Program-made: the position numbers and the translations under genes
Notes under the pieces: generated by a model
Told to the model about the DNA's origin: nothing
Databases searched by the model: none
The model's input: the letters and a program-made list of their open reading frames with translations, nothing else
Source of the DNA: Hydrogenophaga sp.
GTDB taxonomy: Bacteria > Pseudomonadota > Gammaproteobacteria > Burkholderiales > Burkholderiaceae_C
Length of the DNA stretch: 64,000 nucleotides
NCBI RefSeq assembly: GCF_030651625.1
Contig: NZ_JAUSCF010000024.1
Coordinates: 1-64,000 of the forward strand
Direction: 5' to 3'
Shown: piece by piece, positions 1 to 64,000 of the stretch
How positions within the stretch are numbered: position 1 is the first letter of the stretch
How the letters are laid out: each line of letters begins with the position of its first letter

Positions 1-109
1 TCAGGGCCAGCGGGCAACAACGCCTGCGTCAACAGGCCGGATATAAGAATGCAGCCCGCCAATACCGCCAACACACAAAGCGCTTGCAACTTGGGAGGCG
101 TCCATATAG

Positions 110-220
110 GAGCAGATCATCGGCTTCCTCAAGCAGGCCGAGGCCGGCATGCCGATCAAGGAGTTGTGCCGCAACGGCGGTTTCAGCGATGCCACGTTCT
201 ACAAGTGGCGCGCCAAGTTC
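110..220 (+). mobile_element. IS3-family transposase OrfA remnant (internal fragment only)
   Basis: + strand reads EQIIGFLKQAEAGMPIKELCRNGGFSDATFYKWRAKF, the HTH region of IS3-type OrfA; no start, no OrfB, sequence on both sides unrelated. Confidence 0.8.
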
Positions 221-1453
221 GCCGACACGCTCGTTCTCAAACCCCGGACCATTGTCGGCCACCGTGAAGCGCCAGAGCTCACCTTCGCGCTGGGCCCGCA
301 CGGACACCCTCAGGTCGCTCCGCGCGCGACCGAACTTCAAGGCGTTGCCGATGAGGTTGACGAGCACGTGCTGCAGCAAGCCCGCGTCGCCCTGCACCAC
401 GGGCAGGTTATCGGACTGCACGACCTCAGGCGCGTCGGGATACTGCCCCGCCAGAGACGCCAGGCACTCCCGAAACAGCGCCTGCATGTCCACCGGCACG
501 GCCATCAGTGGCGCCTGTTCCACGCGTGAGAGGCTCAACAGGTCGCTGACCATGCTTCGCGCTCGCTGCGTCTCGCGCTCGATGCGGCCCAGCGCGTCGT
601 TCAGCTTCTCGCTGTCACTGCTTTGCAGGGCGCTGCGAGCCAGGTGCACCAGCTCACCCGCGTTGCGCAGCGGCCCGCTGAGGTCGTGTGACACCATGCC
701 CGAGAACGATTGCAGGCCGTGCACGATCTCGCGCAGCTCGGTGGTCCGCTCCTCCACGGTGGCCTCCAGCGTCTCGGCGACGCGCTGCAGTTCTTCTTCG
801 GCGCGCGCACGTTGCCGCAGTTCGACATCCAGTGCCTGCGCATTGCGCTGCAGGATGAGTGTCATGAGGAACACGTAGGACAGCGCCAGTGGCAGTGGCA
901 TTAGCGAGCGGACCTCGGCCAGACTCATGTCTTGCAGCAGACCGAACGTGACCAGAAGGGGATGCTGCATAAACGCCAGGATCAGCACAAGCTGTCCGCC
1001 CCAGCGGTCGCGCCACCAGAGCGTGAACATCCAGATGGCGCCTGCGGTGAAGATGGTCGCGGTGGCAATCGGGCCGGCATACGCCCAGCCCGAGAGGGCA
1101 GTATCGACCGCGAAGACCAGCAATGGCATGGCCAGGGCCACGCCGACGAACACCTGGTGCGCCGGCACGCCACCCGGGCGAAAGTGCGCCTGCAGGCCTG
1201 CCGCCAGCATGCCGATGGCGAGCAGCGAGCTCAGGGGGAGCCCGATGGCGGCCATCCGCTGATCCACAACGCCCGAGAGCTCACCCACACGCATGATTCC
1301 CAGTGTTGCACCGTAGATCACGGCAGAGCCTGCGAGCCAGCGCGCATAAGGCCATGAAGAACGGCTGGCGTTGAAAAGGAACACCGCACCCAGCGCAAGA
1401 ATCACCAGCGCGGCGAAAAGGCGGACGTCACCAGCGTAGACGAGAGTGTGCAT
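216..1453 (-). pseudogene. sensor histidine kinase, 3'-truncated within the ATPase domain
   Basis: N-terminal membrane segments, coiled coil, HDLSGPLRN H-box, HVLVNLIGNALKFG N-box, VADNGPGFENERVGEL G1 box, then the reading frame enters the IS3 OrfA fragment. Confidence 0.75.
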
Positions 1454-1632
1454 GCAGTGCGACGGTTGGATCGATGCCGTCATGCTGACACAGGCGCAGC
1501 GCGAACGCACGTGAAAGGGTGCACGCTAGTGGGTGAATGTGCGCTCCCCGCCACGCCCGGCTGTCTGGCTGCGCCGGGCATTGCGCCGTCGCCCGGGTTG
1601 GGCGCAGGCAGCGCCGAAGTCTGAACTGGCTT

Positions 1633-1707
1633 TGGTACCACCAACAGGAATCGAACCTGTATCTAGCGCTTAGGAGGCGCTCGTTCTATCCATTGAACTA
1701 TGGCGGC
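1633..1707 (-). tRNA. tRNA-Arg(CCT)
   Basis: Reverse complement GCCGCCATAGTTCAATGGATAGAACGAGCGCCTCCTAAGCGCTAGATACAGGTTCGATTCCTGTTGGTGGTACCA folds as a cloverleaf with anticodon CCT and encoded CCA. Confidence 0.93.
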
Positions 1708-1761
1708 GAAAACCGGCGAGCTCGCATTGTACGGGTGACCGTCGGGTCGGCTCGGTGGCCG

Positions 1762-2685
1762 TTACATGGGCGCTTGGCGCAGCTGTTTGCTGCACACCGG
1801 CACGTATTCGCCCAGGAAGTCCAGAAAACTGCGCACCGCCGGCGACAGGCCGCGGCGCGAGGGAAACACCGCGTGGACCACGCCCACCGGCATGGACCAT
1901 TCCGGCAGCAGGCGCATCAGACGGCCGTCGCGCAGTTCGTCCTCACACATGTAATCCGGCAGCCAGCACATGCCGCTGCCGCCCAGCACCGCCCGCTTCA
2001 GGGTGAGCAGATCGTCGGCAATGTAGCGTGGCCGGTACTGCAGCACGGCCTCCCGGCCCTGGGTATGCGTCAGACGGACGCTGACTTGTCCATCCGCGGC
2101 CGACATCGCCACGCTGTCGAGCTGGCTCGCTTCTTCAAGGGTGACTGGCGTGCCCTGCCTTTCAAGCAGCGCCGGGCTGGCCACCAGCACGGAGCGGGCG
2201 TCGTCCAGCCGCTTGATGACCAGGCTGCCGCTTTCCTCCAGCGACAGGCGCACGCGCAACGCCACGTCCACGCCTTCCTTCACCAGATCCACCACGCGGT
2301 TGTTCACCTCCATCTCCACGCGCATCTGCGGGTGCCGCGCGAGGTAGATCGGCATCACGTCGGCCAGCACCGTCTGCGCCAGCGTGACCGGGCACACCAC
2401 GCGGATCGTGCCGCGCGGCTCCGTCTGCGCATTGGCCACCACATCGGCAGCGGCCTGCGCCGATTCGCGCATGGCCTGACAGTGGCGCAAAAACGTTTCG
2501 CCCACCTCGGTCAGCGAAAGCTTGCGCGTGGTGCGCTGGAGCAGGCGCACACCCAGCTGCGCTTCCAGCCCGGCCACGCGTCGCGACAACCGCGACTTCG
2601 GCATGCCCAGCGCCCGGCCCGCCGCCGCAAAGCCACCGCGCTCCACCACCTCTGCAAACAGCAGCATGTCGTTCAGGTCCTGCAT
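1762..2685 (-). CDS. LysR-family transcriptional regulator
   Basis: N-terminal w[62 protein letters not shown]; divergent from azoR. Confidence 0.92.
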
Positions 2686-2839
2686 GGGGTCATCCTCGGG
2701 GTTTCGGGGTTTTGTGCGTTCTTATTGTCCTGAATATGGAACGATTTGTCTCGAAGTCACCGGCTTATCAAATATTGACCCGGAAATCACAATAGATGCA
2801 ACGCCACCTGATGTGGCCCCACCTCATCTGGAGAACCCC

Positions 2840-3484
2840 ATGAAACTGCTTCACATCGATTCCGCCATCACAGGCGACCAGTCCGTTTCCCGCCAGCTCA
2901 CCGCCCAGGCCGTGGCCGCCTGGCAAGCCACCAACCCCGGCACCCAGGTGGAGCACCTGGACCTGGCCAGGAACACCCCGCCCCACCTCAGCGCAGACGC
3001 GTTGGGCTTCCGCACTGGCCAGGCCGCCGCAACCGAAACCCAGCGCCAGGAGAACGCCCTCTCGGAACAACTGGTGAGCCAGTTCCTGGCCGCAGACGTG
3101 ATCGTGATTGGCGCTCCGCTGTACAACTTCACCATCCCCACCCAGCTCAAGGCCTGGATCGATCGCGTGGCCCAGGCGGGCCGCACCTTCACCTACACCG
3201 AACAGGGCCCCAAAGGCCTGGCCGGGGGCAAGACCGTGATCGTCGCCATCACCCGTGGCGGCGTCTACTCCACCAGCGAAGCCGGCCGTGCCATGGAACA
3301 CCAGGAGAGCTACCTGAAGACGGTGTTCGGCTTCTTCGGCATCACCGACGTGCGCTTCGTGCGTGCGGAGGGCTTGGCCATGGGCCCCGATGCCAAGGCG
3401 CAGGCCGTGACCACTGCCGAGGGCGAGATTCGTGCGCAAGCCGGCGTGGCGGCGAACCAGCCTGTGGTGGCACAGGCGGCGTGA
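2840..3484 (+). CDS. azoR: FMN-dependent NADH:quinone oxidoreductase / azoreductase
   Basis: [21 protein letters not shown]..., [36 protein letters not shown] motifs of AcpD/AzoR. Confidence 0.9.
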
Positions 3485-3534
3485 AGATTGCGAATTTGAC
3501 CCAGCGACTCTCTTGAGTCGGTTTGATCAAACGG

Positions 3535-3570
3535 AAAGGGGAGTCTGGCACACGCAGACTCCCCTTTTTT
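3535..3570. terminator. bidirectional intrinsic terminator between azoR and tamB
   Basis: AAAGGGGAGTCTG-gcacacg-CAGACTCCCCTTTTTT, perfect stem with T/A tracts, between convergent genes. Confidence 0.8.
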
Positions 3571-3589
3571 GCGGCGAAATGGAGCAAGC

Positions 3590-6500
3590 TCAGTCGTACT
3601 GCACCGTGAAAATCAGATCCACCGCGTTCTCCGTCCCTGCCCGCGCCCGTAGCGTAAGGTGGCGCGACAGGTCGTAGAACATGGAGACCGTGCTCATGGC
3701 GCTGGACAGGCTGTGTTCGTAGCTCAGGTACAGGTCGTCTGACAGGCGCTTGCCCAGTGTGAAGGCGGCCTCGGTGGTGCTGCCGTCGGCGGCGCTGGTT
3801 TCGCCCTGGAAGCTCACTTCGTCCAGACCGAAAGTTTTGGCGAGTTCGCCGTCCAGCAGATCCTGATTCCCCCCCAGCAGCGCGCGGGCGGCCTGTTGCA
3901 GCACGAACACCTGGGCGCCAGCAGCGGAGGCGGGTCGGCCCAGCACCAGCCAGGCGAGTTTTTCACTGTCTGGCAGTTCGGGGTCTGAGAACAGGCGTAC
4001 GCGTGGCACTTGTGCGCTGCCGGTGATCTGCACGCCCACGCGCTGACCCGTTGCTTCAGGGAGCTTGCGCACCGCCAGGATGTCGAGCGACGGGTTGTCG
4101 TACGGGCCGTTGAATCGCAGGGCGCCGGTCTCGATGTTCAGCTGTTGGCCGTAAGCACGGTAGGTGCCGCTGATGGTGCGCACTTCGCCGGTGATGCGGG
4201 GGTCGGGGGTGCCGGGGGTGCTGCGCACTGTGAGCGCACCGGCCAGGCGGGTTTCCAGACCTTGTCCCCGTACCATGAATTGTTCGCCCAGGTCCAGGTT
4301 GACCAACACATCGGCCTTGACCTGCTCGGCCAGGGTGGGCTGCACTTCCAGCGTGCGGGTGGTGCGCACGATCACGTCGCTGCTCAAGCTGGGGGTGGTC
4401 TCGTCGGGCAATACAAACAGGGCCGAATCTGCCTTGAGCTGGCCGCGCAGTTGGAGCTGTGGCCCAGCCAGCGCAGCTTTCACTTCACCCGACAAGGTGA
4501 GTCGTCGGTCGGCGCGGGAGGCCACGCGCAGGCGGTTGGCGGTCACCGTGAGATCAATGAAAGGTTGACGCAGGGCACTGCCTTCGATCCTCCGCCACTC
4601 GGCGGTGCCGGTGGCCGTGAGCGTGCCACCCACATCAGCGCCGCGCGGTCCGTTGAGGCTGAAACGCTCGATGGTCACGCGCTCGCCCGCCAGCGTGGCA
4701 CGCAGTTGTCCGCCCGAGAAAAAGAAGCCATCGACCACGGAGCGCACGGCAAGGTCGTCGGCCTGCAGGTTGCCGCGCCACTCGGGGGCGCCGCGGGTGC
4801 CGCTCAGGGTGGCGTCGGCGGCCAGGGTGCCGCGCACGCGCCAGCCGGGCGGCGCCAGGGCCGACCACACGCCCACCTGAGGCAACCGCGCACGCGCGGT
4901 GCCGCGCACTGGCGCACTGGTCGGCCACCATCGTTCCAGCGCGTCAGCCGCGGCGGGGGCGCCAGCGGCGGCGGGTGCGGCGAGCTCGGTGGACAGGTCG
5001 GCGCTGGCTTCGCCCAACTGCGCGCTGTCCCATCGCAGGCGGGCCTGCACCGTTCGGCCCTCTACGCCGATGTCGATGCGCGCTTCGCGAACGCCAGCAG
5101 CCACAGGCTGGTTGCCGGTCGATCCGTTGGTGGCGGGAATGGTGACGGTGGCACGGCCATTGGTGTTCGCGCGGGTGGTACTGGCCTGGGTCGCTCCTCC
5201 CATTGCCACGGCTCGGTCGCTCAGCAGCAGCAAATCGCCGCTGGTGCGTTGCAGTGAGGCGCTCAGCCGCAGGGGCTGGGCAGGGTCGCTGGGCAGGAGC
5301 AGGTCCCATTGGCCATCGAAGACAAGGTCGCCGCCCAGTCCGGCGGCGCGCAAAGGCGGCAGGCCGCCGCCCTCAACTGTGCTCAGACTGTCCACCCAGG
5401 AGAGCGGCAGACCCCGCACCTGGCCTTTGGTCTGGAGGGCGCCTGCGCGCCATACGAGGCTTTCCCAGGCGAGGGTGGGCGCAGCAGCGGAGTTCGCGCC
5501 AGTGCCGCTCCCGCTGCGCTGCACTGCGTGGTCGGGCTGCACCTTCAGCACGCCGGCGCCCGCATTCAGCGCAAGCCCTTGTGCATCGCTATCCCACTGC
5601 AAGCGGATCGGTTGTTCAGATTGCAAGGCCCAGCTCGACGCAGCGGTTGCGTGCCCAGGCTGATCCACGTGCAAGCGCAGGCGGTTGAGCGCCAGCAGAC
5701 CGCTTTGCCACGTTCCGTTGGTCTGGCTGAGCTGGCCGCTGCTTTGCAGGGCGGCGCGCCACGGGGCCTGGGCAGCCGTGCCGTTGAGCTCCAGTTGCAG
5801 GCTGTTCAAGCCGCCCTGGGCTTGCAGACGCAGGTCGCTGAACGTGGCCGGGCCGGTGGCAGCGGTTTGCACTTGCAATTGCGGCACGCTGAGCGATGCC
5901 TGCAGGCGGGGTGAGGGCGCTGGCGCGGTCGGTGAGGTGGACGCTGGAGCAGGGTACCCCAGTGCGCCCAGGCCACCTTGCCATTGCGCTTCCAGTCGGG
6001 CGTTGCCTTTGGTGGCGAGCCCAGGCTGGGATTCCAGAAATGCCTTCAGCGGCGGCCCCACCATGGGCAGGGCCTGCAGCCCGCGCAGCCATGCCAGCAA
6101 GCGCGCGGCATCGCTGATTTGTATGGTGGCGGCGCCATTGCCTTGGGCGTGGGCCAGTTGGCCTTTCCACTGGGCGCTGGCACCGGGCATTCGGGCATTG
6201 AACTGGCCAGCGTAGGTCAGGGCGACGGTGTCCAGCCGGCCTTGCGCGTCCAGGGTGGCACCGGCCATGGTCAGGCGTCCCTCTTTCAGATCGAGCAGGC
6301 CTTGGGTGGGTGTGTCGGCGGCGGGCGTCCAGCGGCCTTGCAGACGCAGTTCTTCCAGACGCAGTTCGCTCAGTGACCGGTTGCCGCTGACTGTGGTGCG
6401 GGGCGGCGTTGAAGATGGGGCTGCGCGCGCCTGAATGTCAACCGCCTGGGCGTTGCCATCCACCGCGCGGGCACTGAATTCGCCACCCAGCGCGCCGCTG

Positions 6501-7867
6501 GCCAGCTCGCTCCACAGCAGTGAAGGCTGGATGCTGTTGACCTGCAGCGCGCCTTGCCAGTTCGTTACCTGGGTGCCGTTTGCATCGCTGGTCACATCAG
6601 CCTGTGCGGTGCCCTGCAGCTGGCCGCCCGCCAGTTGCGCTTCCAGGCGTTCCACGGTCCAGCGCGTGCCGGTCTGGGTCAGCTCGACCTGGAGCCGTTC
6701 CAGGGGCAGCCGCTGCTGGTCGGCTGGGCCGCTGTTGGCGTTGGTCAGGTCGAGCTTGGCGCGCCAGGTGGCGCCGTCGGGCTCGGCCACGAGCGACCCT
6801 GACAACGCGGTGGTGGGCGCCTGTGGCCAAAGCACGGCCAGATCGAAGGCCTGTGTGGTGGCGTTGGCGCTGAGCAAAGGCTGCGTTGCCCACGGCATCA
6901 CGCGTGCAACGGCCTCCAGCGCGGGGTCCGTGCGGGTGCCTGTGGCCGTGCCGGCGGTGCTTTGCACCTGGGCAGTGATGTCGAGCAGGGCGTCGGCCCC
7001 ACCCAAAGTGCCGCGCGCCTTGGCCGTTGCAAGGAGGGTGATGGCATCGCTGGTGTCGGTGTCTTCTGTGGCTTCTTTGGGGGTGGCGCCAGGCACATGG
7101 GCCTCCAGTTCGCCCTGCAGATCGAGCGCGATCGGCATGGGAGCCGAGCCGCCCAGCGTGAGTTGTGCGCGGTAGTGTCCGCCAGAGAGTTCCAGTGCAT
7201 CGATCACAAGCTGGTGTGTGACGGTGACGCTGGTGCCGCCTGTATCGGGCAAGGCAGGGGTGCCATCCACCAAGCCAGGGCCGTAGCGGTACCGACCTTT
7301 CGCGCCACCCAGCGTGAGCGCGTTGCCACCCTCCAGCGTGAACCGGTCTACCGACCAGGGCACGCTCACCGACAGCGGAAGGGTGAGTTCTTGCAGGGGC
7401 TCAGTAGGTTGAGCGATTTCGGGCGCAGGGGGACGCTGGTCGTTGACCCGCAATTCCTCTATGGACAGCCCTTGCACGTGAACACCCCGACCCATCAGGG
7501 CGTTCAGCCAGAGGGCGTTGTCCCAGTTGACGCGCACGCCGCGCGCCTGGACAGACAACCCGCCCAGCGACCAGCTCAGGTCACCAATGTGTCCGCCGGC
7601 GCGAAGGCTGCCCTGCACTTGCTGAATATCCAGTTGACCGACGCTTTCAGCGCGATCCTGCGTCCAGTTCTGAGCCCATGTCAGCGTCTGCGCCAGCGAG
7701 CCCGGCGTGGCTGCCCACACCCACAGGACCACAGCAGTTGCCAATAGCAGGCCCACCAGCGTACCTGGTACCCACAACAAGACCCACCACCCGCTTCGCT
7801 GGGGCTTGCGGCCGGTCACCGCAGCGTTGGTTTCGGCGTCTTCGTTGTGTGGGGTGGGCGCGCTCAT
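3590..7867 (-). CDS. tamB: Translocation and assembly module subunit TamB (DUF490)
   Basis: 1425 aa, single N-terminal TM, long beta-rich body, C-terminal DUF490 signature (ITGEVRTISGTYRAYGQQLNIETGALRFNGPYDNPSLDILAVRK); follows tamA. Confidence 0.92.
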   Translation of the reverse strand: MSAPTPHNEDAETNAAVTGRKPQRSGWWVLLWVPGTLVGLLLATAVVLWVWAATPGSLAQTLTWAQNWTQDRAESVGQLDIQQVQGSLRAGGHIGDLSWSLGGLSVQARGVRVNWDNALWLNALMGRGVHVQGLSIEELRVNDQRPPAPEIAQPTEPLQELTLPLSVSVPWSVDRFTLEGGNALTLGGAKGRYRYGPGLVDGTPALPDTGGTSVTVTHQLVIDALELSGGHYRAQLTLGGSAPMPIALDLQGELEAHVPGATPKEATEDTDTSDAITLLATAKARGTLGGADALLDITAQVQSTAGTATGTRTDPALEAVARVMPWATQPLLSANATTQAFDLAVLWPQAPTTALSGSLVAEPDGATWRAKLDLTNANSGPADQQRLPLERLQVELTQTGTRWTVERLEAQLAGGQLQGTAQADVTSDANGTQVTNWQGALQVNSIQPSLLWSELASGALGGEFSARAVDGNAQAVDIQARAAPSSTPPRTTVSGNRSLSELRLEELRLQGRWTPAADTPTQGLLDLKEGRLTMAGATLDAQGRLDTVALTYAGQFNARMPGASAQWKGQLAHAQGNGAATIQISDAARLLAWLRGLQALPMVGPPLKAFLESQPGLATKGNARLEAQWQGGLGALGYPAPASTSPTAPAPSPRLQASLSVPQLQVQTAATGPATFSDLRLQAQGGLNSLQLELNGTAAQAPWRAALQSSGQLSQTNGTWQSGLLALNRLRLHVDQPGHATAASSWALQSEQPIRLQWDSDAQGLALNAGAGVLKVQPDHAVQRSGSGTGANSAAAPTLAWESLVWRAGALQTKGQVRGLPLSWVDSLSTVEGGGLPPLRAAGLGGDLVFDGQWDLLLPSDPAQPLRLSASLQRTSGDLLLLSDRAVAMGGATQASTTRANTNGRATVTIPATNGSTGNQPVAAGVREARIDIGVEGRTVQARLRWDSAQLGEASADLSTELAAPAAAGAPAAADALERWWPTSAPVRGTARARLPQVGVWSALAPPGWRVRGTLAADATLSGTRGAPEWRGNLQADDLAVRSVVDGFFFSGGQLRATLAGERVTIERFSLNGPRGADVGGTLTATGTAEWRRIEGSALRQPFIDLTVTANRLRVASRADRRLTLSGEVKAALAGPQLQLRGQLKADSALFVLPDETTPSLSSDVIVRTTRTLEVQPTLAEQVKADVLVNLDLGEQFMVRGQGLETRLAGALTVRSTPGTPDPRITGEVRTISGTYRAYGQQLNIETGALRFNGPYDNPSLDILAVRKLPEATGQRVGVQITGSAQVPRVRLFSDPELPDSEKLAWLVLGRPASAAGAQVFVLQQAARALLGGNQDLLDGELAKTFGLDEVSFQGETSAADGSTTEAAFTLGKRLSDDLYLSYEHSLSSAMSTVSMFYDLSRHLTLRARAGTENAVDLIFTVQYD

Positions 7868-7888
7868 GCGATGTGTCCGGTCTCGCGC

Positions 7889-9925
7889 TCAGAAGCTGAA
7901 ACCAACGCTGAGGTGCAGGCGCAGGCGTTTGGCGTCCACACCATAGGCCAGATCGACCTGCAGCGGCCCGACCGGACTGTTGTAGCGGACACCGGCACCC
8001 ACACCCACCTTCGCGCGCAGGTCGCCCGGCTGGTTGGCCACGGCCCCCGCGTCGACGAACACGACGCTTTCCCATGCGGTGCGCACCTCATCGCGCCAGA
8101 TCGGCCGCTGCCATTCGAGGCTGCCCACGGCCATGTAGCGCCCAGGGGCCACGCCGCCGTCGGCCTGGGGAATGCCGATATCTCGCAACCCGTAGCCCCG
8201 CACACTGTTGTCGCCACCGGCCAGGAAGAGCAGGGTGCGCGGCAAGGGCGCGTCATCGGCTGCGGTGATGGCGCCCCCCTGCAGGCGCAGTGCCAAGCGG
8301 CCTGAGCGCCCGGCCGGCCGGGGTTCACCAGAGGGCGTGCCCAACGATGCCACCAGCCGTTGCGCGCCATCCAGAGGCAAATAGCCGAGCCAACGCACTT
8401 CGGTGCGCAAGAACGGCCGTTGCACCGAGCCCAGCGTGGTGCCCAGGCCCAGGGTGACGCCCAGCCCATGACCACTGTTGGGAAAAGGTACGCTGTCGAA
8501 TCGGCGCCGCGTCCAGCCCACGTTGGCTGAGATGGCCTCTTTCGCATCCTCACCTTCAGCGAGTCGCAGCACCGGGTTGACCGCCACGGCCCGGTCGTAC
8601 TGCACGAACCGGGTGCGATCCAGATCAGGTGTTTCCTGTGACTTGCCCAGCGTGACCCGCTGGCTGGTGGTGGTGGTGAAGTCGTCGAGCTGGCGGGCGG
8701 CGCGGGCGCCTGTGCGCCAGCGCCAACCATCTGCCGCCAGGGGTGCACTCCAGTCGGTCGACAGCAACTGGTCGTTGCGCTCGTACTGCAGTTTGCTGTT
8801 GGCGCGCCAGCCCAGGCCTGGCACCCGCAGGTTGGAATGCTCGGCCGACAGGCGCGGACCGTTGTCTGTGCTGCCGCCCACGCCCAGGGTCAGCTTCTGC
8901 TTCAGGTTCTCCCGCACCTGAACGACCACGGGCGCGGTCGCCTCGCCACTGTCGAAGTCCACATAGGCAAACACCGAACCGTAGTAGCCACTGTCGGCCA
9001 CGCGCTGCTGCGCGGCTTGCAGTTTTTCGAGGTCGTAGTCGCTGCCGGGAGTCAGGCCGGCCAGGCGCGCCATGCGCTCGATACCGACAGCGTCGTAGCG
9101 CTCTGCGCCCTCCACCCGGATGTCGCCAATCTGCACCGGTGGGCCTGACTCGATCTCGACGTGCAGATGTGCGCTCTGGGTGGTCGTGTCGATGTCGGCC
9201 AGGCTGTTGGCAATGCGGCCGCGAGGGTAGCGTTGCGCCGTGAGCTCGCGCAAGGCACCGGACTTCACGCGGTCCCAAGTGGGCTGCGTGAAGGGCTGGC
9301 CGCTCACGGTTGCAGTGCCTGCGCGAATGGCCTCACGCTGTGCAGCGGCTTCCGGCGCTTCGGCAATGTCACCTTTGAAGTACACATTGGACGAGCCGAT
9401 TCGGGTCAAGGGCCCTGGATCGACCTGAATGGTGACGGTGCCCAGCGGATGTGTCGTCGCTTCGGGGTCCGCAGGCTTCAGCGCGATATCGATCACAGGC
9501 GCGAAGTAGCCCCGTGTGCCCAGCAGATCGCGCAGGTTGGCGGGTGCGTTGACGAGCAGTCGCCCCAGCTCGGTGTCATCCAGATCGCGCAAGCGCTGAT
9601 AGCGCTGCAGTTCGAGGTTGCGCGAGAGGAAGTCGCGCAATTCGGCCTCGGCGGTGGTCAGCTGAATGTCAAAGCGGGGCTCTGCCGGCGGTCGGGGTGT
9701 TCGCTGGGGACGATTCGGTGTGGCCTGGCCTGGTGTCGCTGCTGGCGATGCTTCTTCACCCGATCCGTCGCCCGCAGCTTCACCCGTACTGCCCTGTGTG
9801 ACGGGGGTGCGCTCGGTCGAGTCGGCAGTCACTGCCTGGGCCAGTGCCCAGATCGGATTTGTGCCCAGGGCCGCCAGCAACAACAGCTGTGCGGTTCGCG
9901 CACAGCGTGGGGGGGGAAGATTCAT
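7889..9925 (-). CDS. tamA: Outer-membrane translocation and assembly protein TamA (Omp85 family)
   Basis: POTRA-like N-terminus and Omp85 barrel (LLFLAGGDNSVRGYGLRDIG; terminal ...GFSF); adjacent to tamB. Confidence 0.9.
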   Translation of the reverse strand: MNLPPPRCARTAQLLLLAALGTNPIWALAQAVTADSTERTPVTQGSTGEAAGDGSGEEASPAATPGQATPNRPQRTPRPPAEPRFDIQLTTAEAELRDFLSRNLELQRYQRLRDLDDTELGRLLVNAPANLRDLLGTRGYFAPVIDIALKPADPEATTHPLGTVTIQVDPGPLTRIGSSNVYFKGDIAEAPEAAAQREAIRAGTATVSGQPFTQPTWDRVKSGALRELTAQRYPRGRIANSLADIDTTTQSAHLHVEIESGPPVQIGDIRVEGAERYDAVGIERMARLAGLTPGSDYDLEKLQAAQQRVADSGYYGSVFAYVDFDSGEATAPVVVQVRENLKQKLTLGVGGSTDNGPRLSAEHSNLRVPGLGWRANSKLQYERNDQLLSTDWSAPLAADGWRWRTGARAARQLDDFTTTTSQRVTLGKSQETPDLDRTRFVQYDRAVAVNPVLRLAEGEDAKEAISANVGWTRRRFDSVPFPNSGHGLGVTLGLGTTLGSVQRPFLRTEVRWLGYLPLDGAQRLVASLGTPSGEPRPAGRSGRLALRLQGGAITAADDAPLPRTLLFLAGGDNSVRGYGLRDIGIPQADGGVAPGRYMAVGSLEWQRPIWRDEVRTAWESVVFVDAGAVANQPGDLRAKVGVGAGVRYNSPVGPLQVDLAYGVDAKRLRLHLSVGFSF

Positions 9926-9932
9926 TCAGGGC

Positions 9933-11120
9933 TTATTTCGACAGCATGCGCATCGTGTCTTCCAGTCCTTTCAAGGTCAGCGGAAACATGCGCTGGCCCA
10001 TGAGTTGCTGGATGACACTGATGCTCTGTCGATACTGCCACACGCCCTGAGGTTCCGGATTGATCCATGCAAACTTCGGAAATGCATTTGTGAGCCGTTG
10101 TAACCATTCGGCCCCGGCTTCTTCGTTGTTGTATTCCACACTGCCGCCAGGCTGCAGGATTTCGTAGGGGCTCATGGTGGCGTCGCCCACGAAAATCAGC
10201 TTGTAGTCCTTGTTGTACTTGCGGATGATGTCCCAGGTTTCGAACTTCTCGGCATAGCGGCGCCGGTTGTTCTTCCACATGTAGTCGTAGACACAGTTGT
10301 GAAAGTAATAAAACTCCAGGTGCTTGAACTCGCTCTTGACCGCACTGAACAGTTCTTCCACCCGCTGAATGTGCTCGTCCATGGTGCCGCCCACGTCCAT
10401 CAGCAACAGCACCTTCACGTTGTTGTGCCGTTCCGGAATCATCTTGATGTCGAGCCAGCCGGCATTCGCTGCAGTGGAGCGGATGGTGTCGGGCAGATCC
10501 AGCTCCAGTTCGTTGCCCTGGCGCGCGAACTTGCGCAGGCGACGCAATGCCACCTTGATGTTGCGCGTGCCCAGTTCCTGCGTGTCGTCGTAGTCGCGGT
10601 AGGCGCGCTGATCCCACACCTTCACCGCCGTCTTGTTGCCACCCTTGCCGCCAATGCGGATACCCTGCGGGTTCTGCCCGCCGTGGCCGAAGGGTGAAGT
10701 GCCACCCGTTCCAATCCACTTGCTGCCGCCCTCATGGCGTTCCTTCTGTTCTTCAAGCCGTTTCTTCAGTGTCTCCATCAGCTCGTCCCAGTCCATCTTG
10801 GGCGCGTTCGCCTTCTGCTCGTCCGACAGGATGCGCTCCATCTCCTGGCGCAGCCAGTCGGCGGGAATGGGTTTGGTGAAGTCCGCGATCATCTCCACGC
10901 CCTTGAAGTAGGCGGCGAACGCGCGGTCGAACTTGTCGAAGTGCTTTTCGTCTTTCACCAGCGACGTGCGCGCCAGGAAGTAGAAGTCGTCCATGCTGCA
11001 GGCATCTGGATTGGTCGGCCCGACCACATTGGCCTTCAAAGCCTCCAGCAGCACCAGGTATTCCTTGACCGACACCGGCAATTTGGCCGAACGCAAGGTG
11101 TAGAAGAAGTCGATCAGCAT
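9933..11120 (-). CDS. VWA-domain (CoxE-like) protein
   Basis: VKVLLLMDVGGTMDEHIQRVEELFSAVKSEFKHLEFYYFHNCVYDYMW; paired with MoxR ATPase. Confidence 0.9.
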   Translation of the reverse strand: MLIDFFYTLRSAKLPVSVKEYLVLLEALKANVVGPTNPDACSMDDFYFLARTSLVKDEKHFDKFDRAFAAYFKGVEMIADFTKPIPADWLRQEMERILSDEQKANAPKMDWDELMETLKKRLEEQKERHEGGSKWIGTGGTSPFGHGGQNPQGIRIGGKGGNKTAVKVWDQRAYRDYDDTQELGTRNIKVALRRLRKFARQGNELELDLPDTIRSTAANAGWLDIKMIPERHNNVKVLLLMDVGGTMDEHIQRVEELFSAVKSEFKHLEFYYFHNCVYDYMWKNNRRRYAEKFETWDIIRKYNKDYKLIFVGDATMSPYEILQPGGSVEYNNEEAGAEWLQRLTNAFPKFAWINPEPQGVWQYRQSISVIQQLMGQRMFPLTLKGLEDTMRMLSK

Positions 11121-11145
11121 GGTGTTCCCCGATTTCAGGGTGGTT

Positions 11146-11739
11146 TCAAGCGCGCCGCGCCAGCAAATACAGCAACTGAGCCTTGGTTTCAGGCCATTCG
11201 CCCGCGCGCATGCTGTACATCACTGTGTCGCGCACGGTGCCGTCACGGCGCAGCGCGTGACCGCGAATCACGCCATCTTTTTTGGCGCCCAGGCGCTCGA
11301 TGGCTGTCTGGGAGGCGAAGTTGTAGTTGTCGGTGCGCCAGCCCACTACCTGGCAGCCCAGTGTGTCGAAGGCGTGGCCCATCATGAGCAGCTTGCAGGT
11401 GGTGTTGACATGGGTGCGCTGGGTGCTTTTCGCATACCAGGTCCAGCCGATTTCGACCCGCTTTACGGCTGGGATGATGTCGTGGTAGCTGGTGCAGCCC
11501 AGCACCTTGCCGGTGGCTTCCTCGGTCACGGCGAAGGCGAAGCGGTGGCCCTCGTTGCGCATCTGCAAGGCGGTTTCGATGTAGGCGCGTGTCTGCTCGG
11601 GCTCGGGCACCGAGGTCACGCGCAGCTTCCACAGCTCGCCGTCTGCAGCCGCGGTGCGCAGGCCGTCTTCATGATCCAGTGAAAGCGGGATCAGGGCCAC
11701 GCCGTTGGCGCGCAGGGTGACGGGTTCCACAAAGGCCAT
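11146..11739 (-). CDS. GNAT-family N-acetyltransferase
   Basis: RimJ/RimL-like: FAVTEEATGKVLGCTSYHDIIPAVKRVEIGWTWYAKSTQRTHVNTTCKLLMMGHAF. Confidence 0.88.
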   Translation of the reverse strand: MAFVEPVTLRANGVALIPLSLDHEDGLRTAAADGELWKLRVTSVPEPEQTRAYIETALQMRNEGHRFAFAVTEEATGKVLGCTSYHDIIPAVKRVEIGWTWYAKSTQRTHVNTTCKLLMMGHAFDTLGCQVVGWRTDNYNFASQTAIERLGAKKDGVIRGHALRRDGTVRDTVMYSMRAGEWPETKAQLLYLLARRA

Positions 11740-11750
11740 GGCGCAGGCCC

Positions 11751-12593
11751 TCAGCGGTTCCGCTGGTTCATGAAGACCAGCTTCTCGAACAGCGTGGTGT
11801 CCTGCTCGTTTTTCAGCAGCGCACCCACCAGCGGGGGCACGCTGACCTTGCTGTCGGCGCTCTGCAGGGCTTCAAGAGGAATGTCTTCGGCCATCAACAG
11901 TTTGAGCCAGTCCAGCAGTTCGCTGGTGCTGGGTTTTTTCTTCAGACCGGGCAGGTTGCGCACGTCGTAGAAGGTCTTCATCGCTGTCTTGAGCAGGTCC
12001 TGCTTCAGGTCGGGAAAGTGCACATCCACAATCCTGTGCATGGTTTCGGCATCCGGGAACTTGATGTAGTGAAAGAAGCAGCGGCGCAGGAATGCGTCGG
12101 GCAGTTCTTTCTCGTTGTTGGACGTGATGAACACCAGCGGGCGGTGCTTGGCACGCACCAGCTCACGGGTCTCGTAGCAATAAAACTCCATGCGATCGAG
12201 TTCGCGCAGAAGATCGTTCGGGAATTCGATGTCGGCCTTGTCGATCTCGTCGATCAGCAACGCCACCGGTTGATCGGCGGTGAAGGCCTGCCAGAGCACG
12301 CCCTTGACGATGTAGTTGTGGATGTCCTTGACTTTTTCATCACCCAGTTGCGAATCCCGCAGGCGACTCACGGCGTCGTATTCGTACAGGCCCTGTTGCG
12401 CCTTGGTGGTGCTCTTGATGTGCCACTGCAGCAGGGGCAGGTCCAAGGCCTGAGCCACCTCTTCTGCGAGCATGGTTTTGCCGGTGCCAGGCTCACCCTT
12501 GACCAGCAAGGGGCGCTTGAGCGTGATGGCGGCGTTGACCGCCAGCATCAGGTCTTGTGTGGCAACGTAGTTCTCTGAGCCTTGGAATTTCAT
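11751..12593 (-). CDS. MoxR-family AAA+ ATPase
   Basis: Walker A VKGEPGTGKTMLAEEVA, Walker B VALLIDEIDKAD, sensor FITSNNEKELPDAFLRRC. Confidence 0.92.
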   Translation of the reverse strand: MKFQGSENYVATQDLMLAVNAAITLKRPLLVKGEPGTGKTMLAEEVAQALDLPLLQWHIKSTTKAQQGLYEYDAVSRLRDSQLGDEKVKDIHNYIVKGVLWQAFTADQPVALLIDEIDKADIEFPNDLLRELDRMEFYCYETRELVRAKHRPLVFITSNNEKELPDAFLRRCFFHYIKFPDAETMHRIVDVHFPDLKQDLLKTAMKTFYDVRNLPGLKKKPSTSELLDWLKLLMAEDIPLEALQSADSKVSVPPLVGALLKNEQDTTLFEKLVFMNQRNR

Positions 12594-12694
12594 GGGGGTT
12601 ACTCAACAGTGTGACGGAACATGCCCGGTGAAAGGCGTGCGGTTCGAGATGGGCGTCAAGCTCTGGCTGATTGACGGGTCTATATAATCGCGGG

Positions 12695-12708
12695 TTGATT
12701 TTGATCAA
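12695..12708. promoter_or_regulatory. FNR/ANR-type palindrome TTGATTTTGATCAA
   Basis: Perfect TTGAT-N4-ATCAA just downstream of TATAAT (12683-12688), upstream of the cytochrome c4 gene. Confidence 0.65.
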
Positions 12709-12732
12709 TCGACATTTCATTGTGCTTGCAAA

Positions 12733-13401
12733 ATGAACCAACTGTTCCCCATGACCGTCCGTTCCCTTGTCGCCGCTGCGACCTTTTCTGCGGTCGCCTT
12801 GACCGCCCAAGCCCAGGGCCTCACCGGTGATGTGGAAGCTGGCAAGAGCAAAGCTGAAATGTGCATCGGTTGCCACGGCATCCCGGGCTACCAGAACAGC
12901 TTCCCTGAAATCCACAAGGTGCCCAAGATTTCAGGTCAGTCTGGCAGCTTCATCGCCTCTTCGTTGGCCGCATACAAAAAGGGCGATCGCAAACACCCCA
13001 CCATGCGTGGCATCGCGGCCTCACTGTCCGATCAGGACATGGCCGACCTCGCCGCTTTCTACGCATCCCATGCAGACAAGACCGCGCCCGAGACCCCTCG
13101 CACCGCGAGCGTTGAAGTGGCTGCCTTGATCGAAAAGGGCGCCTGCGCTTCCTGCCACGGCGCCAACTTCAGCACCCCGATCGACCCCAGCTACCCCAAG
13201 CTCGGCGGCCAGCACGCCGACTACCTGTTTGTGGCCCTGAAGGCCTACACCGTGGAAGGCAACAATTTCGTGGGCCGCTCCAACGGCATCATGGCCGGCA
13301 TCGCCAAGCAGTATTCACCTGCCGAAATGCGTGCCATTGCCAAGTACCTGTCCACAGTGGAAGGCGAACTCAAGGTCGTGCCCCAGTCGCGCTTCAGGTA
13401 G
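12733..13401 (+). CDS. di-heme cytochrome c4
   Basis: Signal peptide; two CXXCH motifs (CIGCHG, CASCHG). Confidence 0.92.
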   Translation: MNQLFPMTVRSLVAAATFSAVALTAQAQGLTGDVEAGKSKAEMCIGCHGIPGYQNSFPEIHKVPKISGQSGSFIASSLAAYKKGDRKHPTMRGIAASLSDQDMADLAAFYASHADKTAPETPRTASVEVAALIEKGACASCHGANFSTPIDPSYPKLGGQHADYLFVALKAYTVEGNNFVGRSNGIMAGIAKQYSPAEMRAIAKYLSTVEGELKVVPQSRFR

Positions 13402-13416
13402 GGCACAGGTAGGGCA

Positions 13417-13525
13417 CACCCCCCTGCGCTGCTGACGCGACTTCCCCCCTATCTGACGCCTTCGGCTTGGAGGGGGGACGGCATCTCGGGCCGGCAAAGC
13501 CGGACCCTTGATGCCCCTGGATGGG
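13417..13525 (+). repeat. Stop-codon-anchored GC-rich hairpin repeat, copy A
   Basis: CACCCCCCTGCGCTGCTGACGCGACTTCCCCCCTATCTGACGCCTTCGGCTTGGAGGGGGGACGGCATCTCGGGCCGGCAAAGCCGGACCC..., 16 nt after the c4 stop codon. Confidence 0.8.
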
Positions 13526-13579
13526 CACATGTCTCTCGTTGCGGGTCCTGTGTCCACCGCAAGCGGGTTTTGTTTTCGG

Positions 13580-13644
13580 TTTCCGGAGCGAAGTGTCCCC
13601 ATTCAGCGACACCCAGGGGGTGACACGAAGCGGCGCGGGGGTGC
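13580..13644 (-). repeat. Stop-codon-anchored GC-rich hairpin repeat, copy A' (partial, inverted)
   Basis: Minus strand TGA-GCACCCCCGCGCCGCTTCGTGTCACCCCCTGGGTGTC..., starting immediately after the stop of the DUF1841 gene. Confidence 0.7.
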
Positions 13645-14079
13645 TCAATCCTTCGTGGCTCGCTGCCGCACATGCTCGATATAGGCCTGCCCATCCGGAG
13701 GCCGACCCGACCGCTGACTTTCCCAGAGCATGCGCCCCAGGCACTCCATCACCTCATGGTGCGCCTCGTGCAGATCGCCACGGCGGGCGGTGAGTAGCTC
13801 AACAGCCTGGCGAATGCCAGGCGGCTGGTCGATGCTGCACTGCTCGCTGATGGACAGGTGCATGGACAGGTGCAGGAACGGGTTGTCGGTCTCTGGTGAA
13901 GTCGAGCCCATGCGTGCCAGCGCGGCATCCACATCGCCCAGTTCGCCGTGGTATTCGGGGTGCTCGGCGATCCACTGCGCGGCCAGCGTTTCAATGGCCT
14001 CCATGGGCTGATCTTGCGTCGACTTGGCATGCACGGCGCAGAAAAACCGGCGCACATCGGTTTGGGTAGGGCTGAACAT
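13645..14079 (-). CDS. DUF1841 family protein
   Basis: MFSPTQTDVRRFFCAVHAKS...NPFLHLSMHLSISEQCSIDQPPGIRQAVELLTARRGDLHEAHHEVMECLGRMLWE. Confidence 0.88.
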   Translation of the reverse strand: MFSPTQTDVRRFFCAVHAKSTQDQPMEAIETLAAQWIAEHPEYHGELGDVDAALARMGSTSPETDNPFLHLSMHLSISEQCSIDQPPGIRQAVELLTARRGDLHEAHHEVMECLGRMLWESQRSGRPPDGQAYIEHVRQRATKD

Positions 14080-14168
14080 GGGAGGGATTGTCCCGCAAGC
14101 GGCGAACACCGGGCCCGGGCTTGGGTACAGTTCGTACCCAGGTTCACAAGGAAACAAGGAGACATCCC

Positions 14169-15371
14169 ATGACCGAAGCATTCATCTGCGACGCCATTCG
14201 CACCCCCATTGGCCGCTATGGCGGTGCCCTCTCCAGCGTGCGCACCGACGACCTGGGCGCCATTCCCCTCAGAGCGTTGATGCAGCGCAATCCCAAAGTG
14301 GACTGGGCAGCGGTCACCGACGTGATCTTTGGGTGCGCCAACCAGGCCGGTGAAGACAACCGCAATGTTGCGCACATGAGCAGCCTGCTCGCCGGCCTTC
14401 CGATGGAGGTGCCTGGCGCCACCATCAACCGCCTGTGCGGCTCGGGCCTGGACGCCCTGGGCACGGCGGCGCGCGCCATCAAGTCGGGTGAAGCCACGCT
14501 CATGATCGCTGGTGGGGTGGAAAGCATGAGCCGTGCGCCTTTCGTGATGCCCAAGGCAGAAAGCGCGTTCAGCCGGGCCAACGCGGTTTACGACACCACC
14601 ATTGGCTGGCGCTTCGTGAACAAGCTGATGAAGGCGCAGTACGGTGTGGACTCCATGCCCGAGACCGCCGAGAACGTGGCAACCGAATTCAAGATCGAGC
14701 GCGAAGCGCAGGATCGCATGGCGCTGGCCAGCCAGCAGAAGGCAGTGGCGGCACAGCAGGCCGGGCACCTCTCGCGCGAAATCACGCCGGTGAGCATTGC
14801 GCAGAAGAAAGGTGATCCGCTGCTGGTGGACACCGATGAGCACCCCCGCGCCACCACCCTGGAGTCGCTGGCCAGACTCAAAGGTGTTGTACGGCCCGAC
14901 GGCACCGTGACCGCCGGCAATGCCAGCGGCGTGAACGACGGTGCATGTGCCCTGTTGCTGGCCAATGAAGCCACGGCGTCGAAGAACGGTCTCACTCCGC
15001 GTGCCCGCATCGTCGGCATGGCCACGGCTGGCGTTGCACCACGCATCATGGGTATCGGCCCCGCGCCTGCCACCCAGAAAGTGCTGGCACTCACGGGCCT
15101 GTCGCTGGCGCAGATGGACGTGATCGAACTCAACGAGGCGTTCGCCGCTCAGGGGCTGGCGGTGCTGCGTATGCTGGGCCTGCCCGACGATGACGAACGG
15201 GTCAACGCATGGGGCGGAGCGATTGCGTTGGGTCATCCGCTGGGCGCCAGCGGTGCGCGGCTGGCCACCACGGCGGTGAACCGCCTGCACGCCACGGGTG
15301 GGCGATACGCGCTGTGCACCATGTGCATCGGCGTGGGGCAGGGCATTGCGCTGGTGATCGAAAAAATTTGA
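14169..15371 (+). CDS. 3-oxoadipyl-CoA / acetyl-CoA thiolase
   Basis: Thiolase motifs NRLCGSGLDALGTAARAI, GGVESMSRAPFVM, NAWGGAIALGHPLGASGARL, CTMCIGVGQGIA; PcaF-like. Confidence 0.92.
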   Translation: MTEAFICDAIRTPIGRYGGALSSVRTDDLGAIPLRALMQRNPKVDWAAVTDVIFGCANQAGEDNRNVAHMSSLLAGLPMEVPGATINRLCGSGLDALGTAARAIKSGEATLMIAGGVESMSRAPFVMPKAESAFSRANAVYDTTIGWRFVNKLMKAQYGVDSMPETAENVATEFKIEREAQDRMALASQQKAVAAQQAGHLSREITPVSIAQKKGDPLLVDTDEHPRATTLESLARLKGVVRPDGTVTAGNASGVNDGACALLLANEATASKNGLTPRARIVGMATAGVAPRIMGIGPAPATQKVLALTGLSLAQMDVIELNEAFAAQGLAVLRMLGLPDDDERVNAWGGAIALGHPLGASGARLATTAVNRLHATGGRYALCTMCIGVGQGIALVIEKI

Positions 15372-15490
15372 AGTCCCGCTGGTCCGCAGGGGCATGGCCC
15401 CTCGCAACCAGGGTACTTTGGGGTCGGCGGTCGTGCCCGCCCGGCTTCCGGGGTTAGATTGGGTCACTCTGGTTTCACAGGTGCCTTCCC

Positions 15491-16366
15491 ATGCAGCGCT
15501 TTTTCGCCTCGATCGCTTTCGCCAGTTCCGTGGCCCTGACGGGGTGCGCGCCATTCCCACAAGTGGTTTCGACCAATGATCCACTTGAGGGGTTGTCTGC
15601 TCGGCAGGTATTTGATCGCAGCCTGGCGGTGCACGGAGGCGACTTGCGCAAGCACCCCGGCGACATCAACTTCGCCACCGACGGTCGCTGGTACCAGCTG
15701 ATCCAGCGAATCCAGCCAGTGGTCACCGATGCACGCTTCAGAGTGGCCTCACAGGAGCGGTACCGACCCAGCGAAGGCCTCTACGCGGTGCGCCACACCG
15801 GGCCCGATGGTGTCAAGCAGGTGGTGCGGTCGCCTGAGACCCTGAAGGTGCATTACAACGGTGTGCCTGAAACTGATGCTGTCAGGCTGCGTGCCACCGC
15901 CATGACGTCCGACGCGTTCCGCATGTTTCACTTCGGACCCACGTTCTTTCTGGATCGCGCGCAGACCATGACCCGGCTGGCAGATGAAACCGAAAGGGGC
16001 GTGCGCTACCACCGGCTGCTGGTTGACATGCGGCCGGGTTTTGGCGAGGCGGCAAACGACCAGGCGGTGTTGTGGATCGACGCCGACAACTACCGCCTGT
16101 ACCGCATCCACCAGACCCTCAACGGGTTCGAGACCACGCAAGGCGCTCATGTGGACACGACGTTTCTCGACTACCGCCGGGTCGGACCTTACCTGTTTCC
16201 GGTGCGCTTTCTGGAGCGTGTGCGCGGCCCCTTGCGGCTCAAGGCCCATGCCTGGGAAGTGACCGGCATCGAGCTGGATCGCGGTTGGCGTGCAGAGGAC
16301 GTGCGGGGCGCTGAATTCGCCGGGCCGGCTGCGCCGCCGGTGGCGGACTTTTCGACCCGGCCCTGA
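15491..16366 (+). CDS. Conserved lipoprotein of unknown function
   Basis: Lipobox-type signal (ALTGCAPF); intact 291-aa ORF. Confidence 0.75.
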   Translation: MQRFFASIAFASSVALTGCAPFPQVVSTNDPLEGLSARQVFDRSLAVHGGDLRKHPGDINFATDGRWYQLIQRIQPVVTDARFRVASQERYRPSEGLYAVRHTGPDGVKQVVRSPETLKVHYNGVPETDAVRLRATAMTSDAFRMFHFGPTFFLDRAQTMTRLADETERGVRYHRLLVDMRPGFGEAANDQAVLWIDADNYRLYRIHQTLNGFETTQGAHVDTTFLDYRRVGPYLFPVRFLERVRGPLRLKAHAWEVTGIELDRGWRAEDVRGAEFAGPAAPPVADFSTRP

Positions 16367-16385
16367 ACTGCCCCGGCCCGTCGGA

Positions 16386-17024
16386 TCAGTGGCGCCAGGC
16401 GGGCAACTGCCAGTTCCGCCATAGCGCCAGCCCGCGCAGGCCCGCCGTCACCCCCACACAAGCCACCAGCGCCAGCCACCCGGGCGCTTGCAGGTGCCAC
16501 AGACCCACATACACCCAACCGCCGGCAAAGGCGCAAACGGCGTAAGGACGGTGGTCGTGAAAAGCCGTGGGAATCTCATTGCACACCACGTCGCGCAACA
16601 CGCCGCCAAACACGCCGGTGATCAACCCCATGAGTACGGCCACCAGCGCCGGCAGTTCCAGCACCAGGGCCTGGTGCACGCCTGTGGCCGCAAACAGACC
16701 CAGCCCCAGCGCGTCGGGCCACTGGATGGCCTTGGCGGTCGGTGCAAAATGGCGGCCCCGCATGAAGGCCATGGCCAGCACACACAACGCCAACACCCCC
16801 CAAAGCATCTCCACGTGGCGCACCCAGAAAAACGGCCGCTGGTCCAGCAGCAGGTCACGCAGGGTGCCACCACCGAACGCCGCCAGAAAGCCGACCACGC
16901 ACACACCCACTGCGTCCAGCTTCTTGCGCGCACCTTCCATCACGCCCGACATGGCAAAGGCCACGGTGGCCGCAATTTCCACCAGCAGGCGCAGGGTCTC
17001 GCCCCAGAATTGAACGTTTTGCAT
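16386..17024 (-). CDS. Trimeric intracellular cation channel (TRIC/UPF0126) family protein
   Basis: Repeated GGGTLRDLL / GVFGGVLRDVVCNEIP motifs, multi-TM. Confidence 0.9.
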   Translation of the reverse strand: MQNVQFWGETLRLLVEIAATVAFAMSGVMEGARKKLDAVGVCVVGFLAAFGGGTLRDLLLDQRPFFWVRHVEMLWGVLALCVLAMAFMRGRHFAPTAKAIQWPDALGLGLFAATGVHQALVLELPALVAVLMGLITGVFGGVLRDVVCNEIPTAFHDHRPYAVCAFAGGWVYVGLWHLQAPGWLALVACVGVTAGLRGLALWRNWQLPAWRH

Positions 17025-17086
17025 CGCGATATTGTCCCCGAGGACAGTGATCTGTCCGGCCTCCTTACCTTTGATCCACTTCCAAC

Positions 17087-17836
17087 ATGCCCTTGATCAC
17101 CGACCCGTACTTTTATCTGGTGGCGATTCCCGCCGTGCTGCTGCTCGGCATGAGCAAGAGCGGGTTTGGCGCCGGCTTCGGCTCGTTGGCGGTGCCCATG
17201 ATGGCGCTGGCCGTCACCGTCCCACAGGCCGCTGCGATTCTCATGCCCGTGTTGCTGGTGATGGACCTGCTGGGCATGGCTGCCTTTCGCAACAACGTGG
17301 ATCGCCGGCTGCTGAAGTTCCTTTTGCCATTTGGTTTGGTGGGTATCGTGATCGGCACCCTGCTGTTCAAGATGATGGACGCACGCCTGGTGGCTGGCAT
17401 CGTTGGCGGATTTACCCTGGTGTTTCTGGCGCAGCGACTGTTGTTTCCACCCAAGCCCGATTCGGTTCCGCCACCCAGGTGGGTGGGCGCATTGCTCACA
17501 GCAGCATCAGGGTTCACCAGCTTTGTGGCGCATGCCGGCGGGCCTCCCATCAACGCCTACATCATCCCCATGCGACTTTCCCCGCTGGTGTTCACCGGGA
17601 CCATGGCGTTTTTCTTCTTTTTCATCAACATCGCCAAGTGGATCCCTTACGCGTGGCTTGGGCTGCTGGACCTTCGCAACATGACCACCTCGCTGGCGTT
17701 GCTGCCGTTTGCGCCCATCGGGGTCTGGGTGGGGGTGCGGATTGCTCACCGCATCCAGCCGAAACTGTTTTACCGCCTGATCTACGCGGGCATGCTGCTG
17801 ACCGGCATCAAGCTGCTGTGGGACGCGTGGGGCTGA
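17087..17836 (+). CDS. Sulfite exporter TauE/SafE family protein
   Basis: Multi-TM; LLLGMSKSGFGAGFGSLAVPMMAL, GFTSFVAHAGGPPINAYI. Confidence 0.92.
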   Translation: MPLITDPYFYLVAIPAVLLLGMSKSGFGAGFGSLAVPMMALAVTVPQAAAILMPVLLVMDLLGMAAFRNNVDRRLLKFLLPFGLVGIVIGTLLFKMMDARLVAGIVGGFTLVFLAQRLLFPPKPDSVPPPRWVGALLTAASGFTSFVAHAGGPPINAYIIPMRLSPLVFTGTMAFFFFFINIAKWIPYAWLGLLDLRNMTTSLALLPFAPIGVWVGVRIAHRIQPKLFYRLIYAGMLLTGIKLLWDAWG

Positions 17837-17891
17837 CGGGGTGGGCAGGGAAGTAATATAGGGTTCGTTTCCCTGTCCCGAGGAGCTCGTC

Positions 17892-18509
17892 ATGCCCATC
17901 GTGGTGGTTGCCAATCCCAAGGGCGGCGTGGGTAAGTCCACGTTGTCCACCAACATCGCCGGCTATTTTGCCAGCCAGGGCCATGCGGTGATGCTGGGCG
18001 ATGCCGATCGTCAGCAGTCGTCGCGCCTGTGGTTGCAACTGCGCCCGCAGGCAGCGCGTCCGATCCGCACATGGGAAGTCTCCCACGACCTGATTGCGCG
18101 GCCGCCCAAAGACGTCACGCACGTGGTGCTGGATACACCCGCAGGCCTGCACGGCTGGCGCTTCAAGGACGTGATGCGCATGGCTGACAAGGTGTTGGTG
18201 CCACTGCAGCCCAGCATCTTCGACATCTACGCCACACGCAGTTTCCTCGACGAGATCGCGGAATTCCGCCATGCCGACAAGCTCAAGATCGGTATCGTGG
18301 GCATGCGCGTCGATGGCCGCACCATCGCGGCCGACAAGTTGCAGGAGTTTGTTGGTGGTCTGGGTCTGCCCGTCCTTGGGCACCTTCGGGACACCCAGAA
18401 CTACATCCACCTCGCGGCGCGTGGACTCACGCTGTTTGATGTGGCGCCGGGCCGGGTAGAAAAGGATCTTCTCCAGTGGCAGGGCATCTGCAAGTGGCTC
18501 GACAACTGA
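17892..18509 (+). CDS. ParA-family ATPase (orphan)
   Basis: Deviant Walker A NPKGGVGKSTLSTNIA; no ParB next to it. Confidence 0.9.
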   Translation: MPIVVVANPKGGVGKSTLSTNIAGYFASQGHAVMLGDADRQQSSRLWLQLRPQAARPIRTWEVSHDLIARPPKDVTHVVLDTPAGLHGWRFKDVMRMADKVLVPLQPSIFDIYATRSFLDEIAEFRHADKLKIGIVGMRVDGRTIAADKLQEFVGGLGLPVLGHLRDTQNYIHLAARGLTLFDVAPGRVEKDLLQWQGICKWLDN

Positions 18510-18611
18510 GGCAGTGACGCCAGACGTGCGCGACATCCGATACCGGCGCGATCACATCCGACTGTCCCGGCCTGGACAGCTTGAGATGCCATCGAACGCT
18601 AGAGTGCCCGC

Positions 18612-19067
18612 ATGAGAACCTTTGAAAAATTGGCCGACCTGGCCGCTTGTGTGGGTCAGGAAGTGGCGGTCAGCGACTGGGTGACCATCACCCAGGAACA
18701 GGTCAATCTGTTCGCACAAGCCACGGGCGATCACCAATGGATCCATGTGGATGCCGAGCGGGCGAAGCAGGGCCCGTTTGGCGCACCGATCGCCCACGGC
18801 TTCCTGACGCTGTCGCTGCTGCCGGTGTTTTTCGAGTCATCGATGGCCGTCACCCAGTCCCGAATGGGCGTCAATTACGGATTGAACAAGGTGCGGTTCA
18901 CCGCGCCCGTGCCTGTTGGCAGCCGACTGCGCGCCCGCATGACGCTGCTGGCGAGCGAGCCCATCGAAAACGGCGGCGTCCAGATGACCTGGTCCGTGCG
19001 GGTTGAACGTGAAGGCGTTGAAAAACCTGTCTGTGTGGCCGAGTCGCTGGTGCGGCGTTACCCCTGA
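18612..19067 (+). CDS. MaoC-family hydratase
   Basis: Hot-dog/MaoC motif QATGDHQWIHVDAERAKQGPFGAPIAHGFLTLSLL. Confidence 0.92.
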   Translation: MRTFEKLADLAACVGQEVAVSDWVTITQEQVNLFAQATGDHQWIHVDAERAKQGPFGAPIAHGFLTLSLLPVFFESSMAVTQSRMGVNYGLNKVRFTAPVPVGSRLRARMTLLASEPIENGGVQMTWSVRVEREGVEKPVCVAESLVRRYP

Positions 19068-19103
19068 CTCGGTGGTATTGCGCTGTCGCGCGTTCGCGTG
19101 GCG

Positions 19104-19427
19104 CTACTTGATGTAGGTGATCTGCTTCGGGTCGAGCCAGCCTTCGAATACCTTCACCAGGCCATTGATGCGTTCGGCAGCAATGCCCTGGTCGTGGCGC
19201 TGGGAAATCAACAGGTAGATGTCGTTGCGCAGCATCCAGAGTTCGCGCGGGGTCTTGGCGTTTTCAATCTTGAGCCGCAGGCGTTGAGCCGGCAGGCTGG
19301 TGCAATCTTCAAACGCCAGCAGCAGGTCCTTGCGAATCGCAGCAAGGTCTTTCAGCGAAGCTGTTCTCGACTTTCGAAAGCCTGGCTTCAGTGACACCCG
19401 GATGATGCGGGCAATGGTGGTGATCAA
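19104..19427 (-). CDS. Conserved hypothetical protein
   Basis: Intact ORF ITTIARIIRVSLKPGFRKSRTASLKDLAAIRKDLLLAFEDC...; start uncertain. Confidence 0.55.
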   Translation of the reverse strand: MITTIARIIRVSLKPGFRKSRTASLKDLAAIRKDLLLAFEDCTSLPAQRLRLKIENAKTPRELWMLRNDIYLLISQRHDQGIAAERINGLVKVFEGWLDPKQITYIK

Positions 19428-19572
19428 TGGAGTCTCCGGGCGATCGGGTGAATCGCGCTTGTCTCGCTGCGACTCATGGGTTGACCTGAGCCGCGCAAAA
19501 AATGGTCCCTGATTGTGCCCCACCTCAACCCCTCAGCGTGAGGGGGGCAGACTACCAGAAAGGTGATGCATT

Positions 19573-20046
19573 TCACGCTGACGTTGTTGCAAAGTCATGC
19601 TGGCGCCAGGCCTCGAACACCACCACCGCCACCGCGTTGGACAGGTTCAGGCTGCGCTGCCCCTGCTTCATGGGCAGCCTGAGTCGTTGGGGAAACGGAA
19701 ACTGGTTTCGAATCGCATCTGAAAGCCCTTGGGTTTCCGATCCGAAAACGAGCCAGTCCCCGGGCTGGAACATGGTGTCGAACACATTGTGCTGTCCCTG
19801 CGTGGTGAGGGCAAACATGCGGTGCGGCTGTGGACTTTCGCTTTGCAGGAAATGGTCCCAGTCGGTATGTCGGCGAACTTCTGCGTACTCATGGTAGTCG
19901 AGGCCTGCGCGCCTCATTTGCTTGTCATCCATGGAGAATCCGAGGGGTTCGATCAGGTGCAGCACGCATCCCGTGTTCGCGCAAAGCCGGATCACATTGC
20001 CGGTGTTGGGCGGAATTTCCGGTGCAACCAGTACCACGTGAAACAT
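19573..20046 (-). CDS. trmL: tRNA (cytidine(34)-2'-O)-methyltransferase
   Basis: SPOUT family: MFHVVLVAPEIPPNTGNVIRLCANTGCVLHLIEPLGF ... LVFGSETQGL. Confidence 0.93.
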   Translation of the reverse strand: MFHVVLVAPEIPPNTGNVIRLCANTGCVLHLIEPLGFSMDDKQMRRAGLDYHEYAEVRRHTDWDHFLQSESPQPHRMFALTTQGQHNVFDTMFQPGDWLVFGSETQGLSDAIRNQFPFPQRLRLPMKQGQRSLNLSNAVAVVVFEAWRQHDFATTSA

Positions 20047-20234
20047 GACAGTTGAGGAGCGGTGGTTCCAGGACCGTCCAGGCGGTCCCCGAACGGAGGT
20101 TGAGGGTCAATCGACAAATGGCGGCATGATACCGCCAGGTCCTGAGGTGGCGTTTTGAGTTGTCATGAATTCTCTGCATGCCGATGTTTGTGTCAATTCA
20201 CTGAAAATTGGATTTCGTGTGGCGTCGCTGTTTT

Positions 20235-20966
20235 TTACACAGCGGGGGTGCGCGCAAACACCAGCGCGCTGACACGAGAGACGCCGACTCCCGCTAGCGC
20301 CTGTCCTGCCGCCTGAAGCGTGGCGCCGGTGGTGGTGACATCGTCGACGAGGAGCACATGCGTACCGGCGAAGCGGGATGATTCAGGCGGATTCACAAGA
20401 AACACGCCTCGCAGGTTGCGCATGCGTTCTTCACGCGACAGGCTGTGCTGGTCGGGCGCTTCACCTGTGCGCAGCAGTGCCTGTCTGATCTTCGGTGCCA
20501 CCTTCGCCTGTGTGCCCAGGGCTTGATGGTGCAGGGCTTTCACCAGTTCCCAGGATTGGTTGAATCCGCGAGTGGCAAGCCGGAGTGGCGTGAGCGGTAT
20601 CGGCACCATGGCATCGCACTCGGACACCAGTTGCCGGGCCAAAGGCGTGCGCAGTATCAATTCGGCCATGGGATTTGCCCAGCCGGGTTGTTCTCGGAAC
20701 TTGAACTGGGCCACGATATGGTCCCAGGGATACGCATAGTCAACCGCGACCACACACTGCCCTACCGCTGGGCTTTCGATGCGTGTGACGCAGCTCCCGC
20801 AACGACCGGTGTCCACAGCCATGGGCGCAGCGCAGCACGTGCAACGCAGGCGAGGCGCGGCGAACCGCCGAGCGCAAGCTGCACAGATGGGCTGGGATGG
20901 CCAGCTTCCGCATACCTCGCAAATCGAAGGAAGCCAGTCTGCCTTGAGCTGGAACGGGAAACGCAT
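20235..20966 (-). CDS. ComF family protein (phosphoribosyltransferase)
   Basis: Zn-ribbon CEVCGSWPSQPICAAC...; PRTase motif HVLLVDDVTTTGATL. Confidence 0.92.
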   Translation of the reverse strand: MRFPFQLKADWLPSICEVCGSWPSQPICAACARRFAAPRLRCTCCAAPMAVDTGRCGSCVTRIESPAVGQCVVAVDYAYPWDHIVAQFKFREQPGWANPMAELILRTPLARQLVSECDAMVPIPLTPLRLATRGFNQSWELVKALHHQALGTQAKVAPKIRQALLRTGEAPDQHSLSREERMRNLRGVFLVNPPESSRFAGTHVLLVDDVTTTGATLQAAGQALAGVGVSRVSALVFARTPAV

Positions 20967-21102
20967 CGCGCCAATATACTGACGAGGCTTTGGCGGCGGC
21001 CCTCTGACCCTGTCAGATGGCGCAACGACCACCGCTACAGCTGCCGCTGCTGACCCATTCAATCGGTTTCCCCTGCCTGATTTTCACCATCGTCGCGTTG
21101 TT

Positions 21103-22011
21103 TTGAGCACCTCCATCGCCCCTGAGAACGTTGTGCCCGGAATGGACGCCGTCGCTGCCAACCGTTGGCGCGCGCGTGCGCGCACGGGAAGCCCCTGGTT
21201 GCATGAGGAGGTGGCATCCCGGATGGTGCAGCGGTTGCCCTGGTTCCGGGAAAAGCCTGCCAGCTGGCTGCACTGGGAGCCTGTGAACGGCGGCTTGCAG
21301 GGGCACCGCAAGTTGGGCGAATACCTGCCACAGGCCAGGTGCCATGTGAGCGCCATGAATCTGCCCCAGGCGCTGGAAGCCACACGAGATCCTGCCAAAA
21401 CATTCTGGAAGACTGCGCCGTGGGTGCGCAATCGGCAACCCATGGCTCCTGCACCGGATACCCGTGTCGCCATGCTTTGGGCGAACATGGCCCTGCACCT
21501 GGAGCCCATGCCTCAGGCCCTGTTGCGCCGGTGGTCCGATCGCATCGCCGTCAACGGATTCCTGATGTTTTCCTGCCTTGGTCCGGACAGCTTGCGCGAA
21601 CTGAGGCAGGTTTACCGCCAAGTGGGGTGGCCAGAGCCGGCCCATGCGTTCACGGACATGCACGACTGGGGAGACATGCTGGTGCACAGCGGATTTGCCG
21701 AGCCGGTCATGGACATGGAGCGCATCACCCTTTCGTACAGTGGTGCCCCCACCTTGTTGGCCGATCTCCGTGATCTTGGGCGCAACCTGCAAGTCGACCG
21801 CTTCCGCGCTCTGAGAGGCCATCGGTGGCGCGATCGCTTGATGGCCGAAATCGAGGCCGGGCTGCCTCGAGATCAGGACGGACGCCTGCTACTGACTTTC
21901 GAGATCATCTACGGTCACGCATTCAAGCCACAGCCCAGATCAGCGGCGGGTGGAAGTCAGTCGGTGCCGGTCGACAAAATGCGCGCCATGCTGCGAGCAA
22001 CTCGACGCTGA
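21103..22011 (+). CDS. BioC-like SAM-dependent methyltransferase
   Basis: LWANMALHLEPMPQALLRRWSDRIAVNGFLMFSCLGPDSLRELR, adjacent to comF as commonly seen in Burkholderiales. Confidence 0.75.
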   Translation: MSTSIAPENVVPGMDAVAANRWRARARTGSPWLHEEVASRMVQRLPWFREKPASWLHWEPVNGGLQGHRKLGEYLPQARCHVSAMNLPQALEATRDPAKTFWKTAPWVRNRQPMAPAPDTRVAMLWANMALHLEPMPQALLRRWSDRIAVNGFLMFSCLGPDSLRELRQVYRQVGWPEPAHAFTDMHDWGDMLVHSGFAEPVMDMERITLSYSGAPTLLADLRDLGRNLQVDRFRALRGHRWRDRLMAEIEAGLPRDQDGRLLLTFEIIYGHAFKPQPRSAAGGSQSVPVDKMRAMLRATRR

Positions 22012-22207
22012 ACCTGTGCGCGGGTATGGCGAGGGCTTCGGGTGATTGATCGAGTGCCTTGCCACCTTGTCCGACTCGGATGTGGCGTCTTTGTCAGGGG
22101 AGGCCCCGTTTGACCTCGCTACAATTGACGATTGTCAAAAACTTCTGGGCATATTCCCAGCGCTGACGTGCTTGGCTTCTGTCGGGTGCGGCCTTTTGAG
22201 GTGGCGG

Positions 22208-22690
22208 ATGTTGAGTCCAGCGAGCGACGGGTTTCGGTTGGCCTCGGTATCTGATGCCGGCTGGCATTGGACCTTGCACCGCAACTGCTCGATAACGCCA
22301 GCCCAGCTGGCATGGGTGTTTGCCGGGTTGGGTGCAGTGTCACTGGCAGTGGCGGTTTTTTTCTGGTTTCAGGGTGCGGTGCTGGTCTTGCCATTTGCCG
22401 CATTGGAGTTGCTTGCTTTGGGCGTTGCGTTTTTTGCGACGGCAAGGCATGCCACTGACGGTGAGCGGATCAGTCTCCATCAAGGTCGCCTGGTGGTGGA
22501 GGTGGAGTCCGCGGGGAGGATACACAGGAGTGAGTTTGTCGCTGGCCGGGTGCGTGTGCAACCCGTCAGGGGCCACGCCTTGATTGAGGTTGCTGGTGAC
22601 GGGCGTTCGGTCAGGTTGGGGCGTTTCATTCGCACCGATCTCCGGCCCGTGCTGGCGAAAGAATTGCGTCAGGCCTTGCTCAAGGCTTGA
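22208..22690 (+). CDS. DUF2244 domain-containing membrane protein
   Basis: WHWTLHRNCSITPAQL ... two TM ... REFVAGRVRVQP-type C-terminus; upstream of cox genes. Confidence 0.8.
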   Translation: MLSPASDGFRLASVSDAGWHWTLHRNCSITPAQLAWVFAGLGAVSLAVAVFFWFQGAVLVLPFAALELLALGVAFFATARHATDGERISLHQGRLVVEVESAGRIHRSEFVAGRVRVQPVRGHALIEVAGDGRSVRLGRFIRTDLRPVLAKELRQALLKA

Positions 22691-22753
22691 GAGTGGGTCG
22701 AGCAGGTGGGTATCCCGACTGGAGCGGGGCTGGAAAGTTTGTTCTAATCGGCA

Positions 22754-22767
22754 TTGATATAAATCAA
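22754..22767. promoter_or_regulatory. FNR/ANR-type palindrome TTGATATAAATCAA
   Basis: Perfect TTGAT-N4-ATCAA 23 bp upstream of the coxB GTG start; TATATT at 22772-22777. Confidence 0.65.
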
Positions 22768-22789
22768 TACTTATATTCGAGGCGGAAAA

Positions 22790-24004
22790 GTGAGTAAGAC
22801 GAAAACGATGGGTCCGGGTGAAAAAACTTCCTGGCTGCACAAGCTGATCGCCGCGAAACAGGTGATCGTGGGATCGGTGCTCGGTGCTGGCGTGTGGATC
22901 ACGGCAGCGGCGCAGCGGGTCAATGACCTTCCTGGCGGGCCAGCCGTCAACCAGCTCAACTTTGCACCGCCAGTCACACGCATTGCTGAAATGCAGCACT
23001 GGTTGCACTGGTTCATGATGGCCATCTGTGCCGTCATTTTCGTGGTGGTGTTTGGTGTGATGTTCTATTCCATCCTCAAGCACCGCAAGTCGGTTGGCCA
23101 CAAGTCGCAGGTGCTAGCCGAACCGATCTGGGTGGAGCTGGGCTGGACAATCGTGCCATTGCTGATTGTGATCGGCATGGCTTTGCCGGCGACCAAGGTG
23201 CTGGTGGCACAGAAGGACACGACCAATGCCGACCTGACCATCAAGGCGACCGGCATGCAATGGAAGTGGGGCTACGACTACATCAAGGGTGAAGGCGAAG
23301 GCATCGGTTTCCTTTCGACACTGGACAACCACCACCGTGTCATGTCCAACAGTGGCAAGCCAGAACCCACCGATGACTACCTGCTCAAGGTCGACAATCC
23401 GCTCGTGGTTCCGGTGAACAAAAAAATCCGCATCATCACTACCGCCAACGACGTCATCCATTCATGGATGGTGCCTGCATTCGGGGTGAAGCAGGACGCC
23501 ATTCCCGGTTTCGTGCGCGACACCTGGTTCCGTGCCGAGCAGACGGGCGACTTCTACGGTCAGTGCGCCGAGTTGTGCGGCAAGGAACATGCCTACATGC
23601 CCATTCATGTGAAGGTGGTTTCTGCCCAGGCCTATTCCGCCTGGGTGGCCGAGCAGCAGGCTTTGATTGCTGCTGCTGCCGATGACCCTACCAAGGTCTG
23701 GACCCTGTCCGATCTCGTGCAGCGCGGTGAGTCGGTTTACGCAGCGAACTGTGTGGCCTGCCATCAGGCTGGCGGACAGGGCGCAGGTCCCATCAAGGCC
23801 CTCGATGGCTCGGCGCTGGTGACCGATGCCGATCACAGCAAGATGATCAATGTGATGCTCAATGGAGCAGCCGGGGGTGCCATGCCCGCATGGAAACAAC
23901 TCTCGGACACCGAACTGGCAGCGGTGATCACGTTTGCCAAGAACAATTGGTCCAACCGGACGGAACAGATCGTGCAACCAGCCGAAGTGCTGTCTGCTCG
24001 CTGA
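22790..24004 (+). CDS. coxB: Cytochrome c oxidase subunit II with C-terminal cytochrome c domain
   Basis: CuA motif CAELCGKEHAYM; heme c motif CVACHQ; GTG start (or ATG at 22808). Confidence 0.95.
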   Translation: MSKTKTMGPGEKTSWLHKLIAAKQVIVGSVLGAGVWITAAAQRVNDLPGGPAVNQLNFAPPVTRIAEMQHWLHWFMMAICAVIFVVVFGVMFYSILKHRKSVGHKSQVLAEPIWVELGWTIVPLLIVIGMALPATKVLVAQKDTTNADLTIKATGMQWKWGYDYIKGEGEGIGFLSTLDNHHRVMSNSGKPEPTDDYLLKVDNPLVVPVNKKIRIITTANDVIHSWMVPAFGVKQDAIPGFVRDTWFRAEQTGDFYGQCAELCGKEHAYMPIHVKVVSAQAYSAWVAEQQALIAAAADDPTKVWTLSDLVQRGESVYAANCVACHQAGGQGAGPIKALDGSALVTDADHSKMINVMLNGAAGGAMPAWKQLSDTELAAVITFAKNNWSNRTEQIVQPAEVLSAR

Positions 24005-24047
24005 GAGCTGGTCACCGAAAACACATTGAGTCTCAAAGGAATCGACG

Positions 24048-25667
24048 ATGAGTGCAGTTCTTGACCACCACGATGCGCATGGGCACGACCACGACCACCA
24101 CGCCCCCACCGGCTGGCGTCGCTGGGTCTACGCCACCAACCACAAGGACATCGGTACCCTGTACCTGCTGTTCGCTTTCACCATGCTCATGGTGGGCGGC
24201 GTTCTGGCGCTGCTGATTCGCGCCGAGCTGTTCCAGCCTGGCCTGCAACTGGTGAACCCCGGGCTGTTCAACCAACTCACCACCATGCATGGCCTGATCA
24301 TGGTGTTCGGCGCCATCATGCCGGCGTTCGTGGGCTTTGCGAACTGGATGATCCCGCTGCAGATCGGCGCATCCGACATGGCATTTGCCCGAATGAACAA
24401 TTTCAGCTTCTGGCTGATGATTCCGGCCGCTTTGCTGCTGGTGGGTTCGTTCTTCATGCCCGGCGGTGCACCTGCCGCGGGCTGGACGCTCTACGCGCCC
24501 CTGACGCTGCAGATGGGTCCCTCGATGGACGCTGGCATCTTTGCCATGCACATCCTCGGTGCCTCGTCCATCATGGGCTCGATCAACATCATCGTGACCA
24601 TCCTGAACATGCGCGCCCCCGGAATGACGCTGATGAAGATGCCCATGTTCTGCTGGACCTGGCTGATCACCGCCTACCTGCTGATCGCCGTGATGCCCGT
24701 GCTGGCCGGCGCCATCACCATGACGCTCACTGACCGCCACTTCGGTACCAGTTTCTTCAACCCCGCTGGCGGCGGTGATCCGGTGATGTACCAGCACATC
24801 TTCTGGTTCTTCGGCCACCCCGAGGTCTACATCATGATCTTGCCGGCCTTCGGCATTGTCAGCCAGGTGGTGCCCGCATTTGCGCGCAAGAAGCTGTTCG
24901 GTTACGCCTCCATGGTGTACGCCACGGGTTCCATTGCCATCCTGTCGTTTGTCGTGTGGGCACACCACATGTTCACCACCGGCATGCCGGTGACTGGCCA
25001 GCTGTTCTTCATGTACTCGACCATGCTGATCGCCGTGCCCACGGGCGTGAAGATCTTCAACTGGATCGCGACCATGTGGAAGGGTTCGATGACCTTCGAG
25101 ACCCCGATGTTGTGGGCCGTGGGCTTCATTTTCGTGTTCACCATTGGGGGCTTCACCGGACTGATTCTGTCGGTGGCTCCGATCGACATCCAGATGCAGG
25201 ACACCTACTACGTGGTGGCGCACTTCCATTACGTGCTCGTGGCAGGGTCGCTGTTTGCGATGTTTGCCGGTATCTATTACTGGTTGCCCAAGTGGACCGG
25301 TGTGATGTACAGCGAGACCAGGGGCAAGATCCATTTCTGGTGGTCGATGATCTCGTTCAACGTCACGTTCTTCCCGATGCACTTCCTGGGATTGGCCGGT
25401 ATGCCGCGTCGCTATGCCGACTACCCGATGCAGTTTGCCGACTTCAACGCCATTGCGTCTGTCGGAGGGTTCGCGTTCGGATTCGCTCAGGTCTACTTCT
25501 TCATCGCCGTGGTCCTGCCCGCCATGAGGGGCATCGGAGAGAAAGCCCCGCAGAAGCCATGGGAAGGCGCCGAAGGGCTGGAGTGGGAGGTGCCCTCACC
25601 CGCGCCTTTCCATACCTTCGAAAACCCGCCCAAGCTGGATGCCACCGCGACCAAGGTCATCGGCTGA
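24048..25667 (+). CDS. ctaD: Cytochrome c oxidase subunit I
   Basis: Full-length heme-copper oxidase subunit I (WFFGHPEVYI, HHMFTTG, VVAHFHYVL). Confidence 0.98.
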   Translation: MSAVLDHHDAHGHDHDHHAPTGWRRWVYATNHKDIGTLYLLFAFTMLMVGGVLALLIRAELFQPGLQLVNPGLFNQLTTMHGLIMVFGAIMPAFVGFANWMIPLQIGASDMAFARMNNFSFWLMIPAALLLVGSFFMPGGAPAAGWTLYAPLTLQMGPSMDAGIFAMHILGASSIMGSINIIVTILNMRAPGMTLMKMPMFCWTWLITAYLLIAVMPVLAGAITMTLTDRHFGTSFFNPAGGGDPVMYQHIFWFFGHPEVYIMILPAFGIVSQVVPAFARKKLFGYASMVYATGSIAILSFVVWAHHMFTTGMPVTGQLFFMYSTMLIAVPTGVKIFNWIATMWKGSMTFETPMLWAVGFIFVFTIGGFTGLILSVAPIDIQMQDTYYVVAHFHYVLVAGSLFAMFAGIYYWLPKWTGVMYSETRGKIHFWWSMISFNVTFFPMHFLGLAGMPRRYADYPMQFADFNAIASVGGFAFGFAQVYFFIAVVLPAMRGIGEKAPQKPWEGAEGLEWEVPSPAPFHTFENPPKLDATATKVIG

Positions 25668-25695
25668 CACCGATGCTTTGAACGGATACCCACCG

Positions 25696-25809
25696 ATGAA
25701 AACGCCCGAACAAAAAAAACACAACCTGCGCCTGGGGCTGATTCTGGCGTCCGTGGCGCTGGTTTTTTTCCTCGGATTCATGGGCAAGATGGTGTACCTT
25801 GGGGGCTGA
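25696..25809 (+). CDS. Small single-TM cytochrome oxidase assembly protein (37 aa)
   Basis: MKTPEQKKHNLRLGLILASVALVFFLGFMGKMVYLGG, between ctaD and ctaG; absent from the ORF track. Confidence 0.8.
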   Translation: MKTPEQKKHNLRLGLILASVALVFFLGFMGKMVYLGG

Positions 25810-25843
25810 GGCTTCCTTGCACAATCGTTAACGAGCACCAGGC

Positions 25844-26452
25844 ATGGGACTGAAGCGCGAGAATTTCAAGATGGTCGGCAAGCTCTGCGTGATTGCGCTG
25901 GGCATGTTCGCCTTTGGCTATGCGCTGGTCCCCATTTACCGGGCCATCTGCGAAGTCACGGGCATCAACATTCTGGCGCTCTCCGAGCGGGAAGTGCCCG
26001 GGCTTCGTCCTTCGCTGCCGGCCAATACGCAGGTGGACGAATCTCGGACCATCACGGTTGAGTTCGACGTCAATGTCCGTGGCCCGTGGCATTTCAAACC
26101 CGAGGTGCGTTCGATGCAGGTTCATCCGGGTGAACTTGCCACGGTGATGTACGAGTTTCAGAACATCCAGAACCGCACCATGGCCGCGCAGGCCATTCCA
26201 AGCTATGCGCCGCGGCAGGCGACCAACCATTTCAACAAGCTGGAGTGTTTCTGCTTCACGCAGTACACCCTGGAAGCTGGCGAAAAGAAGGCCTGGCCGG
26301 TGGCGTTCGTGATCGACCCGCGACTGCCGAAAGACGTCACCACGATCACGCTGTCTTACACCTTCTTTGAAGTCGGTGGCAAGGTGCCCGCAGCGCCAGT
26401 CGACGTGCCGCTGGCCACCGGTACCCCAGCGAAACTGCCAGGCGCGGTATGA
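25844..26452 (+). CDS. ctaG: Cytochrome c oxidase assembly protein CtaG/Cox11
   Basis: Single TM; KLECFCFTQYTLEAGEKKAWPVAFVIDP copper motif. Confidence 0.95.
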   Translation: MGLKRENFKMVGKLCVIALGMFAFGYALVPIYRAICEVTGINILALSEREVPGLRPSLPANTQVDESRTITVEFDVNVRGPWHFKPEVRSMQVHPGELATVMYEFQNIQNRTMAAQAIPSYAPRQATNHFNKLECFCFTQYTLEAGEKKAWPVAFVIDPRLPKDVTTITLSYTFFEVGGKVPAAPVDVPLATGTPAKLPGAV

Positions 26453-26670
26453 ACCCACCCGTCCACAAACGCGAGGGCTCCTGGACCGGCACCGTCAAGG
26501 CGGTGTTGTGGGGTTTTCTGGGTGTGCGGCGCAATTCAGACTACCAGGACGACATCGCGAAGCTCAACCCGCTGCACATCATTGCTGTGGGTGTGCTGAT
26601 GGCGTTCCTGTTTGTTCTGTGCCTCATCTTTCTTGTGAACTGGGTCGTTGCATCAGGTGCGACCGGTTGA
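26449..26670 (+). CDS. DUF2970 domain-containing protein
   Basis: 73 aa, WTGTVKAVLWGFLGVRRNSDYQDDIAKLNPLHIIAVGVLMA; overlaps ctaG by 4 bp. Confidence 0.85.
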   Translation: MNPPVHKREGSWTGTVKAVLWGFLGVRRNSDYQDDIAKLNPLHIIAVGVLMAFLFVLCLIFLVNWVVASGATG

Positions 26671-26731
26671 TCCGGACATCGGTTTTCATTTTTCAGACAT
26701 TCAAACAAGCGCTTTGCAATTAGGAGTGAGC

Positions 26732-27613
26732 ATGTCAGCAGCATCCCACGGTACGACGCCCTACTACTACGTCCCCGGGCCTTCACGACATCCTGTGATG
26801 GCGGCCATCGGCCTGTTTTTCGTGATCCTTGGTGCGGGTCAGTGGGTCAATGGCGCAGCCTGGGGTGCCTATTCCCTGGCCTTCGGCATGGCCTTCTGGC
26901 TGGTGGTGCTCTACCAGTGGTTCCGAGATGCGGTCAACGAAAGCGAAAGCGGCCTCTACGGACACAAGATCGATCTGTCCTACCGCTGGAGCATGAGCTG
27001 GTTCATCTTCTCCGAGGTGATGTTCTTCGGCGCGTTCTTCACAGCCCTCTGGTGGGCCCGTGTGCAGGCCGTGCCGAGTCTGGGTGGCTTTGAGAACTCA
27101 CTCATCTGGCCCGACTTTTCTGCCGTCTGGCCCAGCTCGCAGGCTGGTGCGACCGCTTCACCGGCCGGTATTGTTGAGCCATTCCAGACCATGGGCCCAT
27201 TCTGGTTGCCCACCATCAACACGGCGCTGCTCCTGACCTCTGGCGTCACGCTGACCATTGCCCACCACGCTCTCCAGGTGGGCAACCGGGGCAAAACCAT
27301 CGCGTTCATGTGGATGACCGTGTTGCTCGGAGTGATCTTCCTTTGCGTACAGGGCTATGAGTACTACCACGCCTATGTGGACCTGAACCTCAAGCTGTCG
27401 TCCGGCATCTTTGGCTCGACCTTCTTCATGCTGACCGGTTTCCACGGGTTCCACGTGCTTGTGGGCATGCTGATGTTGCTGTTCATCACCCTGCGTCTGC
27501 AAAGGGGGCATTTCACCGCCAAGAGCCATTTCGGGTTTGAAGGTGCGGCCTGGTACTGGCACTTCGTGGACGTGGTCTGGTTGGGCCTTTACATTCTTGT
27601 GTACTGGATGTGA
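26732..27613 (+). CDS. ctaE: Cytochrome c oxidase subunit III
   Basis: SWFIFSEVMFFGAFFTALWWAR, GFHGFHVLVGMLMLL, WYWHFVDVVWLGLYILVYWM. Confidence 0.97.
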   Translation: MSAASHGTTPYYYVPGPSRHPVMAAIGLFFVILGAGQWVNGAAWGAYSLAFGMAFWLVVLYQWFRDAVNESESGLYGHKIDLSYRWSMSWFIFSEVMFFGAFFTALWWARVQAVPSLGGFENSLIWPDFSAVWPSSQAGATASPAGIVEPFQTMGPFWLPTINTALLLTSGVTLTIAHHALQVGNRGKTIAFMWMTVLLGVIFLCVQGYEYYHAYVDLNLKLSSGIFGSTFFMLTGFHGFHVLVGMLMLLFITLRLQRGHFTAKSHFGFEGAAWYWHFVDVVWLGLYILVYWM

Positions 27614-27654
27614 TGGTGGCGGGAGGCGGGTGGAATCCCCGTTTCGCGCCAAAA

Positions 27655-27680
27655 GAAAAAAGCGCCTGCTGGCGCTTTTT
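27655..27680 (+). terminator. Intrinsic terminator after coxIII
   Basis: AAAAAAGCGCC-tgct-GGCGCTTTTTT. Confidence 0.85.
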
Positions 27681-27711
27681 TCTTTGATCGGATGCAGAAC
27701 TTTGATCGGGT

Positions 27712-27960
27712 TCAGCCCCGCAGCGGCAAGCCCGTGGGCTGGATCCAGCCCATCAAATAGCTGATCAACACCACCACAAACAACAATATGGAGAATCCCA
27801 CCCGGAATGCGAGCGCACGTGCCATGTGGTTGTTGCGGGGTGTGTCCGGGTTGGTTGCATCTGCGCCGGTACCACGGTCACCGCGCATCATGAACACCAG
27901 CGCCACGGCGAGGCTGCCGATGATCGCCACAAAACCTGCAAGGACCAGATAGTTCATCAT
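27712..27960 (-). CDS. Twin-transmembrane protein (DUF2909-like)
   Basis: MMNYLVLAGFVAIIGSLAVALVFMMRG...ALAFRVGFSILLFVVVLISYLMGWIQPTGLPLRG. Confidence 0.8.
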   Translation of the reverse strand: MMNYLVLAGFVAIIGSLAVALVFMMRGDRGTGADATNPDTPRNNHMARALAFRVGFSILLFVVVLISYLMGWIQPTGLPLRG

Positions 27961-27987
27961 GTCCAAGATTATCGATCTTCGGCTCCC

Positions 27988-28743
27988 ATGGCACGAGGTG
28001 GTTCTGTGAATACACGTGACTGGCGGTTCTGGATGGTGTCCGTGGCTGCGTTGTTGACCATGGCTGCGACCGGCGCATTGGGATTCTGGCAACTCGATCG
28101 CGCCGGGCAAAAAAGGGATCTTCAGGCCCGAATTGATGAGCGCGCCCAACTACCGGCCTGGAACGCTGCGGATGTGTTGAACATGGACGGTCCTGCTGCC
28201 GGTTTGCACCGCGTGGTGCAACTCTCTGGTGAATGGGTCCCCGGGACCACGCTCTTTCTCGACAATCGGCAGATGGCAGGGCGTCCCGGCTTTTTTGTGG
28301 TCACGGCACTGCGTCTGGAAGGCAGTGCAATGGCGGTGCTGGTGCAGCGGGGCTGGGTCCCTAGAGATTTTCAGGAACGCAGTCGTGTGCCTGAAGTGTT
28401 GACGCCTGACGGCATCGTTGCGGTCCAAGGCTGGTTGGCCCCGCCGCCGGGCAAGCTATACGAACTCGGAGAGGCGGGCACCGGCCCGATCCGGCAAAAT
28501 ATCGACATCGAGGGTGTCTCTCAAGAGTGGGGCGTGCCCTTGCTGGCCCTCTCTGTTGTCCAGACTGGTACCGCCACAGATGCACTTCGACGCGATTGGT
28601 CGGTTGTCACTGCTGGTGTGCAAAAACATCTCGGCTACGCGTTCCAGTGGTTTGGATTGTGTGCCCTTGCAGGCTTCCTTTACGTCTGGTTTCAGTTCAT
28701 TTCCCCCCGCCGAAAGCGCAGTTCCCATGTCTCAGACGCCTGA
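27988..28743 (+). CDS. SURF1 family cytochrome oxidase biogenesis protein
   Basis: LGFWQLDRAGQKRDLQARI ... VQRGWVPRDF ... GYAFQWFGLCA. Confidence 0.93.
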   Translation: MARGGSVNTRDWRFWMVSVAALLTMAATGALGFWQLDRAGQKRDLQARIDERAQLPAWNAADVLNMDGPAAGLHRVVQLSGEWVPGTTLFLDNRQMAGRPGFFVVTALRLEGSAMAVLVQRGWVPRDFQERSRVPEVLTPDGIVAVQGWLAPPPGKLYELGEAGTGPIRQNIDIEGVSQEWGVPLLALSVVQTGTATDALRRDWSVVTAGVQKHLGYAFQWFGLCALAGFLYVWFQFISPRRKRSSHVSDA

Positions 28744-29401
28744 CGAACCCTTGACACTGACCGTGCACAGCATGCCCCAGCTGGATGCAGCCAGCGCAAG
28801 CCGTGTAGCCAGCACACGAGCTGGCCGTTGGAAAATGGTGCTGCTGCTTCTGGTCTGTGCGGCACCGGTGATTGCTTCGTACTTCACCTACTACGTGATC
28901 CGCCCCGAAGGTCGGCACAACTACGGTGAACTGATCGATCCGCAGCGACCCGTGCCGGACATCAAGGGGACCAATGCACAGGGAGACCCGGTATCACTGC
29001 TCGAATTGAAGGACCAATGGTTGCTCATCAGTGTGGCCGACAGCGCCTGCGATGACGCGTGCCAGCAGCACCTCTACCTGCAGCGCCAGCTCAGGGAAAC
29101 GCTGGGGCGCGAGAAGGACCGGCTTGACTGGGTCTGGCTGCGCACAGGCGCCGGCGAAATGAACGAATCATTGCGCGCGGCCACCGATGCGGCCCAAGTG
29201 GTGCTCGTGGATTCAGACGCCCTGGCCACCTGGCTGGTGCCGGCTGAAGGTCGGCGCATCGAAGAGCACCTCTATGTGGTGGATCCTCTGGGCAACTGGA
29301 TGATGCGCTTCCCTGCCGACCTCGATCCCAAGCGGGCCAAGCGTGACCTGGACCGGCTGTTGCGGGCTTCTTCGTTTTGGGACAAGCCAGGAAGGTCATG
29401 A
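28727..29401 (+). CDS. SCO-like thioredoxin-fold membrane protein
   Basis: One TM, then DSACDDACQQH (CXXXC) and EEHLYVVDPLGNWMM; in cox cluster. Confidence 0.78.
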   Translation: MSQTPDEPLTLTVHSMPQLDAASASRVASTRAGRWKMVLLLLVCAAPVIASYFTYYVIRPEGRHNYGELIDPQRPVPDIKGTNAQGDPVSLLELKDQWLLISVADSACDDACQQHLYLQRQLRETLGREKDRLDWVWLRTGAGEMNESLRAATDAAQVVLVDSDALATWLVPAEGRRIEEHLYVVDPLGNWMMRFPADLDPKRAKRDLDRLLRASSFWDKPGRS

Positions 29402-29402
29402 A

Positions 29403-29520
29403 GCACCCCACTCGCCGCTTCGCGTCACCCCCCTCTCTCGCCTTCGGCGGGAGGGGGGCGATACCCGTGGCCCGGCGAAGCCGGTTCCACGGTATCTCTG
29501 GACCGCGGCATTTCTCGCCG
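29403..29520 (+). repeat. Stop-codon-anchored GC-rich hairpin repeat, copy B
   Basis: TGA-AGCACCCCACTCGCCGCTTCGCGTCACCCCCCTCTCTCGCCTTCGGCGGGAGGGGGGCGATACCCGTGGCCCGGCGAAGCCGGTTCC. Confidence 0.8.
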
Positions 29521-29641
29521 GAGGGAGTACCCCTGCAGGGGGGAACACCAGCGCCCCGGCAGTGCCGGTTGCGCGGTGTTTCTGAAGTCACTACCTTCGG
29601 TGCCCTTTCTGCAGCGATTGGCCCTTTCCACAAGCGCTGAC

Positions 29642-30796
29642 ATGGACACCCAATCCCTCTACGATCTTGCGCCCGTTGCCCGGCTCATGCTGCTGGGCGT
29701 GGTGATTGCGCTGGGGCCGCTGGCCTGGGTGTGGCTGCGCAGTCGGCATGCCTCGCCTGCGCACCGCCTTCGTCTGCTCACCCTGGTCACGCTTTTTCTC
29801 ACGTTTGACCTGGTGCTTTTTGGTGCGTTCACGCGTCTGACAGATTCGGGTCTGGGTTGTCCCGATTGGCCTGGCTGTTACGGCAGCGTGAGCCCCGTGG
29901 GAGCGAGTGCTTCCATTGCCGCTGCGCAGGAAGCCATGCCCACCGGGCCGGTCACGTTCCCCAAAGCGTGGATCGAGATGATCCATCGCTATCTGGCCAC
30001 CGGTGTCGGGGTGTTGATCATGGTGCTCATGGCGGTGACGTGGGTGGAGCGCAGGCACGTCACGGTGTCGTTCTGGTGGCCCTTTCTGACTTTCGTGTGG
30101 GTGTGCGTGCAGGGGGCCTTTGGTGCGCTGACCGTGACGATGAAACTGTTTCCGGCCATCGTCACCCTCCACCTGCTGGGGGGCATGGTTCTGCTGGCGC
30201 TGCTGCGAGCGCAGGCGGTGGCCTACACGCTGGCCGAGCCTCGTGGTCCCATGTCGGTGCCGCTGGGGGGCAATCTCCGGAAATGGCTGTGGCTCGTGTT
30301 TGCGCTGGTGTGGGTGCAGATTGCGCTGGGTGGCTGGGTGAGCACCAACTACGCGGTACTGGCTTGCCGCGACTTTCCCACCTGCCAGGGCAGCTGGTGG
30401 CCTTCGATGCACTTCAGAGAAGGCTTCACTTTGTGGCGCGAGCTGGGGATGAACCGGTCGGGTGATGCCATCGCTTTCCCGGCGCTGACCGCCATCCACT
30501 ACGTCCACCGGCTCGCCGCCTATGTGGTGTTGCTGGCCTTGCTCTGGATGGCCAGGCGGCTGTGGTCGGTGCCGGGCATGAGAGGCACGGCCGGGGCATT
30601 GCTGTTGCTCGCGTTGTGGCAACTGGCCAGCGGCCTGAGCAATGTGGTGCTGGAGTGGCCGTTGGTGGCTGCTGTGGCCCACACGGGTGGAGCGGCCGCG
30701 CTGGTTATCGTGCTGATGGGCGCGTTGTCTGGCAGCCACGCGGTCAACGATCGTTTCCACATGTCGCAGTTCAATATTTCCAAGTTGTCCAGATGA
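29642..30796 (+). CDS. ctaA: Heme A synthase (CtaA/COX15)
   Basis: [46 protein letters not shown]. Confidence 0.95.
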
Positions 30797-31698
30797 GTGC
30801 CGCGCCCACCTCGACCGTCCCCGTGGCCATGCTGTCCACCTGGCGCCAGTTTCACGCGCTGACCAAGCCGCGAGTGATCCAGCTCATCGTATTTTGTGCC
30901 TTGATCGGCATGGTGCTGGCTGTTCCGGGGGTGCCCAGCTGGGCTCAGATTCAGCTGGCTGCCACGGCGTGTTTCGGTATCTGGCTGGTTGCCGGTGCCG
31001 CCGCTGCCTTCAACTGCGTGGTGGAGCAGCGCATCGACGCCAAGATGAAGCGAACGGCCTGGCGGCCCACGGCCAAGGGCCAGCTCACCAACATGCAAAC
31101 CCTCAGTTTCTCTGCGGTGCTCTGTGCAGCAGGATCGGCTTTGTTGTACTTCTGGGTGAACCCCCTCACCATGTGGCTGACCTTTGCCACCTTCGTGGGC
31201 TACGCGGTGGTCTATACCGTGATCCTCAAGCCACTCACGCCTCAGAACATCGTGATTGGCGGGGCCTCTGGTGCCATGCCGCCGGTGCTGGGCTGGGCCG
31301 CCATGACGGGCGTGGTGTCGCCAGAAGCGTTGATCCTGTTCCTGATCATCTTCCTGTGGACGCCGCCACACTTCTGGGCGCTTGCGCTGTACCGCGTGGA
31401 GGACTACCGAAAATCCGGTCTGCCCATGCTGCCCGTGACGCATGGATCTGAATTCACCCGGCTACAGATCCTGCTCTACACCTTCGTTCTGTTCGCAGCC
31501 TGCCTCATGCCCTTCATGATGCGCATGAGTGGCTGGTTCTACCTGGTGTCGGCGGTGTTGCTGAGTATCGGGTTCTGCGGCTATGCGTTTCTGTTGTGGC
31601 GGGAGTATTCCGACGCCCTGGCACGCAAGACCTTCCGCTTTTCCCTGATCCATCTCTCGCTGCTGTTCGCCGCGCTGCTGATCGATCACTACTTGTAG
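30793..31698 (+). CDS. ctaB: Protoheme IX farnesyltransferase (heme o synthase)
   Basis: UbiA family: [24 protein letters not shown]; overlaps ctaA stop. Confidence 0.96.
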
Positions 31699-31753
31699 TC
31701 CCACTTGCGAACCTGTCGTGGGTGGCCCCTTGAATATCCGAACTGAGCTTCAC

Positions 31754-32359
31754 ATGGGCAACTCAAACCTCACCCGACGCCGCACCCTGCTCGCTGGCAC
31801 CTGCGCACTTGCGCTGACCTTGGTGGCTTGTAGCGAAAACAAGCCCGCCTTCACCGGCATCGACATCACCGGAGCCAATTACGCCACTGGTTTCTCGCTG
31901 GTCGACCACAATGGACAACCGCGCACGCTTGCCGATTTCAAAGGCAAGGTTGTGGTGCTCTTTTTCGGCTTCACGCAGTGTCCCGACGTATGCCCCACAT
32001 CCATGATCGAGATGGCCGAAGCCAAGCGATTGCTGGGTCCGGACGGAGACCGGTTTCAGGGCCTGTTCGTGAGTATCGACCCCGAACGCGACACGCCTGA
32101 AATCATGCGCGAGTACATGGGAAGTTTCGATCCCAGTTTTCTCGCCTTGTACGCCGAGCCTGACAAGCTACCCGAAGTGGCCAAGTCCTTCCGCATCCAC
32201 TACAAGAAGGTCGCGGGACCCACGCCCACCAGCTACACCATGGACCATTCGGCGGGCAGCTACGTGTACGACCCTCAGGGCCGCATCCGGCTGTACAACC
32301 GGTATGGCACTGGACCGCAAGCCTTGGCCAACGACATCAAGCTGCTGCTGGACCAGTGA
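31754..32359 (+). CDS. SCO1/SenC family copper chaperone lipoprotein
   Basis: FFGFTQCPDVCPTSMIEMAEA, TYTMDHSAGSYVYDP; lipobox VACSEN. Confidence 0.94.
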   Translation: MGNSNLTRRRTLLAGTCALALTLVACSENKPAFTGIDITGANYATGFSLVDHNGQPRTLADFKGKVVVLFFGFTQCPDVCPTSMIEMAEAKRLLGPDGDRFQGLFVSIDPERDTPEIMREYMGSFDPSFLALYAEPDKLPEVAKSFRIHYKKVAGPTPTSYTMDHSAGSYVYDPQGRIRLYNRYGTGPQALANDIKLLLDQ

Positions 32360-32423
32360 ATCTCGACGGCAGCACGTCGCAGTCGCAGAGCGCGTCAGCG
32401 CAGTGAAGAAATCGAGGCCGCTG

Positions 32424-32521
32424 CTGGCGTGGCGCGCCTTATCCAGAGGCACCCGAGGAACCGGCTTGCCGGGCCTCTGGTGACCCCCTTTGAGGGGGTC
32501 GAGCGCAGCGCGGCGGGGGTG
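32424..32521 (-). repeat. Stop-codon-anchored GC-rich hairpin repeat, copy E
   Basis: Minus strand TGA-CACCCCCGCCGCGCTGCGCTCGACCCCCTCAAAGGGGGTCACCAGAGGCCCGGCAAGCCGGTTCC. Confidence 0.78.
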
Positions 32522-33499
32522 TCAATCCACCTTCGCCCCGCTGAGTTTGACCATGCGCTCGTACTTGGCACGCTCGCTGTTCATGAAGGCGCCGAAAGCC
32601 TCTGGCGTGCTGGGCGCAGGTTCGGCCATCAGCGTGGCAAACCGCGCTTTCACTTCGGGTGAGCGCAGGGCTTCGGTGAACGCGGCGTTGAGCTTTGCCA
32701 CGGTGTCCGCCGGTACGCCGCTCGGCACCACCAGGCCCCACCAGGTGTCGATCTCGAAACCGGGCAGGGTGTCTGCCACAGTGGGCACATCGGGCATCAC
32801 CGACGAACGCTGTGCGGTGGTGACCGCCAGCGCCTTGAGGCGTCCGGCGCGGATGTTGCCGGCGGCAGTGGCAAGGTTGTCGAAGTTGAAATCCACCTGA
32901 CCTGCCAGCAGCGCGGCTTGTGCCGGGTTGCCGCCGCTGTAGGGAATGTGCACCGCAAAGATGCCGGTGCGGTTCTTGAAGAGTTCACCCGCCAGGTGTC
33001 CCGCGCTTCCATTGCCGCCGGAGCCATAGTTCAGCTTGCCCGGATTGCTCTTGCCGTATCTGATCAGGTCAGCCAGGCTGTTGATGCCCAGGCGCTGCGC
33101 CGTCTCCGTGTTGATCACCAACACGTTGGGTACGCGAAGCATCTGGGTGACGGGTGTGAAGTCCTTGACCGGATCGTAGGGGAGACTGCTGAACAGCCAC
33201 GGGTTGATGCCATGCGAAGCGGTGGTGGCGATGCCCAGGGTCAGGCCGTCGGGAGCCGAGCGGGCGGCAGCGCCCACACCGATGTTCCCGCCGGCGCCCG
33301 CGCGGTTGTCCACGATCACCGTGCCCAGCGAACCCTTGACGGCTTCGGCCAGGATGCGTGCGGTCACGTCAATCGGGCCACCCGCCGCGAAGGGCACGAT
33401 GATGCGCGTGGTGCTGCCCTGGGCCAAGCCCAGACCGGGGACTGCCAGGCTGGAAGCGAGCAGGGCGCCTTGGGCAAGCAGGTGTCGGCGTTTCATCAT
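32522..33499 (-). CDS. Tripartite tricarboxylate transporter substrate-binding (Bug) protein
   Basis: IIVPFAAGGPIDVTARILAEAVKGSLGTVIVDNRAGAGGNIG, Bug hallmark. Confidence 0.94.
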   Translation of the reverse strand: MMKRRHLLAQGALLASSLAVPGLGLAQGSTTRIIVPFAAGGPIDVTARILAEAVKGSLGTVIVDNRAGAGGNIGVGAAARSAPDGLTLGIATTASHGINPWLFSSLPYDPVKDFTPVTQMLRVPNVLVINTETAQRLGINSLADLIRYGKSNPGKLNYGSGGNGSAGHLAGELFKNRTGIFAVHIPYSGGNPAQAALLAGQVDFNFDNLATAAGNIRAGRLKALAVTTAQRSSVMPDVPTVADTLPGFEIDTWWGLVVPSGVPADTVAKLNAAFTEALRSPEVKARFATLMAEPAPSTPEAFGAFMNSERAKYERMVKLSGAKVD

Positions 33500-33614
33500 G
33501 GTGTTGTCTCCTGTGGGTGAATGGTTGCGTGGTCAGGCACGCCACGCAACCAGCCGTTGCTGGTCCGAGGTGCCGGGAAAAGCCACCGCCCACTTGAGCG
33601 GGCGACGGCGTGGC

Positions 33615-34646
33615 TCACAGTGTGTCTGCAGCGCTGGTGAAGGAATCGGCAAAAAACTCCTCAGATGGCAAGCCTGCCAGGGTGCTGTATTCGGCGCGCG
33701 CCGATTCCACGACGATGGGCGCACCGCAGGCATAGACCTGGTGGCCAGAGAGGTCGGGGAAATCCTCCAGTACCGCCTTGTGCACGAAGCCGGTTCGGCC
33801 GGTCCAGGCGTCCTCAGGCAGGGCGTCGGACACCACAGGCACATAGCGCAGGTTCGGCATGTCGGCGAGGCGGGCTTCGATCCAGGCATTCTGGTAAAGA
33901 TCGGCCGGGCGACGGCCGCCCCAGTACAGGGTGGCTGGGCGCGTGATGTTCTTGAACTGCATGTGCTCGATGAGCGCCTTGATGGGTGCGAACCCGGTGC
34001 CGGAAGCCAGCAGCACCAGGGGTTTGTTGCTTTCTTCGCGCAGGAAGAAGCTGCCGTAAGGGCCTTCAATGCGAAGAATGTCTTTCTCCTTCATGGTGCT
34101 GAAGACATGGTCGGTGAACTTGCCGCCCGGCATGTGGCGCAGATGGAGTTCCATGCGAGGGTGATCGACCTGCGTGTGTGGTGCATTGGCCATGGAGTAA
34201 CTGCGACGGTCACCGTCGCGCAGCAAGAACTCCACATATTGGCCGGCACGGTACTGAAAGGCGTCGCTGGCGGGAAGCTGAAGGTTCAGCACCATCACGT
34301 CGTGTGACGCGCGTTCCAGCGAGTTGACGCGCACCGGCATTTTCTTGATGGGAAATGCGCCAGCCTCGGTCACCTGGCGCGATTCCAGGACCACATCGCT
34401 GTGGGCCACGCCGCAACAGGTGAGCACATAGCCTGCAGCTTCCTCATCGGCGCTCAGTGCCTTGGCCTGGTGGACGCCGTGAACCACGGAGCCGCTCAAC
34501 AGTCTGCACTTGCAGGAGCCGCAGGCTCCGTCCTTGCAGCCATAAGGAAGACCGATACCCTGGCGGATGCCGGCGACCAGCATGGCTTCATCAGGCTCTG
34601 CAGTGAATGTGCGGCCGCTGGGTTCGACGGTGATGTTGAATGTCAT
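33615..34646 (-). CDS. 2Fe-2S/FAD ferredoxin reductase (CDP-6-deoxy-delta-3,4-glucoseen reductase-like)
   Basis: 2Fe-2S motif GCKDGACGSCKCRLLSG; RSYSMAN FAD motif; ASGTGFAPIKALIEH NAD motif. Confidence 0.9.
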   Translation of the reverse strand: MTFNITVEPSGRTFTAEPDEAMLVAGIRQGIGLPYGCKDGACGSCKCRLLSGSVVHGVHQAKALSADEEAAGYVLTCCGVAHSDVVLESRQVTEAGAFPIKKMPVRVNSLERASHDVMVLNLQLPASDAFQYRAGQYVEFLLRDGDRRSYSMANAPHTQVDHPRMELHLRHMPGGKFTDHVFSTMKEKDILRIEGPYGSFFLREESNKPLVLLASGTGFAPIKALIEHMQFKNITRPATLYWGGRRPADLYQNAWIEARLADMPNLRYVPVVSDALPEDAWTGRTGFVHKAVLEDFPDLSGHQVYACGAPIVVESARAEYSTLAGLPSEEFFADSFTSAADTL

Positions 34647-34726
34647 ACTGAACGAAGAGGTTGAACGCGCGCCGATGCTCAAACGAGCGCCCGGCAACCC
34701 ATCATTGTCGCAAATTCGGAAAATGC

Positions 34727-35653
34727 ATGAGCCTTCTTGGCGCTTTGCCCGCACGCTTTCGGCGTGAACGGGTGTTGATCATCGGATGTGGAGACGTGGG
34801 TCAGCGGGCCGCCCGCGTGCTGGGGCAAGGCCAGCGGGTGCGATTGTTTGCGCTCACGTCGTCTGCGTCTCGCGGGCCAGGCCTGCGCGCGCAAGGCATC
34901 ACACCCTTGCTGGGCAACCTCGACGAACCTCGCAGCTTGCACCGATTGGCAGGCCTGGCCACGCGCGTGCTGCATCTGGCGCCGCCCCCTTCGGGTGAGC
35001 TGATCGACTGGCGGCTCGACCCTCGCACCCGCGCCCTCACGCGTTCGCTGGCGCAGCGCTCCGTGCCGCGTGCGGTGGTGTACGGGTCCACCACCGGTGT
35101 GTATGGCGACCGGCAGGGGCAGTGGGTCAGCGAATCGTCGCGGGCACAGCCACTGACGCCGCGCGCCTGGCGGCGCGTGGATGCCGAGGCGGCGGTGCAC
35201 AGTTGGGGACGCGCCAGCGGTGTGCGGACCACGGTGCTGCGCATCCCCGGTATCTATGCGCCCGACCGGGAAGGCGGCACGCCCCGCGAACGCCTGTTGC
35301 GCGGCACGCCGGTGCTGCAGGCCGAAGACGATGTCTACACCAATCACATCCATGCCGACGACCTGGCGCGCGCCTGTGTGCTGGCGCTCTGGCGCGGGCA
35401 GCCGCAGCGCAACGTGAACGTGGTCGACGATACCCAGCTGAAGATGGGTGATTACTTCGACCTCGCTGCCGACCTGTATGGACTGCCGCGCCCACCCCGC
35501 GTGGCCCGGTCCAGTGCAGGCGAACAACTGTCCCTCATGCTGTTGAGCTTCATGAGCGAGTCGCGCCGTTTGACGAATCACCGCATGAAAAGCGAACTTC
35601 GACTGGTACTGCGTTACCCGTCGGTCAGCGAAGGGTTGCGAGGCGTCTGTTGA
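34727..35653 (+). CDS. NAD(P)-dependent epimerase/dehydratase-like oxidoreductase
   Basis: LIIGCGDVGQRAARVL Rossmann; VVYGSTTGVYGDRQGQWV. Confidence 0.88.
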   Translation: MSLLGALPARFRRERVLIIGCGDVGQRAARVLGQGQRVRLFALTSSASRGPGLRAQGITPLLGNLDEPRSLHRLAGLATRVLHLAPPPSGELIDWRLDPRTRALTRSLAQRSVPRAVVYGSTTGVYGDRQGQWVSESSRAQPLTPRAWRRVDAEAAVHSWGRASGVRTTVLRIPGIYAPDREGGTPRERLLRGTPVLQAEDDVYTNHIHADDLARACVLALWRGQPQRNVNVVDDTQLKMGDYFDLAADLYGLPRPPRVARSSAGEQLSLMLLSFMSESRRLTNHRMKSELRLVLRYPSVSEGLRGVC

Positions 35654-35663
35654 GCTCGCAGGT

Positions 35664-36638
35664 TCAGAGCACGCCGATGGAGCGCATCAGAAACAGGGTG
35701 TAGCCCAGGTAAATTGCCACCAGCACCGCACCCTCCACGCGGTTGACGCGACCAGGTTTCCCCCGCCATCCCCAGCCCATGACGAACAGAAGCAGCGTCA
35801 GGCCAGCCATCACGCTGAAGTCGCGCGAAAGTACCTCGGTGACCACTTCCATGGGGGCGATGGCGCTGGCGATACCCACCACCGCGAGGGTATTGAACAG
35901 GTTCGACCCCAGTACGTTGCCCAAGGCGATGTCATGTTCGCCCTTGCGGGCGGCGGCCACGCACGAAGCCAGTTCCGGTAGCGAAGTGCCTACAGCGACC
36001 ACCGTGAGCCCGATGATGAGATCGCTCACGCCCAGCGATTGGGCAATGGCCACCGCGCCCCAGACCAGCAGACGCGAGCTCGCGATCAGCACGAGCAGCC
36101 CCACAGCCAGCCACATCAGCGCGCGCGGCAGCGGCATCGCATGGGCTTGCAACTCGGTTGAGGTTTCAAATGCCAGTGCATCGTTGCCACTGCGCATGCC
36201 CACGACAATCGACCAGGTCATGAGCACGGCGAACACGCCGAGCAGGACCGCACCATCCATGCGGCTGAGCGCGCCATTCCATGCCAGCACACCGGCAAGC
36301 GCGGTCACAGCCGCCAGAATGGGAAGCTCTTTGCGCAAGATGAGCGAGTGCACCGTGATCGGGTTGACCAGTGCCGTGATACCCAGGATCAGCGCGATGT
36401 TGGCGATGTTCGATCCCCAGCCGTTGCCCAGGGCAAGGCCTGGATTGCCTTGCAAGGCGGCGTTGGTGGAAACGACCATTTCCGGGGCAGAGGTGCCAAA
36501 CCCCACGATCACCATGCCGACCAGCAACGGCGGTACCGAGAAGTGGGTCGCTGTGGCAGAAGCCCCTTCCACGAAACGGTCGGCGCTCCAGACCAGCAGG
36601 GCAAGCCCGGCGAGCACAGCGAGAGTTGGCATCAGCAT
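35664..36638 (-). CDS. Calcium/sodium antiporter (CaCA family)
   Basis: GFGTSAPEMVVSTNAALQGNPGLALGNGWGSNIANI and AVGTSLPELASCVAAARKGEHDIALGNVLGSNLFN duplicated alpha motifs. Confidence 0.95.
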   Translation of the reverse strand: MLMPTLAVLAGLALLVWSADRFVEGASATATHFSVPPLLVGMVIVGFGTSAPEMVVSTNAALQGNPGLALGNGWGSNIANIALILGITALVNPITVHSLILRKELPILAAVTALAGVLAWNGALSRMDGAVLLGVFAVLMTWSIVVGMRSGNDALAFETSTELQAHAMPLPRALMWLAVGLLVLIASSRLLVWGAVAIAQSLGVSDLIIGLTVVAVGTSLPELASCVAAARKGEHDIALGNVLGSNLFNTLAVVGIASAIAPMEVVTEVLSRDFSVMAGLTLLLFVMGWGWRGKPGRVNRVEGAVLVAIYLGYTLFLMRSIGVL

Positions 36639-36703
36639 GAAGAACTCCGTCTGGCGGGTTTGGCCTGGGCAGGGGCCATCAACAGAATCAAGGGCGAGCA
36701 ACA

Positions 36704-36739
36704 GAAAAGGCCGCACAACGGGTGTTGTGCGGCCTTTTC
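36704..36739. terminator. Intrinsic terminator hairpin downstream of tRNA-Leu
   Basis: AAAAGGCCGCACAAC-gggt-GTTGTGCGGCCTTTT. Confidence 0.8.
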
Positions 36740-36745
36740 AAGGTC

Positions 36746-36832
36746 TGGTGCCGGGGGCCGGAATCGAACCGGCACGGTGTCTCCACCGGCAGATTTTGAA
36801 TCTGCTGCGTCTACCAATTTCGCCACTCCGGC
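36746..36832 (-). tRNA. tRNA-Leu(CAA)
   Basis: Reverse complement GCCGGAGTGGCGAAATTGGTAGACGCAGCAGATTCAAAATCTGCTGGTGG...GGTTCGATTCCGGCCCCCGGCACCA; long variable arm, anticodon CAA. Confidence 0.95.
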
Positions 36833-36869
36833 AGGTGTGAGAATCCGAAATTATGGCACAGTGCAGCGT

Positions 36870-37772
36870 ATGAAATACCCAACGATCGAAGACGCTATCG
36901 GCAAGACGCCCCTGGTGGCCCTGCAGCGCCTGGGCGCTGCCGACAACGCGGCGCGAGGCAATGTGTTGCTGGGCAAACTGGAGGGCAACAACCCGGCGGG
37001 ATCGGTTAAAGACCGACCAGCGCTGTCCATGATCCAGCGCGCCGAGGAGCGCGGGGAGATTCAGCCGGGCGACACCTTGATCGAAGCCACGTCGGGCAAC
37101 ACCGGTATTGCGCTGGCAATGGCAGCAGCCATCAAGGGCTACCGCATGGTGCTGATCATGCCGGAGGACCTGTCCATCGAGCGTGCGCAGACGATGAAGG
37201 CTTTTGGAGCAGAACTCATCCTCACGCCCAAGAGCGGTGGCATGGAGTCCGCCCGCGACCTGGCCGACAGGATGGCACGCGAAGGCAAGGGCAGGGTGCT
37301 GGACCAGTTTGCCAACGAGGACAACCCCCGCATCCACTACGAGACCACAGGGCCTGAACTGTGGGAGCAGACCGGCGGGCGCATCACCCACTTCGTGAGC
37401 GCCATGGGCACCACCGGCACCATCACTGGGGTGTCGCGTTTCCTGAAAGAGAAGAATCCGGACATCCGCATCATTGGTGCGCAGCCCAGCGAGGGGTCGC
37501 GCATTCCGGGCATCCGCAAGTGGCCACAGGAATACCTTCCCAAAATCTACGATGCCTCACGCGTGGACGAGCTGGTGTACGTGAGTCAATCTGACGCTGA
37601 GGACATGTGCCGCCGATTGGCGCGAGAAGAAGGCATTTTTGCCGGCATCTCGGCGGCGGGCGCCTGCTGGGTGGCCATGCAGGTGGCGCAACGGGTGGAA
37701 AACGCCACCATCGTGTTCATCGTCTGTGATCGGGGCGACCGGTATCTGTCCACGGGTGTGTTTCCGGCGTGA
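36870..37772 (+). CDS. cysM: Cysteine synthase B
   Basis: IGKTPLVALQRL, KLEGNNPAGSVKDRPALSMI (PLP Lys), EATSGNTGIALAM. Confidence 0.94.
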   Translation: MKYPTIEDAIGKTPLVALQRLGAADNAARGNVLLGKLEGNNPAGSVKDRPALSMIQRAEERGEIQPGDTLIEATSGNTGIALAMAAAIKGYRMVLIMPEDLSIERAQTMKAFGAELILTPKSGGMESARDLADRMAREGKGRVLDQFANEDNPRIHYETTGPELWEQTGGRITHFVSAMGTTGTITGVSRFLKEKNPDIRIIGAQPSEGSRIPGIRKWPQEYLPKIYDASRVDELVYVSQSDAEDMCRRLAREEGIFAGISAAGACWVAMQVAQRVENATIVFIVCDRGDRYLSTGVFPA

Positions 37773-37779
37773 TTCGGAT

Positions 37780-37895
37780 CACCCCCTGCGCCGCTTCGCG
37801 GCTTCCCCCCTCTCTTGCGCGCCTTTGGCGCTTGGAGGGGGGACGGCATCTTGGGCCGGCGAAGCCGTCCCTTGCTGCCCTTGGACTTGGCGCTG
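37780..37895 (+). repeat. Stop-codon-anchored GC-rich hairpin repeat, copy C
   Basis: CACCCCCTGCGCCGCTTCGCGGCTTCCCCCCTCTCTTGCGCGCCTTTGGCGCTTGGAGGGGGGACGGCATCTTGGGCCGGCGAAGCCGTCCC, 7 nt after the cysM stop. Confidence 0.82.
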
Positions 37896-37939
37896 CCGCA
37901 GTTCGCTGCGGCCGCGCTCCGGAGCGGTGAGGTCATGAG

Positions 37940-38473
37940 ATGAGTGTTGATTACAAGTACTGCCCGATGTGTGCCTCGCCTCTGAAAATGCTGGGGCAGG
38001 AGGAAGACGGGGGCTTCAAGGAGCGGTTGCGTTGTGCAGGCTGTGGATTCACGCACTGGAACAACCCCACGCCGGTGCTGGCGGCGATTCTGGAACTGAA
38101 TGGCCAGGTTCTGCTGGCCCGCAATGCGGCCTGGACTTCCCGCATGTTCGGCCTGATCACCGGGTTCATGGAAGCGGGTGAAACGCCCGAAGAGGGCATT
38201 TGCCGCGAAATCGCGGAGGAGACCAGTCTTCGGGTAGACAAGCTGCAACTGGTGGGCGTGCACGATTTCCAGCGCATGAACCAGATCATCATCACCTACC
38301 ACGCGGTGGCTCACGGTGAGGTGCGCCTGTCCCCCGAGCTGGTCGAATACAAGCTGCTGGCACCCGCGCAGGTGAAATGCTGGCGGGCGGGCACCGGGCT
38401 GGCGCTGGCCGACTGGCTTCGTTCGCGCGGACATGAGCCGCAGTTCATGGAAGATTTTTCGTCGGGAGCCTGA
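37940..38473 (+). CDS. NUDIX hydrolase with N-terminal Zn ribbon
   Basis: CPMCASPL...CAGCGF; Nudix box GFMEAGETPEEGICREIAEETSL. Confidence 0.93.
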   Translation: MSVDYKYCPMCASPLKMLGQEEDGGFKERLRCAGCGFTHWNNPTPVLAAILELNGQVLLARNAAWTSRMFGLITGFMEAGETPEEGICREIAEETSLRVDKLQLVGVHDFQRMNQIIITYHAVAHGEVRLSPELVEYKLLAPAQVKCWRAGTGLALADWLRSRGHEPQFMEDFSSGA

Positions 38474-38515
38474 GGCCCGGCGACGCTTAGAATCACGCCT
38501 TTCAAGGAAACTTTC

Positions 38516-38743
38516 ATGCACGTCAACAAAGAGCTTGATGCCCGTGGCCTGAATTGCCCGCTGCCCATACTGAAGGCAAAAAAAGCACTTGCCGACATGA
38601 CCACCGGCCAGGTGCTTCGCGTGATCTCGACGGACGCTGGGTCTGTGCGTGATTTTCAGGCCTTTGCCAAGCAGACCGGCAACGAGCTGGTCGAACAGCA
38701 GACCGTGGGCGGCGATCACATTTCCGTGCTCAAACGCCGCTGA
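38516..38743 (+). CDS. tusA: TusA-family sulfurtransferase
   Basis: LDARGLNCPLPILKAKKALADM (CPxP). Confidence 0.9.
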   Translation: MHVNKELDARGLNCPLPILKAKKALADMTTGQVLRVISTDAGSVRDFQAFAKQTGNELVEQQTVGGDHISVLKRR

Positions 38744-38782
38744 CCTCAGCGTGCATCACTTGCTTGCAGGCTGAATCAAACC

Positions 38783-39820
38783 ATGGAAGTACTCCTGGTC
38801 GATCCATTGGTGCCGGAGGCATTGGCATGGCTTCAGGAGCGGCACGATGTAAGTTTCAGGCCGGAGTTGGCCGACGACACCACTGAGCTGCGCAAGCACA
38901 CCTACAAGACCCGGGCCATCGTTTTGCCGCCCTATGTCGTGGTGTCGCAAGAACTTCTGAATTTTTCTCCAAAATTGGAGGTGGTGGCGCGCATGCAGGT
39001 GTCCGCCGACAACACCGACCTGGAAGCCTGCGCGCGCCGCCAGGTGCGCGTGGTGCAGGCGCGCAGTGCCACGGTGCGCTCCAATGCGGAATACATCCTC
39101 TACGGCTTGCTGATGCTGTACCGCAGGGGCATGGTGAGCGCCCTGCTGGGGCGCAAGCTCTCGCAGATCCGCATGGGGCGGGAACTGGCGGGCAGCACGG
39201 TGGGCCTGCTGGGGCTGGCGCCGGTGGCGCACACGCTCGCACCCATGTTGCGCAGCCTGGGTGTGCGCCTGGTGGGCTACGACCCGGCGGTCCATCACGC
39301 TGCTCCCATCTGGGACAAGCTGGGTGTCGAGCCTGTCACCGTGCATGAATTGCTGGGCCGTTCAGACGCGGTTTCTTTGCAGGTGGTGTACGCCTCGCGC
39401 TTCCGGGGCTGGATCAACGAGCGCATGCTCAGTCACTGCAAGCCGGGACAGCTGTGGGTGGGGGTGAGCCGCTCTTCGCTGTTTGAACCGGAAGCCTTGG
39501 CGCTGGCGCTCTCTGATGGACGCATCGATGCTTGTCTGCTCGATGGCGCCAGCCCCCAGTTCGCCGCCGAGGGCACACCTTTGCATGGAGCGGCCAATCT
39601 GCATCTGACACCCCGGCTGGGTTCCCACACACGGGAAGCCAAGCTTCGGGCAAGCTGGTACGTGGCCCACCGAATTCATGAAACGCTGACGCCTTCCATA
39701 CACAGAGATGTGCCACAAAGCGACTTTTCCGCACTCGACAGCCTGGATTTCGCCGATCCGGAAGGTCCGCCATCGATGACACCTTCGCAGTGGGATTCGC
39801 TGGCGGTACAGAAGCAGTAG
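38783..39820 (+). CDS. D-isomer 2-hydroxyacid dehydrogenase family protein
   Basis: NAD-binding region LAGSTVGLLGLAPVAHTLAPMLRSLGVRLVGYDP; degenerate GXGXXG. Confidence 0.82.
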   Translation: MEVLLVDPLVPEALAWLQERHDVSFRPELADDTTELRKHTYKTRAIVLPPYVVVSQELLNFSPKLEVVARMQVSADNTDLEACARRQVRVVQARSATVRSNAEYILYGLLMLYRRGMVSALLGRKLSQIRMGRELAGSTVGLLGLAPVAHTLAPMLRSLGVRLVGYDPAVHHAAPIWDKLGVEPVTVHELLGRSDAVSLQVVYASRFRGWINERMLSHCKPGQLWVGVSRSSLFEPEALALALSDGRIDACLLDGASPQFAAEGTPLHGAANLHLTPRLGSHTREAKLRASWYVAHRIHETLTPSIHRDVPQSDFSALDSLDFADPEGPPSMTPSQWDSLAVQKQ

Positions 39821-39827
39821 GCTGAAA

Positions 39828-39915
39828 CACCCCCCGCGCCGCAGTGCGGCTTTTCCCTCTGGAAGGAGGACGGTAGCTTAGGCCCGGCTCAGACGGTTCC
39901 CCGGTACATCTTGAT
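39828..39915 (+). repeat. Stop-codon-anchored GC-rich hairpin repeat, copy D (degenerate)
   Basis: CACCCCCCGCGCCGCAGTGCGGCTTTTCCCTCTGGAAGGAGGACGGTAGCTTAGGCCCGGCTCAGACGGTTCC, 7 nt after stop. Confidence 0.7.
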
Positions 39916-39942
39916 GGCGTGCCTGTGGGCGGCAGGGATGGG

Positions 39943-42843
39943 TCAATTCAGGCGGCCCAATTGTTCCCGCACCTTGGCCAGTGTGGCCGTGAAGTCCGCC
40001 ACGCGCTTTTTCTCCTGATCGATCACCGCTGGCGGGGCCTTGGCCACGAAGGCTTCGTTGGCGAGCTTGCCGTTGGCCTTGGCGATCTCGCCTTCAAGCC
40101 GGGTGGCTTCCTTGCCCAGTCGGGCTTTTTCAGCCGCCAGGTCGATCTCCATGAACAGGCACAGGCGCGCTTCGCCCACCACCGCCACCGGGGCGGCCTG
40201 TGCGGCGGCGGCCCAACTGGCTTCGTCGTCGAACACCCGCACCTCGTTGAGTTTGGCCAGGGCTTGCAGCACCGGGCCCGCGGCGCGCATGAAGTCGGCG
40301 TCGCCCACGGTGTACAGCGGCAGGCGCGTGGCAGGCGACACATTCATTTCACCGCGCAGCGCGCGGCAGGCGTCGACCAGCGACTTCAGCTTGACGACGT
40401 GTGCGATGGCGGCTTCATCGATCTTGCTGGGCTGGCTCTCCGGGTAGCGCGCCACGCTGACCGATTCACCTGGCAGGCCGGCCACCGGTGCGACTTTCTG
40501 CCATAGCTCTTCGGTGATGAACGGAATGACGGGGTGCGCCAGGCGCAGGATGGCTTCCAGCGTGCGGATCAGCGTGCGGCGGGTGGCGCGCTGCTGCGAT
40601 GCGTCGCCGGTCTGGATCTGCACCTTGGCGATTTCCAGGTACCAGTCGCAGAACTCGTTCCAGACGAAGTCGTAGATGGTGTTGGCCACGTTGTCCAGCC
40701 GGTACTCGGCGAAGCCCTTGGCCACCTCGGCTTCCACTTTCTGCAGCACCGAGCTGATCCAGCGGTCGGCCTGGCTGAAGCTCAGGTAGCCGTGGAAGGG
40801 CTGGTCGACGGCACATTCTTCCTTGGTGTGGTCCTTCAGACCGCAGTCTTGCCCCTCGCAGTTCATGAGCACGAACCGTGAGGCGTTCCAGAGCTTGTTA
40901 CAGAAGTTTCGGTAGCCTTCACAACGCTTGCTGTCGAAGTTGATGCTGCGGCCCAGTGAAGCGAGCGCGGCAAAGGTGAAACGCAACGCGTCGGCACCGT
41001 AGGCTGGTATACCTTCGGGAAATTCCTTTTCGGTCTGCTTGCGCACCTTGGGTGCGGTCTCGGGCTTGCGCAGGCCGGTGGTGCGTTTGTCCAGCAGGGC
41101 GCTGAGGTCGATACCGTCGATCAGGTCCACCGGGTCGAGCACGTTGCCTTCGCTCTTGCTCATCTTCTGACCTTGCGCGTCGCGCACCAGGCCGTGGATG
41201 TAGACGTGCTTGAACGGCACGCGGCCGGTGAAATGGGTCGTCATCATGATCATCCGGGCCACCCAGAAGAAGATGATGTCGTAGCCGGTGACCAGCACGC
41301 TGCTGGGAAGGTACAGGTTGTAGTCTTCGGTTGCGCCTTCCTTCTGATTCGGCCACCCCATGGTGCTGAAGGGCACCAGGGCGGATGAATACCAGGTATC
41401 GAGCACGTCAGGATCGCGCATGAGCACTTTGCCCGGTGCCTGTGCCTGCGCCTCGGCTTCGTTGCGCGCCACGATCACGTCGCCATCTTCGGTGTACCAG
41501 GCCGGAATCTGATGGCCCCACCAGAGCTGGCGGCTGATGCACCAGTCCTGGATGTTGTTCATCCACTGGTTGTAGGTGTTGACCCAGTTCTCGGGCACGA
41601 AGGTCACTTCGCCCGATTGCACGGCGGCAATGGCCTTGTCGGCAATGGAGGTGCCGCTGGTGTTCTTCTCGTTGCCCTTGGACTGCATGGCCACGAACCA
41701 TTGATCGGTCAGCATGGGTTCGATCACCTGACCGGTGCGGGCGCAGCGCGGCACCATGAGCTTGTGTTTTTTCACTTCAACCAGCAAGCCGGCGGCTTCG
41801 AGGTCGGCCACCACGGCCTTGCGGGCCACGAAGCGGTCGAGGCCACGGTATTTTTCGGGCGCGTTGTCATTGATGGTGGCGTTGAGTGCCAGCACGCCGA
41901 TGATGGTCAGGTTGTGGCGCTGTCCCACGGCATAGTCGTTGGCATCGTGCGCGGGCGTGACCTTGACCACGCCGGTGCCGAAGGCGCGGTCCACATAGTC
42001 GTCGGCAATGACCGGAATATCTCGGTCGCACAGTGGCAGCTTCACCATCTGTCCGATCAGGTGGATGTAGCGTTCGTCTTCCGGGTGCACCATCACGGCC
42101 ACGTCGCCCAGCATTGTTTCCGGGCGGGTGGTGGCCACGGTCAGCGTGCCGCTGCCATCAGCGAGTGGGTAGGCGATGTGCCATAGAAAGCCGTCTTCTT
42201 CTTCACTCTCCACTTCCAGGTCAGACACCGCCGACATCAGCACCGGGTCCCAGTTCACCAGGCGCTTGCCGCGATAGATCAGGCCTTGTTCGTACAGGCG
42301 CACAAAAGTCTCGGTCACCACGGTGGAGAGTTTGTCGTCCATGGTGAAATACTCGCGGCTCCAGTCCACCGAGTCGCCCATGCGGCGCATCTGCGTGGTG
42401 ATGGTGTTGCCGCTTTCTTCCTTCCATTCCCAGACCTTGGCGACGAAGTTCTTGCGCGCCTCGGTGGGTGTGGGCCCCATCTCGTGGCGGCTGATGCCTT
42501 GTGCCTGCAACTGGCGCTCCACCACGATCTGCGTGGCGATGCCGGCGTGGTCGGTGCCTGGCACCCAGACCGTGTTGTGCCCGCGCATGCGGTGATACCG
42601 CGTGAGGCTGTCCATGATGGTCTGGTTGAACGCGTGGCCCATGTGCAGCGTGCCGGTCACATTGGGCGGGGGCAGCTGGATCGCGAACGAGGGCGCCCCT
42701 GCCTCGGCTACACCGGTGCCCCGGAAGCCGGCACGGCCATGGCCTTTCTGTTCCCAGAAAGGGCCCCACTGGGCTTCGATGGCGGCGGGTTCGAAGGACT
42801 TCGACAGGCTGTCGAGTCCGGGCTGGGCGGGCGTTTGGGACAT
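39943..42843 (-). CDS. valS: Valyl-tRNA synthetase
   Basis: [21 protein letters not shown] (HIGH), [18 protein letters not shown] (KMSKS), C-terminal coiled coil. Confidence 0.98.
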
Positions 42844-43025
42844 GGTGGGGATCCGGGGATAGTGGCGGGGGTGCGGGTGGATTGGCCCGCTCCCGGCTGG
42901 GAAACCCTCGATTTTACGGGGCGTGCCTTGCTGGCTAGCGCTGAGGATTCCGTTGTCTGTGTGTTTTGTCTTTCGTGGCGTGCCGGGTCTCGCCCCGGCG
43001 GGCGAGTTACCTTTCTTTGCGTCGC

Positions 43026-44315
43026 TGTATGGACCGGAGACATAGGAAACAGGTGTGCGGAGACATAGGAAACACTTTTCTTGCGCGAACAGCGCAAGGA
43101 GAGCCCTATGCCCTGGACACCGAGAGCCCTGATGGACATCAAACGCGAGTTTCTGGAACTGGCCCTCCAGGAGGGTGCCAACCGTCGAGAACTGTGCCGC
43201 CGCTTCGGCATCAGCCCCAAGACTGCTTACACCCTGCTGGCTCGGCATGAGCAGGAAGGTGTTGCCGCCCTGGTGCCACGCTCAAGAAAGCCGAACAACA
43301 GCCCCTCGCGCAGCTCAACCGAGGTGGAGCGCGCCGTGGTTGAGCTGCGTGCTCAGCACCCCGGCTGGGGTGGTCGCAAGATCGCGCGGCGCTTGAGCGA
43401 GCTCGGGCTTCTCAACGGGCCACCCCCGAGCACCGTCACCTCCATCCTGCACCGCCATGGCTTGATCTCTTGCGAGGCCACCCAGGCCGCCCAGCACTGG
43501 ATCCGTTTCGAGCACGATCAGCCCAATGCGCTGTGGCAAATCGACTTCAAGGGCGACTTTGCCACCCACCAGGGCAAGTGCTATCCCTTGACTCTGCTGG
43601 ATGACCACTCCCGTTTCAATCTTGCGCTGCAAGCCTGCGCGAATGTGAGGACCTCCAGCGTGCAACCTCATCTGGCAGCTGTGTTCCAGCGCTACGGCCT
43701 GCCTGCACGGATCAACGCCGACAACGGTGCGCCTTGGGGCAGTCCGAGCTCGCCGGGGCAAAGCTTGAGCGAGTTAAGCATCTGGCTCATACGTCTTGGC
43801 ATACATGTGAGCCACAGCGCGCCCTACCACCCCCAAACCAACGGCAAGGTCGAGCGCTTTCACGGCTCCTTGAACACGGAAGTGCTGGCTGGGCGCAGCT
43901 TTATCAGCCTGGAGCAGGCGCAAACCGCGTTCACGCACTGGCGAGGTGTGTACAACCACGAGCGCCCGCACGATGCGTTGAATCTTCAGACGCCAGCCAA
44001 GCGCTACCGAACCAGTCCGATTCCATATGCGCAGACACTACCGGAGATTGAATACCCCACGGGGGACACCGTGGTCACGGTGAGCTGGGACGGGCAAGCC
44101 AGCTTCAAAGGGCACAAGATCAAGGTCTCCAGCTCCTTGCTCAAGCTGCCCATCGCGTTCCGAGCAGATCACGAGCGCGATGGCGTCTACGATGTGTTCT
44201 TCTGCCACCAGCGCTTCATGCGCCTGGATTTGAACCGCTTGACCACCGCTTCCTGAGACTTCGAGGTGTTTCCTATGTCTCCGCACACCTGTTTCCTATG
44301 TCTCCGGTCCATACA
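43026..44315 (+). mobile_element. Complete IS481-family insertion sequence
   Basis: ~50-bp terminal inverted repeats TGTATGGACCGGAGACATAGGAAACAGGTGTGCGGAGACATAGGAAACA; flanked by 6-bp direct repeat CGTCGC (43020-43025 / 44316-44321). Confidence 0.92.
43108..44256 (+). CDS. IS481-family DDE transposase
   Basis: [24 protein letters not shown]; rve domain [36 protein letters not shown]. Confidence 0.94.
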
Positions 44316-44706
44316 CGTCGCCAAAGAAAGGTAACCCAAAGAAAGGCGACCCTGCTGCCAGTGACCCCTGCGCTGCGCTCCGGGGCAACCTGTGGTGCTC
44401 GCAGCGGGCGGGGTCCGTGCAAACTCGGCTATCGCCTCAAACATGCACGGCCTTTATTCCGCCCGCTGCTGCGCTCCTCGGCACCGGCAGAAGGGGCCCG
44501 AATGCGGGATCGGGCTCCCCCTCGAACAAAAGCCCCTGCATCAGGAGAAGGCCCTTTCTGCGCGAGCCGAGGAGCGCAGGCCTGGGCGGATGAAGGGCTG
44601 CGCATGTCTGAGCGCAGCGAGTTTGCGCAGACCCCGCCCTGGGTGAGCACCGCAGGGTGCCCGTAGCGCAGCGCAGGGTCTCGCGCAGCAGGGGTCGTTT
44701 TCATTG

Positions 44707-44738
44707 CCTGCTTTCTTTGTCGACACAAAGAAAGCAGG
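44707..44738. repeat. Nested hairpin in right arm of the palindrome
   Basis: CCTGCTTTCTTTG-TCGACA-CAAAGAAAGCAGG, 13-bp perfect stem. Confidence 0.85.
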
Positions 44739-44825
44739 TGCGCCGCCGGGCGCACATCCCGGCACGCCACGAAAGGAAAAACACAGCGACAACGCAACAA
44801 TACCAACCCGAGAGCCACCCGGCCC

Positions 44826-45032
44826 TCAAGAGGGATCCGCAGCGGGAACAGGCATCTTCCGCGCCGCCTCAACACACTCCCCCAACACCCTCGCATCCCC
44901 CACCTGATTCGCCAGCAACAAAATCAGGCGGGCATTGAGCAGCTCGGAAGCCTCCCGACTCAACCCGACGTGCGCATCCATCAGCTGCTCGTAAAACCCG
45001 TCGGCATCCTGAAAATGCGGTGTCGTTTTCAT
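44826..45032 (-). CDS. DUF2783 domain-containing protein
   Basis: 68 aa, DADGFYEQLMDAHVGLSREASELLNARLILLLANQVGD; overlaps the FAD monooxygenase stop/start. Confidence 0.82.
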   Translation of the reverse strand: MKTTPHFQDADGFYEQLMDAHVGLSREASELLNARLILLLANQVGDARVLGECVEAARKMPVPAADPS

Positions 45033-46759
45033 TCGGTGTCTCCTCGCAATCCCAGGGAGCGCTCAATCGCCGCCACCAGTTGGCCGTTCACGCTTTCGCC
45101 GCTGGCGGCCAGGTAGCCGTCGGGCCGCACCAGCGCCCAGGCGTGGCCAAACACATGGCAGGCGCCTTGCAAGTGGGCCTGTGGATCGCGCACATGCTCC
45201 ACCGCTTGCGCGGTGGCGTCGATGCCGAGCACCTGCACGCTGCGCACCGGTGCGTCAAAACAAAGGCGGCGCAGGCGTTGCAGTGCCGATGGCGACAGAT
45301 CACCAAACACCAGTACCAGCAGATCACCGGCGGCCCAATCGAGCAAGTCGTTGACGCGGCCTCTTGATCCGTCGGCCCAGGCAAAAGACACGTTCTGTAC
45401 CGACTGCCCGGCGGCACTGCCCGGTGCGTAGGTGCATGCCCTTGAATGACTGTAGGGGTTGGCCACCGCCATGCGGCCGGTGTTGATCAAGCTGCGTGCG
45501 AAAGGGTATTGCCGGGCCAGGCCGATGGTGGCCTGGCGGAACAGTCGTTCGGCGCCATCGGCGGGCCGCAGAAAGCGGGCGGTGCGGTTGGTCACGCACA
45601 CGTTTTGCTGCGCCGCTTCCAGGCGCTCGTCGCCATAGCTCTCCAGCAGAGCCGCGTCGGCTTTGCCGCGCAGCACGGCCGCGAGTTTCCATGCGAGGTT
45701 GTCGGCGTCGGCCACGCCGGTGTTGCCACCGCGAGCGCCGAAAGGGCTGACCACCTTGGCCGCATCGCCCATGAGGAACACGCGGCCATGGCGCAGGGCG
45801 TGCACACATTCGCTGCGGTAGGCGTAGGGGCCTACCCAGACAATCTCGACCTCCACATCGGGGCCGAACTGCCGGGCCAGTCGCTCACGCACCACGTCTT
45901 CGCGACTCACAAGTTCGGGGTCGGCGTTGGGCGCCATCTGGTAGTCGATGCGCCAGACGTCGTCGGCCATCAGGTGCTGCCACACCGCCCTGTTTTCGTT
46001 GAACGGGGCTTCGATCCAGGTGTGCCGCTCCACCGGCGGGCGGGTGCTGAAACGCACGTCGGCGATGCACCAGCGGTCGTCGCCTCGGCGCGAGTCAAAC
46101 GGGACGTCCAGCCATTGGCGCAGCGGGCTGTGTGAGCCGGTGGCATCGATCACGTGGTCGGCTTCCAGCGCGTAGGTGCCCGCGGGCGTTTCCACCGTGA
46201 GCGTGGCGTAATCGGCGTTCTGCTCGAAAGCGGTCAGTCGGTTCTGCCAGCGCAGTTCGACTGTGCCCAGATCGTGGATGCGATCGACCAGAAAGCTCTC
46301 GATGTAGAACTGCTGGATGTTGATGAACGGCGGCTGACTGCTGAGGTGGAAGTTGCCCTGCTGGCGCAGGTCGAAGCTGTACACCTCGTCTTCACCGGCA
46401 AAGGTGCGGCCCACGCTCCACTGCGTGCCTTTGGCGGCGATGCGTTCAAAAATACCCAGGCGCTCGAAGATTTCCAGCGACTTCTGCGTGTAGCAGATGC
46501 CGCGCGACGAAGCGCCCTTGACACCCACTGTGTTGTCTTCGTCGATCAGCACCGCCTTCACCCCCAGGCGCGCCAGCGAGCAGGCCAGCGTGAGACCGCT
46601 GATGCCGCCGCCCACGATCACGATGGGGTAGCGCTCCACGGTGCCGCTGTGCAGCTCCGGGGGTGGCACAAACGGGTACTCCGGCAGCACATAACCGGCA
46701 CCGCTGGTGAATTCGTAGTGATTGGTGAGGGCGGTGTCGCGGTAAACAGGGGGGCTCAT
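45029..46759 (-). CDS. FAD-dependent aromatic monooxygenase (MhpA/PheA-TfdB family)
   Basis: PIVIVGGGISGLTLACSLARLGVKAVLID; RVFLMGDAAKVVSPFGARGGNTGVADADNLAWKLAAVL. Confidence 0.93.
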   Translation of the reverse strand: MSPPVYRDTALTNHYEFTSGAGYVLPEYPFVPPPELHSGTVERYPIVIVGGGISGLTLACSLARLGVKAVLIDEDNTVGVKGASSRGICYTQKSLEIFERLGIFERIAAKGTQWSVGRTFAGEDEVYSFDLRQQGNFHLSSQPPFINIQQFYIESFLVDRIHDLGTVELRWQNRLTAFEQNADYATLTVETPAGTYALEADHVIDATGSHSPLRQWLDVPFDSRRGDDRWCIADVRFSTRPPVERHTWIEAPFNENRAVWQHLMADDVWRIDYQMAPNADPELVSREDVVRERLARQFGPDVEVEIVWVGPYAYRSECVHALRHGRVFLMGDAAKVVSPFGARGGNTGVADADNLAWKLAAVLRGKADAALLESYGDERLEAAQQNVCVTNRTARFLRPADGAERLFRQATIGLARQYPFARSLINTGRMAVANPYSHSRACTYAPGSAAGQSVQNVSFAWADGSRGRVNDLLDWAAGDLLVLVFGDLSPSALQRLRRLCFDAPVRSVQVLGIDATAQAVEHVRDPQAHLQGACHVFGHAWALVRPDGYLAASGESVNGQLVAAIERSLGLRGDTE

Positions 46760-46772
46760 GGGCGCGTCCCGT

Positions 46773-47381
46773 TCAAGGCTGCGTGCGTGCGATCACTTCA
46801 GGTCGGTCGTTCTGCTGTGGCTTGAGTGGGGCGGCCGTCTTGCCTTCAGCCCGCTCCTTGCGCCATTGCTCCTTGCGCACTGTCCATTCGGCCAGGCGGA
46901 CGTGAGCGGTCTTGCTTTCTTCCAGCATTTCAAACTCGTCAGCCAACTGCGCTGTGAGTTCCAGGCGGATGCCGTTGGGATCGAAGAAGTAAATGCTTTT
47001 GAAGATGTGGTGGTCGGTCACGCCCAGCACCTCGATGTCGCTGGCTTCCAGCCGGGCCTTGGTGTTCTCCAGCTCTTGAATGGTGTTCACCCTGAAGCTG
47101 ATGTGGTTGACCCACTTTGGTGTGTTCGGGCTGGGCAGCGCGGCCACATCGTCACCGAGGTCGAAAAATGCGATGAACGAGCCGTCTTGCAGGCGGAAGA
47201 AGAAGTGGGTGTACGGGCAGTATTCGCCGGTGCTCGGTACCACGTCGCTCTGGATGATGTGATACAGCGGCAGACCCAGGATGTCTTCGTAGAAGCGGCG
47301 CGTCTCTTCAGCATCCTTGGCCCGGTAAGCGTAGTGGTGCAACTGCTGAATGGGTGCTGGCGGGGGCAGGGTGGTGGGCAT
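46773..47381 (-). CDS. VOC-family protein (glyoxalase/extradiol dioxygenase fold)
   Basis: HHYAYRAKDAEETRRFYEDILGLPLYH ... SIYFFDPNGIRLELTAQ. Confidence 0.92.
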   Translation of the reverse strand: MPTTLPPPAPIQQLHHYAYRAKDAEETRRFYEDILGLPLYHIIQSDVVPSTGEYCPYTHFFFRLQDGSFIAFFDLGDDVAALPSPNTPKWVNHISFRVNTIQELENTKARLEASDIEVLGVTDHHIFKSIYFFDPNGIRLELTAQLADEFEMLEESKTAHVRLAEWTVRKEQWRKERAEGKTAAPLKPQQNDRPEVIARTQP

Positions 47382-47653
47382 GTCGGTCTCCTGAAAGCCG
47401 GTAGGCAATTCACCATTGTGCAATTCATTTCCCAAAAGGAAATTCTTTATCGCTTACTCCGTGCCAGTTTGAGGGTTTCCCGGTGCGCTGTCGATGGGTT
47501 GGGAACAAATATTCCACTCCCGGCGCGGATGGCGAAGGGCAAAGTGTGTTGGTCAGAATGAAGCTGAACATTGCACTTGAACCAGGCCTCGGCCAACCCA
47601 GGCGTTTGGCGGGGGTGGCGGTTGGTTTTCTGCCCCATGCCAAAATCGCGCGC

Positions 47654-48430
47654 ATGTTGTTCCTCATCTCTCCGGCCAAAGCGCTCGACTACGAGACGCC
47701 GGCCCACATAAACACCCACACCCAGCCGCTTTTCATGAACCAGGCCACCGAACTGATCGGTGTGCTGCGCGACAAATCACCCCAGCAGGTGGCTGAACTC
47801 ATGGGCCTGTCGGACACCTTGTCTGGCTTGAATGTGGCGCGTTACCAGGCCTGGCGGCCGAAGTTCACGTCGCGCAATGCCAAGCAGGCGGTGCTGGCAT
47901 TCAATGGCGACGTGTATGGCGGTCTTGACGCTGCCCACCTCGACGAAGCCAGCCTTGAATGGTTGCAGCAGCACCTGTGCATCCTGAGCGGTCTTTACGG
48001 CGTCCTGCGTCCGCTGGACCTGATGCAGCCGTACCGGCTGGAGATGGGCACCCGCCTGGTGACGCCCAAGGGCAAGAATCTGTACCAGTTCTGGGGTACC
48101 CAGGTATCGCAGCACCTCAACGAGCGCGCACGCGCCGAGTTGAGCCCGGTCGTGATCAACCTGGCCAGTGAAGAGTACTTCAAGGTGGTCGATCGAAAGA
48201 CACTGGTGCCGCGCGTGGTCACTTGCGTGTTTGAAGAGCGCAAGGCCGATGGCTACAAGGTGATCAGCTTCATGGCCAAGCGCGCGCGTGGCCTGATGGT
48301 GCGGCATGCGGTGCTGCACCGGGTGACCACGCCCGAGCAGCTCAAGGCCTTTGACGCCGAGGGCTACCGGTTCGTGCCAGCCGCGTCCGGTACGGATCGG
48401 CTGGTGTTTCGACGTGAGCAAAAGGCCTGA
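47654..48430 (+). CDS. yaaA: Peroxide stress protein YaaA
   Basis: MLFLISPAKALDYE ... VLAFNGDVYGGLDA ... GLYGVLRPLDLMQPYRLEMGT. Confidence 0.95.
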   Translation: MLFLISPAKALDYETPAHINTHTQPLFMNQATELIGVLRDKSPQQVAELMGLSDTLSGLNVARYQAWRPKFTSRNAKQAVLAFNGDVYGGLDAAHLDEASLEWLQQHLCILSGLYGVLRPLDLMQPYRLEMGTRLVTPKGKNLYQFWGTQVSQHLNERARAELSPVVINLASEEYFKVVDRKTLVPRVVTCVFEERKADGYKVISFMAKRARGLMVRHAVLHRVTTPEQLKAFDAEGYRFVPAASGTDRLVFRREQKA

Positions 48431-48448
48431 ACGGCACCTGGAGCAGAC

Positions 48449-49339
48449 ATGAGCCAGATCATCACCATCGAATTGCGGAAGTGGATTCTTGAGCAGTCTG
48501 CGGCAGGGCATTCGCATGAATCGATCCTGGCCGCCATGATGACCGCCGGCTGGGCGCGCGATGTGGCCAGTCACGCGCTGCAGAACACGCTGCCGGCACA
48601 GCAACCTGGACCACCTGCCGTGGAGGTGGCCGACACGGCGGTGCAGTCGCCAGAGCAGGGCGTTTTGACTCGGACAGCCAATGCGAAGGTTCCCGACCTG
48701 GATCTGAGCCGATCACCTCGCAAGGTAGACGCTGGCGATCGCTCCGTTGACGTGCTGGCCACACTGACCCAGCCGAGGGTGGTGGTTCTGGGCGGCTTGC
48801 TCAGCGACGAAGAGTGCGATGCCCTGATCGCAGCGGCCCGCCCGCGCATGGCACGCTCGCTCACCGTGCAGACCCAGACCGGTGGCGAAGAGCTCAACCC
48901 TGACCGCACCAGCAACGGCATGTTTTTCAACCGCGGTGAAAGCGAGTTGATCACCCGCATTGAAGCGCGCATTGCCCGGCTGCTGAACTGGCCGGTCGAC
49001 CACGGAGAAGGCATGCAGGTGCTGCACTACCACCCCGGTGCCGAGTACAAGCCGCACTATGACTACTTCGACCCTGCCGAGCCGGGCACGCCGACCATTC
49101 TCAAGCGCGGGGGGCAACGCCTGGCGACGCTGGTGATGTACCTCAGCGAACCGGCCTGCGGTGGTGGCACCACTTTTCCTGATGTGGGCCTGGAAGTCGC
49201 ACCCCAGCGCGGCAACGCGGTGTTCTTCAGCTACGACAGGCCCCACCCCACCACACGCACCCTGCACGGTGGCGCGCCGGTCATCGAAGGCGAAAAGTGG
49301 GTGGCTACCAAGTGGTTGCGCGAGCGCGTCTTTACATGA
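48449..49339 (+). CDS. 2OG-Fe(II) oxygenase (prolyl 4-hydroxylase-like)
   Basis: HYHPGAEYKPHYDYFDP (HxD) ... DRPHPTTRTLHGGAPVIEGEKWVATKWLRE (distal His, Arg/Lys). Confidence 0.92.
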   Translation: MSQIITIELRKWILEQSAAGHSHESILAAMMTAGWARDVASHALQNTLPAQQPGPPAVEVADTAVQSPEQGVLTRTANAKVPDLDLSRSPRKVDAGDRSVDVLATLTQPRVVVLGGLLSDEECDALIAAARPRMARSLTVQTQTGGEELNPDRTSNGMFFNRGESELITRIEARIARLLNWPVDHGEGMQVLHYHPGAEYKPHYDYFDPAEPGTPTILKRGGQRLATLVMYLSEPACGGGTTFPDVGLEVAPQRGNAVFFSYDRPHPTTRTLHGGAPVIEGEKWVATKWLRERVFT

Positions 49340-50223
49340 AGGTGCTGGGCAACGGACTGCAGTTCGAAGTCGAGGTATCTGGCGATCCCCAGGCGCCTGC
49401 CGTGTTGCTCACCATGGGCCTGGGAATGCAGCTCACGGCCTGGCCCGACACCCTGTTGCAGGCGCTGCGCGATGCAGGCTACCGGGTCATCTGCTACGAC
49501 AACCGCGACATCGGGCTTTCCACGCACCTGGACCATCTGGGTGTACCCAACATGGCATGGCAGGTCATCAGGCACCGGCTGGGCTGGGCACCGAAACCTC
49601 CGTATGGGTTGCAAGACATGGCACAGGACGCTCTGGGCATTCTGGACGCGCTCGACTTGAGACAGGCCCATCTGGTGGGTGTGTCCATGGGGGGCATGAT
49701 CTCCCAGCGCATCGCAGCCACGGCATCTGAGCGGGTGCTCAGCCTGACCAGCATCATGAGTTCCAGCGGCGCCCCTCGTCTGCCGGGGCCACGCAGCGAT
49801 GTGATGCGTGCATTGCTCAAGCGCCCGCGCAGCCGTTCGCCCGAAGACGTGGTGGCGCACACGCTGGAGATCTTCCGCCTCATTGGCAGCCCGGCGTACC
49901 CGCAAGACATGCCGGTCTTTGAACAACACCTGATGGCAGGTGCCCGACGCAGTTACCATCCCGAGGGGGTGGCCAGGCAGCTCATGGCTGTCGTGGCCGA
50001 CAGCGGACGCCACAGCTTGCTTGATAAAGTGTCCTGCCCCACCCTGGTGCTGCATGGGACTGCCGACCCGCTGGTGCCCATGGCGTGCGGCCAGGACACC
50101 GCAGCGCGCATTGCCGGCGCCCGCTTCACTTCCATCGAAGGCATGGGCCACGACTGGCCGCCTGGGGTGGCGGTGCAACTGGCCCAACATATCGTTCCCC
50201 ATCTCAAGGCCGCCCGAGCCTGA
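49336..50223 (+). CDS. Alpha/beta hydrolase
   Basis: HLVGVSMGGMISQRIAA nucleophile elbow; catalytic His GMGHDWPPG. Confidence 0.93.
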   Translation: MKVLGNGLQFEVEVSGDPQAPAVLLTMGLGMQLTAWPDTLLQALRDAGYRVICYDNRDIGLSTHLDHLGVPNMAWQVIRHRLGWAPKPPYGLQDMAQDALGILDALDLRQAHLVGVSMGGMISQRIAATASERVLSLTSIMSSSGAPRLPGPRSDVMRALLKRPRSRSPEDVVAHTLEIFRLIGSPAYPQDMPVFEQHLMAGARRSYHPEGVARQLMAVVADSGRHSLLDKVSCPTLVLHGTADPLVPMACGQDTAARIAGARFTSIEGMGHDWPPGVAVQLAQHIVPHLKAARA

Positions 50224-50241
50224 TTTCCCGACTTGCTGATC

Positions 50242-51093
50242 ATGAATGCCAACATCCCCGAACACTCCCAGCTTGGCAAGGCTTCTGCCTACGCCGATCA
50301 GTACGACGCTTCACTGCTGTTCCCGCTGCCACGCGAGCCCAAGCGGGTCGAGATCGGGATCAAGGGCAGCCTGCCGTTTCTGGGTGCCGACCTGTGGACC
50401 GCGTTCGAGCTGAGCTGGCTCAACCTGCGCGGCAAACCACAGGTGGCGCTGGCCCACATCACCGTTCCCTGTGAGAGCACGCACATCGTCGAGAGCAAGT
50501 CGTTCAAGCTCTACCTGAACAGCTTCAACAACACCCGGTTCGAGAGTGCCGATGCGGTGCGTGACCGCATTCGCAGCGATGTGGGCGCGGCCATCTGGCA
50601 GGGTGGGGCAATTCAGTCATCGCCCGGTGTGCGTCTGCTCCTGCCTGAGCTGTTCGACTGCGAACCGGTTCAGGAACTCGATGGCCTGTCGATCGACCGG
50701 CTTGATGTGGAGTGCACGCGCTATGAACCCGCGCCCGATCTGCTCACAGCCGCGTTTGACGAAAAGCCGGTGGATGAAACGCTGGTCAGCAACCTGCTCA
50801 AAAGCAACTGCCTGGTGACTGGCCAGCCCGACTGGGGAAGCTTGCAGGTTCGTTACAGCGGTCCGCAGATCGACCAGGCCGGCCTGCTGCAGTACATCGT
50901 GAGCTTTCGCAACCACAACGAATTCCACGAACAGTGCGTGGAGCGCATTTACAGCGACATCATGGCGCGCTGCAAGCCGGCCAAGCTCATGGTGTACGCC
51001 CGCTACACCCGCCGCGGCGGGCTCGACATCAACCCCTGGCGCAGCAGCCACCCACAGTTGCCGCCGGCCAATGTGCGAACGGCGCGCCAGTGA
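50242..51093 (+). CDS. queF: NADPH-dependent 7-cyano-7-deazaguanine reductase
   Basis: [17 protein letters not shown] (QueF motif), [29 protein letters not shown]. Confidence 0.96.
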
Positions 51094-51572
51094 TTGGTTG
51101 CTGGGAAGGGTCGATCATTTCGACCGGTACGACAGGGCGTTGAACTGGGGCGCTAAAAAAGAACATTAGGTGAATTGATGATTCACCCTTATCATCAGTA
51201 GATTCCTTTCTGGATGCGCGTGCACCATACGCTGATCCAAAGAGGCTGCCAGACACCGCAAATCTTGCGCACTGGCTTCGCTCTCGGCCCCTCGCCGAAC
51301 CAGCCCCCTTCGCCAAGCCGCGAACCGCTGGGCTTCTTTTCTGGCTCCATTCACACACGGCAGTTGCCCGCTTGCGCCGCAAACTGCCGATCTCCCTCCA
51401 CTCGCCAGGTTCCTGGCACAACCCCGACCGATGTCCCACCTTGCGTGCGCACGTGTTCGGATGCACCTCCGGTGCGACACCCTTTTCAGGTGGAATCGAA
51501 AGAAACCGCCATCTCCCCGCGTCGTGAAGCCGTTTTTTCTGGCTGAACACGCTTCTATCGAAAGGCTCTCCT

Positions 51573-51869
51573 ATGAGCAGCAAACTTTACGTGGGCAACC
51601 TGCCCTACTCCGTTACCGACGACAGCCTGCGCAGCAACTTCTCCGAATACGGTGCAGTGGCTTCCGCCAAGGTCATGACCGACCGCGAAAGCGGCCGCTC
51701 AAAGGGCTTCGGCTTTGTCGAAATGGGTTCCGAAGCAGAAGCCCAATCCGCTATCGATGGCCTCAATGGTCAATCGGTTGACGGCCGCTCGATCGTGGTC
51801 AACGTGTCCCGGCCGAAAGAAGCCGGCAGCACCGGCGGTGGTTACCGTTCGGGCGCTGGTCGTTACTGA
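51573..51869 (+). CDS. RRM-domain RNA-binding protein
   Basis: KLYVGNLPYS (RNP2), SKGFGFVEM (RNP1), Gly-rich tail. Confidence 0.96.
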   Translation: MSSKLYVGNLPYSVTDDSLRSNFSEYGAVASAKVMTDRESGRSKGFGFVEMGSEAEAQSAIDGLNGQSVDGRSIVVNVSRPKEAGSTGGGYRSGAGRY

Positions 51870-51887
51870 TCCAGCAGGCTTGTCCTG

Positions 51888-51919
51888 AAAAAAACCGGCG
51901 CCTTGCGCCGGTTTTTTTT
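51888..51919. terminator. Bidirectional intrinsic terminator
   Basis: AAAAAAACCGGCGC-ctt-GCGCCGGTTTTTTTT between convergent genes. Confidence 0.88.
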
Positions 51920-51922
51920 CGT

Positions 51923-52633
51923 CTAGGAATGTCCGATGGCCTGCAGCGCATCCAGGTCGAGGATTTCGATTTCACCGCGTGAGACACGCACGATCTGCCG
52001 CTCACGCAAGTCGTGCAGCAACTGGTTCGTGGTCTGGCGGGTGAGGCCCAGCATGTGCGCCAGCTCTTCCTGCGTGATGGCGAGCACGCGTCTCGTGGCT
52101 TGTTCATTCGCCCCCAGGCCATAGCCTCTGGCCATCAGCAACAGGCGGCGTGCCAGTCGCTGTGCGCTGGTCAGCGCGGTCTGTTCCTCCAGGCTCACGA
52201 ATGCCAGGCGCATTTTGTCTGCCATGAGCAGACCCAGGTCGCGCCAGTGCTGCGGGTGCTGGTCCAGCCAGGCTTGCAGCTCGCGGTGAGGCACTTGCAA
52301 CACGGTGGTGGCTTCGTGCGCGTGGGCGTCGTGGGTGCGCGCTGCGTTGTCGAACACCGCGATTTCACCGAACCATGCCGGTGGGCCCAGCAGCACCAGC
52401 AGAGTTTCACGTGCGGCTTCGGGCGCGCCGTCGTGACCGGAGATGCGCACCGATCCGCTGATCACCGCGTAAAGGCCGCAGGGCGGGCTCTGCCGCAGAA
52501 ACAGCACCTCACCCGCTTGAAGATGACGCACCTGCCCCATGCCGACCAGCGCATCGGCAAACGCCGGCGGCAATTGGCGGAACCAGCGGCCCGATTGCAG
52601 GATGGGCAGGTGTTGCGCTGGATCGTTGTTCAT
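51923..52633 (-). CDS. Crp/Fnr-family transcriptional regulator (CRP-like, no Fe-S cysteines)
   Basis: cNMP-binding fold and C-terminal HTH ITQEELAHMLGLTRQTTNQLLHDL. Confidence 0.92.
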   Translation of the reverse strand: MNNDPAQHLPILQSGRWFRQLPPAFADALVGMGQVRHLQAGEVLFLRQSPPCGLYAVISGSVRISGHDGAPEAARETLLVLLGPPAWFGEIAVFDNAARTHDAHAHEATTVLQVPHRELQAWLDQHPQHWRDLGLLMADKMRLAFVSLEEQTALTSAQRLARRLLLMARGYGLGANEQATRRVLAITQEELAHMLGLTRQTTNQLLHDLRERQIVRVSRGEIEILDLDALQAIGHS

Positions 52634-52746
52634 GGGGTCGCGCATAGGTGTAAACGCGTGGAGGTTGCCATTGTGTCGGCTGCCCGACAGACGATGGTCG
52701 GGAGCGTGAATGAACATGCGGGCCACGTCAACATATGAGGTGACCC

Positions 52747-53283
52747 ATGAAAACCCTGACCGAACACCTTTCCCATTACGCCGCCTACCACCTGGACGCA
52801 CGCAACGTGGCCACCCATGTGGTGGGCGTGCCCATGATCATGCTGGCGGTGGCCACCATGCTGGCCCGCCCGGTCTGGCTGGTGGGTGGACTGCCGGTGT
52901 CGCCCGCGGTGCTGGTGAGCCTGGCCTGCGTGCTGTTCTACCTTCGGCTGGACCTGCGGTTCGGCCTGACCATGGCGGTCTGGCTGGCTGTGTTCGTGGC
53001 TTTTGCTCACGGGCTGGCCGCGCAATCCACGGTGCTGTGGCTCACAACGGGCATCGGCCTGTTCGTGGTGGGCTGGGCCATTCAGTTCCTGGGTCACTAC
53101 TATGAAGGGCGCAAGCCTGCGTTCGTGGACGACATCGTGGGCCTGCTGATCGGCCCTCTGTTCCTTGTGGTGAAGCTGGCCTTTGCGCTGGGTTGGCGGC
53201 TGGACCTCAAGGCCGAAATCGAGCGGCAAGTGATGCGGCCCCGGGCACAGACAGGCTCAGGGTGCAGCGGCCTGACTGTCTGA
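52747..53283 (+). CDS. DUF962/Mpo1-like membrane protein
   Basis: YAAYHLDARNVATHVVGVPMIMLAV ... QFLGHYYEGRKPAFVDD. Confidence 0.92.
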   Translation: MKTLTEHLSHYAAYHLDARNVATHVVGVPMIMLAVATMLARPVWLVGGLPVSPAVLVSLACVLFYLRLDLRFGLTMAVWLAVFVAFAHGLAAQSTVLWLTTGIGLFVVGWAIQFLGHYYEGRKPAFVDDIVGLLIGPLFLVVKLAFALGWRLDLKAEIERQVMRPRAQTGSGCSGLTV

Positions 53284-53296
53284 GCGGCTCAAGCTG

Positions 53297-54076
53297 TCAC
53301 AGCATTTTCTGAATCAACGCACCCTTGAACAGCACCGGTCCGGTCGGGCCGGTTTCGCTGGGCACGCCGCCCTTGGGTTCCAGGCTGATGGCCAGGGTGG
53401 GCACTTCGCGCACGTCGGCTTCACCAGCGGTCAACTGAAGCAGCCGTTCTTCGCTCAACACCCCCAGTGAACGGGGGCCGCCTGTGGGCGGCAATGCCCA
53501 GAGCTGCAGCGATTTGTCGGCTGCTTCCTGGAAGCCCCCCACACGCTGCAAGGTAAGGCGACCGCTCTTGGGATCGAACGTGACCAGCATGGCCGCACCG
53601 GCCTGTTCGTCGTTGAGCACCGCCACGTATTCGATGGCGGGTGTGGCCTCCAGTTGCGCCTGAAGCTCACCAATCCGGGCACCCAGGTCGTCGCGCAGGC
53701 CCACCGCTGTCACCACGGCGAGCACGGTGGCCAGCGCGCCAGCTGCTGACGCACTGCGCCACACGGTGAGGTTGCGCCACCAGCCACCCGACGCCGGCGC
53801 GGGCGTGGGAATGCGGACCGCGGCCATGGAGGCCTCATCGCGTTCGGCCTGCACCAGGTTGTTGATGCGTGTCCACACGGCAGGTGAGGGCGTGTGGGTG
53901 GTCTGCAGTTCGTTCATGCTGGCGACCCGGCTTTGCCAGATGAGCGCGGCGGCGCGCACCGGCGCTTTTTCCCGGGCCAGGGCTTCAAAGCGGCGGCGCG
54001 CGCCGCCCCGCAAGGTGCCCAGCGCGTAGGCGGCGGCGAGTTGATCGAGCAGTTCAGGATGGTCGTGGATGTTCAT
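53297..54076 (-). CDS. Anti-sigma factor (RskA-like C-terminal domain)
   Basis: Cytoplasmic ZAS-like N-terminus, single TM, LQLWALPPTGGPRSLGVL anti-sigma-K motif; adjacent to ECF sigma. Confidence 0.88.
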   Translation of the reverse strand: MNIHDHPELLDQLAAAYALGTLRGGARRRFEALAREKAPVRAAALIWQSRVASMNELQTTHTPSPAVWTRINNLVQAERDEASMAAVRIPTPAPASGGWWRNLTVWRSASAAGALATVLAVVTAVGLRDDLGARIGELQAQLEATPAIEYVAVLNDEQAGAAMLVTFDPKSGRLTLQRVGGFQEAADKSLQLWALPPTGGPRSLGVLSEERLLQLTAGEADVREVPTLAISLEPKGGVPSETGPTGPVLFKGALIQKML

Positions 54077-54086
54077 GTGCCACCCT

Positions 54087-54659
54087 TCACGCGAAACGCG
54101 CCATGCATTGGCGCAACTGGTCCAGCCCGCGCCTGATCCAGGTTTTCACTGTACCCAGTGGCAGCTTGAGTTGCTGCGCCAGCTCGCCATGGCTGAGGTC
54201 GCGCAGGTAGGCCAGGCTCACCACCTCGCGCTGTTTGTTTTCCAGTTTACCCAGGCATTGGTGCAGTGCCCAGGCCTGCTGGCTGGCCAGGCTGGTGTCC
54301 ATGGGGTTGGGTGAATCGCTCTCCAGCGTTTCGGCCATGGTTTCGTCCATGGTGTCGGTCAGATGGTCGCGCTCGGCCTTGCGGCGACGCAACAGATCCA
54401 GCGAGCGGCTGCGCACGATGAGTCCAAGCCAGGCCATGGGTGGGCTCAGACTGGCGCGGTAGTCCGGCGCGGTGCGCCAGATCTGCAGGAAAGTGTCCTG
54501 CAGCGCATCTTCTGCCCATTCGCTGTTGCGCACCACGCGCAGTGACAGGCCATAGAGCTTGGGCGATGTGAGCTCGTAGAGTGCCTTGAGGGCGGCTTCT
54601 TCGCGAGCCGCCACGCGGTCGATCAGGGACATCAGCAGGGCGTCGGGTTCGAGACTCAT
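54087..54659 (-). CDS. ECF-type RNA polymerase sigma factor
   Basis: Sigma2 AEDALQDTFLQIWRTAPDYRAS; sigma4 QREVVSLAYLRDLSHGELAQQLKLPLGTVKTWIRRGLDQLR. Confidence 0.94.
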   Translation of the reverse strand: MSLEPDALLMSLIDRVAAREEAALKALYELTSPKLYGLSLRVVRNSEWAEDALQDTFLQIWRTAPDYRASLSPPMAWLGLIVRSRSLDLLRRRKAERDHLTDTMDETMAETLESDSPNPMDTSLASQQAWALHQCLGKLENKQREVVSLAYLRDLSHGELAQQLKLPLGTVKTWIRRGLDQLRQCMARFA

Positions 54660-54754
54660 GCGCGCATTGTGAGGGAACCCTGCCGCAACTGCCCATTTGG
54701 GGGCGGATTGGCGCGCCGGCCCATGGCCGGCCAGCCGCAGCTGCCCATGTGATT

Positions 54755-55402
54755 TCACAATCGCCGCCGACGCGGAGTGACCTGGGTGGGCACGCTCACG
54801 GCGGTGACCGGTGCGATCATCAGCTCCGTGGGTTTGCCTTCCAACAGTTGGTCGCTGTGCCACACGCGCACGCTGGCGGCTCCTTCGGGCACGTTGCGCA
54901 TGGTGGCCACGCCGTTGGCGTCGGTCTGCACCGTAAAAGGCGAGTCGGTCACGTAGACGAAGCCACGCATCGAACCGTGCAGGTGGCAGCCCAGTTGAAG
55001 GGCACCGGGCTGGGCCAATGTCACTTCCGCTGAGGCAGGCGTACCGCCTTCGATCCTGCCGGCCAGACGCAGCTCGATGCCGCTTGCGTTGCCGCTCGGA
55101 TTGGTGACGCCAACAGGTACGCCACGCACGTGATGTTCCCACCCGTCGTTGTTCACGAAGGTGACGCGAGAACCGACCGGCAGCACGCTGACCGCTGGCA
55201 CGAACTGCATTTTTTCTTGCGAAATGATGGCCTGCACCGGTGCAGGCGGGGTCGGCCGTGTGCCACCTGCAGGTTCGATCACGACCACGGCGTTGGGCAG
55301 CGGTTTGCCATCGCGTGCAAGCACGGTGACCTGCACGGTGGCGGCCTGCGCGATCATCGCGAAAACCGCAGCACTGGCCAGCAGCATGGGTTTGCAGTTC
55401 AT
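54755..55402 (-). CDS. Exported cupredoxin / methylamine-utilization-type protein
   Basis: Signal peptide; VTFVNNDGWEHHVRG and LGCHLHGSMRGFVYV copper ligands. Confidence 0.85.
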   Translation of the reverse strand: MNCKPMLLASAAVFAMIAQAATVQVTVLARDGKPLPNAVVVIEPAGGTRPTPPAPVQAIISQEKMQFVPAVSVLPVGSRVTFVNNDGWEHHVRGVPVGVTNPSGNASGIELRLAGRIEGGTPASAEVTLAQPGALQLGCHLHGSMRGFVYVTDSPFTVQTDANGVATMRNVPEGAASVRVWHSDQLLEGKPTELMIAPVTAVSVPTQVTPRRRRL

Positions 55403-55413
55403 GTCGAGGCCCT

Positions 55414-55890
55414 TCAGCGTGTGTTGATCACGTCGCGGTGCATGGGTGCCAGCAGCGCCAGCATCTGGTTCTGGCGCTTGAAGGGAATGCCTCGCGCGTC
55501 CATGCTTTGTTGCAGCACTTCCACCAGCGCATTGAAGTGACCTTTGGTCACGTCCATGTTGGCATGGGCGGTTTTCATGTCGGGACCGTTGTAGACGCAG
55601 GGGCCACCGGTGAGCTGGCAGAGCTGGTCGGTCAATGAGCGTGAAAGATTGTCGAGGTTGGTGTCGGCGAACTGATCGCCGATGCGTGGGTCGGTCTTGA
55701 GGCGCACGACGAAGTCATCCATGAGGCTGCGAATGCCGGCCTGTTCTCCGAAGGCCAGATAAAGGCCCGAGGCTGGGGCCACTGGGTAGGCCGACGCGGC
55801 CGAGGGTGCCATGGGCGCGGACTGTGCGGTGGCATGGCTGCTGCCTAAGGCCATCAGAGCGAGAGAAGCGCAGGTGATGAAGTGTTTCAT
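55414..55890 (-). CDS. Exported group I truncated hemoglobin
   Basis: Signal peptide; LYLAFGEQAGIRSLMDDFVVRLKTDPRIGDQF ... LCQLTGGPCVYNGPDMKTAHANMDVTKGHFNALVEVLQ. Confidence 0.9.
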   Translation of the reverse strand: MKHFITCASLALMALGSSHATAQSAPMAPSAASAYPVAPASGLYLAFGEQAGIRSLMDDFVVRLKTDPRIGDQFADTNLDNLSRSLTDQLCQLTGGPCVYNGPDMKTAHANMDVTKGHFNALVEVLQQSMDARGIPFKRQNQMLALLAPMHRDVINTR

Positions 55891-55945
55891 GATTGGTTTG
55901 AAAAAAGGGTGGATACAGGTGGCACAAGTGGCGAAGTACCGGCGC

Positions 55946-56899
55946 TCAGAACGCAAACTGGGCCGACACATACACGCCCGTCTGCTTCTTGTTGTTGGTG
56001 GTGGCGGGCACCACGCGGCCCAGGTCCACATAGGCTGCGGTCAGCGACACGTTCTTGCTCGGCGCCCAGGCTATGAAGATGTCTTTCCAGGCGTCGGCGC
56101 GCAGGCCATCACCCAGGCCGGCGGCGGCACCGGCGCGCTGCAGCTTGTTGGGCATGTCGCGGTATTCGAATCCCACTGCGATGTTCTTGCTGATCAGGTA
56201 GGCCACTGAAAACTCGGGCAGAAATTCGTAGCCGTTGTCGGCACCTCCCAGGCGTGCGCCGTGGCCCAGCAGGCCGTTCTGGTTGGCTTTGGTGGCGCGC
56301 AGCGTGGCGTTGACCAGCACGCCTTGCGCAAGGAACAGTTTGGTGGCGTTCACATACACGTCGGTACCACTGCGCTTGGCACCCAGGGCATCGAGCGTGG
56401 CATCCAGCCCGCTGGACTGCAACTGCTTGTGTTGCACACCCACAGCAATCTGTGGCATCAGCGTGTTGCTGTCGAGGATCGCGTCGCCGGCGACGCGCAC
56501 CTTGGCACCAAAGATGTTTTGCTTCAGGTCCAGTCCGGGCAGGCCCAGCAGTGTTCCGGTGATGCCGGTGTCGAAGTTCTGGTGGCCGAACGAGAGTTCC
56601 AGACGGTCGTTGAAGCCCACGGCCACGCCCGTGGCGGTCAGGCCGTAGTCCTGCGTTTCGACGCGGCTCAGATAGGCCGACATGCCGCGCTCGCCTTCGG
56701 TGGCCTGGGTGCCGATCACGGCCCAGGGCGAAATGCCGCCACCGGCGGCACCTTCGATTGTGCTGACGCCACCTGTCAACAGCAGCTTGCCGGTATCGGC
56801 ATGTGCGGGAGTGGCGACGGCCAGCAGGACGGCGGCGGTCAACGGCAACAGGCCCCTGCTGAGCAGGGCGCAACGGTGAGGAGTGGCAAGCAGGTTCAT
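55946..56899 (-). CDS. DUF3034 family outer-membrane-like protein
   Basis: Signal peptide, KLLLTGGVSTIEGAAGGGISPWAVIGTQATEG, beta-barrel-like body ending in aromatic F. Confidence 0.85.
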   Translation of the reverse strand: MNLLATPHRCALLSRGLLPLTAAVLLAVATPAHADTGKLLLTGGVSTIEGAAGGGISPWAVIGTQATEGERGMSAYLSRVETQDYGLTATGVAVGFNDRLELSFGHQNFDTGITGTLLGLPGLDLKQNIFGAKVRVAGDAILDSNTLMPQIAVGVQHKQLQSSGLDATLDALGAKRSGTDVYVNATKLFLAQGVLVNATLRATKANQNGLLGHGARLGGADNGYEFLPEFSVAYLISKNIAVGFEYRDMPNKLQRAGAAAGLGDGLRADAWKDIFIAWAPSKNVSLTAAYVDLGRVVPATTNNKKQTGVYVSAQFAF

Positions 56900-57088
56900 G
56901 GGGGTGGTTGGAGGTGGGTTTGGTACAGGGAGCTTTGAGCGCCGAACCCCTGCACAAGGCTATTTGGGGTCGACATCATCAATACGCGCCACCGTCGCGA
57001 ATGGATTCATGTCGGCATGAGAACTTCTAAAGACGAGCAATTTGCTTGGTTTTTCTGAATCCAGTTCCGGTGTGTCCTGCGTATTGAC

Positions 57089-57104
57089 CGTGACGGCTGT
57101 CACA
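57089..57104. promoter_or_regulatory. CRP-type palindrome CGTGACGGCTGTCACA
   Basis: GTGA-N6-TCAC core, upstream of the ferritin-like gene. Confidence 0.4.
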
Positions 57105-57159
57105 CATGGCGCCCCGTCAACCAATGAACCCTCACATCAACAAGTCAACAGGACACACC

Positions 57160-57756
57160 ATGAGCACCCTCCAGAATCCCCCATCCCTGATCACTTCACC
57201 GGCTTCGCGCCGTGGCTTCATCCGCGGTGGCGGCGCCCTCTCGGCCGTTGCGGTGGCACTGCTCGCAGGCAAGGATGTGATGGCGCAAGGCATGAAGAGC
57301 GACACGTCGAAGGACGTGGACATCCTCAACGTGGCTCTGGGTCTGGAGCATGAAGCCATCAACGCCTACCAGCTCGGTGCAGGCAGTGGCCTGCTGCAAA
57401 AGCCTGTGCTGGACGTGGCAGTGCAGTTCCAGGGGCACCACAAAACCCATCGCGATGCGCTGGTGGCCACCATCCAGAAACTGGGCGGGAAACCTGTGGC
57501 CGAGATGAAGCTTGAGGAATACGCCAAGGCGCTCAACGCTGGCGCACTCAAGAGCCAGGGTGACGTGCTCGACCTGGCCGCGCGCCTGGAGCTGGGCGCC
57601 ACGAATGCCTACCTGAGCGTGATTCCCGCACTGGGCGACCGCGAGCTGGCCAAGGTCGCCGCGCGACTCGCGGCCGACGAAACCATGCACTACACGGTGC
57701 TTACCAGTGCGCTGGGCCGTTCGCTGCCACCAGGCGCACTGTCTTTCGGCGCCTGA
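57160..57756 (+). CDS. Exported ferritin-like (DUF4439-type) protein
   Basis: TAT-like signal SRRGFIRGGGALSAVAVALLAG; paired EHEAINAYQL ... ADETMHYTVL ferritin-like motifs. Confidence 0.85.
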   Translation: MSTLQNPPSLITSPASRRGFIRGGGALSAVAVALLAGKDVMAQGMKSDTSKDVDILNVALGLEHEAINAYQLGAGSGLLQKPVLDVAVQFQGHHKTHRDALVATIQKLGGKPVAEMKLEEYAKALNAGALKSQGDVLDLAARLELGATNAYLSVIPALGDRELAKVAARLAADETMHYTVLTSALGRSLPPGALSFGA

Positions 57757-57861
57757 ACATTTGAGTCTCCAAGGACCGGGGCGGTCATGCGCCGCCTCGG
57801 CCTTTATTGCTGTCACTTTTGTTTTTTCAACCCTGCCTACAAGCACTTCGAGGAGTTACCC

Positions 57862-58413
57862 ATGATCATCAAGACCACCCTGGCCGCTGCCGCCGCCCTT
57901 TCCCTCGCTGCCTGTGCCTCCAACATGAGCGCACCGTCACCCATGACGTATTCCCAGGCTGCCCTTCCCGCCGCCGTGCAGGTGCCCGCCGGCAACAAGG
58001 TGGTGATGGAAACCGTTGGCGTGGGCCAGATCACCTACGAATGCCGTGTCAAGACCGACATGCCCGGCCAGTACGAGTGGGTGTTTGCGGGCCCCGACGC
58101 CAAGCTGATGGACCGCAGTGGCAAGCAGGTGGGCACGTACTATGGCCCGCCCGCTACCTGGGAAAGCATGGACGGTTCCAAGCTCACCGCCACCCAGCTC
58201 GCGGTGGCACCCGGTGGCACGGGCAACATTCCGCTTCAGCTGGTGAAGGCCAACCCCGCCATGGGCATGGGCGCCATGCAGGGCGTGAGCTACATCCAGC
58301 GCGTGGCCACCAAGGGTGGCGTTGCGCCAGCGATGCCCTGTGGTGCAGCCAACACGGGTGTCAGGCAGATCGTGAACTACGAAGCCGACTACATCTTCTA
58401 CAAGGCGGGCTGA
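57862..58413 (+). CDS. DUF3455 domain-containing lipoprotein
   Basis: Lipobox SLAACAS; VGQITYECR ... WVFAGPDAKLMDRSGKQVGTYYGPPATWESMDGS. Confidence 0.88.
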   Translation: MIIKTTLAAAAALSLAACASNMSAPSPMTYSQAALPAAVQVPAGNKVVMETVGVGQITYECRVKTDMPGQYEWVFAGPDAKLMDRSGKQVGTYYGPPATWESMDGSKLTATQLAVAPGGTGNIPLQLVKANPAMGMGAMQGVSYIQRVATKGGVAPAMPCGAANTGVRQIVNYEADYIFYKAG

Positions 58414-58506
58414 TCTTTGCCCGACCGGACCAGAGGGCACCTTCTGGGGCCTTCGGGTTCGATCTTTGCATGGCTGTGGATCTGGCCATGAACACGGCTC
58501 ATGCGT

Positions 58507-59568
58507 TCATGCCGCGTGGTTGAATCCTTCCAGCAGATTCACAGCATTGGTGCCCACCGCCTCTACTGCGTAGCCGCCCTCGAAGGTGAAGAGCGTGGGC
58601 TGACCGGCACTGGCCAGCGCTGCACCCATGGCGAAATAGTCACCGCTCTGAAGCGTGAAGCCTGAGATCGGGTCGCCTTCAAAGGTGTCCAGGCCCATGG
58701 GCACCACCAGCGCGTCCGCCTTGAATGCGGCAACAGCGTCCAGCGCCTGGTCCAGCGCCGCGCGCCAGGTGGCAAAGTGGGTGCCGCGTGGCAGCGGCAG
58801 GTTCAGGTTGAAGCCTTCGCCTGCGCCGGTCCCTCGCTCGTCTGCATGGCCGAGGAAGAACGGGTATTCGGTCGTCGGGTCTCCGTGGATGGAGACCGTG
58901 AGCACGTCGTCCCGCTCATAAAAGATGGTTTGTGTACCGTTGCCATGGTGGTAGTCCACGTCCAGCACAGCCACCCTTGCCAGACCGCCGTCGCGCAGGG
59001 TCTGTGCGGCAATGGCGGCGTTGTTCAGGAAGCAGTAACCGCCAAAAAAATCCGGCCCGGCGTGGTGGCCGGGGGGGCGGGAAAGTGCGAAGGCACTGCG
59101 TTGGCCGGCGAGCAACGCTTGTGCAGCGGCCAGTGCGCAGGCTGCGCCGCCACGCGCAGCCGCCCAGGTGCCAGCGGTCAGTGGTGAGCCCGAATCGAAC
59201 GAAAACAAACCCAGGCGCGCGGCGAAGTTGTGTGGCAGAGCGTCGGTACGGAAGCCGTTCGGATTGCCCAGAGGCCACACAGAGGGCAGGGCATCACGCT
59301 GCGCGTTCTGCGGGTCCATGGCCACCCATTCGTCCCAGGCGCTGACCAGAAATTCCAGGTAGCGTGCACGGTGTACGCGTGCGATGGCCGCATCCAGCTC
59401 GGTGTCGCCCACTGCGGGGGTTTCCAGTGCCCCCAGAGGGCGACGCTGCAGTTCAGCCAAGACAAAATCCAGGCGCGCCGGTACTTCGTGGCAGGGCACC
59501 ATGCGGCCACGAAACATTTCTTCACGTCCCTGGTGCAGGTTGTGGTGGGGGTTGTAGATGGTTTTCAT
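58507..59568 (-). CDS. Histone deacetylase-family / acetylpolyamine deacetylase-like protein
   Basis: RPPGHHAGPDFFGGYCFLNNAAIAAQ, VLDVDYHHGNGTQTIFYERDDVL. Confidence 0.95.
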   Translation of the reverse strand: MKTIYNPHHNLHQGREEMFRGRMVPCHEVPARLDFVLAELQRRPLGALETPAVGDTELDAAIARVHRARYLEFLVSAWDEWVAMDPQNAQRDALPSVWPLGNPNGFRTDALPHNFAARLGLFSFDSGSPLTAGTWAAARGGAACALAAAQALLAGQRSAFALSRPPGHHAGPDFFGGYCFLNNAAIAAQTLRDGGLARVAVLDVDYHHGNGTQTIFYERDDVLTVSIHGDPTTEYPFFLGHADERGTGAGEGFNLNLPLPRGTHFATWRAALDQALDAVAAFKADALVVPMGLDTFEGDPISGFTLQSGDYFAMGAALASAGQPTLFTFEGGYAVEAVGTNAVNLLEGFNHAA

Positions 59569-59757
59569 GTGTGGTGCGCTTGCGTTCCATGGTTCGGACC
59601 AGAAAACGGGCTGTGATGGTCTCGAGCAGGGAAATCAGTCTGACCCTGCCTGTGAAGAAGGAAAGTGTGCCACTTGGAAATGGGCGCCGCGCCGTGCATC
59701 ATGATGCAGTTGCCGTCGTGCGGCGTCCGAACTCCCCTACCTATTCAAGGAAAACCC

Positions 59758-60975
59758 ATGCCATCCGGAAAAATCCTCGTCGCCCAGGGTGGTGGCCCCA
59801 CCGCCGTCATCAACCAGTCGCTCGTGGGGGTGGCGCTGGAGGCGCGGCGTTTTCAGCAGGTGCAGCGGGTGTACGGTGCTCGCCATGGTGTGCGCGGCAT
59901 CGTGGATGAAGACTTTCTCGACCTCACCCAGGAAACCAGCCACAACCTGGAAGCGGTGGCCAACACGCCGTCTTCGGCGCTGGGCTCCACCCGCGACAAG
60001 CCCGACCTCAAGTACTGTCAGGAAATCTTCAAGGTGCTGCGCGCGCACGAGATCGAACACTTTTTCTACATTGGTGGCAACGACTCTTCGGACACCGTGC
60101 GCATCGTCAGCGAAGAAGCCCGCAAGGCCAGCTACCCACTGCGCAGCATCCACATTCCCAAGACGATCGACAACGACCTGGTGGGCAGCGACCACACGCC
60201 CGGTTTCCCATCGGCTGCGCGTTTCGTGGCGCAAGCCTTTGCCGGTGCCAACCTCGACAACGCAGCCTTGCCTGGGGTGTACGTGGGCGTGGTCATGGGA
60301 CGGCATGCGGGTTTTCTGACCGCGGCTTCGGCGCTGGGCAAGAAGTTTCCCGATGACGGCCCGCACCTGATCTACGTGCCTGAGCGTGTGTTCGACATTC
60401 CCCGATTCCTGGCCGACGTGAAAGCCACTTACGAGCGCTTTGGACGCTGCGTGATCGCGGTGAGCGAGGGCATTCACGACGCTTCGGGCCAGCCCATCAT
60501 CACCCAGCTGGCCAGGGACGTGGAGAAGGACGCCCATGGCAACGTGCAACTCTCAGGCACCGGCGCACTGGCCGATCTGCTGTGCGAGGAGATCAAGACC
60601 AAGCTCGGCATCAAACGCGTGCGTGGCGACACCTTCGGCTACCTGCAGCGCAGCTTCATCGGCTGCGTGTCGGACGTGGACCAGCGTGAGGCCCGCGAAG
60701 TGGGCGAAAAGGCGGTTCAGTTTTCCATGTGGGGTGGCGTGGATGGTTCGGTGGCCATCAAGCGCACGGGTTTTTATTCGGCCGACTACGAACTGCTGCC
60801 GCTGGAGGCCGTGGCGGGAAAGACGCGGGTCATGGAAGACGAGTTCATCACCGCCAGCGGCACCGATGTGACCGATGCCTTTCGCCTTTATTTGCGGCCG
60901 CTGCTGGGTTCGGGTATGCCGGACGCCTTCCGGCTGCGCCCCAACGGGGTGTCCAAAGTGTTGAACACCCGTTAG
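59758..60975 (+). CDS. 6-phosphofructokinase, PPi-dependent type
   Basis: VAQGGGPTAVINQSLVG, IGGNDSSDTVRI, PKTIDNDLVGSDHTPGFPSA. Confidence 0.93.
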   Translation: MPSGKILVAQGGGPTAVINQSLVGVALEARRFQQVQRVYGARHGVRGIVDEDFLDLTQETSHNLEAVANTPSSALGSTRDKPDLKYCQEIFKVLRAHEIEHFFYIGGNDSSDTVRIVSEEARKASYPLRSIHIPKTIDNDLVGSDHTPGFPSAARFVAQAFAGANLDNAALPGVYVGVVMGRHAGFLTAASALGKKFPDDGPHLIYVPERVFDIPRFLADVKATYERFGRCVIAVSEGIHDASGQPIITQLARDVEKDAHGNVQLSGTGALADLLCEEIKTKLGIKRVRGDTFGYLQRSFIGCVSDVDQREAREVGEKAVQFSMWGGVDGSVAIKRTGFYSADYELLPLEAVAGKTRVMEDEFITASGTDVTDAFRLYLRPLLGSGMPDAFRLRPNGVSKVLNTR

Positions 60976-61098
60976 CAATATTGCAGGAAATGCCCGCCCT
61001 TGTCGGGAACCGGATGGCCATTGGAAGCTTCCCAGGATCAGGTTGGAATCTGACGCACCACCTTCACGACACATCCATTCGGTGTTTTTTTGACTGTC

Positions 61099-61431
61099 AT
61101 GTTGAAGTATTTCCTCATCTTGGCCGCCAGCGTGCTGTTGAGCACGGGCGCCCACGCCGACAACTGCGAGCCTCTGCGTGCTCGGATCGAGGCCAATATC
61201 GCTGCCAAAGGCGCGACGGGCTTTACGGTCACCGTGGTCAACGCAGATGCCGTGGTCTCGGGTGACACCGTGGGCACCTGCGGCCAGGGCACGAGGAAAA
61301 TCGTCTACGCGCGAGGTTCAGATGCTCCTGGCGGTGCAGCCGCGCGCCCCAAGCGCACATCCTCAGACGAGGACATCTGGGTCGAGTGCCGCGACGGATC
61401 GATGGTCAAAGGCGGTGGCTGCAAGCCCTGA
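61099..61431 (+). CDS. DUF1161 family periplasmic protein
   Basis: Signal peptide, NCEPLRARIEANIAAKGATGFTVTVV ... VVGTCGQGTRKIVY. Confidence 0.85.
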   Translation: MLKYFLILAASVLLSTGAHADNCEPLRARIEANIAAKGATGFTVTVVNADAVVSGDTVGTCGQGTRKIVYARGSDAPGGAAARPKRTSSDEDIWVECRDGSMVKGGGCKP

Positions 61432-61706
61432 AAATCCATGCCACGCCTTGTTCAAGCCCTCAATCAGAACGGGTGTTGTCTTCCCACCTTGCATGGCTTG
61501 CTGGTATGAATTGCCGGGTAACGCGGGGGTTGTTCTGGCCATCAACGACCAGAAAATCCACGAAACTGCAATCATGAAAGCTGCGTGAAGACAGCACAGT
61601 GGGCGGGTGACTCCGACCAGCAGAGCCCCCTTGGCTCCGATCCTCACCAAAAAGATCGCTCACTGACCGCTTGTTCTGGCGATTGCCTTCTTTTTTGAAG
61701 TGATGA

Positions 61707-62780
61707 ATGATGACCTCTGACGCGCACAGCTATCTGTCTGGCCTTTCAAATCCCTTCCCTTCATCCCGCGTGACAACCAGTCACAACCAGGCTTTTTCCA
61801 CGTTTCTCCCTTCCGGGTTCCGCAATCTGCGAAAGCAGCGCTACCGTGGGGAAGATTTCGATATTTCTGTCTCTGCGCTGAGCTCTGTGGACCAGGAGCA
61901 CATCCGGAAGCTCTATGGGTTTGCCAAGGGCATTTACGTTCGCTGGGTAGAGATGCGGGATGCGCCGGATTGGGACGCGCTGAGGAGGATGGTCCTTTCC
62001 TTCCTGTCGCCGCCCCTGTCCACATCGGCCAAAGAGCTTGGTGTGGACTCGCTGGCGCACTGTGCGCGGGGTGAGGCAGAGCAGGCGCTGGGCAAGGTGC
62101 TTCACGATCTTCGGGGTGGGGCCCTGATGCCGCTGCAACTCTACGCGCACATGGCCGAATGGGATGCCGATCCAGTGCATCTCCGAAGCGCGGCCTTCCT
62201 TGCCCGTGATCAGGCCAAGATCATGAGAAACGTGTTGCCGGATCTGGATCCAGAGGTCCGCAGCGCCGATGAGGCCGAGAAGCCCCACTACATCCAGGCC
62301 GTGGTGGAAAAGTGGGACTTGTTCCGGTTCGAACGCGCCAATCAGGCGCCGGGCCATGTCAACGTCACCTGTGCCTACGACGGGCTGCTGGCCTCCTGCT
62401 GCCTGGAGGCTTCTGCGGTCGACCGGATCGTCTACAACTACATCAACAACGCCATTCGATTCACCGCAGGTCCTGTCATCAACATGGAGATCGTTCCTGT
62501 CGGTGACCACGCGGTGCGTTGGATCGTGGCCAACCCCATCACCCCCGACCAGGCCGAGTGGCTCAAGAAGAGCACGAACGGGGATTTGTCCAGCCTGTTT
62601 CGGGGTGGGGTGACACGGGGAGGCAATGGCCTGGGTCTTTCAAACTGTGCCGACTTTGTGGCGGCAGCGTTTGGCCTGCCTGACATCAATGCCGCGCTGG
62701 AGGGCAAGTATCTGGGAGCGGTGGTGGAGGATGGCTGGTACCTGGCGTGGGCGCACTGGCCTTCCCTCTACACCCAATAA
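61707..62780 (+). CDS. Divergent histidine-kinase-like protein (orphan)
   Basis: HDLRGG H-box-like, VDRIVYNYINNAIRFTAGP N-box-like, GGNGLGLSNCADFVAAAFG G2-box; no TM, no adjacent response regulator. Confidence 0.7.
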   Translation: MMTSDAHSYLSGLSNPFPSSRVTTSHNQAFSTFLPSGFRNLRKQRYRGEDFDISVSALSSVDQEHIRKLYGFAKGIYVRWVEMRDAPDWDALRRMVLSFLSPPLSTSAKELGVDSLAHCARGEAEQALGKVLHDLRGGALMPLQLYAHMAEWDADPVHLRSAAFLARDQAKIMRNVLPDLDPEVRSADEAEKPHYIQAVVEKWDLFRFERANQAPGHVNVTCAYDGLLASCCLEASAVDRIVYNYINNAIRFTAGPVINMEIVPVGDHAVRWIVANPITPDQAEWLKKSTNGDLSSLFRGGVTRGGNGLGLSNCADFVAAAFGLPDINAALEGKYLGAVVEDGWYLAWAHWPSLYTQ

Positions 62781-62826
62781 ACAAGAGCGGCGGGCGCCAC
62801 CCGTTCCAGATCCGCGTATCTGCGCC

Positions 62827-63672
62827 TCAGCCCAGTTCCTTGAACCCCTGCAGGCGCGCCAGTGGTGTGAACTCGCCTGCCCGTTTGTCCTTCATGGCGG
62901 CAATGGATTCGCGCACGTGGGCGTTGCTCCAGATCGCGCCCTGCAGCCAGCCCATCTGGCGCAGGCTGTCTTCCACCGAGTGGTCGCGCGCATAGGTCAC
63001 CGCCTGCTTGGTGCCCCAGATGGCCACCGGGGGTTTGCTGGCGATTTCTCTGGCGCATTGCAGCGCGGCGGACACCGTGGCCTCGTGCGTGTCGAACACC
63101 TCGTTGACCAGGCCATAGGTCAGCGCCTTGCTGGCGGGCATACGTCGGCCCGTGTAGGCCATTTCCTTGACCACTGCAAACGGAATGAGCTTGGGCAGGC
63201 GCTGCAGTGTGCCCACGTCGGCCACCATGCCGATGTTGATTTCCTGGATGCAGAAGAAGGCGTCGGCACTCGCGTAGCGGATGCAGGCCGTGGTGACCAT
63301 GTCCACCGCGCCGCCAATGCAACCGCCCTGGATGGCGCAGATCACCGGGATGCGCAGGTTTTCAATCTTGGTGAAAGTGGCCTGCATGTCGGTGAGCAGG
63401 TCGAAGATGGCGGCCCGGCCTTCGGGGCTCTGGTCGTCCATCTGGATGGCCCCGGCAAAGGTTTCCAGTGCCATGCCTGCGCTGAAATGCTTGCCGGTAC
63501 TGCTGATGACCAGTGCCCGGGCCGTTCCTTCGTTGTGAAGGGTCGTGAGCACCTCGTCCAGCTCGCGCCAGAACGTGGGATGCATGGTGTTCATGGCCTC
63601 CGGGCGGTTGAGCACCAAGTGGGCGACTTGGTCTTCAAGCCTGAATTCGAAGCATTGAATGTCTGATTGCAT
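62827..63672 (-). CDS. Enoyl-CoA hydratase/isomerase (crotonase) family protein
   Basis: GKHFSAGMALETF, IQGGCIGGAVDMVTTACIRYASADAFFCIQEINIGMVADVG. Confidence 0.93.
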   Translation of the reverse strand: MQSDIQCFEFRLEDQVAHLVLNRPEAMNTMHPTFWRELDEVLTTLHNEGTARALVISSTGKHFSAGMALETFAGAIQMDDQSPEGRAAIFDLLTDMQATFTKIENLRIPVICAIQGGCIGGAVDMVTTACIRYASADAFFCIQEINIGMVADVGTLQRLPKLIPFAVVKEMAYTGRRMPASKALTYGLVNEVFDTHEATVSAALQCAREIASKPPVAIWGTKQAVTYARDHSVEDSLRQMGWLQGAIWSNAHVRESIAAMKDKRAGEFTPLARLQGFKELG

Positions 63673-63762
63673 GGTGATCTTCAGCCTGAGTGAATGAGCG
63701 GTGGCCCCGGAGATGGGTGATTGTGTCAAGCGCTCGGTGGCTCGCTATGTCTCTTGGGTGTC

Positions 63763-63891
63763 TTGATCTATCTGTCATGGACAAAATTGATTGACGAACG
63801 CAAACCGCAGGTCGATGGACCTCGAAATTGCTGCACCGCTGATACTTGAAATAGTTTGTCATAGACAAAAACAATCCGGGTGATAGATCAA
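63763..63891. promoter_or_regulatory. Paired operator-like region upstream of the crotonase gene
   Basis: TTGATCTATC (63763-63772) / GATAGATCAA (63882-63891) perfect inverted repeat enclosing CTGTCATGGACAA (63772-) and TTGTCATAGACAA (63856-63868). Confidence 0.5.
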
Positions 63892-64000
63892 GTTTCCCTG
63901 TGGAACGTCGAAACCCCATCAGCGACAGTTTGTGCCACGGAGCTTCCGTGCCGACGCGCAAGACCTGCACCCGGAAGGCGTTGCAGGCGATTCAACAATT

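Follow-up and report, generated by a model that had tools for sequence, protein, structure and literature searches.

A long imperfect palindrome, split by an insertion sequence (IS), lies between the DUF2783 gene and valS, the latter on the minus strand, in the 64,000-nucleotide stretch of Hydrogenophaga sp. DNA analyzed here (the window), and the question it raises is what kind of element this is and what has kept its hairpins paired. The palindrome itself is confirmed at the site given in a preliminary description of this DNA, and all of the coordinates check. With the IS and one copy of its target site duplication (TSD) removed it measures 548 bp, and a local alignment of one half with the other half's reverse complement scores 202, whereas 300 shuffles reached 34 at most. 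The ORFs that overlap the element are without a Pfam match, in agreement with the earlier view that no credible ORF is present. A TAAAAT motif recurs before valS in the genus relatives that were compared, and the end of the element lies ~33 bp upstream of it.

What is conserved in the element is a unit of ~75 nt at each end, in which a GC hairpin is followed by a second hairpin (hairpin 2), as listed in Table 1. The loop of hairpin 2 pairs with sequence located further 3', thereby forming a pseudoknot, and a second purine tract (R2) mirrors the purine strand (R1) that in hairpin 2 faces a pyrimidine strand (Y). In the left unit of the window the loop bases GTCGC and the initial C of R1 are complementary to GGCGAC at 44345-44350, a candidate pseudoknot, and the mirror runs over AAAGAAA, which is a symmetric tract, while the right unit scores 64.4 bits against the covariance model of the terminal unit. 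The preliminary description had placed the first hairpin of each arm correctly, and the compensation that it saw in hairpin 2 is real, as four lower-stem pairs differ between the arms in both strands with pairing kept. The giant palindrome is not what has been conserved: many elements have lost most of one arm, and both the spacing of the units and the center of the palindrome vary between copies, with the terminal unit retained. Similarly, the stem of hairpin 3 is variable in other copies and the motif at its tip (GCAAACTCG...ACATGC) recurs. Two observations go beyond what had been described, namely that the element is one of many copies whose conserved part is the terminal unit, and that each arm has a putative third purine strand and a pseudoknot partner.

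Table 1. Features of the element and its surroundings. Positions are those of the window, except in the last line, where contig and position in the same genome are given.
Feature	Position	Strand	Basis
Putative valS promoter motif, CCCCGTAAAAT	42911-42921	-	sequence motif
Whole palindromic repeat	42951-44794	.	self-alignment, coordinates, dispersed copies
Outermost inverted repeat of the element, CGTTGTC...GACAACG			
Left GC hairpin module, GCCGGGTCTCGCCCCGGCGGGCGAG, two alternative stems	42982-43006	+	covariation, variants
Left hpA stem, GCCGGG/CCCGGC	42982-42999	+	variants GTCGGG/CCCGAC, GCGGGG/CCCCGC
Left hpB stem, CTCGCC/GGCGAG	42989-43006	+	6/6 pairs covary
Left hairpin 2, pyrimidine strand Y, GTTACCTTTCTTTG	43006-43019	+	
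Left hairpin 2, loop CGTCGC (left TSD copy of the IS)	43020-43025	+	
IS481-like insertion sequence, ends TGTATGG...CCATACA	43026-44315	+	50-bp perfect TIRs
Right copy of the IS target duplication, CGTCGC	44316-44321	+	
Left hairpin 2, purine strand R1, CAAAGAAAGGTAAC	44322-44335	+	
Left mirror tract R2 (putative third strand), CAAAGAAAG, with pseudoknot tail GGCGAC	44337-44350	+	mirror rule, tail pairing
Left long hairpin 3, GCAGCGGGCGG/CCGCCCGCTGC, apical GCAAACTCG...ACATGC	44401-44469	+	inverted-repeat search
Right putative third strand with tail, CAATGAAAACGAC, one mirror mismatch	44694-44706	-	
Right hairpin 2	44707-44738	-	inverted-repeat search
Right hairpin 2, R1, CAAAGAAAGCAGG	44707-44719	-	
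Right hairpin 2, loop TGTCGA	44720-44725	-	
Right hairpin 2, Y, CCTGCTTTCTTTG	44726-44738	-	
Right hpB stem, GTGCGC/GCGCAC	44738-44755	-	
DUF2783 gene flanking the element	44829-45032	-	PF10932, E 5.7e-27
TM_ECO matches near units	C7:90231, C7:94907, C22:149025, C30:138963, C34:137921, C38:19824		

The IS that splits the left unit belongs with IS481, as it has an rve transposase with an HTH (ORF 43081-44256; Pfam rve, rve_3, and HTH_32), terminal inverted repeats (TIRs), and a short TSD. The 6-bp TSD coincides exactly with the left hairpin 2 loop, a hint that the IS may have entered this loop while the hairpin was extruded. A single genomic copy of the IS does not allow a target preference to be claimed.

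Covariation was computed on 127 distinct units in an alignment (A2) that was fitted to a model of hpB and hairpin 2, with the pseudoknot left out of the model. Standard pairs are formed by 93.3% of the cells in these 127 units, versus 42-55% when the partners are slid by one to three columns, and the covariation score is 0.42 versus 0.05-0.07 for the slid partners. The proportion of paired cells is 90.6% in hpB, 95.6% in hairpin 2, and 89.7% in the pseudoknot, where all four pairs of the loop-tail helix covary and fully paired loop/tail variants include TCGCC/GGCGA, CCGCC/GGCGG, CGGCC/GGCCG, TGTCC/GGACA, TGCCC/GGGCA, CGCGC/GCGCG, and CTGCC/GGCAG. The lower-stem pair of hairpin 2 in columns 40-89 of the alignment is C.A or A.C in many genera. 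Compensation can also be followed in place, since between orthologous copies in the genomes G014 and G340/G330 the stem GCCGGG/CCCGGC is exchanged for GCGGGG/CCCCGC and TGT/ACA for GGG/CCC. The preliminary description had taken the differences between the arms as a sign of selection on nucleic-acid structure rather than decay, and had named stem mutations without compensation as the observation that would speak against it. What was found across the 127 units is two-sided (compensatory) change at 22 of the 23 pairs, and the claim is thus upheld over more than 100 distinct units.

A further regularity concerns the second purine tract, which was not covered by the HMM used to find the 102 distinct asymmetric units, as this model included only the GC hairpin and hairpin 2. 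The tract is an exact mirror in 94 of these units and a direct copy alone in none, and when the tracts were re-dealt among the units (5000 trials) the mean was 36 and the maximum 49, although related sequences are not independent, so that such shuffle counts are not probabilities, and shuffles and E-values alike leave shared ancestry in. Counted by genomes or loci, the rule holds in ~86 and has eight exceptions. Examples, with hairpin 2 given before the tract, are AAAGAAAA and AAAAGAAA, AAGAGAAA and AAAGAGAA, AAGAAAA and AAAAGAA, and AAGGAAA and AAAGGAA. Read from the sequences, the mirror rule points to selection for what would be an intrastrand triplex-type fold.

We propose that the element in the window is a copy of a non-autonomous, dispersed, palindromic repeat that is MITE/REPIN-like in habit and has its ends conserved as an intrastrand triplex-type pseudoknot, maintained as a handle for mobilization, and we consider this explanation to be probable. 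The repeat is dispersed, lineage-specific, and non-coding, with no coding evidence, and it is kept by compensatory change that includes the mirror and the pseudoknot; the formation of a triplex by the ends of the units is what we infer from these patterns. The element would have two inverted arms, each running from the GC hairpin through a pseudoknotted hairpin 2 with its mirror third strand to the long hairpin 3. If one strand were freed, be it as lagging strand, in a transcription bubble, or as a transcript, each end could fold as an intrastrand triplex-type pseudoknot, in which Y and R1 would form a Watson-Crick hairpin, R2 would be the third strand, with an orientation opposite to that of R1 (A on T-A and G on C-G), and the loop-tail pairing would lock the third strand in position. 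The folded end would be the part that is maintained, most likely as a handle for a trans-acting factor that mobilizes the element, and the fold might be recognized by such a factor or by RNA or DNA machinery of the cell, and replication or transcription nearby could be affected as a by-product. Counted against this explanation are the single mirror mismatch in the right unit of the window and the ability of inter-copy conversion to move a whole hairpin between loci.

An alternative, which we regard as possible yet doubtful, is that selection acts on opposite-strand RNA. In RNA triple-helix pseudoknots such as those of telomerase RNA, preQ1-II, and SAM-II, the major groove of stem 2 accommodates loop 1. 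The opposite-strand RNA of a unit (5'-TCGCC-UUUUCUUUG-...-CUUUCUUUUG-GCGAAG-CAAAAGAAAG-3') would be an H-type pseudoknot of matching topology, its U-rich loop 1 contributing U.A-U and C+.G-C triples along the major groove. There is no sequence kinship with these RNAs and no Rfam match; a search of Rfam with the window and seven family loci gave nothing at the gathering score, only sub-threshold miRNA hairpins. Since the element is palindromic, transcripts from both directions would terminate in the pseudoknot module, which might, as a tentative proposal, protect or define the 3' ends of mRNAs. The mirror rule fits such an RNA equally well. Furthermore, the non-Watson-Crick cells of hairpin 2 comprise 51 A.C and 5 G.T, with A.C seen in 29 of 59 genomes or loci versus five for G.T, which favors the RNA because A.C on the strand of the unit is a G.U wobble on the opposite strand, and purine-motif triplexes are impossible in RNA while pyrimidine-type ones are possible (Holder et al., PMC4666352). 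However, the A.C excess rests mainly on one pair (columns 40-89 of A2), the asymmetry is absent from the pseudoknot helix (5 G.T and 7 A.C) and reversed in hpB (30 versus 7, mostly at one end pair), and in both of the annotated solo copies (Burkholderia and Chitinibacter) it is the purine strand that is transcribed by the flanking genes. Common to the DNA and RNA readings is the broader notion of a triple-helix pseudoknot that is conserved by covariation across Beta- and Gammaproteobacteria and acts in cells, either as a single-stranded DNA end recognized by a transposition apparatus or, in RNA read from both directions, as a triple helix by which the 3' ends of mRNAs are protected or defined, and this we hold to be plausible, if somewhat short of an even chance.

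Pairing might also be kept with no selection at all, by quasi-palindrome correction (template switching) and gene conversion, in which case the element would be debris. Nested imperfect palindromes are the classic substrates of such correction, blocks of sequence are common to many copies, and the one-armed copies represent arm deletion. Mutation, template switching, hairpin repair, and gene conversion yield direct or inverted copies rather than mirrors, and the mirror in each unit tracks that unit's own hairpin 2 even where the two arms differ (L373 and L154). Thus the mirror rule is the strongest sign of selection on a fold; it has already placed the debris explanation under strain, and we consider it unlikely.

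The covariance model used for counting units was built from the ~75-nt terminal unit, and with it at least 24 units are found in the Hydrogenophaga genome itself and ~120 in G019. The many copies in the former include full palindromes as well as single arms. The repeat is carried by 22 of 61 sampled genomes of the family in a DNA search and by 57 of 229 sampled genomes of the GTDB class with the covariance model. Among the matches listed are members of the Burkholderiales, Neisseriales, Thiobacillus, and Rhodocyclales and a few Cardiobacteriaceae, Pasteurellaceae, and Moraxellaceae, with Variovorax, Polaromonas, Curvibacter, Herbaspirillum, Undibacterium, Collimonas, Neisseria, Silvimonas, and Chitinilyticum among the genera. 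Copies in Pasteurella and Variovorax have quite different interiors and retain both ends. In a Pasteurella multocida record (L408 2494-2930) an A/T-rich version of the element directly follows dapF, with both terminal units present and the GC hairpin absent. Plasmid records gave 13 matches, and the five annotated copies inspected are all intergenic; a search of phages gave no match. Two metabolic genes flank the element at one locus in G014, G340, and G330, where eight genus relatives have a gap of 0-80 bp, and the element is absent from those genus relatives in which the DUF2783 gene adjoins valS. Hence the insertions are intergenic, wherever checked, and lineage-specific, and the suggestion of a MITE/REP-like non-autonomous element is backed by copy number and by presence or absence at orthologous sites.

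Sites without the element were found, but no clean target duplication, and flanks and empty sites are too diverged to give an exact empty site with a TSD. Aligned boundaries across genomes gave no common target duplication, and the genomes examined gave no mobilizing enzyme. The repeat is without an ORF family. An autonomous version between widely spaced inverted units was considered and rejected, as the ORFs examined there encode a methyltransferase, an M90 peptidase, a DNA glycosylase-like protein, and unassigned proteins, with no transposase. Inverted pairs of units 0.9-1.8 kb apart enclose genes in three records (L389, L392, and L393), which are for lipoprotein-like proteins, a methyltransferase, and an M90 peptidase and are possibly cargo. 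An alignment of the G014 copies (eight full and nine others) addresses whether a solo half was the founding unit, and this is ruled out in G014, where the far terminus CCGGCTGGGCCTTGG... is retained at the end of several one-armed copies, which makes the halves arm deletions.

The repeat has inverted-repeat ends, no coding capacity, and multiple copies, as expected of a MITE, and like MITEs and REP/REPIN/BIME elements it is non-coding, inverted-repeat, dispersed, lineage-specific, and often truncated. It differs from them in being larger and highly structured, and neither a TSD nor a parental transposase or RAYT link was found in the boundaries, empty sites, and inter-unit ORFs examined. Several copies in G014 lie within a longer repeat of ~820 bp that ends in CTAGTGTGG...CCACACACTAG (for example, L164 3870-4690), as they would if this were the MITE of a DDE transposon with TIRs, such as an IS630-like one with CTAG targets, but the outer arms are missing from other copies, among them the ones that are conserved in three species, and no terminus or TSD is common to the genomes. 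We therefore judge this origin quite unlikely, and the longer G014 repeat looks like hitch-hiking in one lineage. Mobilization as a REP/REPIN element by a RAYT (Y1 tyrosine transposase), which the inverted, paired, spacer-separated, intergenic, and non-autonomous units and the one PF01797 protein of the genome might suggest, is very improbable and was rejected, as PF01797 is near-universal at one per genome with or without the repeat and thus does not track it, G021 has 17 units and no such protein, no unit lies near the RAYT-like gene of its own genome, and the units are far larger and are without a GTAG-type head.

The closest counterpart of the repeat is among the intrastrand triplex motifs, which bacteria have long been known to contain. 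Their mechanism and origin were reported to have remained unclear (Holder et al., 2015; PMC4666352). Class II motifs consist of a pyrimidine block, a purine block, and a reverse-Hoogsteen purine block (Y-R-RH), the last of which serves as third strand in antiparallel orientation to the purine block, with A over A-T and G over G-C (PMC4666352). This order, with a putative antiparallel third strand, was found in the same 94 of 102 asymmetric units. PIT/BoxC (TM_ECO) likewise has the class II layout on one strand and is high copy, intergenic, and patchy among relatives (PMC4666352), and by analogy of layout the A/T-rich repeat is kin to these G/C-rich motifs. It differs in its A/T-rich stem, compared with the G/C-rich consensus CCCTCNCCCN3-6GGGNGAGGGN3GGGNGAGGG, in loops that are mostly 6-8 nt, in the added covarying loop-tail pseudoknot, and in having its units as inverted pairs that end a palindrome of ~300-800 bp, and its support comes from covariation rather than biophysics. 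The ITxF loop setting is 1-6 nt, and both loops of the left unit in the window are 8 nt with a 7-nt stem counted; units of the type TTTTCTTTG[CTTCGC]CAAAGAAAA[GTAAGC]AAAAGAAAG fit the ITxF loops when one end mismatch is allowed. TM_ECO copies also occur beside or inside units of the repeat. The Hydrogenophaga genome has 26 exact consensus matches, none of them in the element of the window, and six are within 200 bp of one of the 24 units, where ~0.07 would be expected by chance, although the copies of a composite repeat cannot be counted as independent. One copy, from Variovorax (L407 2440-3270), has an inverted pair of TM_ECO-type motifs at its center. The BRE repeat (Hot et al., 2011; PMC3110155) is similarly intergenic, at ~90 bp, and is reported from Bordetella, Polaromonas, Delftia, and Acidovorax, but unlike the repeat it is often in tandem, the two being set against each other by description. 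A search of the open literature by sequence gave no earlier description of the repeat; a MITE has been noted in Polaromonas JS666.

What the repeat supplies is a genetic signature, in many lineages, in which the bases of the putative third strand change together with the base pair that they would contact, next to a pseudoknot that covaries. Such a signature makes the importance of triplexes in the cell directly testable by compensatory mutants. Moreover, the repeat may lead to an undescribed mobilization system, since elements with such ends have reached ~120 units in one genome although no transposase is evident.
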